Below, piece by piece: positions 1 through 61,196 of a stretch of 61,196 nucleotides of DNA; the stretch's first letter is position 1, and each line of letters starts with the position of its first letter. The translations under genes were made by a program, and so were the position numbers. The stretch is from assembly GCF_000429925.1 (NCBI RefSeq), contig NZ_AUCU01000032.1:1-61196 (forward strand), given 5' to 3'. Source of the DNA: Desulfatirhabdium butyrativorans DSM 18734 (GTDB lineage Bacteria; Desulfobacterota; Desulfobacteria; Desulfobacterales; Desulfatirhabdiaceae). The notes beneath the pieces were generated by a model. That model was not told the DNA's origin. It saw nothing but the letters and a program-made list of their open reading frames with translations, and did no database searches.

Positions 1-109
1 GTCCGAACCATTGCCCCGCCTTGAGGGGATTGAGACTCACTTCCACATCTACAGCACAATTTCCGAAATTTCGGTCCGAACCATTGCCCCGCTTTGAGGG
101 GTTTGATTC
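1..109 (+). CRISPR. 3' end of a type III CRISPR array: two repeats, one spacer
   Basis: A 36-nt repeat occupies 1-36 and a second copy 74-109, separated by a 37-nt spacer (37-73). Both start gtccgaaccattgcccc and carry a short inverted repeat (cccc...gggg). The second copy differs mainly at its 3' end (gtttgattc for gattgagac), the usual mark of the last, leader-distal repeat. The array therefore reads left to right and ends 39 bp before cas10; the rest lies outside the window. No cas6, cas1 or cas2 is visible. Confidence 0.85.
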
Positions 110-148
110 ATCCACAACCCTGGAACCATTTTGTAATGGACGGTCCAA

Positions 149-1684
149 ATGAGCGAGCATCGCTTCGTGATTGTTTTCGATTTCCCTGGTATCAAAGAGT
201 ATGTCTTTGGAACCGATCGGTTGGTTGAAATCCGGGGTGCAAGTGCCCTGCTCGATCGCCTGAATAGGGAAGATCTTCCTGCCATCATTTCAAAAACCCT
301 GCAAACGCCACAGCACGCCCAGAAATGCGTTTTTGCCGGCGGAGGTGCAGCTCAGTTCATTCTGGACGCACCCGAAGACCGGATTATGGATCTGGTCCGA
401 CAACTTCAGGGGCACATCTTCCAGGAAAGTGGCGGCCAATTGCGCCTGGTAGCCGGATATGCTCCGTTTCAGGACAACTATGCAGATGCCTTGCAGCAGG
501 CCTTCTTCGAACTTGACCGCAACAAGCGCCAATACACCTTCGGTCCGGAGCCGGTGTTGCATTGCGGATTTGTTCGGGAATGCGACAGTTGTTCGGCAAT
601 GGCTTCCTGCGTAACAACATACGCTGGAGACACCCGGCTGTTGTGCATGTCTTGCCATCTGAAAACCCGTCAGGGAAGGCGGCGGGGGCATTGGAAAGCT
701 TTGGCCCGCTACCTCGAAGCTGTGGGCCTCTCAGCCAAAACCATCGAAGATCTCAGACCAGACGATTTCGAGCAAATCGGCGCCAGATGTCAGGCCAAAC
801 CGGGATATACAGCGGTTGTGTATGGTGACGGCAATGCGATGGGCAAAATCGTCAAGACCATCGACAACGAAGATCGCTTCCGCCTGTTCTCGGAAACGGT
901 TTCGATGTCCCTTCAGGAAGCCTGTTACGAAGCGATCTGGGACTGCTGCCTACAGGTCAACGGAAAAATCCCGGCCGACATCCTCCTGTTGGGAGGAGAC
1001 GATATCATGGTGTACTTGGCGGCAGATACAGCCATGCCTTTCGCCATCGAGCTTGCCAAAGCTTTCGAGCGCAAAACCACAGAGCGCATCGGAAAGGACC
1101 CCTTCTTCCGGAACCTGTTGCAGGGTAAAGGGTTTACGATTTCCCTTGGTCTGGCCTACGGCCGATCCCACACCCCCATTGCCATCCTTGTCGATCAGGC
1201 CGAAGAATTGCTGAAGTCGGCCAAACAACGAGGATCTGGCATCACAACAAATGACTACTATGCGCCCTGCTGCATCGATTTCCACCTGGCAAGCCGCTAC
1301 AACCAAATCCACGTCAAGGACAGTCGCTCCGACCACCTGACCCTGAATACCGCCAGAGGTAGAACGCTCCGTCTTTATGGCGGCCCCTATACCCTGCCGG
1401 AGGCCGAAAACTTTCTGAATCAGGCGCGTCTTCTCAAACGAAGCGGGCTGCCACGCTCGAGACTGCATCGACTGGGGGAGGCCCCATTCGAAGGCTATGA
1501 AATGGGGAATCTCGAAACATTGATCACCTGGGGTCGAACCAGGAAGGAAGAACATCGCAATGCCCTATACGAGACCTTGAACGCCTTGGGTTGCCTTCCC
1601 TTTCCCCCTTGGCGGGAAACCGGTGAAACCATCGATACACCCATCGTCGATCTGGTTTCTTTGACCGAATGGACGACCGGATAA
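149..1684 (+). CDS. cas10: Cas10, type III-D, HD-less, GGDD cyclase
   Basis: This is the large subunit of a type III CRISPR effector. The 511-aa protein starts directly with the first palm domain (FVIVFDFPGIKEYVF), so the N-terminal HD nuclease found in many Cas10 proteins is absent. A zinc-binding segment with CDSC and CMSC pairs lies at about residues 138-170. The second palm carries LLLGGDDIMVY, with GGDD at residues 282-285, the catalytic motif for making cyclic oligoadenylate from ATP. It is the first gene of a tightly packed operon with csx10 and csx19, which places the system in subtype III-D. Without HD, target-activated ssDNA cleavage is not expected, and second-messenger signalling should be the main output (inference). 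The start follows the terminal CRISPR repeat by 39 bp. Confidence 0.93.
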   Translation: MSEHRFVIVFDFPGIKEYVFGTDRLVEIRGASALLDRLNREDLPAIISKTLQTPQHAQKCVFAGGGAAQFILDAPEDRIMDLVRQLQGHIFQESGGQLRLVAGYAPFQDNYADALQQAFFELDRNKRQYTFGPEPVLHCGFVRECDSCSAMASCVTTYAGDTRLLCMSCHLKTRQGRRRGHWKALARYLEAVGLSAKTIEDLRPDDFEQIGARCQAKPGYTAVVYGDGNAMGKIVKTIDNEDRFRLFSETVSMSLQEACYEAIWDCCLQVNGKIPADILLLGGDDIMVYLAADTAMPFAIELAKAFERKTTERIGKDPFFRNLLQGKGFTISLGLAYGRSHTPIAILVDQAEELLKSAKQRGSGITTNDYYAPCCIDFHLASRYNQIHVKDSRSDHLTLNTARGRTLRLYGGPYTLPEAENFLNQARLLKRSGLPRSRLHRLGEAPFEGYEMGNLETLITWGRTRKEEHRNALYETLNALGCLPFPPWRETGETIDTPIVDLVSLTEWTTG

Positions 1685-1700
1685 CCACAGGAAAACGCTC

Positions 1701-2405
1701 ATGACGCATCATCTACATCTGGAGTTGGAGATTCGTTTCAAGGCCGGATGGCATACCGGGTCCGGCGAAGGCGGCTTTACCATCGACAATCTGGTTCGAA
1801 GAAACAGTCGGGGCAAGCCGTTTATCCCCGCAAGCACCCTCAAGGGCGTGATCCGGCAAAGCTGCGAAAGGTTGAATCGTACTCTCGGTTTTCCGGAACC
1901 CTGGCAGGTCCATAACCCAACGCTTTCCGGCGCATATGATTACAGGCCCTTGTGCGAGATGCCCTCACCGGTGGAACAGATTTTCGGCACCCACTACGGC
2001 TGTGGGGAGCTGTATTTCCGGGACGCCGTAACGGCAGTGGATGATCGTCTCAAGCCGTTTCCAAGAAGCCATGTCGCGCGTTTCCGATTGCTTCGAACGG
2101 CACGGGATCAACACCTGTACAGCACCGAATACAGCCCTGCCACCACTTTGAACACCACCATCGACGGCTGGCACGAGCGGCTGCCCAGCCTGTCACCGAC
2201 AGACCCACCCTATGCCTATTGCCTGCTGATCGCAGGCATTCTGGCGGTGGATCGGATCGGCGGGCGCAAAAGTACAGGCGCTGGTTGGATCGAAGGCGGC
2301 ATCGGCATCCGAAAGGCGCTCTATAAAGGTGCTGCGCTGGACATCGGTGAAGCATTCGAGCTGTTGGATGCGGAATTCTATCGAGACTCGATGGAGGGTG
2401 TATGA
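1701..2405 (+). CDS. Cas7-like RAMP (Csm3 type), type III-D
   Basis: This 234-aa backbone subunit of the III-D complex is of the Csm3/Cas7 type. The N-terminal region reads HTGSGEGGFTIDN, followed by PFIPASTLKGVIR, the typical Csm3 arrangement of a loop with a candidate target-cleaving aspartate (Asp29) before the RAMP helix. A glycine-rich loop, GGRKSTGAGW, lies near residue 190. In known type III complexes such subunits line the crRNA and cut target RNA every 6 nt. The stop codon overlaps the start of csx10 (ATGA), which shows translational coupling. It is one of four Cas7-like genes in the operon; which position it takes in the complex cannot be told from sequence. Confidence 0.85.
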   Translation: MTHHLHLELEIRFKAGWHTGSGEGGFTIDNLVRRNSRGKPFIPASTLKGVIRQSCERLNRTLGFPEPWQVHNPTLSGAYDYRPLCEMPSPVEQIFGTHYGCGELYFRDAVTAVDDRLKPFPRSHVARFRLLRTARDQHLYSTEYSPATTLNTTIDGWHERLPSLSPTDPPYAYCLLIAGILAVDRIGGRKSTGAGWIEGGIGIRKALYKGAALDIGEAFELLDAEFYRDSMEGV

Positions 2406-3544
2406 ATCTCTTTCACCTGAAAGCGCGGCTCCTGGCGCCTGTTCTCATTCAGAAAAACCGCCAATCCAACATGGCAGGGGGGCTGCCCTACATTCCGGGA
2501 AGCACCCTTCGGGGGGCTGTGGCCATGTCGGTTCTTCGCAAAGGTGTTTCACCGGATTCGGAGGGATTTCAGGATATTTTCATAAAACGTCCTGTCGCAT
2601 TTCCCGATCTCGTGCCTGCGCAACCCAACGGTACCGGTTTCGTGCTGCCGTTGACAGCCATTTCCTGCAAGCGCCATCCCGGTTTCCGGACGGAAGGCCA
2701 TCATGGTGTCGGTGACGGGCTGGCTGCTTTGGCGGCAGCCGCTCTGGACAACCAACCCAAACCACAAGGCTTCGTTTGTCCGATTTGCGACCAGGATACC
2801 AAGCCCTTCAGCGGTTTCTGGAACGGGCAATGGGAAACGCCGTCCCAGACGGATATCGTGATGTGCTACCATCGACACACGGGCATCGACCGGCAAACGA
2901 ATACCGTGGCACAATCCATTTTCTACGTTACCCAGGCAATGGCCGAAAACAGGAAAAACGCTGCAGGAGATCTCGAAGATACCTGGCTGACCGGAACCCT
3001 GTGGCTGGATGATGCACAACAGGAATGCCTGACCAAATGGCTTGCGCAGCCCATCTTCATCGGGGCAGACAAGACCAGGGGGATGGGGGAGGTACACGTC
3101 CATGTCGTTCCGGCAAGGGAGTCTGAAATCGATATCGATCATTGGAACAGGATGTTTCAAAAGAAAGTAGGTAGTAACGCAAAACAACCTCCTCCGGATG
3201 GCATCTATTTCAGCATCGATATGATCAGTCACGCTATCCTCATGGATGCTTTTTTGCGGCCAACCGTAGAATGGACGCCCGATTTTCCAGAGATCGAACC
3301 CGTCACTCGAATCATTCGCAGGCAGGCTGTGCACGGCTGGCATGCCGCATGGAACATGCCTAAATCCCAGGACATCGCCGTTTCCCGTGGAAGTGTCTAT
3401 CTCTTTCGATATACCGGAGCCGATCCGGCAGGCTTGACAACCTATTTGAAGGCCTTGGCCCGTTCCGGTGTCGGTCTGCGCAAACCGGAAGGTTTCGGTA
3501 GGATAGACATCTGTCACCCCCTGCACATCAAGGAGTGGATATGA
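2402..3544 (+). CDS. csx10: Csx10 (Cas5-group RAMP), type III-D marker
   Basis: This 380-aa RAMP protein is recognised as Csx10 by LPYIPGSTLRGAVA at the N terminus, a central Cys pair (CPICD, about residue 125), the stretch HTGIDRQTNTVAQSIFYV, and a C-terminal glycine-rich loop (GVGLRKPEGFGRI). Csx10 takes the Cas5/Csm4 place and holds the 5' handle of the crRNA. Its presence together with csx19 is the main reason for assigning subtype III-D. It overlaps the preceding RAMP gene by 4 bp and the next gene by an ATGA junction. Confidence 0.88.
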   Translation: MNLFHLKARLLAPVLIQKNRQSNMAGGLPYIPGSTLRGAVAMSVLRKGVSPDSEGFQDIFIKRPVAFPDLVPAQPNGTGFVLPLTAISCKRHPGFRTEGHHGVGDGLAALAAAALDNQPKPQGFVCPICDQDTKPFSGFWNGQWETPSQTDIVMCYHRHTGIDRQTNTVAQSIFYVTQAMAENRKNAAGDLEDTWLTGTLWLDDAQQECLTKWLAQPIFIGADKTRGMGEVHVHVVPARESEIDIDHWNRMFQKKVGSNAKQPPPDGIYFSIDMISHAILMDAFLRPTVEWTPDFPEIEPVTRIIRRQAVHGWHAAWNMPKSQDIAVSRGSVYLFRYTGADPAGLTTYLKALARSGVGLRKPEGFGRIDICHPLHIKEWI

Positions 3545-3960
3545 TGCCATCATTGCAAGCAAAACAACTTACACCGGAAATGTTGCATCGGTTGGATGTG
3601 ATTTTGGAAGATTTCTACCCGAAATCCCGAGAGACCGGTGAAAAATTGGCCCAAATTCGTATGGAGAAATCGCAGGTGAGGGGCCTGGAAAACATGGTCG
3701 TTTCGACGAGCCGGTTTTCCGAAATTCTCAATTTTATTAAAAATCAGGCAGGCAAGGAACGAAAAGACAACAAGTGGCGAAAAGCTGCGGAACAAATGCT
3801 GACGCAGCTTGGGCAACTGGAAGAGGCGGCGGCGAATCTTGTGCCGGATGATCCGGGAAGACGCCTCGAGGTGAAGATGCGCCTTGCACGGGGCTGGATC
3901 CGGCAGTTGGTGCCGGCCTATCTCTTTTATGGGAAAGTAATGACGGAGGATAGCCAATGA
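3541..3960 (+). CDS. Small-subunit (Cas11/Csm2-like) helical protein
   Basis: This small, charged, almost wholly helical protein of about 139 aa has no cysteine motif or membrane segment. Position, size and composition fit the Cas11 small subunit (Csm2-like) that forms the inner filament of type III complexes. The ATG at 3541 is chosen because it overlaps the csx10 stop codon (ATGA); an upstream GTG at 3535 is possible. It overlaps the next gene by 4 bp (ATGA at 3957). The assignment rests on context and predicted fold type rather than on a diagnostic motif. Confidence 0.65.
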   Translation: MMPSLQAKQLTPEMLHRLDVILEDFYPKSRETGEKLAQIRMEKSQVRGLENMVVSTSRFSEILNFIKNQAGKERKDNKWRKAAEQMLTQLGQLEEAAANLVPDDPGRRLEVKMRLARGWIRQLVPAYLFYGKVMTEDSQ

Positions 3961-4427
3961 TTCCACCGCTTCAGATCGATGGCGCACAATGGGCCTATTT
4001 CGTGGACGAACCCCTAAGGGAAAAGGCCATCGCTTTCGCCGAGCACCTTTTAGAGGAGGGCATTCGTGTCAAACGTCACCAGTTGCACAGCATACCGACC
4101 GCTATACAGGCAGGCGGGTTGAAGGAGCTGCTTCGTTTGGCCAAGAAACAGGCGGAAAGAGAAACCAGGAACAAAACCTTCTGGCTGAACATCCGAGATC
4201 ACATCGATGACAGCCGCTCACAGGACAAGAGCACCCTATACCATACGGTGCGAACCGCTCTGCTCGGATGGGGAAAGATTGAAGATGAGGAAACGGTTTC
4301 AGATGATGTGCGAAAGAAACAGATCCGCAAACAGAATCGCAAGGTCATCGAAGCCGTTATGGATGATGTAGTGAACACCTATTTCGAACATTTTCGATGT
4401 CACTACTCCTTTAGATTACCGGAATGA
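3957..4427 (+). CDS. Unrecognised helical gene inside the III-D operon
   Basis: This 156-aa charged protein appears mainly alpha-helical and is rich in Lys, Arg and Glu. It starts within the stop of the small-subunit gene (ATGA) and is followed after about 80 bp by the next RAMP gene. I recognise no named family. Its size and helix content would also fit a second small subunit, or a III-D accessory protein that binds the complex. It has no CARF, HEPN or nuclease motif that I can see. It lies inside an otherwise uninterrupted effector operon, so a structural or assembly role is more likely than an effector role (inference). Confidence 0.6.
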   Translation: MIPPLQIDGAQWAYFVDEPLREKAIAFAEHLLEEGIRVKRHQLHSIPTAIQAGGLKELLRLAKKQAERETRNKTFWLNIRDHIDDSRSQDKSTLYHTVRTALLGWGKIEDEETVSDDVRKKQIRKQNRKVIEAVMDDVVNTYFEHFRCHYSFRLPE

Positions 4428-4510
4428 CGGCCGGATTTTGATCAACGGGGACGGTGACACCGCCATGGGCATTTCTCCCCAACATCTACGACGATTCGAG
4501 GAAAGAGAAG

Positions 4511-5329
4511 ATGGACTTCACAGCCCTTCGCAACAAGGTCCGCATTGAGGCCAATCTGACGTTCGAAACTGCATTTCATATCGGCTCCGGAAAAGAAGGG
4601 GATCTGGCAACCGACATGGGGGTGCTCAAGGATGCCCAAGGGTGGCCGGTGCTTCCAGGCTCCACCATAAAAGGTTGTTTTCGGGCCACCGCCGAACGCC
4701 TCTCATCCTGGCTGGGCATGACGGCCTGCCTGATGGACAGCGCCCTTTCCGAGGTGCAGTGCATCGGCGATCCTGACGTTTTCAGGAAGCAACTCGATGC
4801 CTACCAGAACCTCCGAACCGAACGCCGCAAACTGGAGTGGCTTGAACGGCATTCCTGCGCCATCTGTCGTTTCTTCGGCTCGCCGCTGCAAGCTTCCCGG
4901 ATTTTCTTTTCCGATGGTATTCTGCAAAACTGGGAGGGCACCTATCAGATCCGGGACGGGGTGGCCATCGACCGGGATTCGCATACGGCACGGCCGAAAC
5001 TGAAATACGATTTCGAAGTGGTGCCCAGAGAGACTGTTTATTTGCTCACATTCGACATCGAGAACCCCACGGAACAGGAGCTTGCCCTGACGGCAGCCGT
5101 CGTGTCCGACTGGCAAAGCGGTTTTCGGTTGGGCGGGTTCGGCTCTCGCGGGCTTGGGGCGGCCAGACTGGAAAATGTAAACATCCAGGCGGTGGATTTC
5201 ACCGTCGCGGAACAGCGGAAAGCCTATCTGATGAAACGAACCTGGCAGCCTGCAAAAGACCTTCTCGAAAATGCCCTCGAAACGGTTTTGTCGGCATCCA
5301 GCGCCGAAAGAGGAGGCATCTCATGTTAA
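4511..5329 (+). CDS. Cas7-like RAMP (Csm3 type), type III-D
   Basis: This 272-aa Csm3-family protein has FHIGSGKEGDLATDMGVL, with Asp35 a candidate RNA-cleaving residue, then WPVLPGSTIKG, a Cys pair (CAICRFFG) and the Csm3-typical GVAIDRDSHTARPKLKYDF. A glycine-rich LGGFGSRGLG loop follows. The ATG at 4511 is preferred over the upstream in-frame 4454 because it has a purine-rich ribosome binding site (ggaaagagaag) directly ahead and starts at the expected domain edge. It overlaps the next RAMP gene by 7 bp. The gap before it (4428-4510) is the widest within the operon and could hold a weak internal promoter, but none is obvious. Confidence 0.87.
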   Translation: MDFTALRNKVRIEANLTFETAFHIGSGKEGDLATDMGVLKDAQGWPVLPGSTIKGCFRATAERLSSWLGMTACLMDSALSEVQCIGDPDVFRKQLDAYQNLRTERRKLEWLERHSCAICRFFGSPLQASRIFFSDGILQNWEGTYQIRDGVAIDRDSHTARPKLKYDFEVVPRETVYLLTFDIENPTEQELALTAAVVSDWQSGFRLGGFGSRGLGAARLENVNIQAVDFTVAEQRKAYLMKRTWQPAKDLLENALETVLSASSAERGGISC

Positions 5330-6306
5330 AACGATTGCTTCATCGGGCTTCCATCGGCCTTCGCATCCGTCCGATCGACCCCATCCTGATCAAATCCGGT
5401 GTGCCGACCGTCAGCGGCTCCGACATGACCTTCGTTACCACCTACCGGTTTGGCGAACCGGTTCCGTATCTTCCGGGCAGCTCGCTCAAGGGAGTGATCC
5501 GCTCCTATGCAGAGACCATCTGCAGAAGCCTGCGCTCGGATCCGCCTCCCGTCTGCCTGCCCTATGTCAAACCAGGCGAAGAGTCCGACGGTGAAGCCCG
5601 CCAGGCTTCCTGCGGACTCCGTATCGAAAAATACCTGAAGGATCAGGATGTCGATGCCATTCCCAGCGCAGATGCCTACCGATTGTATTGCCCGGCCTGT
5701 CGTATCTTCGGCGCCCACCAGTTCATCGGACGTTTCGCCACAGCAGACGCATATTTGATCAATCCGAATTCGCGAGGAGCGTTTCTTTCGGAAAGACGGG
5801 ACGGTGTGGCCATCGATCGGTTGACCGGCGGTGCAGCAGGCGGCGCCAAGTATGATCTGGAGGTACTGACAAAAGGTGAATTTGAGACCACCATCGAGCT
5901 TCAGAATTTCGAGCGATGGCAGCTCGGGTTGCTGGGGCTCGTGCTGAGGGACATGTCGGATGGACTGGTCCGGATCGGAATGGGGAAAAGCCGGGGCCTT
6001 GGACGGATCCAGGTCGAGCTCGATCGTTTCGATATCGTTTCCTACGGCCATCCGATGACCCGTCTCCAGGGGCTTGCCGGCAGGTGCACGGATGCGGAAG
6101 TCAGCCGATACGGCCTGTTCCCGGAAACGGAAGTTGGAGCCGAATTGCCCAAAGGCAGGCGTGAAGGGTTGCGCTACGTTCACGATATTCTCGATAGCTG
6201 GCAAACCATTCTCGAACCGGCCTTGGCCGACTTCATCCAAAGCATTGAAACCGTTCCCTGGCCCCAGACCATTGAGGACTACACCACAATGCGGAGGCAT
6301 TCATGA
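5323..6306 (+). CDS. Cas7-like RAMP (Csm3 type), type III-D
   Basis: This is the third Cas7-like subunit, 327 aa. Visible landmarks are VSGSDMTFVTTYRFG, with Asp34 in the place of the Csm3 catalytic aspartate, PYLPGSSLKGVIRSYAE, a Cys pair in YCPACRIFGAHQF, GVAIDRLTGGAAGGAKYDLE, and the C-terminal loop IGMGKSRGLGRI. It overlaps its upstream neighbour by 7 bp and its downstream neighbour csx19 by an ATGA junction at 6303. Three of the four Cas7-like proteins keep a candidate aspartate in the cleavage loop, so the complex probably slices target RNA (inference from the Csm3 family). Confidence 0.87.
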   Translation: MLKRLLHRASIGLRIRPIDPILIKSGVPTVSGSDMTFVTTYRFGEPVPYLPGSSLKGVIRSYAETICRSLRSDPPPVCLPYVKPGEESDGEARQASCGLRIEKYLKDQDVDAIPSADAYRLYCPACRIFGAHQFIGRFATADAYLINPNSRGAFLSERRDGVAIDRLTGGAAGGAKYDLEVLTKGEFETTIELQNFERWQLGLLGLVLRDMSDGLVRIGMGKSRGLGRIQVELDRFDIVSYGHPMTRLQGLAGRCTDAEVSRYGLFPETEVGAELPKGRREGLRYVHDILDSWQTILEPALADFIQSIETVPWPQTIEDYTTMRRHS

Positions 6307-6830
6307 CGGTTCTTTGCCAGTGGGATCTTCCCCGAGATATGGCAGGCGATGTCATTGCGGCTCATCCGTTCCCCGACGATGCCATTCTGATGGTGTTCAC
6401 TCCTGTCGAGGCAAACATGGAGCCTTACAGATCCGATCCCGCGCTTTTCGGGCGGAGTGAAGAAGGCCGTGTTTTTTCAAGAGAAGGCGAGCTACGGTGG
6501 CGCAGAATAGATGATTTCGTTCGGATGGTCTATCTGGGCGAGCGTATGCCAGAAGATGGTCGATGGACAGACGCAAGCGCCCAGCTCGAAGGGCTTCGGC
6601 CGGTCCTCAGCAATGTCCTGTTGTGGGGCATTCGGTCCGATCTGGAAGCAGAATGGCTCGAACACCAAATGCCCAAACGCTTGGTCTATCCGATCCGAAC
6701 GGCGGTACATCCAAGAGGCCGGGTCAAACTGGTCGTGGAAAACTGGTTGGATGAAGCCGGGATTGCAAGATTCGGCAGGTACCATCATCTGGAAGAAGTG
6801 GAAGGAGAACCGGATCATGCCACAGAATGA
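6303..6830 (+). CDS. csx19: Csx19, type III-D accessory protein
   Basis: This 175-aa protein is recognised as Csx19 (TIGR03984-type) by the stretch EGELRWRRIDDFVRMVYLGE near residues 60-80 and by its place among III-D RAMP genes. Csx19 is a structural protein of III-D complexes; its exact role differs between III-D branches. It overlaps the preceding gene by 4 bp and the last RAMP gene by 14 bp, so the whole cluster from 149 to 7923 is probably one transcript. Recognition is by remembered family pattern; a profile search would settle it. Confidence 0.78.
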   Translation: MTVLCQWDLPRDMAGDVIAAHPFPDDAILMVFTPVEANMEPYRSDPALFGRSEEGRVFSREGELRWRRIDDFVRMVYLGERMPEDGRWTDASAQLEGLRPVLSNVLLWGIRSDLEAEWLEHQMPKRLVYPIRTAVHPRGRVKLVVENWLDEAGIARFGRYHHLEEVEGEPDHATE

Positions 6831-7923
6831 ACCCTTCTGGAATCCGTATCGACTGGTCCCTGCAAAGCCGGTGGGTAACCAGCTCCCTCCTCGAACTCAT
6901 GAACGGTTTGAGGGGCATTGCGGGCTTTTGACCTGCAGCGTCGAAAACCTGACGCCGTTGTTCGTCGGGGCCTCCACCCAGGGAGACCCTCGTCTGTTTG
7001 TCCAACGGGAATCTCGGCCGGTAATCCCGGGAAGTTCCCTCAAGGGGATGTTCCGTTCACTTGCCGAGCTCGTAGGTGGCGGATGCTGTTCGGTTCGGAA
7101 CACCGGAGGAAACCATCCGAGTCCGGTCCCGAATACGATGGCCAAATGCTCCCGAATAAACAACCTGTGCATCACCTGCCGGATGTTCGGAGCCATGGAG
7201 TCGGGAAGCAATGCCCGGGTTCACATGGGCAAGGTTTCGTTCGGAGATGCGATGCTATTGGATGAAACGCCCCGCCCCAAAACGTTTCCAGTGTATTTGT
7301 CCAGCTTCGGTGTTCGCCACGAACCTTTTTATCGCTCTCCTCAAACCGGTACACTCGACGGCGCCTGTCGAAAACTCTATTTTCATCAGCCGATGCATCG
7401 GGAAACGATTGCCACCCTGCCGAGTGCCGTTCGGGAACGGGCATGGAAGGTTCAAGCCCTGCTGCCGAACCACCGGTTCCAATTTACAGCCCAATACCAC
7501 AACCTTGCCGATGATGAGCTGGCGCTGTTGCTTTATGTCCTGCATCTCGAGGAAGATGTTCAGGTGACGATCGGTGAGGAGGCTATTCCCCTAAGGGGGC
7601 CGTTACGGCACAAGATCGGCAATGCCAAACCGCTTGGCATGGGAACTTGCCACATCCGGATCGAACGATGGGAACTGTTGCCGGATGCACGGCGCCGTTT
7701 TGCCAGTCTGCAAACCAACCACATCCGACAATTAGAGGGCGAAGCCCTGGAAACCGAAATCGGGCGCTGGATTCAGGGGTATGTGACCGACCGCTCCGAG
7801 ACGATGGATCATTTCCGAAAAATGATGATCTGGGATGAAGCCGATACGAGAACCTTCTCCTATCCGACATTTGAATGGTTTCGGAATCCGAATACATCGG
7901 GCCTGCCACTCAAACGAATGTAA
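6817..7923 (+). CDS. Cas7-like RAMP, last gene of the III-D operon
   Basis: This 368-aa RAMP protein has VIPGSSLKGMFRSLAE near residue 65, a Cys cluster (GGCCSV ... NLCITCRMFGAMESG) and the later KIGNAKPLGMGTCHI glycine loop. The ATG at 6817 has a good ribosome binding site (gaaggag) and overlaps csx19 by 14 bp; longer upstream readings run inside csx19. The candidate cleavage loop (LFVGASTQGDPRLF) differs from the other three RAMPs, so whether this subunit cuts is unclear. Its last 339 bp (7585-7923) are repeated, without indels and at about 97% identity, at 19971-20309. Confidence 0.85.
   Translation: MPQNEPFWNPYRLVPAKPVGNQLPPRTHERFEGHCGLLTCSVENLTPLFVGASTQGDPRLFVQRESRPVIPGSSLKGMFRSLAELVGGGCCSVRNTGGNHPSPVPNTMAKCSRINNLCITCRMFGAMESGSNARVHMGKVSFGDAMLLDETPRPKTFPVYLSSFGVRHEPFYRSPQTGTLDGACRKLYFHQPMHRETIATLPSAVRERAWKVQALLPNHRFQFTAQYHNLADDELALLLYVLHLEEDVQVTIGEEAIPLRGPLRHKIGNAKPLGMGTCHIRIERWELLPDARRRFASLQTNHIRQLEGEALETEIGRWIQGYVTDRSETMDHFRKMMIWDEADTRTFSYPTFEWFRNPNTSGLPLKRM
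7585..7923. repeat. Direct repeat, left copy: RAMP 3' end
   Basis: This 339-bp segment matches 19971-20309 base for base with no indel and roughly ten substitutions by eye. Here it is the natural 3' end of an intact gene. The homology resumes at 7964-8019 (matching 21013-21068) and at 8021-about 8235 (matching 21330-about 21544). The two sides differ by a 261-bp segment missing here and by a toxin-antitoxin insertion in the right copy. Confidence 0.92.
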
Positions 7924-7963
7924 CATTCATGACGGCTTCGAAAAAAGGCCGGATACTGCTTCT

Positions 7964-8236
7964 TGCTGCATCCCTCGTCGTTGCGGCGTACGTCTAAGTA
8001 GTGTCTGAACGGAAAACCCGTCCCAGAGATTTCGACCGACATCCAACGATTTCTTCTCCCATCGTCTGGATTTCGACGGTGGAAAACATGCTCGAAGACG
8101 CCCTGCTCATGATTGCCTATTCTATCGTCCGAAACCCGCAGATCCGAACGTTGGCCAGTTCATTCACCGACATGAAAAGGGCGCAACGCCGGGAGCTCCA
8201 CGACATGTTCACTGGGGAACAACGGGAGCAGTTTCA
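7964..8236 (+). pseudogene. Truncated copy of gene X (intact at 21199-21741)
   Basis: The stretch 8021-8235 encodes RDFDRHPTISSPIVWISTVE and on to DMFTGEQREQ, closely matching residues about 45-115 of the intact gene at 21199. The 5' part of the gene (matching 21069-21329) is deleted, so coding sequence joins directly to the non-coding repeat at 7964-8019. The 3' part is cut off where homology stops at about 8235, next to the end of druE. No proper start or end remains. A weak GTG-started reading frame (8001-8330) runs through it and into druE antisense sequence. Confidence 0.85.
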
Positions 8237-11200
8237 TCATCCATCATCCCCTACCAACAAGCTCATCCATCCCTGCGTCAGCACTCCAAGGCCGGCATGT
8301 CGATCCAGATCGTTCGCAGCAAAGCGCTGATCGAAATCGAGGATACAGCGCGGGCAGGCGGCCTCGCATGCGGCAGGACACTCCAGCCGTTGCCTCGCCC
8401 TGCGCAGGATTTCGGATAGATGGATGGGGGCATTCGATGCGTATCCGGATGCATACCGATCGAAGATCAGAATCGAGCGGCGAGGCACGTCTCGGGGTTG
8501 GCAGGACTCCTTGACTGCGCACCCCAGTTCGGCGGCCTGAACCCCGATCATTTCAGCAAGCACATCCCGGAAGGCTACGGCGATCGTCATTGCAGCGCGC
8601 CGGTCGTTCAGCCAAACCTTCGATTCGGTTTTGATCTGCATCTCGAAGACATCCGTCCATTGTTCAAAGCCCAGCGCAACTCCTCGCTTGATTTTCCATT
8701 CGCCCTGGCTTCCGGGGCAGTTTCTGCCGTTTTGGTCGCGACCACGGCGAAGCTTTTTGTGCGGCTTCTGAAAGAGGTTCGGTAACGCTCCATCATCCAC
8801 GATGGGCTCCGCCCGCCCGCATTCAAGGCAAATGGCATATCCCTTTCCGTACAAGCCGCGCGACTGGTGAAAGACATGTCCTGCAGGGTCTACCCGATAG
8901 CGTCCCAGCGCCGAATTGGGACCCATGGTTTTCCATTCACCCTTGGCATCGACCCAGGGGGCTTCAACAGGGACGTAGTGCTGAGTGGAGATGTCGTTGG
9001 TGGGGGTAGCATGGAAATCGACGGCAAATCCGGCTGGCTGAAGAAATTCCTGGATATGTTCCTTCGGAACGCCCCTCCGACAGCTTTCGCATTTCGCCGC
9101 CTTGGCCAAGGTGGGGCTGGAGCCGCTTGCTCCGCAATGGGGACAGCGCCAGGCAAAGCGGAAGTTCTGAATTTCCTGGGCATCGAGCCGATCGGCAGGA
9201 GATTTCCAGTTGAGGGTGATGCCAGCCGATCGGTATACGAGCCCGTCCATTACCACCGTTGCGCCAGGCGCATATTCCCGCAAAGCCGTCGCAAGATCGC
9301 GGCTGGCCAGCTCGCGTCTGCGGTAGCGGTTGTCTTCCCGCCCCATTTCTCGGTCGGCGTCCTGTTGTTTCTTCATTTGCTTGAACCGATGAATGGTCAA
9401 GTTATCGAAACAGGCGATATCGGTGGGAAAGCCGTAAGCGGGCAGATAGTTGCGGCTGGCCAGCTCTCGCAGCAGGTATTCGCCTTCGAGCCGCTTAAGT
9501 CGCACTTGGACGGCTTTACGCGCAGCTGAAGCGTCTGCCTCTTTTGCAAGCTCGGCTTCCTCTTGTTTGAGCCGCTCCCATTCGATGCGCCATGCTTCGC
9601 TCAGCGAATCCATTCGATCTGCGGCTTCTGTCAGAATATCCGTGTGGGCCTTCCGTGCGAAGACGCTGCGCCGCAACAGCCGATGAAGTCCTTCTTCGAA
9701 GCTCGAATCCTTTCGCGTCGTCGACTCCAGACACCATTGTCCAAACCGCATGGCAAGCGATGGCTCTTCGAGAAAAAACATCCCACAGGTGAGCTTGCTT
9801 CGCTCTTGTCCACTTCCTTTCAGGGTCTCCGCAAGAAAGCGGGACAGCAGAAAAGAGTGAACATGTCGCTGCACGATGGTCGGACTGTTGAGCGCCACCC
9901 GGGGTGCAGGCAGTACGGCCTGAAAGGCCCAGCGGCTGTCGTTGAACACGGCTTGATCGAGGGGGTTGGGTTTGCACAGGGTCATGGCGATGGAGCGGGC
10001 TTCCTGGCGGCGCCCGGCGCGACCTGTCCGCTGCAGGTAATTGGCCGGATGAGGGGGGACGTTGTTCATCGCCACTTCGCTGATGCCGCCAATGTCGATG
10101 CCCATTTCCATGGTGGTGGAACAGGAAAGCACGTTGATATCCCCTTGTTTGAACCCCCGTTCATAATGCGCCAGCGTCTGAGAGTCCTGTTGGGCGGAGT
10201 GTTCGGCAGCCGTAAAGTACGGGGCCAGCTCGATGACCCGATCATTCAGGTTCGACCACAGCCCCTGCTCCCGCAGATCGGAGATGACGGCCTGCGGGGC
10301 CGTCCACTGACGGCCCCGTCGGATGCGTTCGAGATCGTCTGTGACGCCGCCAAAAGGTTCGTCATAGAGCGGGATCTCGACGCGGGCGCACCGTTCGATC
10401 GCTGCATCCATCTTCTTTGGCTGATAGGGGGTGTGTTCTTGAAGTGTTGTATCGAGGAACCGCCGGGTGACCGGACAGATCCAGGCATGGTCCATGGGGC
10501 GGAAGGCCAGCCGATCGAGCGCAAGCATCCGGCCATCCGCCGTCTGCTTCAAAAGATCGAGATTGCACAACTCGTTCCAGGCCGCCTGAAGCACTGCATC
10601 GATACGATCTTTGTCCACGGCATTTCGGGGATCGGCGCTCATGACCCGGCACAAAAGACGAACGATGTTCGACTGGGGGCCGCTGCGATTGCACTGGGGC
10701 CAGCGTACCTGCCGTGTTGCCTTCGTTTCATAGTCCCAGGGAATGAGCTGCCGCTGGGGAAACGGCATCCCGAGCCAGTTTCGCCATCGGACGTCGATGG
10801 CGAGACATCCATTGGCCCGCACATAAAAGTCGAGACATATCTTGAGAAAATCTCTCCAGCAGTCCACATCGAAACCTGCCGCATAAACGACATCTGCAGG
10901 AACATGCTGCATTTTGTCAAGATCGGGATAGTGAATGGCAACCATGCCCATCGTTTCGAGGTTGTTCATCCGCCTGGGTCTTCTGCCGAATTCCCGCACC
11001 AGAAACATCCGGGCCAGATGGATGGCGCCATTTCCTTCCTGAAAGACATCCGGGGCCTGATGACCGTATCGCGCCAGCATATCGTTGAAGTCTCTGCCCT
11101 GATTGGCAAGCTCTCCCGCCAGCTCGTGAAAGGGTATGGGACGCAGGGACTGAAGCGCATGCAATTCCTGTCGTAGATTCCGAATCATCTCTTCGATGGC

Positions 11201-13363
11201 TTCATTTCGGACGCCTACGGGAAGCGATTCGAGCGTCTGAACTTGCCCCAACTTTACAGCTTCCTTCTCAGATTGCTGCTTTCCGTACTGAAGACTCAAA
11301 TGATACACGAGCCCGCGCACCCGGTTGCGTTCGGCCTCCTGTTGAAGCTTTGCGGCCATGCGAGCCGTGCCCTGACGGCTGTCGTTGAAGGTCAGAAGGC
11401 GCCTGCCCCTGCAGGGGTGATCGGCCGGACGCTCCCCGTCTGGCGCATATTCGAGAAGTGTCGGCAAAATGCTTCCCAACAGAAACGGCGCGCCCAGCCG
11501 ACAGAAGCGAAACGGACGTCTTTGTTCCGTCTCCTGCGCCTCGCACACCGGGCACACCAGGAAATTTCCGGCAGATTCGCTGGCCAACACCCGAAGGGTT
11601 TGCTGGGAGGGCTCCATGATCCGACCGCTGGTTCGATCGATGTCGAGAGGTCCGACGGCTTTCATTTCTCGATTGACGATCAGCAGTTTGTGTTGTGGCC
11701 CTAAAAAACGGGGCGCTTCCTGCGCTTCTTGGGATGGTTCGACTGTCTCCCCGTCGGCCTCTTCCAACGGTTCGCCGTCAAGCGCAAATTCGTCGAACCC
11801 GGCTGGATCCTGATAAGAAGAAACCACCCCGCTGCTTTCTCCGGCCATCAAGTACACCGTTCCGCACTCCTGGCACATCACCACCTCATAGACCGGACTG
11901 TCGCAGCTGCAGCTTTTTCGAGGTTCGGCATACACCATGCCGAAGGGCCATTGCGGGTCGTCGAGATCGGTTTTGGTCTTTTGGGGGCATGCCGGATCGG
12001 CGCAGGCCCACAGTCCGGAAAGGGTTTGATGAAAGAGATGGCTTCGCAGAGGCAGAAATGGGATTGCTGCCGTATTTCGGGTGCCGGAAAGCAGATCGAG
12101 CCAGAGCAGGGCCTCGTGCTGCTCTCTTTTGCTGAAAGCGCTTTTTCCGGGAAACAGAATGGCGCAGACATCGCGGAGGCGGGCCGCAAACGAGCGGTTT
12201 GCCTCTCCCACCAGCAGGTTCCGGATGGCGCGTGCGCTTCGGGATCGACACAGGGCTGCATAGCGCTCGTCGGAGGCTTCCCGGTCGGCGTCGATTGCAT
12301 CCAGCTTCTCGATGGTATCGTCCCGGTCCGGAGCGATTGCACTCAGGTCGGGAACGCTGCGTTCCCCGGTTACCAGATGGACCCGATCTTCTGAAATACC
12401 GGCCACATCGGCCAGAAACCGCTTGAGTTGCTTTCCGGTCTCTCCTTCCGGATCGCCGATGGTGGCCGATGTGGCAACGAACCGCACGTTCTCGGCCGCA
12501 ACGCCGAAGGCCAGCAGCACGCGGCGGATCAGCAGGGCCGCTTCTGCAGCCTGAGACCCGACATAGGTGTGGGCTTCATCGAGGACGACCCATTCGAGCT
12601 TGCCGCGGGACTGTTCCAGAATGGGGGCATCCGGCGTTCGCACCAGCATGTATTCGAGCATGGTGGCATTGGTCACGAGGATCGGAGGTACCCGGCTGCG
12701 AAGGATTTCCCGGTCGATGACTTCGCTTGGATGGGCCGATCGGTCGGCCGCAGGCGCGATATCGGGGGTGTTTCCGTTGTAGAGACAGAAGCGGATATTC
12801 TCTCCGAAAGTGTGCGTCCAGACCCGAAGCCGCTCCCGCTGGCTGTTGATCAGGGCGTTCAGAGGATAGAGAAAGAGGGCGCGAACTCCGAGAAGGGGGC
12901 TTTGCTGTCTCAGCCATTGCCGCACCAGGCTGTCCAGAATGGGGACAAGAAAGCATTCGGTCTTTCCGGAGCCGGTGCCGCTCGCGACGATGAGGGATTG
13001 AGGCGGCCTTCTGGACAGGATGTTCCAGGCAGTCGCTTGATGTGTGTATGGCTTTCGATCCTTCGGAAAACGGTATTCTTCGGTCGTTTCATCCGATCCG
13101 GCAACGTCCATCGCATCGACCAGTTCCGGGCAAAGAAGACCACCTTTCAGATCCGACATGGACTGCTCGGCGGTTTTCCAACCGAACGTCGCCTCGAAGC
13201 ATGGATCGGCCAGAAAGACGCTCGGTTGGCCGTAGGGCTGATCGAAGATTCGGGACAGAAATCGCCGCAACGGCGGATTGGCAAAACCCAGGCGGCTGAT
13301 GGCAGCCCGTTTGGCGCGCTCCGCCAGAACGGGCGCGAGATCGGAAAAATAGGCGAACGACAT
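8237..13363 (-). CDS. druE: Druantia-type DruE helicase (DEAH, DUF1998)
   Basis: This very large (1,708 aa) superfamily 2 helicase should couple ATP hydrolysis to movement on nucleic acid. Visible motifs are [13 protein letters not shown] (Walker A), [11 protein letters not shown] (motif II), SATIG (motif III) and [13 protein letters not shown] (motif VI). Two zinc-binding clusters lie towards the C terminus (CPHCG...CESC), and the DUF1998 signature [15 protein letters not shown] is near the end. A helicase of this size with DUF1998 beside a DruH-like gene fits Druantia type III. DISARM DrmA and DpdJ also carry DUF1998, but their partners are missing here. The ATG at 13363 is chosen over 13390 because gaggagg lies just upstream. 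The 3' end abuts the broken copy of gene X, which suggests a recombination joint. Confidence 0.68.
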
Positions 13364-13430
13364 TGCAACCTCCTCTTTCAGAGAGCTCATCCGAGCGGCA
13401 TGGAAAGGGAAATGCCTTTTTGCGAAGCCA

Positions 13431-16400
13431 TCAGACCTGAATCACCCCATCGCTGTAACACCTGGCGATGGTCTGGTTGTATGCCTCATCGAACCATTCC
13501 GGGTCGAAGGACCGAACGCTTCGGAGCGTATGGACCTTCTCCTGCGGCCTGTCGAACCAGGCGGCCACATCTCCTGTGGCCGCCTGAACGGCAAGCAAGA
13601 GGGGCAGGCTGATGACGACATCGGGATATCCAAGACGCTCTCCATACAGATACCGCGCAATGACCGGCAGCTCTCTGGCCGATGCCACGATGGATTTTCC
13701 CTCCGTGGGCCAGGTGTCTTCTGCATGCAACCGGCGAAGCTGCATCAGCAGGCTGTTTTCCCCTTCGAACAGCCATTGTTTCGCTACAGCCCCCACAGGC
13801 CGCAACCGTTCGACATCCGCTCGCATCTCATCGAGATAGTGTGAGCCTGCTATTCCCAAAACGAAATGAAGCGCTCCGTGTCGTGAGATCATCGCATCGA
13901 TGCGCTCTTTGAGATGGAGTTGCAGCACGACCGCCCCAGACTGCGGTCCATAGCGTTCGATGCACTGCTTTTGAAGGCGCGCCATCGCATTGACCCAGAC
14001 GGCATAGGGGATCGTTTCCCAGGCAAAGGGAAGCTCCAGGGCAAAGCGTTCCAGAAAATCCGTCGGCCAGATGCCGTGCCGAAGGGCAAGGGCGGCCATT
14101 CCTTCCGGATGTCGTACAAACCGTCGCCACAGATCAAGGGTGGTCAGCGGCAGGTGACCGATCTGGCCTGCCAGCCGTTCGACTTCCGCCCAGTCTTCGT
14201 GCAGGAAATTCGCTGCAAGGCTTTGAATGATCCGATCGAGTTCGGCCTGTCGTTCGCCCACGTCGGGAAGAGCGATTGCCTGGGACAGGGGTGACGTGGC
14301 TTGCGGTGTTTCCCCCCTGACGGTCCACAATCTCGGTCGAAAAGGCAATTCGGCATTGGCCCCTGGATAGAGGAGCCATGCGCCGGGTTCTCTGCGATCC
14401 GGATCGAAAACCCATACCGTCTCGCCGGTATCCTCCAAAATCCTGCGTTCGAGAAGCTCGCCTTCATCGCCGGGACATTCCATCCTCAGCGCCATCACCG
14501 GCAGCTCGGCGGCAACCTTGGCAAGCAGCGAGGAGGGCTCTGCCGTCTGAATGGAAACGTAATTTGGCCCTGAATTCAGTTTGACTGCGTATCGAACCAG
14601 TTGCAGCCGAAAGCATTCCATGCCGTTGAAGAGAATCGATGCAATTACGGTGGCATCCAGGTGGTCGCTCGATGACAGCAGTTGCTCGATGTCTTCGATA
14701 TGGTCCCGAAGGCGGATCTCGAGGAACAAGGCATCGGGTGGCAGGCGTAGGCGTTTCGTCCGGTGGATGTTCCCGATGGAAAAGGTGATTCTGATGTCTC
14801 CGCCTGCATTTCCGGGCATGATCTGCAAGCGCACGCCGAAAAGCCGCTGCACGCAAACCAGGCTGTTTGTCGCAAGCTCCGATCCGTTTGCATCAAAGGC
14901 GAGCACCCCTTCCGCAGGAAAGGGAAACCGAAATCGGGCGCCGGTTGTCGTGCGCTTCCAGTAGATCTCGACATCGGCCCAGGGGCGCATCGGAAGATCG
15001 TTTTCCATTTCGAGATCGAGCAGCAGATCGTCGTCTTGAGGATAGGCGTGGACTCGGACGCCAGGCGTGGTGCTTCTTGCGGCAGCGCATCCCCATTCGA
15101 TCAGACGCAGGGTGCCGGATTGGCTGTCTCCGCTGTCAATGGCGATACGTGCGTTCTTTGGCAGGAGCACCATTCGGCGTCGGTGGAGACATTCCCCAGC
15201 TTCGGCATAGGATGCTTCGACGGGACCGATGAGGCATTGCTCCGATGCAGACGATCCGATGGCTTTCCAGGTGATCTTTCCGCTGACCGGCTTTTGGGAA
15301 TCCTCTCCTGCGGTTCGGTACAGGATGGGTTCTCCGATAAACACGGCTCGAAAGGGCCTGCATTCGAGCCAGAGCCTGCGGCCCACCCATTTGAAGCCGT
15401 CGTCGCCGGATGTCGTCTGACCGGTTCGAATACGGATGCTCTGGCCTGAGGGAAGGTTCAGACGAATCGTTTCGCGGATGCGAACGAGCTGTCGAGCAGG
15501 TTCTTGCAGCGTTTCAACCGCATCGATTGGTTGGGGTAGCCCTTCCGGCAGGGACCAATCCTGCGGCAGGGCGATCCAGGCTTCCGTCTCGACGATGGCC
15601 CCGTTTCCTTCTCTCAAAAAGCGTCCGTCCTTTACCGAGAATACCCAGGGAAGATCGGTTTGAAGCGGGTCTCCCTTGGGGGGCGCAGCAGACCACATCC
15701 TTCCGTCCGGCGCCGTCAGTCGCAGCACGTGCTCCAGGGCGGCCGCTTCCCCCGAAGCGCCCATGAGCATGCGCTCCACCCGATAGGCGTTTTGCCCGGC
15801 CAGTCGCCGCAGGGTCGCAGGCAGGTGATCTTCGCCGATTTCGAGGGTGAGCTCTGCCGTTCTGGGCATCTCGTCTGTCGGAATTCCGAACAAGCTCGTG
15901 AGCGATTCGAACGGAAGGCTTTCCGGAAGATCGAGACTGGATTGCAGCATCCATCGGCCGTCGCTCGTTGACTCGATCCGTCGGATGACCGCCAGCGCCT
16001 TCTGCCTGCGGCGTTCGACCTTTTGTTTCGAAACATCCCGAATGAGTTGCTCGATGAGGCCCCGCGCCTGATTGTCCTCGACGGGAAGGGGGAATCGATC
16101 CCGCCAGTCTGCAATGACCTCGTCGAGTCTTTGGATGGGATCCGATCCGGCGTCGAGAGCGGCTTTGGTTTTCAGGGTGAGGATGGTATGGGCGACCTGA
16201 GCGAGCAGGGTATAGACAGCCGGATTGCGATAGCTTTTTGGAAGGACATGCTGCAGGCTCTCGATCCAGGAGTAGAGCGCTGTCTGCGTGATGTCTCCTC
16301 CGGGTGCAAGCCGAAGCACGGTTTGAAGCATGTTGCCGATGTTGCCCTGTGCTTCGGCCAGCATCTTGAGCGGAAGTCCTCCTTGTACGGCGATGCTTCC

Positions 16401-16835
16401 CAGATAGCGAAGCCCTCCTTCCGTTTGGACCTTCAGCCCCCAGGCCCGGAGCCCCTGGATAACGCAGTTGGCCCGCTGCATCTGGTTCCACGCATCGCGA
16501 TCGGCGCCGATTCCCTCGAGGATCGGCTCCCAGGCCCATCTGGAGCCATCGAAGCGCCGCCGCCACCATTCCGCCGCATAGAGAACGAACATCGCTGCCA
16601 CCCCCTCCTTCGATGAGGCAATGGCGCCGAAGGTGGGCGCAGATTTGGGATGGTTACGATCCAGCAGTCGACATAATGCCTTGATTCTGCGGAGGATGTC
16701 TTCGATGCTGTCGAATTCTTCCGAGGTGATCCGGTAGGCATAGAGGGGGCGGCCGTCGGGCTTCTCAAGCCCTCGCAACTGGAGTAACTCTTGCAGCCAT
16801 TCCTGAAGCGCCTGATCGATGTCGGTCCATTCCAT
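13431..16835 (-). CDS. druH: DruH-like large protein (STY4851/ECs_5259 family), Druantia III-like
   Basis: This 1,134-aa protein precedes druE in the same direction with a 67-bp gap. Its N terminus ([21 protein letters not shown], then [20 protein letters not shown]) fits the large uncharacterised STY4851/ECs_5259 family that pairs with a giant helicase in enterobacterial islands. I equate it with DruH of Druantia type III from remembered family pattern and gene pairing. No enzymatic motif is obvious; the centre looks rich in beta strands. The two genes together should form a two-protein antiphage system. The start codon lies about 20 bp from a TTAAGGG-type repeat array. A profile search with DruH would decide the name. 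Confidence 0.58.
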
Positions 16836-16854
16836 GGGGCAAGTAGCTCCGTAA

Positions 16855-16908
16855 AGTTTTAAGTTTTAAGTTTTAAGGGTTAAGGGTTAAGGGTTAAGGG
16901 TTAAGGGG
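16855..16908. repeat. Heptamer tandem array (TTAAGTT/TTAAGGG)
   Basis: About seven heptamers run in tandem: first TTAAGTT units, then TTAAGGG units. They are followed by ggggtggatgggaac. An array with the same two unit types and the same trailing motif lies at 56641-56710. The array is in the 5' region of druH. Confidence 0.85.
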
Positions 16909-17280
16909 TGGATGGGAACGTTTTGATTTTGTAAGGGCGGCCCCCTGTGGCCCCTCCCCCCAGAAGCAAGGATCGGATTTTCATCCCTTAGGGCGGCGCC
17001 CCTCGTCATGAACAGTTATTGTCTTTAACAGGGCATTTCTTTGTCTGCAAGACAAAAAATCGTGATGGACTCGGAACAAGTCAACGAAACCCATCATGAC
17101 GCATGAGGCAATGTCAGTTTCGGCTTGCAATATTCGCTTCCTCTATATAGTAGTGTTTGAAATGGAGTCGCCCTGTTTGAGGCAGCACTCCCCCTGCGAG
17201 CAGGGTGCAAGGCGACAGGGGATTTTCCGTTCAGGCGGAACGTCGTGCCGTTCATACTTTCTTTCAGAAAGGAACTTTCT
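16909..17280. other. Intergenic region between divergent druH and csx2-type gene
   Basis: No gene is visible in these 372 bp. They hold the trailing motif of the heptamer array, a C-rich stretch at 16937-16970 and the hairpin-forming repeat element described at 17151-17236. Promoters for both flanking genes must lie here, but no clear -35/-10 pair stands out. Confidence 0.5.
17151..17236. repeat. MITE-like hairpin element with degenerate terminal inverted repeats
   Basis: The right end (17221-17236, gattttccgttcaggc) is the reverse complement of a sequence seen as a left end at 8003-8019 and 21052-21068 (ctgaacggaaaaccc). The left end here (17151-17166) is a decayed form. Between the ends lie nested stems: gtcgcc/ggcgac and ccctgc/gcaggg. 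This looks like a short non-autonomous repeat with a strong hairpin. Confidence 0.5.
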
Positions 17281-18513
17281 ATGGCACACACGCTGATTGG
17301 TTTTTTGGGACGCGGCGCGCTGGATGCGAAGACCGGCTATCGAAAGACGAAATACCGTTTTCCGGACGGGATCATCCGGGAAACCCCCTTCTTCAGCATG
17401 GCGCTGCTTCAGTATTTGAAGGCTGACATCGAAAACCCACCGGACGGCATGGTCCTGTTGGGAACCGAAGGCAGCATGTGGGGCGTTCTGGCAGAGAGTC
17501 TGGCAAAAACCGGGGAAAACGAGGAAGCCCGGTTGCAGTTGTATGAAGCCGAAACCAGGGGGCGGGTGACCGAGGAGATTCTTGCGTCCATTCAACCGAT
17601 CGCAGATCGCGCCTTTGGGTGCCCGGTGCGCATGCGCCTGATTCCCTATTGTCGGGATGAAACCGAACAAATCGCTATCCTGAAAACCATTGCCGATGTC
17701 ACGCCAAAAGGTCGCGTCAGCTTCGATCTGACCCATGGGTTTCGGCACCTTGGCATGGTCGGATTCATGGCTGCTTTCATGCTCGAGCGCATCAGCGACG
17801 CAACCACCGTTGCCGGCCTGTGGTATGGCGCGCTCGACATGATTCGGGACGGTGTGGCTCCTGTGATTCGTCTGGATGGATTGATGCGTGTGCATCGTTG
17901 GATTGCCGCACTGGATCGCTACGATGCCCGCGGCGACTACGGCGTGTTTGCCGATCTGCTGCAGGAGGACGGGCTCGACGCCAAGAAAACTACAGAACTG
18001 AGCATGGCGGCATTTCACGAAGGGAACAGCAACATCCTGGATGCTTCAAAGCATCTAAAGCCGGTCATCGAAAGTCTGGCTCAGCCCCTCGAGGGGCCTT
18101 CGGGACTTTTTCAGAAACGCTTGCAAAAGCGGCTTTCCTGGGTCAATCAGAAGGACCGGGCCGTCCAGCAACTGGCTCTCGCCCATGTCGCTTTCAAACG
18201 AAACGACTATCTTCGGTGCGCCATTCTGGCGATCGAATCCATCGTGACCCGAAGATGCCTTGACAGCAAGCTCGATCCCTGGAAGACCGAACACAGGGAG
18301 CAGGTAAAAACCCAGTTGAACCGGATGGCCAATCGCAGCCCCAGCCCGGCGGCTGCAGCCTACTTCACCCTGAACAATCTGCGAAATGCGTTGGCGCACA
18401 GCGCGCCTCCCAAGGATGAAACGGCCAAGCAACTTCTTCAGAATCCAAAACGCATGAAAGCCGAATTGCAAGCCATCCTGAAGGAAGTGACATTTCTCGT
18501 CAAAGATGGATGA
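17281..18513 (+). CDS. CARF-HEPN ribonuclease (Csx2/Csx1 type, DxTHG motif)
   Basis: This CRISPR-linked effector of 410 aa is expected to bind cyclic oligoadenylate made by Cas10 and then cut RNA non-specifically. The N-terminal half is a CARF-type domain starting TLIGFLGRG and containing the family motif FDLTHGFRH (DLTHG at residues 149-153). The C-terminal half is helical and ends in a HEPN motif, R368-N-A-L-A-H373, the RxxxxH nuclease signature. The ATG at 17281 has an aaagga site upstream and is preferred over 17245. It lies in the 12-kb cargo rather than in the III-D operon itself. It stands alone on the plus strand, facing a terminator at 18966. Confidence 0.87.
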   Translation: MAHTLIGFLGRGALDAKTGYRKTKYRFPDGIIRETPFFSMALLQYLKADIENPPDGMVLLGTEGSMWGVLAESLAKTGENEEARLQLYEAETRGRVTEEILASIQPIADRAFGCPVRMRLIPYCRDETEQIAILKTIADVTPKGRVSFDLTHGFRHLGMVGFMAAFMLERISDATTVAGLWYGALDMIRDGVAPVIRLDGLMRVHRWIAALDRYDARGDYGVFADLLQEDGLDAKKTTELSMAAFHEGNSNILDASKHLKPVIESLAQPLEGPSGLFQKRLQKRLSWVNQKDRAVQQLALAHVAFKRNDYLRCAILAIESIVTRRCLDSKLDPWKTEHREQVKTQLNRMANRSPSPAAAAYFTLNNLRNALAHSAPPKDETAKQLLQNPKRMKAELQAILKEVTFLVKDG

Positions 18514-18706
18514 CGCATCTTATCATCCATTGGGGCTGCACCCCCCGCAAGGAGCATTCTCCTTAAAACTGCTATTGATCTGTCGTTTTAGACTTGTAAG
18601 CCATTTCATTTGGATGTAACCAAAATTTCACCGTCCAACGCGCTGCCTCGAATTTAGCGCAGCAAGACGCTCTTTTCTCCTTAACCCCTGTCAGCCTTCA
18701 TCCTCG

Positions 18707-18733
18707 CCATTGCCCCGCCCCGAGGGGATTGAG
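18707..18733 (+). repeat. Solitary CRISPR repeat remnant
   Basis: Twenty-seven bases match the 3' part of the 36-nt array repeat at 1-36 (ccattgccccgcc...aggggattgag) with two differences in the loop. The first 7-9 bases of the repeat and any neighbouring repeat are missing. It lies 194 bp downstream of the CARF-HEPN gene. Confidence 0.75.
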
Positions 18734-18965
18734 TGGTTCAGAGCTGTAGGATGGAATTCGTTGGGTGGTAGCGGATCATATGGCGATGAGAAAGCCGCAA
18801 GGAGTGAAGTGGCGTAACCGCGAGGGCGTGGAGACATCGAGGCAACGCGTGTGGCAGGATGTGCTTGTTTGGGTTCTGGATGCTTCGTTGACGTCGTTTG
18901 GAAGAACGGGGGGCCGGAAAGAAGGATGATCGACCTCAGATAGTAGCCTTTCCGATCGTTGCATC

Positions 18966-19012
18966 AAAAACGAAAAGGGCCTGTTCTTTCGAGCGGGCCC
19001 TTTTCGTTTTTT
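18966..19012. terminator. Strong hairpin terminator, possibly bidirectional
   Basis: A perfect 16-bp stem (18966-18981 with 18996-19011) encloses a 14-nt loop. A run of A precedes the stem on one side and a run of T follows on the other, so it could stop transcription from both directions between the CARF-HEPN gene and abiEi. Confidence 0.85.
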
Positions 19013-19163
19013 CGAGCTCATTATCGGAGCGGGAAGACAAGCGTCGGAGGATGCGTCTGAAAGATGAAACTGGTCAGGAATTCGCCGGATTTCAGGCATC
19101 AGCGGAATTTTTTTATACCCAGTGTCGATGCAAGGAGGGGTATTGACTTGACCGCCAAAGATA

Positions 19164-19211
19164 TGTTGCAAATCCCCACCACCTGTGTATATCTGAAGAG
19201 TATTTGCAACA
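19164..19211 (+). promoter_or_regulatory. Inverted-repeat operator upstream of abiEi
   Basis: The perfect 10-bp inverted repeat tgttgcaaat (19164-19173) and atttgcaaca (19202-19211) has 28 bp between the arms. It spans a possible -35/-10 pair (TTGCAA at 19167, TATATC at 19188) and reaches the ribosome binding site of abiEi. AbiEi proteins are known to repress their own operon by binding inverted repeats, so this is the likely operator. Confidence 0.7.
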
Positions 19212-19221
19212 AGGAGATTCC

Positions 19222-19818
19222 ATGAGTCGGCAACAACAGATACTGGAACTTGCCAAGAAAAAAGGGATTATCCGGGCCGAGGACGTCAAGGCGGTGGGGA
19301 TTTCTCGAAACTATCTGTATCGAATGCACAAAGAAGGTCTTCTGGAGAAGAATGCCGTGGGTCTCTACATCTTGCCGGATGCTCTCGTGAGAGAGAACTT
19401 GTCTCTGGCGGAGGTTGCGAAAAGGATGCCTCACGCTGTTGTTTGTCTGATTTCCGCCCTGAGTTACCACGAAATCACCACGCAGATTCCTCATGAGATA
19501 TGGCTGACCATCCCGAGAGGTTCTTGGCGGCCGGAGGTGGAACACCCACCGCTTAACCTGACCTATGTTTCAGGACCGGCCTATTCGTTTGGTATTCAGG
19601 AGCATGTCATAAACGGCGTGGCGGTTAAAATTTACAGTCCTGCAAAGACGGTGGCTGATTGCTTCAAGTTTCGCAACAAGGTCGGTCTCGATGTCGCCAT
19701 TGAAGCGCTCCGCGAAGCGTGGCGCTCACGTAAAGTCACAATGGATGAGCTTGTGGAAGCCGCTGGAATCGACAGAGTGTTGAAAATCATGCGCCCATAT
19801 CTTGAGGCGACGGTATGA
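19222..19818 (+). CDS. abiEi: AbiEi-type antitoxin / transcriptional repressor
   Basis: This 198-aa protein has an N-terminal winged-helix segment (ILELAKKKGIIRAEDVKAVG, then GISRNYLYRMHKEGLLEK) and the C-terminal AbiEi domain (IYSPAKTVADCFKFRNKVG). In type IV toxin-antitoxin systems AbiEi neutralises the nucleotidyltransferase AbiEii without binding it and represses the operon. The ATG at 19222 follows aaggag, and the upstream TTG at 19204 is less likely. The stop overlaps the start of the AbiEii reading frame (ATGA). The toxin behind it is truncated, so this is now an orphan antitoxin. Confidence 0.85.
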   Translation: MSRQQQILELAKKKGIIRAEDVKAVGISRNYLYRMHKEGLLEKNAVGLYILPDALVRENLSLAEVAKRMPHAVVCLISALSYHEITTQIPHEIWLTIPRGSWRPEVEHPPLNLTYVSGPAYSFGIQEHVINGVAVKIYSPAKTVADCFKFRNKVGLDVAIEALREAWRSRKVTMDELVEAAGIDRVLKIMRPYLEATV

Positions 19819-20309
19819 ACCAGTACAAGAAAAACGTTGCCCAATCAATCTTTCATCGGCTGCTGAACCGTGCCAAAACCAACAGGGAAGACTTCAATCT
19901 TCTGCTCTCCCGGTACGGCATGGAGCGATTCCTTTACCGGCTCAGCGTCTCGGCTCACAATGGGCGATTTATTCCCCCAAGGGGGCCGTTACGGCACAAG
20001 ATCGGCAATGCCAAACCGCTTGGCATGGGAAGTTGCCACATCCGGATCGAACGATGGGAACTGTTGCCGGATGCACGGCGCCGTTTTACCAGTCTGCAAA
20101 CCAACCACATCCGACAGTTGGAGGGCGAAGCCCTGAAAACCGAAATCGGGCGCTGGATTCAGGGGTATGTGACCGACCGCTCCGAGACGATGGATCGTTT
20201 CCGAAAAATGATGATCTGGGATGAAGCCGATACGAGAATCTTCTCCTATCCGACATTTGAATGGTTTCGGAATCCGAATACATCGGGCCTGCCGCTCAAA
20301 CGAATGTGA
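19815..20309 (+). pseudogene. Chimera: AbiEii N terminus fused in frame to Cas7 RAMP C terminus
   Basis: The first 52 or so codons (19815-19970) read MNQYKKNVAQSIFHRLLNRA and on to RLSVSAHNGRF, the usual start of an AbiEii nucleotidyltransferase. At 19971 the sequence switches to the duplicated RAMP 3' end and stays in frame for 112 codons to the RAMP stop. The AbiEii catalytic core lies beyond the joint and is lost, so no toxin can be made. The RAMP part lacks the fold's N-terminal half. The open chimeric frame is probably an accident of the joint, but it could still be translated through the ATGA overlap with abiEi. Confidence 0.9.
19971..20309. repeat. Direct repeat, right copy: RAMP 3' end
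   Basis: This is the partner of 7585-7923, at a constant offset of 12,386 bp and with no indels. Here the RAMP gene lacks its first two thirds. Further homology to the left copy resumes at 21013, after an insertion that holds a toxin-antitoxin pair. Confidence 0.92.
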
Positions 20310-20401
20310 CATTTATGGCTTCCATGGACTCGATTTTGACACCTGGCCCCCGGCGAAGCCAACAATTCGTTGTGAATACCCATACCTTCCTGGGGAGTTC
20401 T

Positions 20402-20680
20402 TCAGGAAAGCCGATCCGGGATTTCCAAGTATATATCCTTTCGATGGCGAATGCCCAAAATTCTGATCTCGCTTTCGACAACCTTGAATACGATTCGAAA
20501 ATCTCCGACACGAAGTTTCCAGTAACCCTTCAGGGTCTTTCGCAACGGCTGGCCATAATCCTGAGGCGAAACAACCAACCTTTCTTCTATGGCTTTTTTA
20601 ATGCGCTGCTTCATCTTGTTGTCGATAAGCGGGAGATCGACGGTTTTGACATCCGGATGATATTTCAGAGAAAAAGGCAT
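20402..20680 (-). CDS. RelE/ParE-family toxin
   Basis: This 92-aa protein has the compact RelE fold pattern: a helical start, then GYWKLRVGDFRIVFKVVE and IRILGIRHRKDIY, typical of the central beta sheet with its basic residues. RelE toxins are ribosome-dependent mRNA endonucleases; some ParE relatives poison gyrase, and which applies here is uncertain. The gene follows its antitoxin with a 3-bp gap. The pair sits inside the right-hand copy of the duplicated segment and is absent from the left-hand copy, so it arrived after the duplication or was lost from the other side. Confidence 0.85.
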   Translation of the reverse strand: MPFSLKYHPDVKTVDLPLIDNKMKQRIKKAIEERLVVSPQDYGQPLRKTLKGYWKLRVGDFRIVFKVVESEIRILGIRHRKDIYLEIPDRLS

Positions 20681-20683
20681 GCG

Positions 20684-20911
20684 CTATTCCCACGCCTCTT
20701 CATGTGTGAGACCTGCGGCACTATCAAAAGTACTTTCCCGTTTTTCGGCAAATTCGCAAAGGGCTGCGTCTTCTCGAAGCTCCAGCGCATCCCTGATCAA
20801 ATCCCGTGCAACCATAGAAAGCGGAACATCCTGCGCAGAGGCTATCGCAAGCATGGCACCGTAAGTCTGGCGGTCAATAACAATATTAACCCTTGGGTTT
20901 TTGGCTGGCAT
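20684..20911 (-). CDS. Ribbon-helix-helix antitoxin of the RelE-type pair
   Basis: This 75-aa protein starts PRVNIVIDRQTYGAMLAIA, a beta strand and helix typical of ribbon-helix-helix DNA-binding antitoxins, followed by VPLSMVARDLIRDAL. The acidic tail (TFDSAAGLTHEEAWE) should wrap the toxin. It has a good ribosome binding site (aaggag). Two copies of tgtaac (20936-20954) lie upstream beside a TTGACA-like element at 20957-20962 on the minus strand. This is the expected place for autorepression. Confidence 0.82.
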   Translation of the reverse strand: MPAKNPRVNIVIDRQTYGAMLAIASAQDVPLSMVARDLIRDALELREDAALCEFAEKRESTFDSAAGLTHEEAWE

Positions 20912-21012
20912 GGCTCAATCTCCTTTTCGGTGAGGTGTAACACTTGTGTGTAACCGTGTCAATATGTGAGGACTTCGCTAAGAGGTCGGATATCCCGCGT
21001 ACCGCGGGATCG

Positions 21013-21068
21013 TGCTGCATCCCTCGTCGTTGCGGCGTACGTCTAAGTAGTGCCTGAACGGAAAACCC
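21013..21068. repeat. Dispersed repeat shared with 7964-8019
   Basis: Fifty-six bases are nearly identical at 7964-8019 (gctgcatccctcgtcgttgc ... ctgaacggaaaaccc). The terminal ctgaacggaaaaccc also appears inverted at 17221-17236. The segment is either part of the duplicated block or a small repeat element common in this genome. Confidence 0.75.
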
Positions 21069-21198
21069 ATTTTGGGTACAACCTGAGCCGGAGGGCGGGC
21101 TGTTTTGCGATGCAGCGGGAACTTGTCTGAAGCCGCCGTCACACGGGGGCCAATTGGACCAAACGACTTCCGCATTGGCGTGCACAGAGGAATATCCC

Positions 21199-21741
21199 AT
21201 GGGAACATTTACCGCACAGATCTTGGTAGGCAACTCGCATCCCTATCACGACGGCATCGAGCCGACGCACTACCTCTTTCTTTCCGAAAACAGCAGGCCA
21301 GCCTGGATGCTGACATCTCAAAACGTCATTCCCAGAGATTTCGACCGGCATCCACCGATTCCTTCGCCCATCGTCTGGATTCAGACGGTGGAAAACATGC
21401 TCGAAGACGCCTTGCTCATGATCGCCTATTCCATCGCCCGAAACCCGGAGATCCAAACGATGGCCCGTTCCTTTACCGACATGCGACATGCGCGGCGCCG
21501 CGAACTCTACGACATGTTCACGGAGGAACAGCGGCACCAGCTTTACCAGAAATGTCGTCAAGCAGAAAATTTCCCCAAATTGATCATTTCGGTTTTCCAA
21601 CATTCCACCATCCGAAACCAGATTGCCGTTTTAGAACAGTATCGGATGGATTTCGAGGTGTGTATGGTCTGTTATTCGAAGATGCAAAACGGTATGAACG
21701 GTCAAACCGAGATATGGGGAGCCCCGCCGACGACAAGATGA
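21199..21741 (+). CDS. Gene X: unrecognised protein linked to the III-D operon
   Basis: This 180-aa protein belongs to no family I know. The N-terminal part (TAQILVGNSHPYHDGIEPTH, YLFLSENSRPAWML) looks like alternating strands, and the rest is helical (VENMLEDALLMIAYSIARNP and on). The ATG at 21199 has an agagga site. A truncated copy lies directly behind the III-D RAMP gene at 8021-8235. In the reconstructed ancestral order this gene is therefore the next plus-strand gene after the RAMP operon, which makes it a candidate III-D accessory or effector (inference). No HEPN, PD-(D/E)XK or transmembrane motif is obvious. Confidence 0.7.
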   Translation: MGTFTAQILVGNSHPYHDGIEPTHYLFLSENSRPAWMLTSQNVIPRDFDRHPPIPSPIVWIQTVENMLEDALLMIAYSIARNPEIQTMARSFTDMRHARRRELYDMFTEEQRHQLYQKCRQAENFPKLIISVFQHSTIRNQIAVLEQYRMDFEVCMVCYSKMQNGMNGQTEIWGAPPTTR

Positions 21742-22169
21742 GGGCATGCCTTTCCATTCGAATTGACGATTGCCGGTCCGACAAGCTCAAGAGCTATCCT
21801 ACAAGCAAAGGTAGCCCGGGTTTCCAAACCCGGGATTTGAATCCCGAACTACAAGCCAATCCTTCGTTTCAGGAAACGACCGTTTTCTATATGTCAGGCT
21901 TTTTACGCGTCAATTCACTTTATGCTTGATTTCCACTTTTTGAAACGATAGTTGAGATGATGTTGTTTCATTGACATCATGGTTAACTTTCAAATGGTTC
22001 GTTCATCCTGGGCGGCTTGCGCCAAACGCTTTCGGCACGCTGATGCCGCCCGGCTTATCCAGAATCGTCATACCCAAAAGGCAAAGGTGCGTATCCAACG
22101 CGTGGAGCACATGGCACTACAAGCTCGCGCCAATTCTGTATTTCATAAAGCGATCCGATAGAGGCGCCC
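21742..22169. other. Intergenic region with palindromic repeat
   Basis: No convincing gene is present. The region contains a short repetitive element at 21811-21852 with a perfect 9-bp stem (cccgggttt/aaacccggg, 21815-21834), of the common extragenic palindrome type. A 60-codon frame at 21979-22161 has no recognisable features. Confidence 0.6.
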
Positions 22170-23057
22170 ATGCATTACGACATTGCCGAAAAAGTATTGA
22201 TCGAAAAGTGCCGGGAAACGATTTTGAAGCATCTGCTCGGCATCCCTGCCTCCATGTCCGTTCTCATCGAGGACCTTCCCCAGGAAACCGTATCGGTTCG
22301 ACGAAGCGACTTCCCGATCCGGGTTTACGACGAAAGAGGCCAGCCGTCCATTGTTCTGCTCGAACTGAAATCGAAATGGGAATCGAATGTCGGCCTTCAG
22401 ATCCTCGACTACCGGGTTCGGTACAAGCTGAAATACAAATGGCCGGTGCTTTCGTTCGTCCTGCTGCTGACGCCTGCCGAAACAGCCACCGACTGCTACG
22501 AGGACGAAGAGATCCGGTTTACCTATCGGCTCATCAAAATCTACGAGATCGATGCATCCAAAATCATGGCCGACGATATCACCTGTTTGATGCCATTCAT
22601 CCCCTTGATGAAAGATGGAAAACGATATATTTTAGAAGCCGAGGACAAGATCTGCCGCAGCGACATCCATCACACTGACAAGGCCGACATGATCACGATC
22701 ATGGCTATTTTATCCGGACTCGTATCCCGCAAACTACCCGGAGAAATCATCACCAGAAGGAGGAACCTCATGATCGAATCCGTTGCGTACGACATACTCA
22801 AGGAAGAGGGCTACCGGGATGGATGGGAGAAAGGCCTCGAAAGAGGACTGGAAAAGGGTATTGAAAATGGCATCAGAAAAGGCATTGAGCAGGGAATTGA
22901 GCAGGGAATTGAGCAGGGAATTGAAAAAGGTCTGGAACGCTCGATCCGCAAAATGATGCTTAAGGGATTCAAGCCACAGGAAATTGCAGAAATTCTGGAT
23001 GTGGAAATCGGCAAAGTACTCAAGATCACCGATTTTTCCAGTTCAGCAGATATCTGA
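22170..23057 (+). CDS. Rpn/PD-(D/E)XK-type nuclease with GIEQ repeat tail
   Basis: This 295-aa protein's N-terminal domain shows the PD-(D/E)XK pattern: SDFPIRVYDERGQPSIVLLELKSKWE, with an Asp about ten residues before E-L-K. This matches the Rpn/YhgA-like transposase-nuclease group, which cuts DNA and can promote recombination. After residue 215 comes a tail of four-residue GIEQ/GIEK/GLER units encoded by 12-bp tandem repeats (22881-22930), then a short helix-turn-helix-like end (MMLKGFKPQEIAEILDVEIG). Such repeat tails are common in this group and may vary in length. It stands between gene X and csx20 and may be a passenger. Confidence 0.75.
   Translation: MHYDIAEKVLIEKCRETILKHLLGIPASMSVLIEDLPQETVSVRRSDFPIRVYDERGQPSIVLLELKSKWESNVGLQILDYRVRYKLKYKWPVLSFVLLLTPAETATDCYEDEEIRFTYRLIKIYEIDASKIMADDITCLMPFIPLMKDGKRYILEAEDKICRSDIHHTDKADMITIMAILSGLVSRKLPGEIITRRRNLMIESVAYDILKEEGYRDGWEKGLERGLEKGIENGIRKGIEQGIEQGIEQGIEKGLERSIRKMMLKGFKPQEIAEILDVEIGKVLKITDFSSSADI
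22881..22930. repeat. 12-bp in-frame tandem repeat (GIEQ codons)
   Basis: Four units of ggaattgagcag or near variants stand in tandem, each coding Gly-Ile-Glu-Gln/Lys. A change in copy number would lengthen or shorten the linker without a frameshift. Confidence 0.85.
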
Positions 23058-23277
23058 TAGACTCGTAAACGGTCGATGAATCTCCAACGAGCCGCATGGG
23101 AACAAGGACACCTGCCCCGAACGATCTCGATGAACGCCGACAAGGGGTTATACGACGACCGCGAGATTCCCCTATAGAACAATAGGTTTTCGTTCGGACA
23201 CAACATGGGGGCAGCCGCTGTTCCTTTAGACCGCTGACTCCTATGGTCAAGACAAGGACTATCGAAAGCGCCCTTCC

Positions 23278-23745
23278 ATGTCCCAATTGCTGCTCCTGTT
23301 CAATCACGAACTGACCCTCGTCCAGAAAGCCGATGCACGACAACGGCTGGGCGTGGAAACCTTCCTGTCTCCCCCGGAGGAAATCCGCGCATTGTGGTGT
23401 CAGATTCCACCGGAGCTGGATCACCTGGCGGACTACCTCGCCTCTGTCCAACAATGGCTGCAAACACATGGCAAGCCAGGTGATGCCATCCTGATCCAGG
23501 GGGATTTTGGCGCTTGCTTCTACATGGCGCAGGCAGCTTTTTCATTAGGTCTCATCCCCGTTTACGCCACCACCCGGCGAGAGGCTGTCGAAACGCCCAT
23601 GCCAGACGGCTCCATCCAGTTGACGCATCGCTTTCGGCATGCAGGCTTTCGGCGATATGAACGATTCATCGAGGAGGACAGCGCTGAAAGAACATTACTC
23701 AGGCCGAAAGCCGAAAAACCGGTTCTTTTGCAGCAGCCGTCATGA
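23278..23745 (+). CDS. csx20: Csx20, type III CRISPR-associated protein
   Basis: This 155-aa protein is recognised as Csx20 by its start (QLLLLFNHELTLVQKADA), the central HGKPGDAILIQGDFGACF, PVYATTRREAVE, and the closing LTHRFRHAGFRRYERF. Csx20 is a small CRISPR accessory protein of type III loci, and a ring-nuclease or cyclic-nucleotide-binding role has been proposed for this group. It should tune the signal made by Cas10. It is 15 kb from cas10, but close to gene X and directly ahead of a Lon-like protease gene. A possible ATGA overlap (ATG at 23742) joins it to that gene, with a frameshift needed to reach the protease frame. Confidence 0.82.
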   Translation: MSQLLLLFNHELTLVQKADARQRLGVETFLSPPEEIRALWCQIPPELDHLADYLASVQQWLQTHGKPGDAILIQGDFGACFYMAQAAFSLGLIPVYATTRREAVETPMPDGSIQLTHRFRHAGFRRYERFIEEDSAERTLLRPKAEKPVLLQQPS

Positions 23746-23833
23746 TCTCGCGTATCCCCATAAAGCGCCTGCTTCTCGAAACGTTTTCCACGGCATTCAT
23801 CCTGCAGAACCTTTCCCGGCCGGATCAAATCGA

Positions 23834-24697
23834 ATGGCCTCGATCGCGCCGCAGTTCGAACAATTGCTGAACCATCTGAAAGCGCGGGTTCCCGAATACG
23901 TCCACCCGCTCCTTGATCTGTCGGCAGCGGCCCATTTTTTGCTGAATCCACCCGATCCGAACGATAATCCCGCCGGAAGATGGTTCCTGGAGGCGCTTTC
24001 CGCTAACCTTCTGCCTGACGCAATCCGTGATGATCGATCCGCAGCCTGGCGTTTGACGACCGTCATCGTGGTAGATGCGGATCGGCGAGCCCGGATCACG
24101 ACCTTCATGGTCGGCGCGCTGACCCATTCTGCTCCTGCAATCTTTCCCGAATGGGCTGCTTCCGTGCTGGACGATGCCACCCGATCGGCCATCCGCGATG
24201 CCTTTCAAGCCGCCAGTTCCCTGACCGACAGCGACCGTTCCTTCTTTTGCTTTCCGCTGTTGCCGCCAAATGGGCCGGGGCGGATCGAGAGACGTTCGAT
24301 TGGCCTTCCAATCGCCCTGACTGCTCTTTCCGCCCTTACCGGAAAGCCGATGGCGGATTCGATGATTGCTACCGGAGACATCGATCCGGCAAATTCCCCG
24401 TTTTCGGTCCGGCCGGTTGCCGATATCCCCGCCAAGGCCGATGTCGCCTGCCGATCCGGGTTTCGGCTGTTGCTGATTCCAGCCAAGGGAGAATCAGCGC
24501 TTCAACGGGATGGCATTTCGATCAAGCCCGTCAATGATCTGGAGCAGGCCTGGCTCTGGGCCAGGTTCTATGCGCCAGGATGGGAAATAGAACTTGATCT
24601 GTTGTACCACACCCAAAACGAACCCGGGCTGCTTGTCGACAGATCCCGAATGCGGCATACAGTAAAGAGTTTCGGATCGAGGCGATCCTGCTGGTAA
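23834..24697 (+). pseudogene. Truncated CRISPR-linked Lon-type Ser/Lys protease
   Basis: The frame encodes a Lon-like proteolytic domain. The stretch RRSIGLPIALTALSALTGK holds Ser155 in the place of the Lon catalytic serine. The stretch VADIPAKADVACRSGFRLLL places Lys201 over the Lon catalytic lysine; the 46-residue Ser-Lys spacing is close to the 43 in E. coli Lon. The AAA+ module of Lon is absent, so this is a stand-alone protease domain of the kind used as a type III effector. At about 24650 the frame runs into an IS3 orfA remnant and ends out of frame, so any C-terminal sensor (CARF or SAVED) is gone. The N terminus is uncertain: an ATG at 23742 overlapping the csx20 stop reads MISRIPIKRLLLETFSTAFI in another frame, which hints at a frameshift. 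Confidence 0.72.
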
Positions 24698-24828
24698 AAG
24701 AGCAAGGCTTATCTGCGGGAGAAGCGGCCAATCGTTTAATGATTCCCAAGACAACGCTCAATGGCATTGACTTTCATCTGCAAAATCCTTCGATTTCGTC
24801 TTGTGTCTCAGCTTGGTCACCCTCATAG
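24658..24828 (+). pseudogene. IS3-family orfA remnant
   Basis: Translation from 24658 gives YSKEFRIEAILLVKEQGLSA then GEAANRLMIPKTTLNGI, the helix-turn-helix start of an IS3-type OrfA. There is no start codon, and similarity fades after about 38 codons. No orfB follows. It truncates the Lon-like gene. Confidence 0.75.
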
Positions 24829-24833
24829 TCAGT

Positions 24834-25466
24834 TCAGCAACCCATTTTCGCCTTGGCAAAATCAATCAATCGTTTTGCCCAGGGGGATGCCGCTGTTACC
24901 ATCTCCGGTGAAACGAGCGCCAAGAGTTTAAATGCGTGTTCACCTTTGACGTACTTTGATTTGGTTTTGCTGTTTATAGTTGCGTCAGAAAATGCCTTAT
25001 AAACCTGCTCCTTTGCAACCGACTCGATCCTATTCCCTGCTGCCGGCAAGGCGTTTGCGTTGAAGCCCTGGCCAAAGAAATTCTGGAGGGTGCCTCTATC
25101 GGCCAAAAACCAAGCTTCCATACATTGGACCATCAAATGACAATCCGCATCGTAAACATTTTCAGGTTGATCCCACTGATCACCGGAGCGATTTTTTAAA
25201 TGTTGCCATGGATGCCAACCCTTCGGATCGTCTCCTTCTTGGTATTCGGCTGGCACCGGTGCTTCGCTGTCAACCAACAGTAAAGCGTCCTCACCGGAGT
25301 TGATTGCCGTGCAAAAGGAGTCGTAAGCATTCTGCCTGCTCCCGCAGGCAACAATTCTCGGCATTTTTCCCTTCAAACCGGCCTTACTCAAAAAAACTGA
25401 AAAGCCCATACGGCAGGCCGTTTTGAGCATACTGGAATCGCCCCCTCCTTCGACGTACAGTTTCAC
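24834..25466 (-). CDS. DUF4276-type Toprim protein, partner of an AAA ATPase
   Basis: This 210-aa protein begins [20 protein letters not shown], a Toprim-like first motif with the conserved glutamate, followed by EDALLLVDSEAPVP as the acidic second motif. This matches the DUF4276 family. Toprim proteins paired with RecF/OLD-like ATPases act as nucleases in several antiphage systems (OLD, PARIS and AbiL-type pairs are the closest ideas). The start overlaps the ATPase stop by 4 bp, so the pair is translationally coupled. Target and trigger cannot be read from sequence. Confidence 0.75.
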   Translation of the reverse strand: MKLYVEGGGDSSMLKTACRMGFSVFLSKAGLKGKMPRIVACGSRQNAYDSFCTAINSGEDALLLVDSEAPVPAEYQEGDDPKGWHPWQHLKNRSGDQWDQPENVYDADCHLMVQCMEAWFLADRGTLQNFFGQGFNANALPAAGNRIESVAKEQVYKAFSDATINSKTKSKYVKGEHAFKLLALVSPEMVTAASPWAKRLIDFAKAKMGC

Positions 25467-26629
25467 CAGCGAGTTCCTCCTATTTCACCACGAGTCCACA
25501 ATTCACCCAGACGATATTTTTCAAGCCATGGCTTAAGACCATCAGCGCTTAATCGGCGAAGCACAGTTCCATCCTTTCCCTTCTCGCAGACCACGACTGA
25601 TTCTGGCTGATCGGTCATTGCATCAACCAAGACATCCGAATGAGTAGTAACAATTAGCTGACATCGCTCTGATGCTTCTTTCATAAGTTCAGCAAGAGTC
25701 GGAAGAACATCCGGGTGCAACCCAAGTTCCGGCTCTTCAATACATATCAGTGGTGGTGGTGTCGGATGGCAAAGGATGGCAAGGAGGCAAAGATAGCGAA
25801 GTGTTCCGTCAGAAAGACGCGCCGCTGGGACTGTAAATCGCCCTTCCTGAAAAAATACCTGGACGGTTCCGCCTTCTATATGGACGTCGTAATCATCGAT
25901 TCCGTCATAAAGCGCTTGCAATGCTTTCAGGAAACGCACTTTCACTGAGGGTTCGCGACGAAGACGATTCAATACTAAGCCAAGGTTGCTCGCATCAGGC
26001 TCTAATTCGTCATTGGGCAGATCTGCCTTTTGTGGCAGGCGGGGAACAGTGCAGCGACCAAAGCTCCATTCCCTGTAAAGCTTTATACTGCCGAATTTTT
26101 GAGCCAAATAAGTTATTTCCGGATATTGATCAGGATCACGTCGTTGGGAAAGAATAGATTTTTCAAGATTTACATCCTCTTGACGTAGTACACGGATATC
26201 GCCTCTTACGTTGAGTGTCGGTCTGCCAGAATTGAAATGGTAGTAAAAATATGGTTCAGGGTGCCTTTTATCTACGGGCTTCTCGTTCTCAACTTTTTCA
26301 TCAACTATCTCAAATCTCTGATTTACTGCGGTAAATGATAGGACATACCGAAGGCTTTGAGGACCATTTGGGTTACCAACGAGAATATCTAATGATGCCG
26401 TAGGGGTGTCTTTAGCGCCTTTCCAAAGCCAATCACGGACACCGCCTCCTTCACGAATCGGTTTTAATAGTTGTTCCGGCGCACTTCGAACCAACTCTAT
26501 CGATTCCAATAGATTTGATTTCCCAGAACCATTGGGGCCAATAATCACATTCAACGGCTTCAAGGGGATAAATTCGGACTTGTCAGCGAAACTCAAGAAA
26601 TTGCTTAGTTTAATCTCATGGATCAGCAT
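25463..26629 (-). CDS. RecF/OLD-like AAA ATPase (AAA_21 type)
   Basis: This 388-aa ATPase begins [20 protein letters not shown] and has Walker [19 protein letters not shown], an ABC-like [12 protein letters not shown] signature, Walker [20 protein letters not shown] and the switch histidine in [14 protein letters not shown]. It lacks the C-terminal Toprim domain of OLD proteins, which is supplied by the next gene. In comparable systems the ATPase forms the sensor and holds the effector until a phage trigger appears (inference). The upstream flank is transposase debris, so the pair may have arrived on a mobile element. Confidence 0.82.
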
Positions 26630-26639
26630 GAAAGTTCTC

Positions 26640-26815
26640 CCTATGATTCAACAACCAACCGCACCCTGGCCGGGTTCTGACCCTTGGTGTGTTGATCGAT
26701 GTACACCTCAAAGCGTTTTTCATCTCCGCCGGGGTGGCCGGGCCGTCGGTGACTTGCAAGGCTTGTTGCAACTTCTCGGTCTTGATGGTGACCTTGACCA
26801 AGCCTGAGAGCTGAG
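26640..26815 (-). pseudogene. C-terminal remnant of an unidentified protein
   Basis: Combining two minus-strand frames gives [20 protein letters not shown], then PATPAEMK, then [20 protein letters not shown] and a stop. This reads like the C terminus of a large ATP-binding defence protein (a DUF499- or DUF6079-like tail is one idea, unproven). It ends 11 bp ahead of the AAA ATPase gene. A frameshift near 26725 and the missing upstream part mark it as a relic. Confidence 0.4.
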
Positions 26816-27115
26816 ACTGACCTGATTTTCCCATCAACGGCATCCGAGTGCATCTTATGGCCGATCCAGCTTTCTTTGTAGCCCTTGCTGTTTCTTTTGG
26901 TTTTAACTGCGGCAAACCAGCAAGGTTAGCTTCCAGGCTGCGATCTGGCTGCAATACCAAACGCTTGGGTTCCACGGGGAGAGCTTGTTCGCCCTTCTTC
27001 CTTCGCTCGCGTTTACCCTTGGGCTTTGCTTCCTTGGGTTCCTTTTTCGCTGGCTTCTCCCGCATCTCGATTGCCGTCGAATCCCGGCTGACATGTCCAG
27101 CAATCTTGTCGCCAT
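26816..27115 (-). pseudogene. Transposase remnant (DDE, IS4/IS1182-like)
   Basis: The minus-strand reading contains [20 protein letters not shown], followed by a Lys/Arg-rich stretch and [20 protein letters not shown] in a shifted frame. This is the typical core of IS4/IS1182-like DDE transposases, in which the aspartate of SRDSTAIE is catalytic. N and C termini are missing and at least one frameshift is present. It abuts the acyl-CoA dehydrogenase stop. Confidence 0.72.
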
Positions 27116-27132
27116 AGTGGATCGTTTCCGCA

Positions 27133-28377
27133 TTATTCGTATATTTTTTCCCCTTCGGCAAAGGCTTCGGCGGCGTCGTTCTCATAATCCCGTTCATCCC
27201 CCCTGGACTTCCGGCCAAAATACTCCTTGTACCACTCGTGGGCAATAATCGTACTCATCACTTCATTTGAACCTGTCCAGATGGAGGCAAGCCGGATGTC
27301 CCTGGCTATCCGCTCTACAGGAAACACAGTGGTATATCCAATACCTCCCATCACCTGCATGGCGTTGTGAACCACTTTTTGACAGGATTCGGTAACGAAT
27401 TTCTTGGTTTCACTGACCATCCGCCGTGTTGCTTTGGCAGGCAGACCGGCGTCTACGGCTTTGGCTGTGGTAAAAACAAAACTCCTGGCAGCATCGAGAA
27501 GCATGGCAGCTTCGGCGATTTGAAAACTAACCCCCTGAAACTGAGCAATCGCACTCCCGAAGGCTTTACGCCGTGTCGTATAACCTGTAGCCACATCCAG
27601 GGCTGGACGGACGGCACCGATCGTCATTGCCGCAGTGCCCAGACGCTCCGGAATCATCATGGTATTAAATACGGCATAGGCATTGTTGAGCTGACCGATG
27701 ATATTTTCCTTCGGCACGCTCACATCCTTGAAGACCACACGCCCTGCCCCGCCGCCGCGGCTGCCCATGAGTCCGTAAATATAATCCACGCTGACACCAG
27801 GACCCCGATCAACGATGAAGCAGGTCAGGGCCTTGTGAGGCTCGGCATCGGGGTCCGTTTTGGCATAAACCAGAAAGAAGTCCGCTCCTTCGGCCCCCAC
27901 GATGAAACGCTTCTGGCCGTTGATCCGGAAATGATCTCCCTTGTCTTCAGCGGTGGTGGTGGTTCCGAAAAAGTCCGATCCGCCGCGCGGTTCAGTCAGA
28001 CATTCGGCGGCGAATATGTCTCCGCGAAGGAGCGGTTTGACATATTTTTCCTTCTGTTCATCGGTTCCGTGCAGCATAATGGCGTCACAGACCAGTTCCG
28101 CACCGACACCGAAGATGCAGGCGAAGATGTAGCCCAGCGTGCCGATTTCCTCCATGACCATGCAGGTAGATACCCAGTCCATTTCCCGGCCACCCCATTG
28201 TTTCGGATAGCGGCAGCCAAACAGGTTCCGGCGTCCCGCTTCCCGCAGAAACTCCTTGGGAAACTGAATTTTATCCTGATCCATATCCAAAATCATCTGC
28301 CGGGGCACCCAGCGGACCAGGTCACGGACTTCTTCGCGCAGTTTCTTCTGTTCATCGGACATCATGAATTCGAACAT
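27133..28377 (-). CDS. Acyl-CoA dehydrogenase
   Basis: This 414-aa FAD enzyme oxidises an acyl-CoA to the 2-enoyl-CoA and passes electrons to ETF. Typical motifs are LTEPRGGSD (FAD/substrate binding), [25 protein letters not shown] and the C-terminal IWTGSNEVM. The usual catalytic Glu of the YEGT motif is replaced by Thr in WTGS. A glutamate occurs instead at residue 244 ([10 protein letters not shown]), where isovaleryl-CoA dehydrogenase has its base, so that residue may act here. The ATG at 28377 has an aggagg site; the longer frame from 28452 is not needed. The substrate is unknown. The methyltransferase gene upstream reads the same way, 236 bp away. Confidence 0.9.
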
Positions 28378-28613
28378 ATTTTCCTCCTGATATGCCTGTT
28401 CTGCTTGAACGGCATGGGTTTGGGTCATGCGACCAGGGATGCGCCAATGCAATGGCCCTCTTCCCGTTTACCGCATATCTCCTTGTTGGCGCCGCATTTG
28501 CATTTGCCTGAGCAAGGCTCCCATGATTGCCTTGATTGAAAAAATGCTGCCTCAAGCCTTATCCGGTGAGGCATGTGAGAAAAAACGGGTTGTGTCTGTT
28601 GGAAGCATGGGCT

Positions 28614-29612
28614 TCACGGTTTATATCCCGCAATCACACTGGAGTCATTGGGCGTATGGATCGGTATACGGTGAATGTTCTGAAGTCCTGCCCTGGTCAG
28701 CATGCCTTCAAGTTGCTGTTCGGAATATGCCTGCCCCGATTCGGTTCCCAAAAGCATATTCAATGAAAATAGTGTGGCGAATAGCGGCTGGTCCATGGAA
28801 TTTTCCAGCATGAATTCATGGATCAGGATCATTCCGCCAGGCGACAGGGCATCGGCGGCTTTCTGGATGATGAGACTGCAGGCATCGGGACCCTCTCCGT
28901 GAAGAATTTGACTGAGCCAGATCAGATCAAACATGCCTGGAATTGGATCATCCAGATAACTCCCGCCGAGAAACTGGATACGCTCCGACAGTCCAAACCG
29001 TTCAATTGTCCGCACGGCAAACGGCTTGGTACCCGGTAGATCATATACGGCAGCGGTCATTTCAGGATATTTCAAACAAAAATGAATCGCCCATGTGCCG
29101 GGTCCGCCTCCTAAATCCAGAAGCCGCTTACGCCCTCCCAGATCGATTTGTGGAATCACATGAGGGGCCGTATTCATGGCAATATTGAACATCCCCATCA
29201 GGAAAGCCTCTCGAACCTCCGGATCACTGAACAGTGAGCGTGTTCTGACCGGCCTGCCGGTTTTGATGGCAATATCCAATTGATTCCACGAAGCCACCAG
29301 ATGCTGGTGGTGCTGAATGATATAACCGACGTACCTGGGGGAATTCCTGGAAAGAAACGTGGTCGATAGCAAGGTGTTTTCATAATTTCCATCGATTTTT
29401 TTCAGCAGCTCCATAGCGCATAAAGCGTTCAACAGCATGCCGGTTGCCCGCTCATCCGCCTGAAGCCGTTTGGCGACCTCGGTCTCTGCAAGCTTCTCCG
29501 ATCCAATGATGGTAAAAATATCGAGTTTCACTGCTGCATGGAGCGTACAGGTTTTCCAATAGGCATCACTGATTTTCAAAAGACTTCCTGGATTCAATTC
29601 ATCTTGCTTCAT
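28614..29612 (-). CDS. SAM-dependent O-methyltransferase (family 2, hydroxyneurosporene/ASMT type)
   Basis: This 332-aa protein has an N-terminal helical dimerisation domain (YWKTCTLHAAVKLDIFTIIG, winged helix) and a class I Rossmann domain with the SAM motif RLLDLGGGPGTWAI. Later motifs SQILHGEGPDACSLI and GGMILIHEFML match the plant-type O-methyltransferase family, in which the His of the first is often the catalytic base. The substrate is probably a small hydroxylated compound but cannot be told. The ribosome binding site aaggag lies upstream. It may share a transcript with the acyl-CoA dehydrogenase downstream. Confidence 0.85.
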   Translation of the reverse strand: MKQDELNPGSLLKISDAYWKTCTLHAAVKLDIFTIIGSEKLAETEVAKRLQADERATGMLLNALCAMELLKKIDGNYENTLLSTTFLSRNSPRYVGYIIQHHQHLVASWNQLDIAIKTGRPVRTRSLFSDPEVREAFLMGMFNIAMNTAPHVIPQIDLGGRKRLLDLGGGPGTWAIHFCLKYPEMTAAVYDLPGTKPFAVRTIERFGLSERIQFLGGSYLDDPIPGMFDLIWLSQILHGEGPDACSLIIQKAADALSPGGMILIHEFMLENSMDQPLFATLFSLNMLLGTESGQAYSEQQLEGMLTRAGLQNIHRIPIHTPNDSSVIAGYKP

Positions 29613-29949
29613 CTGTGGTATCTCCTTTTTATGACGTCGGATGGCTCAAAAGAAATTGCGAGTTGGTAGAATTTGGTCTGACTGCGCGATTTCCGTTTTC
29701 AAATGGGGAATAGGGCAAACAACCGATGTGCTTCTGAGTTGGAAAAATTCCTTTTCGACAGATATCCCAAAATAGCTGTTTTCTCTGATAAATGATTGTT
29801 TGAGCAGGAGCTTTCATGGATCAATTCCCTCAATTTTATGAAAAGCTGTTCAGGCTGCTCTATTTTGGGTCTGCCTGAAAACGGAATGGGTGACAGGAAA
29901 TGATGTCGCTTTCAAACCGGAAAGCGGTCAAAAGATATTTTTGGCTTTT
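29613..29949. other. Intergenic region, no gene seen
   Basis: These AT-rich 337 bp lie upstream of the methyltransferase. A 62-codon minus-strand frame at 29629-29817 has no recognisable features and is not called as a gene. Confidence 0.5.
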
Positions 29950-30262
29950 TCAAACGCCTGAATGATCATGGCGTTCCAAAAGGCTGACCGGATCGACCAG
30001 CGAATGGCAATACACCTGCTTCAGGCCGGCGGTTTCATCCAGCACGATGGCGCCGCCGGTGCTGGTTTCCAGTTCTTCGACATTTTCCATCAGGCTGTTT
30101 TCATCCAGTTTGAAAACCGGACCCGGATTGCTGATGCCATACATGCATTCCTGCACACTGAATGTATTGCGGCCATCGGGAAGGCTCTGAAAATATTGCA
30201 GCCAGGGCCAGGATGAACCCGATCGGCTCCTTTCTGGTAAAATCGGACCGGTGTAACTGGGA
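29950..30262 (-). pseudogene. DUF4007-like remnant, often Dnd-linked
   Basis: The readable part gives GRNTFSVQECMYGISNPGPV, FKLDENSLMENVEELETSTG and GAIVLDETAGLKQVY, ending at 29950. Upstream, in another frame, EPIGFILALAAIF continues the same pattern, so a frameshift lies near 30170. I associate this pattern with the C terminus of DUF4007 proteins, which occur beside DNA phosphorothioation genes, but that is from memory. The N-terminal two thirds are missing. It lies 1.2 kb upstream of dndB. Confidence 0.5.
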
Positions 30263-30348
30263 AAACAGCACCTGCCAGATGGTTTTATGTGCCGGCCGTC
30301 TAAATTCGGACTTTTTACGGGTTCATCAATCTTTCACCCGCATTCTTT

Positions 30349-30957
30349 TCAAACATCATCGAGCCGACAGATCAAGGTATGCCAGGCATCCGAGTTGCCC
30401 AATAGCGACGGGCCATACTGGTAATGCAGAATGCTGGCCGAAAGATTCCCGGCCAATCGAAGAAAAGCCTCTTTGTCCCACAAATAGAACATGCGCCCGT
30501 CATCGCTCTGCTGGAAACCCCGGCCGTCTTTCAGCGTCAATAAAACAAGCCCCTGATTCCGCAACCCCTGAACGATTGCACGCAGTGTCTCCGGAACCAT
30601 TGGATGGGGAACATGAACCAGAGTGCCGATCAACAGGATGGCATCCGCATGTACGGTTGAAAAATCGAAATCCCTGTAATCCGCCTCGATGACGGCGGCA
30701 TCGGTATGGAGCCGAGCCATCCGGCAAAGCGAGGCCGATCGCTCAAGGCCCATCACCCGAAACCCCTTTTTCTTGAACCAGAGCATATCCCTTCCGGAAG
30801 AACAGCCCACATCGAAAACCAGGGCGTCGGCCGGAAGCAATTCGGCCAGCGGAGACAGGAAGGAGCTCGGATCCACAAAGAATGTCTTTCGATGATACGA
30901 CTGGTGAAAGTTCTCGTAATAATCCAGGCTCTTCGTCACATATTCGGCATGATCCAT
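30349..30957 (-). CDS. Class I SAM-dependent methyltransferase
   Basis: This 202-aa single-domain methyltransferase has motif I ALVFDVGCSSGRDMLWF, an acidic loop GLERSASL, EADYRDFDF and a post-motif LVLLTLKDG. The start (DHAEYVTKSLDYYENFHQSY) is typical of small methyltransferase type 11/12 proteins with an N-terminal substrate cap. The substrate is unknown. It is transcribed away from dndB and is not clearly part of the Dnd module, although its position between a DUF4007-like relic and dndB leaves that open. Confidence 0.82.
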   Translation of the reverse strand: MDHAEYVTKSLDYYENFHQSYHRKTFFVDPSSFLSPLAELLPADALVFDVGCSSGRDMLWFKKKGFRVMGLERSASLCRMARLHTDAAVIEADYRDFDFSTVHADAILLIGTLVHVPHPMVPETLRAIVQGLRNQGLVLLTLKDGRGFQQSDDGRMFYLWDKEAFLRLAGNLSASILHYQYGPSLLGNSDAWHTLICRLDDV

Positions 30958-31492
30958 CGGTTGCCCTAAAACGATTCAGATGTTCTGTGGTTTGGCGTCT
31001 TGTTCCGGAAATACCGTTTCAGGCTGTACGTCGCCCGATCCCGGATCAGTTCCCGAAAGCGCTCATTTTCCCATTCTTTCTGAATCAGAGGCTTTACGGA
31101 AAATCGATTGGATGGTTTGTCCAGCATGAAAGAACTGAGGGTGGCTTTTCCTACCCCTACAGCAGATTCACTAACCCTCAAAGGCTTCTTTGCACAAACT
31201 TTTATGGGCACAGCGAGAATATTCCGGATATGCCGGATATGGTCAGGCATGAAAAGTCAGTCATCACTATAGAAATCGACATGATTTTCAAATACGGACA
31301 ATACATCAAACCATAATATGCATCAATTGTTCTTCTTTGATGGTAGCGTTATGCTGGATTTGATAGTTGGTGTGTGAAATTTATAGATCATGTTTGTTAA
31401 TCAAGATATATTTATTGACATACATCAATTGAATTGGTAGGAAATACCGTAAAAATATTTTGAAAATTTGAAACAAATTTTATCGGGTATTT
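30958..31492. other. AT-rich region upstream of dndB
   Basis: A minus-strand frame (30966-31250) ending in LIQKEWENERFRELIRDRAT could be the relic of a gene but matches nothing I know. The part from 31250 to dndB is markedly AT-rich and holds a TTGACA at 31415-31420 with a poor -10 near 31438. That is the best promoter candidate for dndBCDE. Confidence 0.45.
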
Positions 31493-32578
31493 ATGGAAAC
31501 ACAGCCAACTATCACATTTCCGGTTATTCGAGGCCTCCAGGCACGACGTGAATATTTTGTCGCTATGTGGAGTCTTCGGATGCTTCGACAAATCTCCATT
31601 TTTGATGAAGATGAACTCCCTCCAGAACTTCGAGCGCAAAGAACGTTGAATAGGGCACGCATTCCCGAAATTACTGACTACATCCTTGAAAATCCTGATA
31701 ATTATGTGTTCTCTGCCCTTACGGTGTCAATCGACTCTGAAGTAACTTTCGAACCGCTGCCGGGTCAGGAAAAGTTAGGACTTCTTCGTGTTCCAATGGA
31801 TGCACACTTCATCATAAATGATGGGCAACATCGCCGAGCTGCAATCATCGAAGCCTTAAGGCAACGATCTGATCTCGATCATGAAACCATTGCAGTGGTA
31901 TTTTTTCTAGATATCGGACTGGAACGATGTCAGCAAATGTTTGCAGACTTAAACCGGTACGCTATCCGCCCCAGCCGCTCCTTGGGGCTGCTTTATGATC
32001 ACCGAAATGATAAAGCCAGATTGGCCAAGCTTGTGATTATGAAGTCCGATTTTTTTCGTGATATTGTCGATATGGAAAAATCCTCACTTGCCAAACGCTC
32101 CCGTAAACTCTTTACGCTCTCAGCCTTTTACAACGCTTGTGCAGACCTCATCAATGGAATTGCAACAGGCGACATTAACAAAGATGCCGACATTGCCCGA
32201 AATTACTGGGAATCACTGGCTATACACTTCCCATCGTGGGCACAAGTTCGCGAAGGCCGAATACCGGCAAGCGAGATACGAGAGGGTTACATTCATTCTC
32301 ACGGGATCGCCCTCCAGGCACTCGGAATAGCAGGCAATTCCCTGCTCAAACAATATCCCCAGGACTGGCAGGAGCATTTAGAAGGTATTGAAAAGATAGA
32401 CTGGTCTCGTTCCAATGTCGATCTCTGGGAAGGTCGCGCCATGATTGGGGGTAAGGTTTCTAAAGTCAGCACCAACATCATTCTTACCACCAACGTCATT
32501 AAACAGGCGCTTTCACTACCCCTCAATGAAGAACAGCAGAGGGTGGAATCCGCCTTAAACCGGAAGGTGGGGCGATAA
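31493..32578 (+). CDS. dndB: DndB, regulator of DNA phosphorothioation
   Basis: This 361-aa protein has the DGQHR-family signature in FIINDGQHRRAAIIEALRQR (around residue 105) and the DndB start TFPVIRGLQARREYFVAMWS. DndB represses or tunes the dnd operon in characterised systems and is not needed for modification. It is the first gene of dndBCDE, 20 bp ahead of dndC. No strong ribosome binding site precedes it, so expression may be low. Base composition of this block is visibly more AT-rich than the CRISPR and housekeeping parts, a sign of transfer. Confidence 0.92.
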   Translation: METQPTITFPVIRGLQARREYFVAMWSLRMLRQISIFDEDELPPELRAQRTLNRARIPEITDYILENPDNYVFSALTVSIDSEVTFEPLPGQEKLGLLRVPMDAHFIINDGQHRRAAIIEALRQRSDLDHETIAVVFFLDIGLERCQQMFADLNRYAIRPSRSLGLLYDHRNDKARLAKLVIMKSDFFRDIVDMEKSSLAKRSRKLFTLSAFYNACADLINGIATGDINKDADIARNYWESLAIHFPSWAQVREGRIPASEIREGYIHSHGIALQALGIAGNSLLKQYPQDWQEHLEGIEKIDWSRSNVDLWEGRAMIGGKVSKVSTNIILTTNVIKQALSLPLNEEQQRVESALNRKVGR

Positions 32579-32598
32579 CCGCCGTTGGATAGATCAAC

Positions 32599-34263
32599 AT
32601 GAAAGCTTCCTTAATGAACAGACCAACAACAATATCAGATGATTTTACGCCCTACCCAAAGCCCTTTCCCAAAGAACTAAACCGAAGCGCTGAGAGAATG
32701 CCGCGTACAAAGCCATGTGAAACACATGTTTCAGCTTTTAACAGCTTGGGTTTCGAGGCAACAATCCAGTTACTGTATGAGGAAATCCGTAACCTCTACA
32801 CCGCCGACAACATTCCCTGGATTATCGGCTACTCTGGGGGCAAAGATTCTACCGCCACTCTTCAGCTTGTCTGGACCGCAATTGAAGGCCTCCCTCTTGA
32901 ACAACGCAGGAAGAATATATATGTGATTTCCACTGATACTCTTGTAGAAAACCCGATCGTTGCTTCAAGGGTTGAGAAATCTCTATCTGTAATGAGAAAT
33001 TCTGCATGTAAGCAGGAAGTCCCCTTCATACCGCTTCGGTTGACCCCAACTGTAATAGACTCTTTCTGGGTCAACCTTCTTGGTCGAGGCTATCCGGCAC
33101 CCCGGCATAAATTCCGGTGGTGCACTTACCGTTTGAAAATCAAACCTTCGAATAATTTCATCAACAGTATCGTAACAGAAAATGGAGAAGCCATCTTAGT
33201 TTTAGGCACAAGAAAAGCGGAAAGCGCAATGCGCGCTGCAAATATGTTGAAACATGAAAAATACCGTACGCGCAATAGGTTAAGCCCAAATTCAAGCCTG
33301 CATGGTTCACAAGTCTATACACCAATAGAAGATTGGTCAAATGATGACGTTTGGTTCTTCCTTTTACATGTAAACAACCCATGGGGAATTGATAACTATG
33401 ATTTGCTTGAGATGTATGCTGAAGCCACAGAAGATGGGGAATGTCCATTTGTTTTAGACGATTCTACGCCAAGCTGTGGGAACTCCCGTTTTGGGTGCTG
33501 GGTATGCACCCTGGTCGAATCTGATAAGTCCATGATTTCAATGATCCAGAACGATGCAGAGAAAGAGTGGATGGCGCCTCTTCTCGAATTTCGTAATACA
33601 ATTGATTTTCGTAAAAATAGAAACGGAGAGTTCTCAGAAAATGCTGATCGGCATCTACGGGATTTTCGCCGTTTAACTGGCTATGTTCAAATGATGGCTA
33701 ATGGGAAGGAAATTCCAGGTCCATACATACAGAAAGTTAGGGAAAATTGGCTGCACCGTTTGTTGCTTGCCCAAAAACAAATTCGTAATAATCGCGATGC
33801 TCCACCCGAAGTGAGAACGATCGAATTGATTACACTTGAGGAGTTGCAGGAGATCAGGCGAATCTGGGTCGTGGACAAGCACGAGATAGAAGACTCTTTG
33901 CCTCGCATTTATCGCGAAGCAACCGGCGAGGACTACCCAGGGCGGCCCTTAGATGACAACCTCGTGCTGGGTGAAATGGAGATGCGTGAACTCGAGGAAA
34001 TTTGCGAGGGAGATCGATTGCACTATGAGCTCACCCGTGAACTTCTGAGTCTGACTCGGCAACGGCGCTCAACAGCTCGTCGGGCTGGGCTTTTTCAAGA
34101 GATTGAGAGATCCTTTAACCGCCACTTTTACGATGACCGAGAAGATGCATTAACCCGAGCACAAAAGATCACAGACGAACGTAAACGAAGGCAAGATGAA
34201 ATTAAGCTCCTCGCTACGCGCTGCGTTGCTGAAGATCCTGCACGATTGGAAATCGAAGGATGA
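32599..34263 (+). CDS. dndC: DndC, PAPS-reductase-like sulfur transfer protein
   Basis: This 554-aa protein has the PP-loop IIGYSGGKDSTATLQLVW near residue 75, which binds and activates ATP. Cysteines in FRWCTYRLK and in PSCGNSRFGCWVCTLV fit the ligands of its [4Fe-4S] cluster. DndC works with DndD and DndE to swap a non-bridging phosphate oxygen for sulfur in the DNA backbone, using sulfur from a cysteine desulfurase. No dndA is present nearby, so a chromosomal IscS must supply sulfur (known to work elsewhere). The stop overlaps the dndD start (ATGA). Confidence 0.95.
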   Translation: MKASLMNRPTTISDDFTPYPKPFPKELNRSAERMPRTKPCETHVSAFNSLGFEATIQLLYEEIRNLYTADNIPWIIGYSGGKDSTATLQLVWTAIEGLPLEQRRKNIYVISTDTLVENPIVASRVEKSLSVMRNSACKQEVPFIPLRLTPTVIDSFWVNLLGRGYPAPRHKFRWCTYRLKIKPSNNFINSIVTENGEAILVLGTRKAESAMRAANMLKHEKYRTRNRLSPNSSLHGSQVYTPIEDWSNDDVWFFLLHVNNPWGIDNYDLLEMYAEATEDGECPFVLDDSTPSCGNSRFGCWVCTLVESDKSMISMIQNDAEKEWMAPLLEFRNTIDFRKNRNGEFSENADRHLRDFRRLTGYVQMMANGKEIPGPYIQKVRENWLHRLLLAQKQIRNNRDAPPEVRTIELITLEELQEIRRIWVVDKHEIEDSLPRIYREATGEDYPGRPLDDNLVLGEMEMRELEEICEGDRLHYELTRELLSLTRQRRSTARRAGLFQEIERSFNRHFYDDREDALTRAQKITDERKRRQDEIKLLATRCVAEDPARLEIEG

Positions 34264-36236
34264 TCCTGGATGCAATTATTCTCGACAACTTTGGCGCATT
34301 CCGCGGCCGTCAAGAAGCGCTTCTCACACCAGAGAATGATAAACCAATCATTCTCTTCGGTGGGATGAATGGCGGAGGAAAAACGACCTTACTGGACGCT
34401 GTGCAACTTGCCTTCTATGGACCGAAGGCACGCTTGTCAAACAGAGGTCGTCTTGGTTATCGAGAGTATCTGCGCGAATCTATCCACCATGGCAGTGACC
34501 CACGGGAGGGCGCGGGTGTTACCGTTAGATTCCGTCGTACGATAGGGGGAGAGGTTCGCCGATTTGAGCTGCAGCGCAACTGGCATGAGGAAGCGAAGGG
34601 TATCGAGGAATCAGTACGAGTGCTGTGCAACGATGTTATCGATGAGGTCCTTACCGAGCACTGGGAACAAACAATCGAGACATACCTACCCAGCGGCATT
34701 GCACACCTATTCTTCTTCGACGGCGAACAGATCAGGGAGCTGGCAGAGGGTGATCACGCAGCAGAGATCCTGGGCACTGCTGTGCATTCACTCCTTGGGC
34801 TTGACCTGGTAGATCGGCTTGAAGCCGATTTGAAGGTTTTCGAGCGACGGAAGAGAGCTGAAGGGCTTGACCGAGAAACTGCTCAGAGATTTGCCGAGGC
34901 TCGTAGTGAGTTTGAACAGATCGACCGAGAGATTGAAAAAGCCGCCATGCAGGAAGGCGTACTCGTCAATGAAGCCGGTCGACTCGGCAAGGAGCTACGA
35001 GCAAAGGAGGAGTTGTTCCGCTCGGAAGGGGGCGAGCTGTACCTGCGCCGCAACGATCTGGAAACTGAGCTGAATGGGTTAAGGACTCAGAAGAAACACC
35101 TTGAGTCTCAGTTTCGCGAGTTGGTGGCCGGTCCGCTTCCATTGGTATTGGTAGAAGATCTTCTTGGCGAAGTCGAGAAATTGGCTCAACATGAAGCCGA
35201 GGTAAAGCGCGCCAGTCTGTTGCTTGATGCTCTTGAAGCTCGCGACCGTGAGATACTTGCTTCTCTGAGAACTGAAAAGTTGGCCGATGAGCCGATCCAA
35301 AAGATTACACGGATACTGGAGATTGACCGCTGCGGTAGGGTTGGCCTGGCCAAGGCCCCTCTCATTTTGGATGCTGATGACAGCTTAGCCCCTCAATTGG
35401 CTCATTTAAGATCCGCTGTTCTACCTGCTGCGAAACAACAGGCAAGTGACCTTACCGCCAAGCTTGCGATCTTGGAAGAAGCAATTGCTCGACTGGAGGA
35501 CGAAATAGCACGCATACCCGCAGCAGAGCGAATAGCCCTAATTCAGAGCGAACGGGATGCAGTCAGTAAACTCCATAGAGCAAAGATGGCGGAACTAGAT
35601 GCCGTACGCATTCGCAAACAAGCTTTACAGCGACAACGACTTGTGGCAGAGTCCAAACTGGACAAGCTGAGCGAACACGAAATGGAAGCCCGTTTTGCTG
35701 AAGATGATCGGAAGCGGATACTTAAACATTCCCAAAGGGTACGTGAAACTCTGGAGCGCTTTCGGATCAGGGTAGTGCAACGCCACACGGCAAGAATTGA
35801 ATCGCTAATGCTTGAATCTTTCCGCCGGTTACTCCGCAAGACTGACCTCGTCCGGGATCTCACCATAAATCCGGAAACTTTTGAAGTTACCTTAGCTGGT
35901 CGTGACGGGAAAGTACTGCCCTTTGATCGTCTTTCTGCAGGAGAGAGGCAGCTCCTCGCCACCTCACTGCTGTGGGGATTGGCTCGCGCCTCCGGCCGGC
36001 CAGTTCCCACTATAATTGATACCCCCCTGGGGCGTCTTGATTCCTCCCACCGCCGGCATCTAATAAATCGCTACTTTCCGAATGCTTCCCATCAGGTTCT
36101 ATTACTATCAACCGATGAAGAGATTGTTGGTTCCTATTATGTCGCTTTGAAGCCTTATATCACCCGATCTTATCTCCTCAGCCATAACGAAGCAACTGGA
36201 GAAACAAAGATTGAATCAGGATACTTCAATGTATGA
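34260..36236 (+). CDS. dndD: DndD, SMC-like ATPase of DNA phosphorothioation
   Basis: This 658-aa RecF/SMC-like ATPase has Walker A FGGMNGGGKTTLLDAVQLA near the N terminus and a long coiled coil across about residues 180-500. The C terminus holds LSAGERQLLATSLLWGL (signature), PTIIDTPLGRLDSSHR (Walker B/D loop) and VLLLSTDEEI. A family mark is AHLFFFDGEQIRELAEG. In the Dnd complex its ATPase is thought to open or nick DNA for sulfur insertion. It overlaps both dndC and dndE by 4 bp (ATGA). A second, different ATPase of this type is encoded in the opposing module at 40233-42332. Confidence 0.95.
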   Translation: MILDAIILDNFGAFRGRQEALLTPENDKPIILFGGMNGGGKTTLLDAVQLAFYGPKARLSNRGRLGYREYLRESIHHGSDPREGAGVTVRFRRTIGGEVRRFELQRNWHEEAKGIEESVRVLCNDVIDEVLTEHWEQTIETYLPSGIAHLFFFDGEQIRELAEGDHAAEILGTAVHSLLGLDLVDRLEADLKVFERRKRAEGLDRETAQRFAEARSEFEQIDREIEKAAMQEGVLVNEAGRLGKELRAKEELFRSEGGELYLRRNDLETELNGLRTQKKHLESQFRELVAGPLPLVLVEDLLGEVEKLAQHEAEVKRASLLLDALEARDREILASLRTEKLADEPIQKITRILEIDRCGRVGLAKAPLILDADDSLAPQLAHLRSAVLPAAKQQASDLTAKLAILEEAIARLEDEIARIPAAERIALIQSERDAVSKLHRAKMAELDAVRIRKQALQRQRLVAESKLDKLSEHEMEARFAEDDRKRILKHSQRVRETLERFRIRVVQRHTARIESLMLESFRRLLRKTDLVRDLTINPETFEVTLAGRDGKVLPFDRLSAGERQLLATSLLWGLARASGRPVPTIIDTPLGRLDSSHRRHLINRYFPNASHQVLLLSTDEEIVGSYYVALKPYITRSYLLSHNEATGETKIESGYFNV

Positions 36237-36598
36237 AGCCACCTATTGAACATGTAAAAGTGAGTGCTAAGGGTAAAGAGATATTGATAAAAATCAAACG
36301 GCGTACCGGTTTAGAACATTGGAATGAGATCTGCCGAGTAGCATTATGCCGTTCCCTCGCAAACACGGCTGAACCGCCGCAAATTGACAAAGCAGGAGAC
36401 AGTCCATTAGACATAGAATGGAAGACCTTCGCTGGACAATTCAATATTGAAATCACGGCGCTCCTTATATTTAGAGCTATGAAGGATGGAATAGATATAT
36501 CAAGCAAGGATGAAATGGCTGGGTATTTCAGAGCACATCTTGAACGAGGAATCACCAGCTTACAAAACGTTAAGAATCTTTCAGAACTGTTCGCATAA
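36233..36598 (+). CDS. dndE: DndE, DNA phosphorothioation protein
   Basis: This small helical protein of 121 aa starts IEHVKVSAKGKEILIKIKRR and includes TGLEHWNEICRVALCRSL, the usual DndE pattern. DndE binds DNA, and in E. coli it forms a tetramer that prefers nicked DNA. It is the last gene of the dndBCDE operon and meets the opposing HNH gene tail to tail, with 73 bp between the stops. No clear terminator hairpin is visible in that gap. Confidence 0.92.
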   Translation: MKPPIEHVKVSAKGKEILIKIKRRTGLEHWNEICRVALCRSLANTAEPPQIDKAGDSPLDIEWKTFAGQFNIEITALLIFRAMKDGIDISSKDEMAGYFRAHLERGITSLQNVKNLSELFA

Positions 36599-36671
36599 TC
36601 TCATCTAAACATTTTATTCCACTCTTCAGAATATCCAGATTAAGAACCACACTTAAACCGGATTCACACCG

Positions 36672-37622
36672 TCAATCACTTAATCCCCAAAGTTGCCTAA
36701 CCACACGGGAAGGTTGGAACCGGATTGATCCAAGATTATCATGAGAGTAACATGTAACCCTCAAATTAGAAGGGTTCAAAGCGCCCCCATTACAGATAGG
36801 AGCGATAGTCATTTCGCTATCATCGGCAGAACAATCACATCCTTCTGGATGTTCGCACACTCTCTCGGTGGCCAGTAGGCGCACAATCCAAAAGGGCTGC
36901 GGAAGGGAATTGATCCCAAGATTGTTGGGCTTGACCTGACGTGGCCGTCCTTCAACATCATAGATTGAAGTAAGCGCACTCTTGTATCTATTACACCATC
37001 CACATGCAAGCCTTAGGTTGCCCTCGTTCTCACCGCCGTGAACATGTGCTACCACATGATCTATCTCTATCGAAAGATCCCGTTGTTTAAGCCCTCGTGG
37101 TTTCAAGAAATCAATGAATTTAGGGAGTGGAATTTCGCGACGCCCTTGCTGAATGAAATTGTCGATAGCTTCCTTAGTAAACTGCCAACCACAAAGCCAG
37201 CACCGGGGTGAACTGCCAGCGAGTTCGATAAGAGAAATCTTTTCAGATCGAGAAACTGGTTGGCGCTGCCGTTTGGCTTGAAATGCTAAAACACGCTGTT
37301 GCAGGATGCGAGCAACGGTTGACGCGATTCGCTTCTTCTCCGGCTTCGTAAATGTATGGAATCGTTGATCAACAACAGTAAGGACGTCACGAAAAAGAAA
37401 AGCATAGGAAACGTCATTACCCGCGTATCGGCGTGGATCTGCAAGACTCTCGATGAACCATATTGCCCATTGTTCGTTGATATCGGCCCGAAGCAGTGAC
37501 CTTCGCCGGCCAAGGACATTTTCTGGAACCTGTAGTGCAGCAAGCCCCGAGAGTGTAGCATTATTCCATGTGCCAGCAAGGTTATGGAGGGCCTGAGTAA
37601 TGAAGCTAACTTCGTCCGTCAC
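36672..37622 (-). CDS. HNH endonuclease of the Dnd-linked module
   Basis: This 316-aa nuclease carries the HNH motif IEIDHVVAHVHGGENEGNLR, continuing LACGWCNRYKSAL, with a structural Cys pair upstream (RCWLCGW). A further Cys cluster, CEHPEGCDCSADD, follows. HNH nucleases fused or linked to phosphorothioation genes cut DNA according to its modification state. This one is the last gene of a six-gene minus-strand module converging on dndE. Whether it cuts modified or unmodified DNA cannot be read from sequence; context with a helicase and an SMC-like ATPase favours restriction of unmodified DNA (inference). Confidence 0.82.
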   Translation of the reverse strand: MTDEVSFITQALHNLAGTWNNATLSGLAALQVPENVLGRRRSLLRADINEQWAIWFIESLADPRRYAGNDVSYAFLFRDVLTVVDQRFHTFTKPEKKRIASTVARILQQRVLAFQAKRQRQPVSRSEKISLIELAGSSPRCWLCGWQFTKEAIDNFIQQGRREIPLPKFIDFLKPRGLKQRDLSIEIDHVVAHVHGGENEGNLRLACGWCNRYKSALTSIYDVEGRPRQVKPNNLGINSLPQPFWIVRLLATERVCEHPEGCDCSADDSEMTIAPICNGGALNPSNLRVTCYSHDNLGSIRFQPSRVVRQLWGLSD

Positions 37623-37640
37623 TTATCTCCTCCCAAATCC

Positions 37641-39371
37641 CTAACCACTGCGTCCTTGCCGATACAGGCGCTTATCTGGTAATGGTCCGCCAGCCTGTCT
37701 GTGTTCTGTCCAAAGTGCTGCCCACTGATTCTTGATTCCTGATTGGTCTTTTTTAACGCCGTACTTCCATAGTTCCCAGTCCTTGTCAAAGTAGTTCACG
37801 TTGACTTCCACAAGCCACTCGTCGACGAGCAAGCGAACAGCATCTGCATTTTTGATCTCTTTCTTCGCTACAAACATGAACTTAAAGAAATCAGCGGTAA
37901 GGATAGTCAAGCTAACTTTATTGAAGAGATTACTATGCCGCGGACTTCCCCAATAGTTCCAACGATCAGGATTATCTGTACTGGCAAGCCTGTCGCGAAC
38001 AGAATTCCAAAACTCTATGAAGACAGAACGCCATGGACCATTTATGGATTTCCAATATTCGAATGCGGAGCTGAATCCGTTCGAGGCATAGTCAGAAACG
38101 ATAGGACTCGATTCCAGGCATTTGTTTCTCCACGAAGCAGCATAGTCGGGTCGTTCCGAGAATAACTTTCCTCCCTGCAAATCTCTGAAGATTGATATAA
38201 GTGCGGAAAAGACATTCCACTGTAGCAAGTCTTTGGCGTCTCCAGTGAGACCACGCTCAACAAGATTCGAAAACGGGCTAGATTGGTGACGTGCTAAAAA
38301 GGTGATCGCCTGGGACTCTTCAACCTGAATCCCTGCATTCTTGAGTCTAGAGGCTACTGTCTCCATCTCGTCTTTTGACAATGTTGTTGAGACGATTGTG
38401 CCAAGCAGAGCGCGGCCAATCGGTGTAGCCTTTTGGTTGACGACAACAAACTGGAATACTTGCTCCGCTGGATCACTAGACATAAGTAACGAAATCGGTA
38501 GCCGACGTGCATAACGCATGATAATGTCCGTCTCGACTACCTCTGGTGCTTCCCCATCAGCAATACGTTGTTCAATCTCAAGCTGTGCGGATTCCTCGTT
38601 GAGCTTTGCCTTAGCCGCTTGGAGAGCTCCTAAAAGACGGTGTTGACCATCCACCAAGACGACAGGGCGTAAGTAGGATAATAATGCATCGCGCGTAAAT
38701 CCAAGAAATTCATCTTCCTCGACGGGTTCTCCGATAAGCTTCAGCAGTTCATGACGAGCAGCAATTTCTTGCCAAAAGTCTAAAATGTGGGACTCCTCAA
38801 AAAGAGCCACCGATGCATCACCATTATCATCAGGTTCTAAGCTCACCCCCTGATCTTCCTGCAGATCTTCTTCGCCTTCGCTTCTATTTGAAAAATGCCC
38901 GATTTCTGCGGCACGAATTTTCAATGCCGCGATAAGATCTTCCCTTGGTGCCTTGCCTTTTAAGTCTTCGACACGATTCTCGATATACTCACGTACCCGC
39001 CCGAAAATCTCCATCAGCGGAACTGATGAGAAATCTGTTAAGTCGATAATGATCTCCCCCACAAGAACGTCAGCTACTTCTGCCTCATTGCTGGGTTCAA
39101 AACGAACTGAAGAGAGCGGAATGTCCCGTATTGCGCATAGTAGTGGATTTTGGATGATATTGTCGTCGTTCAAGTAGAAGTCGCATAGGCTTTTGATGCG
39201 GATAGCGTTTTCCTCACGTTGAAAGCCGGCGGTCTCCTCGCCCGATCCAAGCCGCTTCTTTTGAGGAATGCCAGCCCACTCAATGATCTCTGTAGAAGGA
39301 GCTGCAAACAGAGTTAACATCTTTCCAGAATCGGTCTGTTTAATCTGAATCGCTCTGTATCGAAAATACAT
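37641..39371 (-). CDS. DGQHR-domain protein (DndB-like)
   Basis: This 576-aa protein is a second member of the DGQHR family in the same locus, after DndB. The signature VVLVDGQHRLLGALQAAKAK lies near the middle. An acidic insert rich in Glu and Asp (about residues 175-205) separates it from the N-terminal domain. Such proteins are DndB relatives often found beside HNH genes in phosphorothioation islands; a DNA-binding or regulatory role is likely. It is followed after 18 bp by the HNH nuclease, so the two may form a functional pair. Confidence 0.8.
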   Translation of the reverse strand: MYFRYRAIQIKQTDSGKMLTLFAAPSTEIIEWAGIPQKKRLGSGEETAGFQREENAIRIKSLCDFYLNDDNIIQNPLLCAIRDIPLSSVRFEPSNEAEVADVLVGEIIIDLTDFSSVPLMEIFGRVREYIENRVEDLKGKAPREDLIAALKIRAAEIGHFSNRSEGEEDLQEDQGVSLEPDDNGDASVALFEESHILDFWQEIAARHELLKLIGEPVEEDEFLGFTRDALLSYLRPVVLVDGQHRLLGALQAAKAKLNEESAQLEIEQRIADGEAPEVVETDIIMRYARRLPISLLMSSDPAEQVFQFVVVNQKATPIGRALLGTIVSTTLSKDEMETVASRLKNAGIQVEESQAITFLARHQSSPFSNLVERGLTGDAKDLLQWNVFSALISIFRDLQGGKLFSERPDYAASWRNKCLESSPIVSDYASNGFSSAFEYWKSINGPWRSVFIEFWNSVRDRLASTDNPDRWNYWGSPRHSNLFNKVSLTILTADFFKFMFVAKKEIKNADAVRLLVDEWLVEVNVNYFDKDWELWKYGVKKDQSGIKNQWAALWTEHRQAGGPLPDKRLYRQGRSG

Positions 39372-39499
39372 AATCCTTATCCCTTTTTGAACAGAGTTTG
39401 ATGATAATCAGTGATCCTGCCAAAGATGATCCAATGAAACAATAGAAGATAAGTTTTATTAACCTACCAAGTACCCACTTTCCATTAATAACTTGCAAA

Positions 39500-39961
39500 C
39501 TAAATCAAAAGCTCCAAATCTGGACGCCCGACATTTTCTCCGCGCTGGCTTTCAATAAAGGCAAGTAAACCATCCAAATCCACTGGACGATCAGAAAAGA
39601 AGTTCTTTAAGATGCTCAACCCGCCATTTACATACTCCTGGAAAACATTGATTCTATCATCCTCCGCATCTGAAGAGCCGCACAGACACTCAGTTCCGCA
39701 GGATTCCACCAACGAAATAAGGTAAAGAATGCCAGGCCATGTCGGACAGTTGCCGAAAGTACTCTGATCTATTCCTTTGCCCGAATCGACTGAGTTTAGA
39801 GGTTCACGTTTTCCGTTTTTTATCCCTACTTGAGATGCAAACAACAGCAGCCTCCAAATCTCTTTAAAAACACCGAGCTGCTCAGACATTAAGGATTTGA
39901 TAATGTCTTCCTTGTCCAAAGCCCTCTGAATTCTCTTCATGCCTGTTCCCGCCTTTTTCAT
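39500..39961 (-). CDS. DNA phosphorothioation-associated protein 4-like
   Basis: This protein of about 153 aa includes DKEDIIKSLMSEQLGVFKEI, LLLFASQVGIKNGKREPL and VFQEYVNGGLSILKNFF. I recall this pattern as the 'dnd_assoc_4' family, found next to Dnd restriction modules. Its biochemical role is unknown. The start is uncertain: ATG at 39961 has aaggg upstream, ATG at 39940 is also good, and the frame stays open to 40018. It lies between the SMC-like ATPase and the DGQHR gene on the same strand. Confidence 0.65.
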   Translation of the reverse strand: MKKAGTGMKRIQRALDKEDIIKSLMSEQLGVFKEIWRLLLFASQVGIKNGKREPLNSVDSGKGIDQSTFGNCPTWPGILYLISLVESCGTECLCGSSDAEDDRINVFQEYVNGGLSILKNFFSDRPVDLDGLLAFIESQRGENVGRPDLELLI

Positions 39962-40232
39962 TTGAACCACCCTTTTCAGATGCTGCCAAACAGTAGATAT
40001 CGTCCACCGGCATTTCAAAAAGAATCACCTCGGGGGAATCGACCCGTTCCACACCTCCAATGTGCCTGCGAATCGTCGTCCGTAGGACGCCCCCCCTCTG
40101 GAGTGGGAGTGTTAAGCACGTAAAGCTGCAAGCACAATATCTCAGAATAGATCTCTTCGATACATGTTGTTGTAGACCTGGCAAGTGATCGAAGGGTTTG
40201 CTGAACGGCTTATGCGAAGGTAGCGTTCTCGC

Positions 40233-42332
40233 TCATAGCTTTCTTATCTCTGTAAACTCATCTACTTCTGACGGAAAATATTGCTGGATTGCTTGCCCAT
40301 CGATGAGGAGTTCCGGATTGGCTCGCTCTGGTATTGTCGGACCATGATAGGTCAAATAATACTGTTTTCCTACACGCCCGGATTCATGGAGGGCACTTTC
40401 CACCTGTCCCTTGTACTGTTCAGGGCTGACGAATAAAAGGATCTGAGGTGCCAATTCAGGTATATAGCGGGCCACCCCTTTACGGAATATACTTAGGGAG
40501 CCAAAAGGGGAGTCGATGACAACCGGATAAGCGGAACCCTCAAGCCCCTTCAAGATGGTTGGGATCTCTGAACGCCGCTTGGCAAGAGCTACCAAGCTAG
40601 CAATAAAAACCAGAGAGGTGACTGTCCGTTGGCCGGTACTCAATGCGGCATCGATCTCGGCAGGATTATCATCATCCTCACCAGAAGAAACTCGCTTGCG
40701 GATCCTCAATGTGTAGTTTTCCGTAAGCTCGGCCCAGTAGTCCCGGTCGATAATTTTTCGGAAGTGACTATCAATCTCGGTGTTAAGAATTGGACGCAGG
40801 TCCCTTGTTTCTGCTTCAAGTATTTCTTCAAGGATCTTTGTACAATCTTCCAATGCATCAACACGGCGTTGTGCACGGGCTGCAGCTTCCTCTTTGTCCT
40901 TTATCTGACGAATCTGTTCTTCTAAAGATCTCTTTTCTTCATACACAGTTTCAATCTGGCTCTCTATGCGGCCCAATTCGGCATTTTTTGCATCGCGATC
41001 AAGCTGCAGCTCTTTTCTTTTTTCCTCTAGTTGCTGTACTTCCTCATCCTTTTTCGTGCCAAGGAGTTGGTGAATCTCCTCGATCTCTTCTTCCTTATTC
41101 CGGATTTCACGGGCAAGATCCAGTCGCTCAGTATTTAGTTGGCGGAGCTGCTCTTGAGTCTGCCGGGCAACCCCCTCCATAAGGCCGATTGCATGGTCCA
41201 AGGCACCAACGGCATTATTGAAGTTCTGATCACCGGCGATAGTCAAGAGCCTTTCTACGGCAGCCCGCTCCGGTGTTCCCTCATCCAGACAGCGAGTACA
41301 AATGCAGTTGCCGCTTTCAAGGAGCTCCTGCAGAAAAGTGTTTAGGACACGGGCTGGTATCTTTCCCTCGCTGCGCAGCTGCGCCACAAGCTCACGGCCG
41401 CGGTTAATTAGCCCAGCGCTAAAGACGGTGTACCCATCCTCTGATATGAGCTTTCCCAAGCGACGAGTGACATCCACACGACGTTCAGTTAGCTCATCCC
41501 GTTCAGCTACAAGCCGAACCCGTTTGGATTGCAGCTCCCGGGCCTGACGATTTGCAGCAAGTTTATTGTCAACACTCTCGATTTCTGCAGCAATGGCCTT
41601 TAGATTCGCGAGGACTTGTTTACGACTCTCCTCTCGTTCGTTAATCTTGGCTTCCACCCGATTAAGGTTTTCAATGAGCTCTCGTTTCTCATCAGTTGTA
41701 GCATCTTTGAGCTCGCTGCGGAGTTTTCCCCTGACACTCTGGTGGCAAAGATCATCAATAGTAGTGCGGAGCAGCTTAAGGCCCAGCATCTGATGGATGG
41801 CGTCGGTAACCTTATCTCGGTTAGTTTCCATGGCAAGATAATTGATTCGTTCGCCGTTGAAAAACAAAAAGTTTTTTATTCCATCCGGAATGATAGTTTC
41901 GATGACCTGCTGCGGTCGTTCGGATTTGTAGGTTTGCCCGTCTTTCATGACTTCCAGAGTGAGATCGGTTTTCTTAGGGTTCAGGTTTTGCTGAGCCAGA
42001 GTAAGCCGTCGAGTCAGGATGTATCGGGCCGTATCGTGCCGAAAGGACACTTGCACTGAGGCAGATAGGGAGTCAGGATCCGTAGCTCGATGTGCCAACC
42101 CTTCGTGAATAATCCGGTCGGGCTTTTCAAAGTCATCCGGGTTACCATCGGTTCCCATAAGCCCATCCCTGCCATAGAACCCCCAGAGCAAGGCCTTCAG
42201 CAAAGTGGTCTTACCGAACCCGTTTTCTGCAAGCACTATTGTGACATTTCGTTCCCGGATATCTGAGAAGACAATCTCCTGGCGCCCTTTGAATTGACGA
42301 AAATTATCAAGGACAAGGCGTTCGAGAATCAT
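40233..42332 (-). CDS. DndD/Rad50-like SMC ATPase with zinc-hook cysteines
   Basis: This 699-aa ATPase has Walker A LAENGFGKTTLLKALLWGFY, the mark IKNFLFFNGERINYLAME (as in DndD), a long coiled coil and a central Cys pair GNCICTRCLDEGTPE that looks like a Rad50 zinc hook. The C terminus carries ALSTGQRTVTSLVFIASL (signature) and YPVVIDSPFGSLSIFRKG (Walker B). It is clearly related to dndD yet belongs to the opposing module, where such ATPases pair with a helicase for restriction. Its start overlaps the 62-aa gene by 4 bp (ATGA). Between its stop and the next gene are about 270 bp without a clear gene. Confidence 0.82.
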   Translation of the reverse strand: MILERLVLDNFRQFKGRQEIVFSDIRERNVTIVLAENGFGKTTLLKALLWGFYGRDGLMGTDGNPDDFEKPDRIIHEGLAHRATDPDSLSASVQVSFRHDTARYILTRRLTLAQQNLNPKKTDLTLEVMKDGQTYKSERPQQVIETIIPDGIKNFLFFNGERINYLAMETNRDKVTDAIHQMLGLKLLRTTIDDLCHQSVRGKLRSELKDATTDEKRELIENLNRVEAKINEREESRKQVLANLKAIAAEIESVDNKLAANRQARELQSKRVRLVAERDELTERRVDVTRRLGKLISEDGYTVFSAGLINRGRELVAQLRSEGKIPARVLNTFLQELLESGNCICTRCLDEGTPERAAVERLLTIAGDQNFNNAVGALDHAIGLMEGVARQTQEQLRQLNTERLDLAREIRNKEEEIEEIHQLLGTKKDEEVQQLEEKRKELQLDRDAKNAELGRIESQIETVYEEKRSLEEQIRQIKDKEEAAARAQRRVDALEDCTKILEEILEAETRDLRPILNTEIDSHFRKIIDRDYWAELTENYTLRIRKRVSSGEDDDNPAEIDAALSTGQRTVTSLVFIASLVALAKRRSEIPTILKGLEGSAYPVVIDSPFGSLSIFRKGVARYIPELAPQILLFVSPEQYKGQVESALHESGRVGKQYYLTYHGPTIPERANPELLIDGQAIQQYFPSEVDEFTEIRKL

Positions 42333-42517
42333 TTTATCACCCGCTTTATGTGATCGTAGATTTTTTGATGGATCTCAGGCCGACGTTTGAGGTGCATCAA
42401 AGCTCGTTCATCTTTCAGGATATCCCGAATGAGGATCTGATACTCAGGCTTCGCATTCTTAAAGATTTCCTTCGCTCCGGTGAGATTTTGTGTGCTCGTA
42501 TCCGATGGATCGGTCAT
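42329..42517 (-). CDS. Small 62-aa helical protein in the Dnd restriction module
   Basis: This small, basic, helical protein (TGAKEIFKNAKPEYQILIRD then ILKDERALMHLKRRPEIHQK) is translationally coupled to the SMC-like ATPase by an ATGA overlap, which argues that it is real. I recognise no family. It may be a small subunit or adaptor between the helicase and the ATPase. It starts 66 bp after the helicase stop. Confidence 0.65.
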   Translation of the reverse strand: MTDPSDTSTQNLTGAKEIFKNAKPEYQILIRDILKDERALMHLKRRPEIHQKIYDHIKRVIK

Positions 42518-42582
42518 GATTATTTCTCCTTACATTCAGAAACAAACCCTCGATTGTGAAGAATGATATAGCGTTCTCAAAC

Positions 42583-44700
42583 TCACTCCGATAGAAGATT
42601 GTAGTCCAAACGAAGCTCGTGAAGAGAATGCAACGCCTCAGGCCCATTCTCCGCCATTCGACAGAACTCGACGATTCTTCTCAACTCCCGCTGGAAGAAT
42701 GATCGTTCCATGTTGAATCCATCGTCGTCAAGCCTTCCACCAAGGTCGGGCGGTTGGACAACGAAATCGTAGATAACCGCCTGGTTCTTACCAGGAGCAT
42801 TCCGCAGTAGACGTCCTCGACGTTGCACAAACTGGCGTGGATTGGTGGAACTGGCCAGCAAAAAGCCCATTCGTAAATCAGGCAAATCTATCCCTTCATC
42901 GAGACAGCGGATGGCCACAACGCCGTCCAGAAAACCACTGCTGAGATCCCTCAAGATTTCCTCACGCACTTGAGATGTCTCACGATAGGTGAAATTCCGT
43001 ACGCGTAGTCCATGCTTTTCTCCCAAGAGGTGAGCTACGGCTTGAATCTGTTTGACCTCATCATCACTGATGGTATCTGTGGTTCTGCCGTCTCCACAGT
43101 AAAAGATTGCTTTGCGCGGCGGTTCTCCTATCGATTCGAGCACTCTATCAAGCGCCTCCAGCTTATTGACCGCCCCGGCAAGCAAGCGAGCTCTTTTGAT
43201 AAGCAACCGTAGTGCCGTTTGCTCCATTTCATCATCAATTTCATTTCCATGAAAGAAGCGAGCGAGTTGAATGGTTATTTCCTCATAAGCATCTGCTTCA
43301 TCATTAGTTAGCTTAACCAATATAGGAAAATATCGATAACGGCAAAGACGTCCTTCAGCGATAGCCTGTGAGAGCGAATACTCATAAACGACACCACCAA
43401 AATATCTAAGTACAGCTGAGGTTCCCACCGGATCATAATGACGTTCAGGTGTAGCTGATAAACCAAGTCGCAAAGGAACACCTTCCGGAAGAGCTTCCTT
43501 GATACGCTTTGCTCCCAAATTATGGACTTCATCAGCAATCAGGAGGTGATGAACTGCACCTGAAACCACATGTGGATGCAACCGTGACTGGAATCCCTCA
43601 CTCAGAAAGGTTGAATTAGTGGCGACAATGGCATGCGCTTGAGAAAGCCCAAGAGTTAGTCTCTGATACCCTTCCTCAAACTCTGTTTGCCAATTTCGTG
43701 ACCCTTCAAAACAGCCAATGGCACGCAGGCCAAATGCCGCCATTTCTCTTATCCATTGGCGACAGAGATTGATATAGGGACAAATAACAATGAGAGCAAA
43801 CGGTTTGTTCTTCTCCGCCACCTTGCTTGCTAGTGTCAACGCAGTGGGAGTCTTCCCTGACCCGGTCGCCATCGAAAAAATGCCTTTTCCTCCGGCCTTA
43901 CACCATGCACGGATGGCATCTACCTGATAAGGTCGCAACGAAAATCCATACTGAGGGCAAAATTCTCTCTCCGGAAGAGCTTCGCTAACCTTGTTTGCTG
44001 ATAAACCACTTGGAGGCCGATCTGCATAACGATAGCGCTCCAACAATTCCCTACCAATCTCACTGAATTCAATTACTTGTAAGCCTGTCGTCGCATTATT
44101 CCAAAGTGCCTCAAAGTTATCTATCTCTTCCTGAACCCGGCCTTCAGAATCTTTCCACGAACAGAACACCTTGATGCTCTCAAAATTTTCTACCAAACCG
44201 CCGGCAGTTTCATTAGAGGAACCCGCAAATGCAACACAATTCCCATATGCATCAGAAAATATGCCGATTTTTTCATGGAAAATGCCTCTGGAAAATCCAC
44301 CATCTTTATTTTTCCGAAGAGCCAATTTGATTTCCAGTAGACCGCTAACTGCAAGCCACGCAAGCGCATTGAGTCGATCATTGATCAAAGCATCTTCAAT
44401 TTCTGTAAGGGATCGAGCAACAATAGAACGCAACACATCTTCGGGATAATCATGAGCAGCTTGTAGTGCCTTGGCATCGTCCGGTTCCAAATATGGCGAG
44501 ACAACAAGCCGCATTTTTCCGCCTTTAAATGCTAAACTGGCTACGCCTCTTGCAGCCAATGCTAAACCGGCACTGGTAAAATAACCAGCAGCTCGTCTGT
44601 ATAACATTGAAGATTCCATACATGGGACATAAAAATCCTTAACCATGTCATCGCGGCCTGTCCTGTATGAGATGCGTAGTGGAAGATCTTTGAGATACAT
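42583..44700 (-). CDS. PLD-like nuclease-helicase (SF2) of the Dnd-linked module
   Basis: This 705-aa fusion has a phospholipase D-like domain at about residues 1-230, with IFHEKIGIFSDAYGNCVAFA then GSSNETAGG (an HxK...GSxN active site). An SF2 helicase follows: FSMATGSGKTPTALTLA (Walker A), LLIADEVHNLG (DEVH), RLGLSATPERH, DGVVAIRCLDEGIDLPDLR and QFVQRRGRLLR (motif VI). This matches helicases annotated as phosphorothioation-dependent restriction enzymes. As first gene of the minus-strand module it probably supplies the DNA-tracking motor and one nuclease activity, with the HNH protein as a second. DptF, DptG and DptH are not present, so the restriction half is of another type, perhaps Pbe-like. 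Confidence 0.82.
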   Translation of the reverse strand: MYLKDLPLRISYRTGRDDMVKDFYVPCMESSMLYRRAAGYFTSAGLALAARGVASLAFKGGKMRLVVSPYLEPDDAKALQAAHDYPEDVLRSIVARSLTEIEDALINDRLNALAWLAVSGLLEIKLALRKNKDGGFSRGIFHEKIGIFSDAYGNCVAFAGSSNETAGGLVENFESIKVFCSWKDSEGRVQEEIDNFEALWNNATTGLQVIEFSEIGRELLERYRYADRPPSGLSANKVSEALPEREFCPQYGFSLRPYQVDAIRAWCKAGGKGIFSMATGSGKTPTALTLASKVAEKNKPFALIVICPYINLCRQWIREMAAFGLRAIGCFEGSRNWQTEFEEGYQRLTLGLSQAHAIVATNSTFLSEGFQSRLHPHVVSGAVHHLLIADEVHNLGAKRIKEALPEGVPLRLGLSATPERHYDPVGTSAVLRYFGGVVYEYSLSQAIAEGRLCRYRYFPILVKLTNDEADAYEEITIQLARFFHGNEIDDEMEQTALRLLIKRARLLAGAVNKLEALDRVLESIGEPPRKAIFYCGDGRTTDTISDDEVKQIQAVAHLLGEKHGLRVRNFTYRETSQVREEILRDLSSGFLDGVVAIRCLDEGIDLPDLRMGFLLASSTNPRQFVQRRGRLLRNAPGKNQAVIYDFVVQPPDLGGRLDDDGFNMERSFFQRELRRIVEFCRMAENGPEALHSLHELRLDYNLLSE

Positions 44701-45162
44701 TTTCTTGGCTTATCCTGTCATCTCCATCATGCAATAAACTCCTCTTGAAAAATTCTATCAAATCAACCTTGAGGCCTTGTATCTGGATTTCTTCGAAACC
44801 CCGATCTATTCCACCATTATCAACGAAGATACCTATACACCAAGGTAACAATCCTTATTAGAGGGACATATCAAATTCTGGAAAAATATCAAGATCGATT
44901 TTATCTGATTCAGATGACCTTAGAGTCTATAGATATCAAGATGACGTGCCGCGACAGTGCCGCCTAAATCGCCCACCCCGGGATTTTTCATCCAATTCTG
45001 TGTACTCCTTCTTGCAGGAACAATGTGCCGGAGCGTATTGTGAAAGTGCTTGATTCCCTTAGCCTGTCACCACGGTAGGATGACAGCAGGATGATCATTG
45101 CCAGGACTGGCGAAACGCTCCATAAACATTTGTTTACGATATTATACAAATATGCTAACTAA
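44701..45162. other. Intergenic region, no gene seen
   Basis: No gene is supported in these 462 AT-rich bp. They must contain the promoter of the minus-strand Dnd-linked module, but no clear -35/-10 pair is visible. The stretch at 45163-45200 resembles 7929-7960 (ggattcgaaaaaagcccgga against ggcttcgaaaaaaggccgga), a small dispersed repeat. Confidence 0.45.
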
Positions 45163-45640
45163 CCAATGACGGATTCGAAAAAAGCCCGGATGCTGCGTTA
45201 TCTGGTAACCGGCTCAACTATTGAGCGCATTGCAGCGCACCCAAAAAGGAGCTGCACTTCTCAGGAGTTACGTGCCTTGATGCAAGGCTGACGGATAAAA
45301 TCAGAGCGCTGTATGAGCGCCAATATCTCAAGGGAGGGGACATCTTCGATCTCTGGTGGATCGTCAACCAGTTGGGGACTCCCATCAACTGGTGGTTGCT
45401 TGAAAAAAATGTCGATGTATCGGGTTCCCTTTCACCCTGCCCGAGGTCCAGATGTTTTCCTGGATTCAACATCCTTCGTTGAGATTGAAAAGGCGCTCAG
45501 AACCGACCTGGGCCGCTTCATTCCACCAGATATTCTTTCCACATACCAGATGGAAGGATATCAACGGTTCATCCTGACGTTACAGCAGATCAGCGCTCAG
45601 CTTCGGACGCAGGACATTTGCCGATTATTTTGGAAATAAT
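45163..45640 (+). pseudogene. AbiEii-type nucleotidyltransferase toxin remnant
   Basis: Three frames must be joined to read it. One gives DARLTDKIRALYERQYLKGG and DIFDLWWIVNQLGTPINWWL, the typical C-terminal part of AbiEii nucleotidyltransferases (KLRALY...RDxFDLWW). Another continues with FVEIEKALRTDLGRFIPPDI. The catalytic N-terminal half is absent. It precedes the AbiEi-like relic, so the pair has the order toxin then antitoxin. Confidence 0.7.
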
Positions 45641-46244
45641 GGCAATGGAAAAATCCACATTCAAGCGGCTGAAGTTCCTTCCAGGGCTGTTCCGCCTGGA
45701 AGATGTGGAAAAGCTGATTCATCACCCAGCCATGTTTTTATCACGAGCACTGAAAAATGGCTTTATTTATCGGCTGATGAGAGGCCATTAGGTCAATTCT
45801 TTTCTGTACGGTTTTCCGCAGGTGGAAACCGTCGGCTGTTTTCTCCGGCCACCGGCCTATGTGTCAGGTGAATGGGCCTTGAATTATCATGGCATCAGTC
45901 TGCAATCCCCCATGGTCTGTACTGTCATTACGTTAAGCCCGGCGGTTGGAAGGGGCCGAAATATTCCGTACCAGGGAGTTACCATCGAATTTTCAAAAAT
46001 TTCACCCAATCTTTTTTTCGGATTCAACCGGGTCGATGATTTCTACATCGCCACACCCGAAAAAGCGGTATTGGACACCCTGCACCTCAGAAAATCTCTT
46101 CCCGCAGAGGATGAGATGGAACTGGAGAATATCGATATCGAGACGATGAACGAGATGGCAAGTCAATTCCCGCTTTCTGTGACCCGCAGGCTGTATTCCC
46201 TGCATAGAACGCTCCCACCCATTTCCGGATTACCTGGAGCATAG
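45639..46244 (+). pseudogene. AbiEi-like antitoxin, interrupted by an amber codon
   Basis: The reading starts MAMEKSTFKRLKFLPGLFRL and continues through ALKNGFIYRLMRGH to a TAG at 45789-45791. It resumes in the same frame as VNSFLYGFPQVETVGCFLRP, then SGEWALNYHGI and FYIATPEKAVLDTLHLRKSL. The second part is a normal AbiEi-type C-terminal domain. One substitution would restore a gene of about 200 codons. The neighbouring toxin is also broken, so the pair is dead. Confidence 0.75.
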
Positions 46245-46352
46245 ACTTGTCTTTACGATCGGCTGGCCATGACACGGCGTTTCCCCAAACCGAATGTGGC
46301 CTTTTCCCCACATGAAAACATTCATCCATCGTGATGGAACCGCAAACAATCG

Positions 46353-47153
46353 TTATCCAGGAACCGTCCCCTCTTTCAAATTGAACCGGACATACTGCCG
46401 GATGAACGCTTCTGTCACCCGCCTCAAGTCCTCATCCAGGATGGCCATCGCCTTTTCCCGAATCACCTCCGGCACGCCACCATAAAACGCTTCGGCGATG
46501 CCCCCGGTGATGCAGGCCAGGGTGTCGCTGTCTCCGCCCAGTGAGATGGCGTTTCGAATGGCATCCTCATAATCGGTCGATTCCAGAAAAGCGATGATGG
46601 CCTGCGGTACAGTCTCCTGGCAGGATTCATTGAAGCGGTAATCCGGCCGGATTTCATCCAGTGTCCGCGACAAATCATAGCAAAACGTGCTTTCGATGGT
46701 CTCCCGGATTTCCCGTTTGGATTTTCCGGTTCTGGCCAGAAAAATGGCGACTGCGGTTGCCTGTGCCCCCTTGATGCCTTCGGGGTGGTTGTGGGTGACG
46801 GCGGTGAAGGTTTCGGCCTTCAGCAGCACTTCCTCCAGATTGTCAAACGCAAACCCCACCGGGCTGATACGCATGGCCGCCCCGTTTCCCCAACTGTTGT
46901 AAGGCCGGCTGTCACGCGATTTCGCCCATCGATGGAACCGCCCGCCATAACCGGCACCCGGGTACCGGCGGTAGTAGGCTTTCATGATTTGGCCGTAATC
47001 CGTACCGGTCAAAATGGCATCCGCCAGGGCGATGGTCAGGACACTGTCATCCGTAAAGAAACACCTTGGGCTGAAGAGCGCAAATTCCTTGCTCTTGATC
47101 CGATGCCATTCGTATACCGATCCGATGATGTCTCCCGCAATAGCGCCTATCAT
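46353..47153 (-). CDS. ADP-ribosylglycohydrolase family protein
   Basis: This 266-aa DraG-type hydrolase removes ADP-ribose from proteins or related substrates using two Mg2+ ions. The N-terminal GAIAGDIIGSVYEWHRIKSK, CFFTDDSVLTIALADAIL (the metal-binding TDD) and C-terminal LGGDSDTLACITGGIAEAFY give the family's metal site. The ATG at 47153 starts exactly at the usual MIGAIAGD; the longer frame from 47195 is ignored. The target is unknown, and no ADP-ribosyltransferase gene is nearby. It is divergent from the membrane protein gene at 47424. Confidence 0.9.
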   Translation of the reverse strand: MIGAIAGDIIGSVYEWHRIKSKEFALFSPRCFFTDDSVLTIALADAILTGTDYGQIMKAYYRRYPGAGYGGRFHRWAKSRDSRPYNSWGNGAAMRISPVGFAFDNLEEVLLKAETFTAVTHNHPEGIKGAQATAVAIFLARTGKSKREIRETIESTFCYDLSRTLDEIRPDYRFNESCQETVPQAIIAFLESTDYEDAIRNAISLGGDSDTLACITGGIAEAFYGGVPEVIREKAMAILDEDLRRVTEAFIRQYVRFNLKEGTVPG

Positions 47154-47423
47154 GCCGAGCCTCCATTTTCGTGTGGAAAGATGGTCGTCATGCAACGATG
47201 CCGTTTCATCCCCTTTCGGGAATGTTCGAATTCTCTTTCAGCGTCATTCTTTCACCGGATCAGGCACCCGAAATGCCAAACACCAAGGTGGCGAACGGTT
47301 GTACCCCTGCAGATTTTTCGTTATCATCGCCCATCCGAATGGTTGCGAACATGGATCAGCAATACCGCTTTTTCCATCTCGGATCAATCTCCAATAACAA
47401 CGTCAAAGACAGAAGGCCCTTTC

Positions 47424-48089
47424 ATGTATCCCTTGCGAAAAACCTGGTCCTCCATCAAACAAGCGAACCTGTTCACAACGATGCTTCTTTGCGCGCTGCT
47501 GGCTGGCCTCGTACTGGTCTGCTCCATCTGGACGATCACCTGGATCACCGACCGGTTCGTGGCCCTGGAAAAAGGATGGCTGGATACACTGCTCAACTGG
47601 ATAGTCGCCCTGATCAGCGGGGTAGCCGGCTGGTTCGTGCTTCCCGCCCTGACCGTTCTCATCTCCAGCCTGTTTCAGGAATCGGTCATCCAACGGGTGG
47701 AACGCCTGGAATACCCGCAGAGCCATCGCAACGTCACATTCGGTTTCTGGCCCGAGCTTTGGCATGACATCAAATTCACGGCCGAGGCCATCGGATGGAA
47801 TATACTCGTATTGCCCTGCTATTTCCTGGGAATCGGCTTTCCGGTCTCCATTCTGCTGAATGCCTACCTGCTGGGACGAGAGTTTTTCGAGAGTGCCGCT
47901 GGATACCATCTGGGAAAAACCGAGGCCAGGATTCTCGGCAAACACCACTGGAAATCCATCTACATCGGCGGGTTGACAATCACCGTCCTTTCGCTGATTC
48001 CCCTGATCAATCTGTTTGTCCCGATCTTCGCCGTTGTATGGATGGTGCACCTCTATCATGCCATCCAGCCTCCGGACAAAACCCGATGA
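47424..48089 (+). CDS. EI24/CysZ-like membrane protein
   Basis: This 221-aa inner-membrane protein has about four hydrophobic spans (TTMLLCALLAGLVLVCSIWT; NWIVALISGVAGWFVLPALT; AIGWNILVLPCYFLGIGFPV; IGGLTITVLSLIPLINLFVP). The pattern and the FFESAAGYHLG segment fit the EI24 domain family, which includes the sulfate permease CysZ. Transport of sulfate or another small solute is possible but unproven. The ATG at 47424 begins at the amphipathic N terminus, and upstream frame extension (from 46785) is antisense to the hydrolase. Confidence 0.78.
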   Translation: MYPLRKTWSSIKQANLFTTMLLCALLAGLVLVCSIWTITWITDRFVALEKGWLDTLLNWIVALISGVAGWFVLPALTVLISSLFQESVIQRVERLEYPQSHRNVTFGFWPELWHDIKFTAEAIGWNILVLPCYFLGIGFPVSILLNAYLLGREFFESAAGYHLGKTEARILGKHHWKSIYIGGLTITVLSLIPLINLFVPIFAVVWMVHLYHAIQPPDKTR

Positions 48090-48365
48090 GAGCCATCGGG
48101 AGCCGACGGCTCTGTACACCCCTTCCGGACGCGGCGCTTCATCGGCAACAATACCTTTCTTCCCCATGCGAACCTGCATCCGGACCTCCCCGATTATCAG
48201 CCTGGTTCTCCTGCCGATTGACGCCATGATTTTTTCAGCATTCATATTGCCATCCGCTTCAATCCCTGTTAATGCAAAGGTGAACAACACAGGGATCGAA
48301 AACCACTTTTCCAGCCATCCACCGCAGGCCACCCAGCCGGATCCGATACACCAGGAGCATCGATT
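48090..48365. other. Intergenic region, no gene seen
   Basis: A short inverted repeat (agagcc/ggctct, 48090-48116) follows the EI24-like gene and may weakly attenuate transcription. Nothing else is clear. Confidence 0.4.
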
Positions 48366-49082
48366 TTGAGCGGATTGGAAGTCTTCATTTCATGGCTTAC
48401 CCTGACGGCGCTCGAGATCGTTCTCGGTGTCGATAACATCGTCTTTATCGCCGTCCTTTCGGGAAAGCTTCCCAAAGAACAGCAAGGCAAGGGAAGAACG
48501 CTCGGTCTTGCCATGGCCATGGTGACCCGCATCGCGCTCTTGCTGTCCATGAGCTGGATCATGAAATTGACAATGCCCCTGTTCTCGGTTTTTTCCCAGT
48601 CTTTTTCCGGAAAGGACCTGCTGCTCATCGCAGGCGGCCTGTTTCTGCTCGCCAAAAGCACGATGGAAATTCACGGGCAAACGGAGAACGAAACGCCTGC
48701 CGGGCACCATGAGGTTTCCTCGATCCGGACTGTTTCCCTGGTCGGCGTCATCGTTCAGATCGCCATGATCGACATTGTCTTTTCCCTCGATTCGGTCATC
48801 ACGGCGGTCGGTCTTTCCAACAAAATTCCCGTGATGGTTGCTGCCATCGTTGCGGCAATGGCCGTGATGATGATCTTGTCCGGAAGCATTTCCAGATTTA
48901 TCAACCAACATCCCACCATCAAGATTCTGGCCCTGAGTTTTCTCTTGCTGATCGGTGTCATGCTCATCGCGGACGGATTCAGCCTCCACATTCCGAAAGG
49001 CTATGTGTATTTCGCCATGGCCTTTTCAAGCCTCGTGGAAATGCTGAACATCCGCGTACGTTCCAAGGCCGGTTCGGGATAA
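48366..49082 (+). CDS. terC: TerC-family integral membrane protein
   Basis: This 238-aa polytopic protein begins TLTALEIVLGVDNIVFIAVL and has QIAMIDIVFSLDSVITAVGL. The two conserved aspartate-containing helices of the TerC family are thought to bind or move metal ions such as Mn2+. About seven transmembrane spans are visible. Start is a TTG at 48366 with caggag upstream, as no ATG fits. TerC proteins are linked to manganese export and tellurite resistance; the role here is probably metal handling. Confidence 0.88.
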   Translation: MSGLEVFISWLTLTALEIVLGVDNIVFIAVLSGKLPKEQQGKGRTLGLAMAMVTRIALLLSMSWIMKLTMPLFSVFSQSFSGKDLLLIAGGLFLLAKSTMEIHGQTENETPAGHHEVSSIRTVSLVGVIVQIAMIDIVFSLDSVITAVGLSNKIPVMVAAIVAAMAVMMILSGSISRFINQHPTIKILALSFLLLIGVMLIADGFSLHIPKGYVYFAMAFSSLVEMLNIRVRSKAGSG

Positions 49083-49208
49083 CCCAGCGCGTCTTCGGGT
49101 ATCGTGAAGCGCGCCGGCAAGCTTCATCAAAACAAGGACGATTCATCCGGATCGTACGGATGGTATCGGTTCACGATTCCATTTGTATTCTGAAAAGGAG
49201 GGATTGCC

Positions 49209-50357
49209 ATGGAACTGCGAAAATTCGTCGGACCGGAATTTGTGTATGGGGAGAATGCCCTCGACCTGGTCGCCAGGTATGCGGTGAATTTCGGTGCACA
49301 ACGACCGTTGATCGTGACCGATCCGGGCGTTGTGAAAGCCGGTTGGACCAAGCAGGTTTGCGATGCACTGGTGGCGGTCTCACTCCCACCGGTTGTTTTT
49401 GACGGCGTGTCTTCCAATCCCCGAGATTGTGAAATTTCGGCAGGCGTGGAACGGTATCGCAGCGAGGACTGCGATGTGATCATCGCCGTTGGCGGCGGAA
49501 GCCCGATGGATTGCGCAAAGGGCATCGGCATATCCCACAGCAACGACAAGCCGATCACCGCCTTCGAAGGCGTGGACCAGGTCGATATACCAGGCCCTCC
49601 GCTGATCTGTATCCCCACAACGGCCGGTACATCCGCAGACGTATCCCAGTTTGCCATCGTAAACGATACGGCCCGCAAGGTGAAAATCGCCATCATCAGC
49701 AAGACGGTGGTTCCGGATGTGGCATTGATCGATCCGATCACCACAACGACGATGGACAGCTATCTGAGCGCCTGCACCGGAATGGACGCCCTGGTGCATG
49801 CCATCGAGGCGTTCGTTTCCAGCGCCCATTCCCCGATCACCGACCTGCATGCACTCGAGGCCGTTCGGATCATTGTGGATGCCCTGCCCAGGGTCATCGA
49901 GTCTCCCGACGATATCGGGTTGCGCAGCCGCATGATGCTGGCCAGTCTCCATGCGGGTCTGGCTTTTTCCAATGCCAGCCTTGGAGCGGTGCATGCCATG
50001 GCGCACAGTTTGGGGGGATTGCTCGATATGCCGCACGGCGAATGCAACAGCCTGCTGCTTGCGCCCGTAATGGCTTTCAACTATTCGAAAGCCGCAGACC
50101 GGTATGATACCATCGGGGAGGCGATGGGTCTCGATCTGAAGGGGATTGGCAACGCTGAAAGGCAGCGAATGCTGATCGAGCGGATCGATGCGCTCAGGGA
50201 GGCGGTTGGCATCCGGGGCGGCCTGTCCCAACGCGGCGTCAACAGGCACGATATTGCGGAGCTTGCCCGAAAGGCGCTGCAGGATCCTTGCATGGCCACC
50301 AACCCGAGGATTCCGGATCTGCGCGACATCGAGGTGATTTATGAAGAATGCCTCTGA
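49209..50357 (+). CDS. ercA: ErcA-like iron-containing alcohol dehydrogenase
   Basis: This 382-aa Fe-dependent alcohol dehydrogenase has ELRKFVGPEFVYGENALDLV at the start, VIIAVGGGSPMDCAKGIGIS (nucleotide binding), PTTAGTSADVS, and metal ligands in DALVHAIEAF and AVHAMAHSLGGLLDMPHGEC. The start and GGGSPMDCAKGIG pattern fit the ErcA branch, which in Pseudomonas is a regulatory dehydrogenase acting with sensor kinases in ethanol oxidation. The gene overlaps the downstream hybrid kinase by 17 bp, which supports the regulatory reading. Strong ribosome binding site (aaggaggg) upstream. Confidence 0.85.
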   Translation: MELRKFVGPEFVYGENALDLVARYAVNFGAQRPLIVTDPGVVKAGWTKQVCDALVAVSLPPVVFDGVSSNPRDCEISAGVERYRSEDCDVIIAVGGGSPMDCAKGIGISHSNDKPITAFEGVDQVDIPGPPLICIPTTAGTSADVSQFAIVNDTARKVKIAIISKTVVPDVALIDPITTTTMDSYLSACTGMDALVHAIEAFVSSAHSPITDLHALEAVRIIVDALPRVIESPDDIGLRSRMMLASLHAGLAFSNASLGAVHAMAHSLGGLLDMPHGECNSLLLAPVMAFNYSKAADRYDTIGEAMGLDLKGIGNAERQRMLIERIDALREAVGIRGGLSQRGVNRHDIAELARKALQDPCMATNPRIPDLRDIEVIYEECL

Positions 50358-52392
50358 GAATGAACCCAAATGGGACGTGCTGCGAGAGCAAATTATCGGA
50401 TTGGGCGAGCGCTCCATCCGGAAAAGCTATTATCCCGAATTGCGTCATCGTCTCGAAGAGCTGGAGCATTTTCGCCAACTACTGGATCTGGCCAATGACA
50501 TCATCCTGAGTTTCGAGCTCCCCAGCACCCGAATCATCCATTTCAACCGAAGCGTTTCGGCCGTTCTCGGATATTCTCCGGAGCAGGTGGCCAGCCTGAC
50601 ACTGAAGGATCTATGCCCCGATCTTGCCATGCGGATCATCGCCCAATGGGCCGGCGACACAAACCCGGGTGCGGCGGTGGCGGCTGATGCCATGGCAAGC
50701 GACCTGTTTACCCAAAGCGGGACAGCGGTTCCCATCGAAGCGACGTTTGGCATGCGCAGCATGCATGGACGAATGCTCGGCATCGTTGTCGCAAGACAAA
50801 TCGGCGAACGGCTGCAGGCTGAACGACAATTGAAAGAATCGGAAGCCCGTTATCGGCGTGTCATCGAAAATGCCGATGAAGCCATTTTCGTTCTGCAGCG
50901 TGACATGATTCGCTTTGCCAACCGCCAGACAGCATCCATCCTGCCGGTATCCGAACAAGAACTGTATGCGACCCCGTTCTGGCAGATGCTTCATCCGTCG
51001 GATCAGGCATATGCCAGGCATTTGTCCAATCCCGATCAGATTCCAGTTGAACGAGCAACACCCAAAACCCTTCGATGGCTTGGGCCGAACGGTGACATTC
51101 ACTGGATCGAACTGCACCAAGTCGCGGTCACCTGGGAAGGGAAACCGGCAACCCTCAATTTCGCGAGGGACATCACCCAGAGCAAACAACTCGAAGAGCA
51201 ACTTCGCCAATCCCGGAAAATGGAGGCCATAGGCACCCTGGCCGGCGGAATCGCTCATGATTTCAACAATATTTTAAGTATCATCATTGGGAATCTGGAG
51301 CTTGCGCTCGACTCGGCTCAAACCCCGGATGCCATCCGCAAACAATTGCTCGAAATGCATCGGGCAGGTCTCAAGGCGCGGGATGTGCTTCGGCAATTGC
51401 TCAGTTTCTCGCGCAAATCGGAAATCACGCATCAGCCCATCGAACCGGCGGCAACGGCTGCGGAGGCCATCCGGCTCCTTCGATCGAGTATCCCCTCTTC
51501 CATCGATATCCAATTTCAGAAGGAAGGAACAATCGGCGCCATTTCGGCCGACCCGACCCAGTTCCAGCAGATCATTCTCAATCTTGGAACCAACGCCTTT
51601 CATGCGATGGAAAACGAATCCTCCGGCCGCATCAGCCTGACCTTGCGCAATGCGGAATTGAAGGACGGGCTCAGATCGCCATTCGCCAACCTGCCGCCTG
51701 GACACTACCTGCAAATGGTGTTTTCGGATACTGGCCGGGGAATCGAGGCCGGGAACCTGCACCGGATTTTCGATCCATACTTCACCACCAAGGCGCCAGG
51801 CCGCGGCACTGGCATGGGTCTTGCTGTTGTTCATGGCATCGTCCAGAACCACGGCGGCGCAATCACCGTGGCCAGTGAACCGGGACAAGGAACGACATTT
51901 TATCTGTATTTTCCGACAACCACCCAAACCGCGACCTCACACAAGGAAAAGGATATCAAGCCTGTTCAAGGCTCAGGATGCATCCTGTTCGTTGACGATG
52001 AACCCTCCCTTGCGGAGTTGGGCCAGGCCATGCTGACAACACTCGGCTACCAGGTGGTTGCGACAACGCAGCCAAGAGAGGCGCTTGCACTTTTTGCCCA
52101 GGATCCGACAAAATTCGATCTGGTCATCACCGATCTCACCATGCCTCAAATCTCCGGGGATCGCCTGGCCAAAGAATTGTGCGCACTTCGGCCGGATATT
52201 CCCGTAATTCTGTGCACCGGGTATTCCGATTGGATGCCTTCGAATGCCGACGGATCAGCGGGAATCCGGATATGCCTGCAAAAACCCGTCCGGATGGCAG
52301 AGCTGGCCAAGGCAGTTAGTGCCACAATCGGCAGTAGGCAGGCAGTGGGCAGTGGGCAGTCGGCAGTGGGCAGTACATCCTTACCCTGGTGA
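50341..52392 (+). CDS. PAS-PAS hybrid histidine kinase with receiver (ErcS'-like)
   Basis: This soluble 683-aa sensor kinase has two PAS domains (about residues 45-150 and 165-290) and a HisKA helix with [20 protein letters not shown] (phospho-acceptor His306). The ATPase domain shows [14 protein letters not shown] (N box) and [20 protein letters not shown], and the C-terminal receiver carries VITDLTMPQ (phospho-acceptor Asp598). No membrane span is visible, so it senses an internal signal. Coupling to ercA by a 17-bp overlap suggests that the two act in one alcohol-responsive pathway. The last 20 or so codons are made by a GGGCAGT-type repeat, giving a Gly/Ser-rich tail of no known role. Confidence 0.9.
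52331..52374. repeat. GGGCAGT-type tandem repeat at the kinase 3' end
   Basis: About six units of ggcagt or gggcagt stand in tandem. The unit recurs at 56800-56809 and, reversed, inside the tandem block at 60720-60870. Here it is translated as the C-terminal tail of the kinase. Confidence 0.8.
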
Positions 52393-52693
52393 AGGCCGTG
52401 GTCCAGAACCTGTCAATATCCCGCAATCGCAGAACGCGATTCAGGCTTTGGCCGCAATCCCCATGGAGCAGCGGCCTGCACTATTCGGCGCCTCATGAAC
52501 TTCCGGCGCTTGCACACATTGGCGATAGTTATCGTATCGGTCACTTGCTGGAAAAACCCGCGAGAGAAAGACTGCAGGGCCAGCGACCTGGGCAGGCTCG
52601 GGGAAAGGAACCTCGTGGCTGGAAGCCGCTCCTGCACAACAGGATGGCTGAAACGATGATCATGGCCCACACATTCAAGAAGAGGTGAAATGC
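52393..52693. other. Intergenic region between the two kinase genes
   Basis: No gene or clear promoter is visible in these 301 bp. A ribosome binding site (agaggtg) lies at the end for the next gene. A terminator is not evident, so the kinase genes could share a transcript. Confidence 0.4.
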
Positions 52694-55123
52694 ATGGAAT
52701 GGCTGACGGATCAGCAGAAAAATAGCGACGAAAGCACGATCGTCGGGGCTCAAGAGGTGGCAGCCATCCTGAACGCGGTTCCCCAAGCCTTTTTCCTGAT
52801 GAAACCCGATGGTACGATCATCATCGCCAATGATGCGATGGCCAGTCGGCTTCATTTGCCGCTCGAGGCGATTCAGGGAATGGAGGCCTTCGAGCTGGAT
52901 CCGCCGGATATGGCCCGAAACAGGCGGGAAATGGTTCGACTGGTCATGGCAACCGGCCGAGCTGTCACCTTCACGGACGAACGGGACGGCCAGGTCTTCG
53001 AAAACCGCGTCTGCCCGCTGCTGAACCGCGCAGGCGAGGTATCACGGATAGCCTTTCTTTCTTGGGACATCACGCGACAAACTCAACGGGAAAAAGCGCT
53101 CCAGCAAAGCCAGATGCTCTTGAATGAAACCCAGAAACTCACCCATGCCGGCGGGTGGGAATGGGATATGGCAGCCCGAACCATGACCTGGACCGATGAA
53201 ACCTACCGCATCCACGGATATTCGCCCGACCAATACCCCCAGGGCTCAGCCGACCTGATCCAGCATAGCCTCAAGTGCTACGATCCGGAGGACCGACCGG
53301 TGATCGAGGAGGCGTTTCTTCGCTGTGCAGCAGAAGGTCGCCCGTACGATCTGACGGTTCCGTTCACGCAGGCGGATGGCAAGCGCCTGTGGATCCGCAC
53401 CATCGGCATTCCGGTCCGGGACCATGGGAAAATCATCAAAGTTATCGGCAATATTGTCGATATCACCGATCAGAAACAGATGGCCAATGTCCTGCAGGCG
53501 CGGCTGCGCCTGAGTGAAGCCGCCGCAACGATTCCCCTCGAGAAACTGCTCCAAAAATTCCTGGATGAGGCAGAAGTCCTGACGGATAGTTGCACTGGTT
53601 TTTTTCATTTTTTTGATCAGGACAACCAAACAATATCCCTGCAAACCTGGTCGAGCAACACCCTGCAGCTCTGTCAGGCGGATGGAAAAGGACTTCACTA
53701 TCCGTTGGATAAATCCGGCGTTTGGGCCGATTGCATCCGGGAACGTCGGCCAATTGTCCATAACGACTACTCAACGCTTCCGAACCGAAAAGGCCTGCCT
53801 CAGGGCCATGCACCGGTGATCCGCGAACTGGTGGTGCCGATTTTCCGGGAAGGGAGGATTATGGCGGTGTTCGGCGTGGGCAACAAAAGAACAGCTTACG
53901 ACGAGCGGGATGTCGAAGTCATCTCGAAGCTGGGTGACATGGCCTGGGATATCGTGTTGCGCAAGCAGGAGGAAGCGGCGCTGCAGGAAAGCGAAGCCCG
54001 GTTCAGAAAGATTTATGAACACATGGGCATCGGCGTGGCCCGGATTTCCCTGGATTTTCGGATCGAATGCGCAAATGACGCCTATTGCCGGATGCTCGGT
54101 TACCGGGAAGAGGAGCTGATCGGCAAGCACCTGCGCGACATCACCCATCCGGAAGTCATCGCGGAGAATCTTGCCAAACAGCGGCAGCTTGGCGATGGCA
54201 TCATTGACCATTATCGTATGGAGAAACGGTTCATCCACAAAGACGGCCACACGGTGTATGGACTTCTCAACGCCAATTTGATTCGCGATGCGGAAGGCCA
54301 CCCGAGCTATTTTCTGGGAAGCGTCGCCGATATAACGGAGCGCAAGCAGGCAGAAGCCGAAAAGCTGACCCTGGAAATCAAGAACCGGCAACTGCAAAAG
54401 GCCGAAAGCCTGGGACGCATGGCCGGCGCCATTGCCCACCATTTCAACAACCAGCTCTATGTGGTGACGGGAAACCTGGAAATGGCCATTGATGACTCTC
54501 GCAAGGGGATCGCCTCGACCGATTTCCTGGAAGCCGCCCTGCAGGCCGCCCACAGGGCGGCCGATGTGTGCCGGATGATGCTGACCTATCTCGGCCAGAA
54601 ACTCGAACAACATCGACCCATCGACTTGAGCGATACCTGCCGTCAACGTGTCTCTCTGCTGCAGGCCGCTATTCCGCAGAACATTCTTTTCGAAACCGAT
54701 TTTCCGTCCTCAGGCCCCATCATCCGCGCGGATAGCCGCCAGGTTCAACAGGTTCTGCTGAATCTGGTGTCCAACGCCCGGGAATCCATTTCGGAAGATC
54801 AGGGGAAGATTCGCCTCGCTATCCAAATCGTTTCTGCCGAGGACATTCAGGCATCGAAGCGTTTCCCGATCGACTGGCAACCGACGCAACCCGATTATGC
54901 CTGCCTGGAAGTATCGGATACCGGCTGCGGGATTGCCGAAAAAGACATCGAGAAACTCTTCGACCCGTTTTTCACCACGAAATTCATCGGTCGGGGTCTC
55001 GGACTGCCGGTCGTGGGGGGCATCCTGAAGGCCCATGGCGGCGCGATCACCGTGACCAGTGAGCCCGGCAGAGGAACGACGATGCGGGCGTATTTTCCAT
55101 TGATGGTTTCGAACAGCCAGTGA
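52694..55123 (+). CDS. PAS/GAF sensor histidine kinase
   Basis: This 809-aa cytoplasmic sensor kinase has, in order, a PAS domain (about 25-135), a second PAS with PAC (150-265), a GAF domain (275-435, ending GVGNKRTAYDERDVEVISKL), a third PAS with PAC (445-565) and a kinase core. The core has GAIAHHFNNQLYVVTGNLEM (His582), VLLNLVSNARESIS, DTGCGIAEKDIEKLFDPFFT and GRGLGLPVVGGILKAHGG. There is no receiver, so it should signal to a separate response regulator or to the hybrid kinase upstream. ATG at 52694 is chosen; a GTG at 52685 is also in frame. Confidence 0.9.
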   Translation: MEWLTDQQKNSDESTIVGAQEVAAILNAVPQAFFLMKPDGTIIIANDAMASRLHLPLEAIQGMEAFELDPPDMARNRREMVRLVMATGRAVTFTDERDGQVFENRVCPLLNRAGEVSRIAFLSWDITRQTQREKALQQSQMLLNETQKLTHAGGWEWDMAARTMTWTDETYRIHGYSPDQYPQGSADLIQHSLKCYDPEDRPVIEEAFLRCAAEGRPYDLTVPFTQADGKRLWIRTIGIPVRDHGKIIKVIGNIVDITDQKQMANVLQARLRLSEAAATIPLEKLLQKFLDEAEVLTDSCTGFFHFFDQDNQTISLQTWSSNTLQLCQADGKGLHYPLDKSGVWADCIRERRPIVHNDYSTLPNRKGLPQGHAPVIRELVVPIFREGRIMAVFGVGNKRTAYDERDVEVISKLGDMAWDIVLRKQEEAALQESEARFRKIYEHMGIGVARISLDFRIECANDAYCRMLGYREEELIGKHLRDITHPEVIAENLAKQRQLGDGIIDHYRMEKRFIHKDGHTVYGLLNANLIRDAEGHPSYFLGSVADITERKQAEAEKLTLEIKNRQLQKAESLGRMAGAIAHHFNNQLYVVTGNLEMAIDDSRKGIASTDFLEAALQAAHRAADVCRMMLTYLGQKLEQHRPIDLSDTCRQRVSLLQAAIPQNILFETDFPSSGPIIRADSRQVQQVLLNLVSNARESISEDQGKIRLAIQIVSAEDIQASKRFPIDWQPTQPDYACLEVSDTGCGIAEKDIEKLFDPFFTTKFIGRGLGLPVVGGILKAHGGAITVTSEPGRGTTMRAYFPLMVSNSQ

Positions 55124-55135
55124 CCAAGATTTGAA

Positions 55136-56647
55136 ATGCCTTTCATCGTTTTCGATAACGTGAGCACGGTCATTCGAGGTCAAACCGTCCTCAAAGAGAT
55201 TTCCTGGCAAATCGAGCCCCATCAAAATTGGGTGATCGTCGGCCCCAACGGGGCAGGAAAAAGCTCCCTTCTGAAGATCATCCTCGGCAGGCTGTACTAT
55301 CGGGGCCATTTCCGCATGGCGGAAGGCTTGCGAAAACGCACACGTCTGGTCTCCTTTGACCGCCATACGCATTTGATCCGCGGGGAAACCGAACGGGATC
55401 AATCCCGTTATTTCAGCGGCAGACTGGATGAGGGCATCCTCACCCCGGCAGCGCTGATTCACTCATCGGCCGGGACAAAGGGCCATCCGGACAGCGTGCG
55501 GGATATCGTCGCGCTTCTCGATATCGGAAACATCCTCGACAGGGAGATCCGGCAACTTTCCACCGGCGAAATGCGGAAAGTGTTGATCGCCGAAGCCTTG
55601 ATGACGGAACCTGAGCTGCTCATTCTGGATGAGCCTTTCGATGGCATCGACCGAGAATCAGCCCGCTTGCTGATCCGGTTTACCGATCACCTGATCGAAT
55701 CCGGCATCCAGGTAATCCTGGTAACCCATCGGTTTGAAGAGATTCCGTCACGCCTGACGCATGCGCTGTGTCTGCAAAACGGCCGGATCTTCCGGCAAGG
55801 CCCCATCGAAATTCTTCGCAACAAACGCCTCATCACCAAACTCTACCCTGTCCACTCAAAGGCTGTCTCTTTTACGGAAAACACCAGCATACCGGGCAGC
55901 ACCGGGATCGGCGATTCCTTCTCCGCCTTGATCCGAATGAAAAACGTGTGTGTCGCCCACGGTCGGACGAAAATTCTGGATCACATCGACTGGGAAGTTC
56001 ACCCGGGAGAAAACTGGCTGATCTGCGGACCCAACGGCGCCGGGAAATCGACGTTGATCCGGCTGATCACGGCCGATGAGCCCCAGGCTTATGCAAATGA
56101 AATCGAACTGTTCGGGAAAAAACGGGGAACAGGGGAGAGCATCTGGGAGATCAAGCAGAAAATCGGTCTGATTTCATCGGAATTTCAGATCCGGTACCGG
56201 GGAGCCGCCACACCGATGAGCGCGTTCCAGGTGGTTCTATCCGGCTTTTTCGATTCGGTCGGTCTCTACCGAAACGCCTCGTCCGCGCAGCGGCAAATCG
56301 CCGGGCAGTGGCTGCAGCGAATCGGAATGGCCCAATACGGCGAGCGCATCTTTGCGCACCTGTCCTATGGCGAACAGCGCATGATCCTGATCGCCCGGGC
56401 CATGGTCAAATCGCCTGTCCTGCTGATCCTGGATGAACCTTTCGAAGGGCTTGACTACGCCAACCGGCGAATGCTCTTGAACCTGATCGATGACATCGGC
56501 ATCAACACGCCAACCGGCATCATCTATGTAACCCACCGGAAGGACCGGCTCGATTGCATCACCCACCGCTTCGATTTTGTGCCAGACAAAACCGGCGGAT
56601 ACCGGATCGTGCAGCGGCGGAATCGGGGGGAAAGGGATAAGTTTTAA
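55136..56647 (+). CDS. Double ABC ATPase, ModF/PhrA-like
   Basis: This 503-aa protein carries two ABC ATPase domains in one chain. The first has VGPNGAGKSSLLKIILG, LSTGEMRKVLIAEALM and LLILDEPFDGID; the second has CGPNGAGKSTLIRLITA, LSYGEQRMILIARAMV and LLILDEPFEGLD. Segment order and the WLICGPNGAGKST region fit the ModF group, ATPases of uncertain role often near molybdate genes, rather than ABC-F translation factors, whose linker is missing. No permease is encoded nearby. The start is 13 bp after the kinase stop, so it may be co-transcribed. Confidence 0.82.
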   Translation: MPFIVFDNVSTVIRGQTVLKEISWQIEPHQNWVIVGPNGAGKSSLLKIILGRLYYRGHFRMAEGLRKRTRLVSFDRHTHLIRGETERDQSRYFSGRLDEGILTPAALIHSSAGTKGHPDSVRDIVALLDIGNILDREIRQLSTGEMRKVLIAEALMTEPELLILDEPFDGIDRESARLLIRFTDHLIESGIQVILVTHRFEEIPSRLTHALCLQNGRIFRQGPIEILRNKRLITKLYPVHSKAVSFTENTSIPGSTGIGDSFSALIRMKNVCVAHGRTKILDHIDWEVHPGENWLICGPNGAGKSTLIRLITADEPQAYANEIELFGKKRGTGESIWEIKQKIGLISSEFQIRYRGAATPMSAFQVVLSGFFDSVGLYRNASSAQRQIAGQWLQRIGMAQYGERIFAHLSYGEQRMILIARAMVKSPVLLILDEPFEGLDYANRRMLLNLIDDIGINTPTGIIYVTHRKDRLDCITHRFDFVPDKTGGYRIVQRRNRGERDKF

Positions 56648-56710
56648 GTTTTAAGGGTTAAGTTTTAAGGGTTAAGGGTTAAGTTTTAAGGGTTAAGGGG
56701 TGGATGGGAA
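56641..56710. repeat. Heptamer tandem array (TTAAGTT/TTAAGGG), second copy
   Basis: About nine heptamers alternate between TTAAGTT and TTAAGGG and end in ggggtggatgggaacc, as at 16855-16920. The array overlaps the last codons and stop of the ABC ATPase gene. Confidence 0.85.
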
Positions 56711-56988
56711 CCGTTATATGTTGTAGGAGCATCGTTTTCGTCGGCATTTTCATTCCCGGATGCGGCGACACTGCCATGAAGATCAATCGTCAATAAAACA
56801 GTGGGCAGTCTGTAGGGGCGACCGGCCGGTCGCCCCTACGAGTTCCAGCGCAGGCCAACGTTCTGGATTCCGCAAACTCCCTCTCCCGGCGGGGGAAGGT
56901 TGGGGTGGGGGTATAAAAGCGCAAACTGGATTCCTCCCGCCAAAGGCGGGATTTCGCCGCAATGCCGCATAAGCGCTTTTGCAGTTGT
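56711..56988. other. Repeat-filled intergenic region
   Basis: Between the convergent ABC ATPase and glk genes lie a GGGCAGT-type unit (56800-56809), the 28-bp palindrome (56812-56839), a G-rich stretch (56879-56920) and a small inverted repeat (cccgcc/ggcggg, 56937-56950). No gene is visible. Confidence 0.6.
56812..56839. repeat. Perfect 28-bp palindrome (REP-like)
   Basis: The arms gtaggggcgaccgg and ccggtcgcccctac are perfectly complementary with no loop. Repeats of this type are widespread between genes in many GC-rich bacteria. The position between convergent genes would suit a bidirectional transcription stop. Confidence 0.85.
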
Positions 56989-57951
56989 CTAACGATACAG
57001 CATCTGTCTCCCCAAAAACCCAGCCCCCCACAAGCCACTGTCCATGTTGTCCACCAGAAATACCGGAATCTGCGCAAGAAGCCTGCCCATGGTCGGTGAA
57101 TCATGGAATTCCCTTCGAAATGCCTCATGCAACAGGATGCCGGGATTTCTGGCCGCAACCCCGCCTGCGATGTACAGTCCGCCGCTGGCCAGCACATCGA
57201 GGGCAAAATCCCGGCAAACCCTGCCATAGAACCTGGCGGCCCAGGCCAGGGTTTCGGAATCCGGGGCCAGCCCATGCGCGCTCACCTCCTCCGGCGTGGT
57301 CCGCTCACCCGTCAAAAACCAGTGCAGAAAAGAAAGGCCCCTGCCGGAAACGACCAGATTGGCGACAATGTGGCGCTCTCCGCTGTTTTCCTGGTAGAAC
57401 CGATGATAGGCGACCTCCCGGTCCGTCAGAAAAGGGAAATACGCGTGCCCGCCCTCTGAAGGCGCTGCATGAAAACCGCCGCCTGCAAGCGGCACGAGTA
57501 TCGCCTTGCCCAGGGCGGTTCCCGCACCCAGAACGCCGACGGTTCCATCGGAAACGGCTTCACCGGGGAGCATGCATCGGGCCGCGTCGCCGATGGGGGA
57601 CTTGCACGCGTACGCCTGAGCAACAAAATCATTGATCATCACAGCCCGTTGCAGCAAATCCGAAATATCGGGTTTCATCAGGTCGATGTCCCAGTCGATA
57701 TAGGGCGGTGCACAATAACGGCCTTTCTCCACGGGACCGGCTGCCGCAATCACCACCACATCGGCCTGCTCCGGAGCCAGAGGAAATCCGCTGCCCCGCA
57801 ATTGGCTCAGCAATTGGGCGAAGGATTCGGCGGCCTTCGTCGGCAGCCAGGCCTTGTCCTTGAGCTCGAGATTGTCAGGGCCATCGGTTTGGAACCAGGC
57901 AAAGCGGCTATTCGTGCCGCCGATATCCGCTGCAAGAATCGATTTCGTCAT
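56989..57951 (-). CDS. glk: Glucokinase (ROK-independent, Glk type)
   Basis: This 320-aa kinase phosphorylates glucose to glucose 6-phosphate with ATP. The N-terminal ILAADIGGTNSRFAWF binds phosphate, VMINDFVAQAYA holds the catalytic Asp region, VGVLGAGTALGKAIL and PSEGGHAYFPF bind sugar, and GGLYIAGGVAARNPGIL closes the ATP site. This is the E. coli Glk family rather than ROK. The ATG at 57951 is chosen over 58074. The gene follows pgl on the same strand with a 37-bp gap, giving a small operon for glucose entry into the oxidative pentose phosphate or Entner-Doudoroff route. Confidence 0.93.
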   Translation of the reverse strand: MTKSILAADIGGTNSRFAWFQTDGPDNLELKDKAWLPTKAAESFAQLLSQLRGSGFPLAPEQADVVVIAAAGPVEKGRYCAPPYIDWDIDLMKPDISDLLQRAVMINDFVAQAYACKSPIGDAARCMLPGEAVSDGTVGVLGAGTALGKAILVPLAGGGFHAAPSEGGHAYFPFLTDREVAYHRFYQENSGERHIVANLVVSGRGLSFLHWFLTGERTTPEEVSAHGLAPDSETLAWAARFYGRVCRDFALDVLASGGLYIAGGVAARNPGILLHEAFRREFHDSPTMGRLLAQIPVFLVDNMDSGLWGAGFLGRQMLYR

Positions 57952-57988
57952 GGGGCGTCTCCCTTCGATATGCCGAACCTGAAAAGCA

Positions 57989-58798
57989 TCATTCGATGCC
58001 ATTGTGTCTACATGGACAATCCGATTTCCGAGCACGGACGCCGACATCCTCCGCAAGCAACCGATCCGCTGCATCCCGATCGATCATCCATTGCCAATCT
58101 CCGTTCAGCGGTTGGATCATTCCGGCCGGAAACCGGGACGGTTCTTTCCCGTCTCCGAGAACTTCCCCAAGGATTTCCGCCTTGCCGGCTCCGGTTGCGA
58201 CAACCAGGACATGCCGCGCCTCACGGATGAGCGGCAGGCTCATGGTCACGCGAACCGGCGGATATTTCGGTGCGTCCAGCACAGGGACGATCAGACGTTT
58301 CTCTTCCCGAAGCGCCGAATGCCCCGGAAACAAGGAGGCGGTGTGGCCGTCCTGTCCCACGCCGAGCAAAATCAGATCGAATTGGGGAATGATGGCCGGC
58401 GTTTGCGCAAAAACTCCCCGGATGTCCGTTTCATAGCATTTTGCTGCTTCTTCCGGTTCGAGCCACACCGGTACCGGATACACTTGCCCGCTATGAACGG
58501 GCAAGTGATCCAAGAGCATCCGTTTTGCGGCGCCGAAATTGGAATCGGGGCTATCCCATGGCACCAGGCGCTCATCCGCAAAAAAAAACCGCCACATGGA
58601 CCAATCGATCCCGTCCCGGCAGGGCGCACGCAGCAGACCGGAAGCCAGAGACTCCAGGAGCGAACCACCCGATAAGGCAACCGAAAAACGGCCTCCGTTC
58701 CGGCCGGTGTCCCGGGCGAACCGGGTTATGCAAGCCGCCACTTGCAACGCAAGCTGTTGCCGGTCCGGAAAAATTCGGATTTTGGGTTTTCCGCTCAC
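57989..58798 (-). CDS. pgl: 6-phosphogluconolactonase
   Basis: This 269-aa enzyme hydrolyses 6-phosphogluconolactone, the product of glucose-6-phosphate dehydrogenase. Motifs are FSVALSGGSLLESLA, WRFFFADERLVPWDSPDSNF and DLILLGVGQDGHTASLFPGH, all standard for Pgl. The start is taken as GTG at 58798, with aggag 8 bp upstream; no suitable ATG exists at this point and the longer frame to 59146 lacks family similarity. The C terminus carries a basic Cys-containing tail of no known role. It is the first gene of the pgl-glk pair. Confidence 0.92.
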   Translation of the reverse strand: MSGKPKIRIFPDRQQLALQVAACITRFARDTGRNGGRFSVALSGGSLLESLASGLLRAPCRDGIDWSMWRFFFADERLVPWDSPDSNFGAAKRMLLDHLPVHSGQVYPVPVWLEPEEAAKCYETDIRGVFAQTPAIIPQFDLILLGVGQDGHTASLFPGHSALREEKRLIVPVLDAPKYPPVRVTMSLPLIREARHVLVVATGAGKAEILGEVLGDGKEPSRFPAGMIQPLNGDWQWMIDRDAADRLLAEDVGVRARKSDCPCRHNGIE

Positions 58799-59155
58799 AT
58801 CAGTGCTCCTGTTCGATGGATCCAGAAAAGGCGGCGCCCTGCCCTTCAAATCGCCTATGTTCCCGATCTTTGTGACCGGTTGCTCAAGATTTTTCAAGAT
58901 GCTTTTCCATCTCCCATCCAGTCTGTCCGCCTTGCCGGCAAGGCAGCCTGCCAACCGCAATTGGCATTCAACCCGTACGGCAAAATGATTTTCAACAGGA
59001 TTTCGGTCGGTTATCAAACAGATATTCTGGCACCTCTCTTGCTGATTCAACTCGATGGTTGCAAATGCAAATTTCATGGGCATTGACCGCAAGTCTTCGA
59101 AGGTCTTGCCGGCCAGGGCCGAAAATTCAATCACCCCGATCAACAAGGAGGTTTT
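58799..59155. other. Divergent intergenic region pgl/yeiH
   Basis: These 357 bp contain no recognisable gene; short frames in both directions look non-coding. Promoters for pgl-glk (minus) and yeiH (plus) must lie here. No riboswitch-like pattern was recognised. Confidence 0.45.
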
Positions 59156-60592
59156 ATGGCTGAAAAACGATGGTTAACGGAGGACAAGCTCGCACTGATC
59201 ATGGGATTGTTTCTGTTTCTGCTCGGCACGCTGAACTATCTGGGCCTGGATGTGCTGGGCTGGAGTGTGAAAACCAACGTGTGGACCAGCATGGAGAAGA
59301 TACTGTCCCCCGCAACAGGCACCTATAAAAGCCTGAACGGGGTCTTGTCCCTGATTTTCACCTATGTCTTCATCACAGCCTTTCTGGCGATCGGCGTGAA
59401 ATTTCTGGGTGCGGACGTACCCAAATTCATCCGATCCTTCACCGTGGTTTTTTTCATCAGCTATGTCTGCTGGGTGGTAGGCCATTATGCATGGATCGCC
59501 GCCACTCCCGATACCCGAGCCAAATTCCATTTGACCTGGTCGCTGGGTCTGACGGGTGAGGCCGGATTCATCCTGGCGCTTATCGCCGGGATCATCGTCG
59601 GCAATTTCATGCCCGGCATTTCGGAAAAACTCAAGGAAGCCCTGCGTCCGGAAATGTACATCAAGATCGCCATCGTCATCATGGGTGCCGAACTCGGCGT
59701 AAAGTCCGTCGATGCCCTGGGCCTGGCCTCATCGGTCATCTTCCGAGGGCTTTGCGCCATCGTGGAGGCCTATCTGATCTATTGGGCGCTGGTGTATTTC
59801 ATCGCCCGCAAGTATTTCAAATTCAGCAGGGAATGGGCGGCCCCTCTGGCTTCGGGCATATCGATCTGTGGTGTTTCGGCAGCCATCGCCACAGGGGGTG
59901 CGATCCGTTCTCGACCCGTCGTCCCCATTATGGTATCCTCCCTCGTCGTGGTCTTTACCTGTATCGAGATGCTCATTCTGCCTTTCGTGGCCCAGTGGGG
60001 TCTCTCCGGTGAGCCCATGGTGGCAGGCGCCTGGATGGGATTGGCGGTTAAATCGGACGGCGGGGCCATTGCAAGCGGCGCCATAGCGGATGCGCTCATC
60101 CGGGCCAAGGTTCTGGCTGATACCGGTATTCAGTATCAACCCGGCTGGATCACCATGGCCGCCACCACCATCAAGATTTTTATCGATGTATTCATCGGTA
60201 TCTGGGCCTTCGTGCTTGCCATGGTTTGGTGCACCTTCATGGAATGCGCCCCCGGTTCCCGCATGAAATTCAGCGAGGTGCTGGATCGTTTTCCGCGCTT
60301 TGTGCTTGGCTACGTTATCACCTTTCTGGTGATGCTGATCCTGTGCGCAAACGGACCGGAGCTCATCAAACTCGGTAAGGCAACCATCGCCGGAACAGGT
60401 ATCTTCCGGGGCATTTTCTTCGTTCTAACCTTTTTCACGATCGGCATGGTGTCCAACTTCAAGAAGCTCTGGGCCGAGGGGATCGGGAAGCTCGCAGCCG
60501 TATACATCGTCTGCCTGTTCGGCTTCATCATCTGGATCGGGCTCTTTATCTCCTGGCTGTTCTTTCATGGCGTCAAGCCGCCCATTGCGTAG
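59156..60592 (+). CDS. yeiH: YeiH-family putative sulfate exporter (UPF0324)
   Basis: This 478-aa inner-membrane protein has about eleven transmembrane spans. Family marks are AGIIVGNFMPGISEKLKEAL, YIKIAIVIMGAELGVKSVDA, GISICGVSAAIATGGAIRSR and MGLAVKSDGGAIASGAIADA. UPF0324/YeiH proteins are predicted exporters of sulfate or sulfonate-derived anions. This one is longer than the E. coli protein (about 350 aa), with extra N-terminal helices, as is common in sulfate reducers (inference). A strong aaggagg site precedes the ATG. Confidence 0.85.
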   Translation: MAEKRWLTEDKLALIMGLFLFLLGTLNYLGLDVLGWSVKTNVWTSMEKILSPATGTYKSLNGVLSLIFTYVFITAFLAIGVKFLGADVPKFIRSFTVVFFISYVCWVVGHYAWIAATPDTRAKFHLTWSLGLTGEAGFILALIAGIIVGNFMPGISEKLKEALRPEMYIKIAIVIMGAELGVKSVDALGLASSVIFRGLCAIVEAYLIYWALVYFIARKYFKFSREWAAPLASGISICGVSAAIATGGAIRSRPVVPIMVSSLVVVFTCIEMLILPFVAQWGLSGEPMVAGAWMGLAVKSDGGAIASGAIADALIRAKVLADTGIQYQPGWITMAATTIKIFIDVFIGIWAFVLAMVWCTFMECAPGSRMKFSEVLDRFPRFVLGYVITFLVMLILCANGPELIKLGKATIAGTGIFRGIFFVLTFFTIGMVSNFKKLWAEGIGKLAAVYIVCLFGFIIWIGLFISWLFFHGVKPPIA

Positions 60593-60942
60593 CGCTATCT
60601 ATTGAACGGAAGGACCGAGGCAGACTCATCGGAATCCCCCATGCAGCCGGGGCCACACCACGTTGGATGAAAGCCGCCAGCGCGACTTTCGAAGGAATAT
60701 GGCGGTATGACAGCAGCCATACTGCCCACTGCCCACTGCCGACTTTCGTAGGAATCGCCCATGCAGCCGGGGCTACACCCCGTTGGATGAAAGCATCCAG
60801 CGCGAATTTCAAAGAAATATGGCGGTCTTCAGCGGCCATCCTGCCCACTGCCCACTGCCGACTGCCCACTTTCGTAGGAATCCCCCATGCAGCCGGGGCT
60901 GCGCCCCGTTGGATGAAACTTTATCCTGTCGCCTCAGTAAGG
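60593..60942. repeat. Tandem repeats of 120-126 bp (about 2.4 copies)
   Basis: Copies begin at 60631, 60751 and 60877 with ggaatcsccatgcagccggg-type sequence and carry cgttggatgaaagc. The first two copies end in reversed GGGCAGT units (actgcccactgccgac); the third stops after ttggatgaaac. Differences in GGGCAGT unit number explain the change in period from 120 to 126 bp. No protein is convincingly encoded. Confidence 0.85.
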
Positions 60943-60948
60943 TATAAT
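60943..60948 (+). promoter_or_regulatory. TATAAT -10 box at the IS110 left end
   Basis: A consensus TATAAT lies 8-9 bp ahead of the candidate bridge RNA start. The sequence 17 bp upstream (tttatc) is a poor -35. In IS110 elements a strong promoter forms only when the right end, carrying a -35, is joined to the left end in the circular form; the pattern fits that. Confidence 0.6.
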
Positions 60949-60955
60949 GAGCATT

Positions 60956-61100
60956 AGGGGACAACGAACAAAGGACGAAGTCATTCAGGGTTTTCAAGCC
61001 CGGGTAGGAATCTGTTTGTCCCGGTTCCGGCACCTCGATTAGTCGTATCTGAACGTCGCGTAGGAATATCGTATCTTGGCCGGGTATCCGTTGTCCCCAA
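60956..61100 (+). ncRNA. Candidate bridge RNA of an IS110-family element
   Basis: The non-coding left end upstream of the transposase begins, at the expected distance from the TATAAT, with ggggacaacg (60957-60966). This pairs perfectly with cgttgtcccc at 61089-61098 and would close a structured RNA of about 142 nt. IS110 elements encode a bridge RNA in exactly this place, with loops that pair to target and donor DNA. Loop assignment by eye is not possible. Length, position, closing stem and promoter all agree, but this is a prediction. Confidence 0.55.
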
Positions 61101-61135
61101 GCGATTATCCCCTTTCTGGTCCGAGGAGGCAAGCT

Positions 61136-61196
61136 ATGGATACGGCTCATCCAGTGTGTTGTGGTCTGGACGTTCATGAGGCCAGTGTGACCGCAT
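61136..61196 (+). CDS. IS110-family transposase, N terminus only (cut by window end)
   Basis: The 20 codons visible read MDTAHPVCCGLDVHEASVTA, matching the start of IS110-family DEDD recombinases, where the Asp in GLDVH is the first catalytic residue of the RuvC-like domain. A strong ribosome binding site (gaggagg) precedes the ATG. The remaining gene and right end lie outside the window. Confidence 0.8.
   Translation, partial: MDTAHPVCCGLDVHEASVTA

Follow-up and report, generated by a model that had tools for sequence, protein, structure and literature searches.

We consider it highly likely that the window, which is the whole stretch of DNA analysed here (61,196 nucleotides), ends inside an insertion sequence (IS) of the IS110 family whose left end encodes a bridge RNA, and this small RNA very probably directs the element to its landing site. 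The window comprises an entire contig (C18) of a genome in 73 contigs and stops 61 bases into the transposase gene; the 3' end of the contig is inside the IS, and the cut was made by the assembly. Both ends of the element, one linkage between a left and a right end, the guide matches, and the tracking of guides in relatives were read directly. A sequence-only reading had proposed an IS110-family left end with a predicted bridge RNA, and this proposal is supported, chiefly by guide complementarity and by the relatives described below.

The left part of the element, consisting of the left end and the 5' end of the transposase gene, spans 60882-61196 on the plus strand. This left end was found three times in the genome, each time at a contig end (C18, C41, and C54), and the copies agree at every position from 60877 up to the last base of the window, diverge at 60876, and have different flanks. 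It was noted that the earlier placement of the left end at about 60943 held for its presence and not for its start, which is 60882, a boundary as in the relatives. Immediately upstream is the left target half CTTTCGTAGGAAT (60869-60881, plus strand), with the core within GGAAT; copy identity stops leftward at 60876, the loop 1 guide GTAGGAAT matches 60874-60881, and this target half at the same time forms the right edge of the repeat unit that comes last before the element. The terminal 37 nt of the element (60882-60918, plus strand) carry a hairpin, CATGCAGCC to GGATGAAA, and are laid out as in relatives, where for example the left target is followed by CCCATGCCGC, GCGGCACC, and GATGAAAA; from this layout, we take the piece to be a native left-end component of the subfamily. 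The hairpin sits between the element end and a subterminal inverted repeat, GAAACTT (60915-60921, plus strand), which was read from the sequence and pairs with AAGTTTC in the right end. The order of the left end matches that of multi-copy relatives, with GGAAT followed by CCCCCATGCAGCCGGGGCTGCGCCCCGTTGGATGAAAC in this element. An antisense frame of 122 aa (60809-61177, minus strand) spans the left end and the RNA region and is probably due to chance. No similar DNA was found in the plasmid collection, and a 25-nt similarity in locus L005, lying within an HPPK gene, was taken as chance.

To characterize the right end, 146 contig ends were read and 144 clustered, and one cluster of five members proved to be the right end, each copy having a flank of its own. 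The frame in this right end closes with KRAVATLNRLGYQVTLSAAC and is followed by about 110 nt ending in CGGAAGTTTCGTAGGAAT; the five protein fragments are identical. The right flanks begin GATG, GACG, GAGG, AGAC, and GACG. The left flanks read CTTTCGT(A/C)GGAAT in three of three cases and the right flanks GA(C/T/G)G in four of five, with only one left-right pair linked. The end counts are unequal, with three left ends vs five right ends, so that two left ends are unaccounted for, and some short contigs read N and could hold more.

The linked pair was identified through gene order. The right end on contig C22 is adjoined by a gene for a 56-aa protein, and the left end in the window is adjoined by a membrane-protein gene of family PF03601 (59156-60592), presumably of the sulfate-exporter type. 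Among 241 genomes searched, the 56-aa protein was present in six besides its own, and in six of six of these other loci a PF03601-type gene lies directly upstream of it on the same strand. Because of this conserved gene order, a single insertion most likely lies between C18 and C22, and the joined site reads CCCACTTTCGTAGGAAT on the left and GATGATACG on the right. The insertion is site-specific, without target duplication and with a short shared core, as in the IS110 family.

These data bear on where the element begins. A left end starting at about 60919 (TGAAA before the cut, CTTT after it) would mean that the IS inserted three times in the 3' part of a dispersed repeat and that the 37 nt are host repeat. 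A 42-mer, GGAATCCCCC to GGATGAAA (60877-60918), was indeed found once in an uninterrupted repeat (C66), and all three left-end copies sit in it. We nevertheless regard this reading as very improbable, as none of the five right ends, the window-linked one included, is followed by the other half of the repeat, and in multi-copy relatives the shared sequence begins just before the equivalent hairpin. The sequence of the joined C18-C22 site also speaks against insertion at 60919 in the 3' part of the repeat. The boundary at 60919 was rejected, being contradicted by the right flanks and by the boundaries of the relatives, and a recent capture of the 37 nt from a host repeat was discarded as an explanation, given the layout and boundaries of the relatives. 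The element is accordingly described here from 60882.

The transposase start that had been read after the RNA was confirmed: an ATG at 61136 opens a frame that reads MDTAHPVCCGLDVHEASVTA to the contig end (61136-61196, plus strand), and C54 carries this N-terminal frame 8 residues further. A comparison was provided by L182, a contig of a Desulfobacca MAG (lineage Thermodesulfobacteriota) with two IS110 elements in tandem, whose transposases are 408 aa long and both pass PF01548 and PF02371 (the first passes PF01548 with 104.8 bits). The N-terminal and C-terminal fragments match the tips of both proteins, with 61% identity over 28 aa and 37% over 71 aa for the first, and 56% over 27 aa and 42% over 71 aa for the second. 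In Pfam, neither the 28-aa nor the 75-aa fragment reaches a transposase model, and the middle of the gene is unassembled; the 75-aa C-terminal fragment falls after the PF02371 domain in relatives, and an own-genome search for that domain returned nothing above the cut-off. The C-terminal fragment has only distant matches in the class (31-38%), and 37-46% in the phylum, and a first contig scan with this fragment found no relative. Against plasmids it matched 20 records, none of which reached 60% identity and several of which carry an IS110-family annotation.

We then assessed the putative bridge RNA, a 142-nt stretch (60957-61098, plus strand) identified from its arms, fold, and guides. The perfect 10-bp closing arms claimed earlier, GGGGACAACG (60957-60966) and CGTTGTCCCC (61089-61098), are present and span 142 nt. 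Such arms are unusual: when 60943-61135 was shuffled with its dinucleotides preserved, 6 of 5,000 sequences contained a 10-bp inverted repeat with a separation of 100 nt or more. The fold is no more than mildly stable (z -1.82; 11 of 200 shuffles fold equally well), and taken alone it is weak evidence for a bridge RNA. The stem is unchanged among the copies of the IS, but the three copies are identical and this says nothing on its conservation. No Rfam match was found within 55000-61196.

Three of the four guides of a bridge RNA could be matched to target or donor. In loop 1, the 5' guide GTCATTC (60980-60986, plus strand) is the complement of the target top strand GAATGAC, covering the core and right target, and the 3' guide GTAGGAAT (61004-61011, plus strand) has the same sense as the left target. 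In loop 2, the 3' guide CGTAGGAAT (61059-61067, plus strand) has the same sense as the right end, that is, the left donor, which ends in GGAAGTTTCGTAGGAAT. The left halves of target and donor are identical here, and loops 1 and 2 are therefore indistinguishable from this element alone. A partner for the start of the left end, the right-donor guide, was not found in the RNA beyond a complementary AATC and is missing or degenerate. Among 20,000 dinucleotide shuffles of the RNA, CGTAGGAAT occurred in 47, two copies of GTAGGAAT in none, and GTCATTC in 576; all three guide words together occurred in none. The 5' guide of loop 1 is exact for only two of the five right flanks. With GTCATTC at 60980 before GTAGGAAT at 61004, the top-strand match precedes the bottom-strand match.

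The diversity of these guides was further characterized in relatives. A protein scan with the L182 transposases kept 79 distinct loci, whose titles name Bacillota, Chloroflexi, cyanobacteria, and others; L186 (on the same contig as L182), L194, L236, L258, L263, and L264 were left out, and the remaining 73 loci together with this element and the two L182 elements (L182a and L182b) made 76 entries, of which 72 were usable and 44, this element among them, were kept as non-redundant. Relatives in several phyla show the same anatomy. The elements of the multi-copy genomes run from the left target through CCCATGCCGC-loop-GCGGCACC and GATGAAAA, the -10 box, the RNA, and the transposase gene to the right end, which consists of TTTTC plus the guide-matched bases. 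It was noted that the 3' guides behave in relatives as in this element, with loop 1 equal to the left flank and loop 2 to the right end. In Paenibacillus brasilensis, the 3' guides of loops 1 and 2 are AGTATTAGAC and CAGGATAGA. By eye, the corresponding guides are AGGACAG and GTAACAG in the first L182 element and GTAACAG and CAAGACAG in the second, so that two neighbouring elements on one contig have different guides matching their different flanks and ends; the loop 2 guide of G728, also by eye, is CGAAGCAG.

For the loop 1 test, we used 44 elements with a full 330-nt upstream stretch, with L182b added, a set differing from the loop 2 set by one. With test zones picked after viewing this element, L182, and the multi-copy Paenibacillus and Thermoanaerobacter genomes, and with the longest shared words scored irrespective of position (a few clearly lie elsewhere), the loop 1 zone shared at least 8 nt with its own left flank in 36/44 elements vs 10.7% of mismatched pairs, and the loop 2 zone shared at least 8 nt with its own right end in 26/44 vs 14% of mismatched pairs (partner permutation for both loops; 0/20,000 reach the observed mean or count). 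The 5' guide of loop 1 was compared with the core and right flank in 27 elements, giving a mean of 4.48 vs 3.76 (0/20,000 by mean); by count, 4/27 reached at least 6 nt, which was not significant (1,072/20,000 permutations). From these comparisons, the left guide is firmly placed on the 3' side in relatives, and the right guide less firmly on the 5' side.

The relatives also provided a covariance model, as had been suggested for checking the RNA. The model alignment (R1) comprised 27 of 34 RNAs, leaving out L190, L193, L226, L233, L206, L210, and L249, and the aligned RNAs share a fold of 22 predicted pairs, 11 of them with compensatory changes. This model strongly finds 10 of 13 held-out upstream relatives, from 69.6 bits (L249) down to 44.2 bits (L241); L255 reached only E 0.44, and L246 and L252, as well as ISEc21, were missed. 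The RNA of our element was not detected by this check, scoring 2.9 bits (E 3.4; rank 26 of 66 in a scan of 5.2 kb with filters off), and a scan of the whole window gave no match at the RNA position. The miss suggests a diverged member, whose membership rests on guides, boundaries, and order. The model additionally matched sequences downstream of the transposase gene in L134 (1251-1381, minus strand; 40 bits), L136 (1303-1446, minus strand; 33 bits), L138 (1276-1416, minus strand; 22 bits), and L137 (1783-1933, plus strand; 20 bits), in elements that are about 31-34% identical and have TGAAAC ends, while L129 scored 15.8 bits (E 0.022) and L131 gave no match. These downstream matches may reflect a possible relocation of the bridge RNA.

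Two other accounts of the RNA region were weighed. One is that an IS110 end here carries a structured leader that guides nothing, the guide matches being repeats shared by chance between the ends and the leader. The missed model and the weak fold agree with this account; we give it very little credence, as guides track flanks and ends across 44 elements and the three words co-occurred in 0/20,000 shuffles. The other is that the element is a dead relic, immobile and with a decayed RNA, hence the model miss and the lack of a visible right-donor guide. The absent guide and the poor score are as such a relic would show, but the three left ends and the five right-end protein fragments are identical in the parts read, which suggests recent movement and renders a relic unlikely.

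The promoter was examined next to the boundary. The consensus -10 box reported earlier, TATAAT (60943-60948, plus strand), is present as read from the sequence, and a consensus -35 is absent as reported, since the hexamer 17 nt upstream is a poor TTTATC at 60920; a promoter scan reported no plus-strand site. The suggestion that the promoter is completed on circularisation was not upheld. The boundary between 60881 and 60882 lies 61 bp upstream of the -10 box, and a 17-nt spacing puts the -35 at 60920-60925, inside the left end, so the junction cannot supply it at normal spacing. The element thus probably forms no junction promoter. IS621, ISEc11, and ISEc21 form junction promoters (PMC11208160, PMC11208158, PMC11187229).

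We compared the element with known IS110 and IS1111 systems on the basis of published reports. Like the element, IS621 has a DEDD recombinase, a left-end RNA with two internal loops for target and donor, a core inside the guides, and a REP target (PMC11208160, PMC11208158). The two differ in that each IS621 loop places its left guide 5' of its right guide, the reverse of the element (PMC11208158), and in that its promoter is formed at the circle junction whereas the -10 box of the element lies 61 bp inside (PMC11208160); the extra terminal hairpin has no mention for IS621 in the portions of text covered. The seekRNA elements of the IS1111 group, ISEc11 and ISPa11, resemble the element in having the top-strand match 5' of the bottom-strand match, and ISPa11 also targets REP (PMC11187229). 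The subterminal inverted repeat of the IS1111 group is 7-17 bp long (PMC11208160), and the 7 bp of the element are at the lower edge of this range. In contrast, the IS1111 RNA is usually downstream of the transposase gene, with exceptions such as ISMtsp17, and that of the element is upstream; IS1111 transposases have 330-350 aa (PMC11187229), and those of the two L182 relatives 408 aa. ISEc21, of the IS110 group, is like the element in its upstream RNA and absence of target duplication, but has the bottom-strand match first where the element has the top-strand match first (PMC11187229). Automatic matching at one ISEc21 locus gave words of only 5-6 nt, with complementary words both before and after the same-sense word. 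The noncoding parts of our element, 254 nt upstream of the transposase gene and about 110 nt downstream, are as in the IS110 group; the bottom-strand guide 5' of the top-strand guide that marks this group was not found. The guide order is of the IS1111 type, yet the RNA is upstream as in IS110, a mix of which an earlier description is possible.

From these features, a pathway can be proposed. The element would be excised as a circle in which the right end, closing with AAGTTTCGTAGGAAT, is joined to the left end, opening with CCCCCATGC, and the 142-nt RNA would bind the DEDD recombinase. Loop 1 would pair with the target, its 3' guide GTAGGAAT on the left half and its 5' guide GTCATTC on the core and right half; the target would be a REP-like palindrome with CTTTCGT(A/C)GGAAT directly before GACG, with a predicted insertion into CTTTCGTAGGAATGACG. 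Loop 2 would pair with the right end of the element itself (CGTAGGAAT), and strand exchange within the shared core would insert the circle without target duplication. We infer the transcription, protein binding, catalysis, and activity in this pathway from the sequence.

The repeats at 60.6-60.9 kb had been suggested as the target. The left target half CGTAGGAAT does coincide with the right-hand edge of the final repeat unit (60873-60881), whereas the right flank on the other side is not that repeat. The array, on the plus strand, consists of a 63-bp unit (60636-60698) that begins like the IS left end and ends in ACTTTCGAAGGAAT, a 57-bp module (60699-60755) that ends in ACTTTCGTAGGAAT and is without the left-end hairpin, and a 126-bp unit (60756-60881) that begins like the IS left end and ends like the IS right end, with the IS directly 3' of it. 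A survey of about 1.86 Mb of the genome gave 28 copies whose start resembles the left end and directly follows a GGAAT-like core, comprising the three IS copies, seven without right-end-like sequence within 230 nt, and 18 that end in right-end-like sequence 63-148 bp later. These 18 units run into another unit or an IS left end (n = 7), an ATGG module (n = 6), GA (n = 1), or other sequence (n = 4). At C37:18472 (minus strand), a 119-bp unit sits exactly inside a REP palindrome, with TTCCGGCTTTCGCCGGAAT on one side and GACG on the other, equivalent to GGAAT joined to GACG.

Similar arrangements were encountered in other genomes. On L182 (81-664), units of 235, 235, and 114 bp with the same two ends and different interiors are followed by the two IS copies, and the loop 1 guide of each IS equals the right end of the preceding unit; in L191, the IS is followed by a unit of about 64 bp. 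When 75 loci were scanned automatically, possible extra ends were reported for five (L191, L231, L203, L205, and L251); the one in L191 is the short unit, and the one in L231 marks where a second element, equipped with an RNA of its own, begins. The repeats next to the element mostly look like short relatives carrying both IS ends. They could be non-autonomous passengers that depend in trans on the recombinase and bridge RNA, lying head-to-tail since loop 1 would direct each to the right end of the unit before it, a tentative reading to which we assign slightly less than even chances. With the same reserve, the passengers would include units of 63-148 bp here and of about 64, 114, and 235 bp in two other genomes. 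The units with both IS ends, the C37 insertion, L182, and L191 support this reading and are no proof of it. No miniature element derived from IS110 was found in the partly covered literature on IS110/IS1111 and miniature elements, which does not establish an absence; in the portions covered, a Coxiella MITE is described as an IS1111 target (PMC5896051), and for the MITEs in PMC3718332 other IS are named as movers.

The element would add an upstream-RNA subfamily that combines the guide order published for IS1111 with an extra end hairpin, and this subfamily is relevant to the question of how bridge RNAs came to move from one element end to the other. It also offers natural guide-flank pairs from several phyla for the design and testing of bridge recombinases. 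Should the units prove to be passengers, RNA-guided recombination would be tied to a class of REP-like repeats, and some of the REP-like repeats in these genomes would be accounted for by RNA-guided miniature-element arrays.

Further elements were noted among the contig ends of the same genome. By eye, there is likely a second IS110-like element, with six right ends closing in RWLQALKKFGYLPQSA and possibly six matching left ends (C40_3, C47_3, C50_5, C54_3, C68_5, and C72_5, and C10_3, C17_5, C1_3, C24_5, C2_5, and C66_5). Two clusters of 16 contig ends each (including C11_5 and C15_5) are high-copy elements that break the assembly, and the first of them looks, by eye only, like the 3' end of a group II intron.
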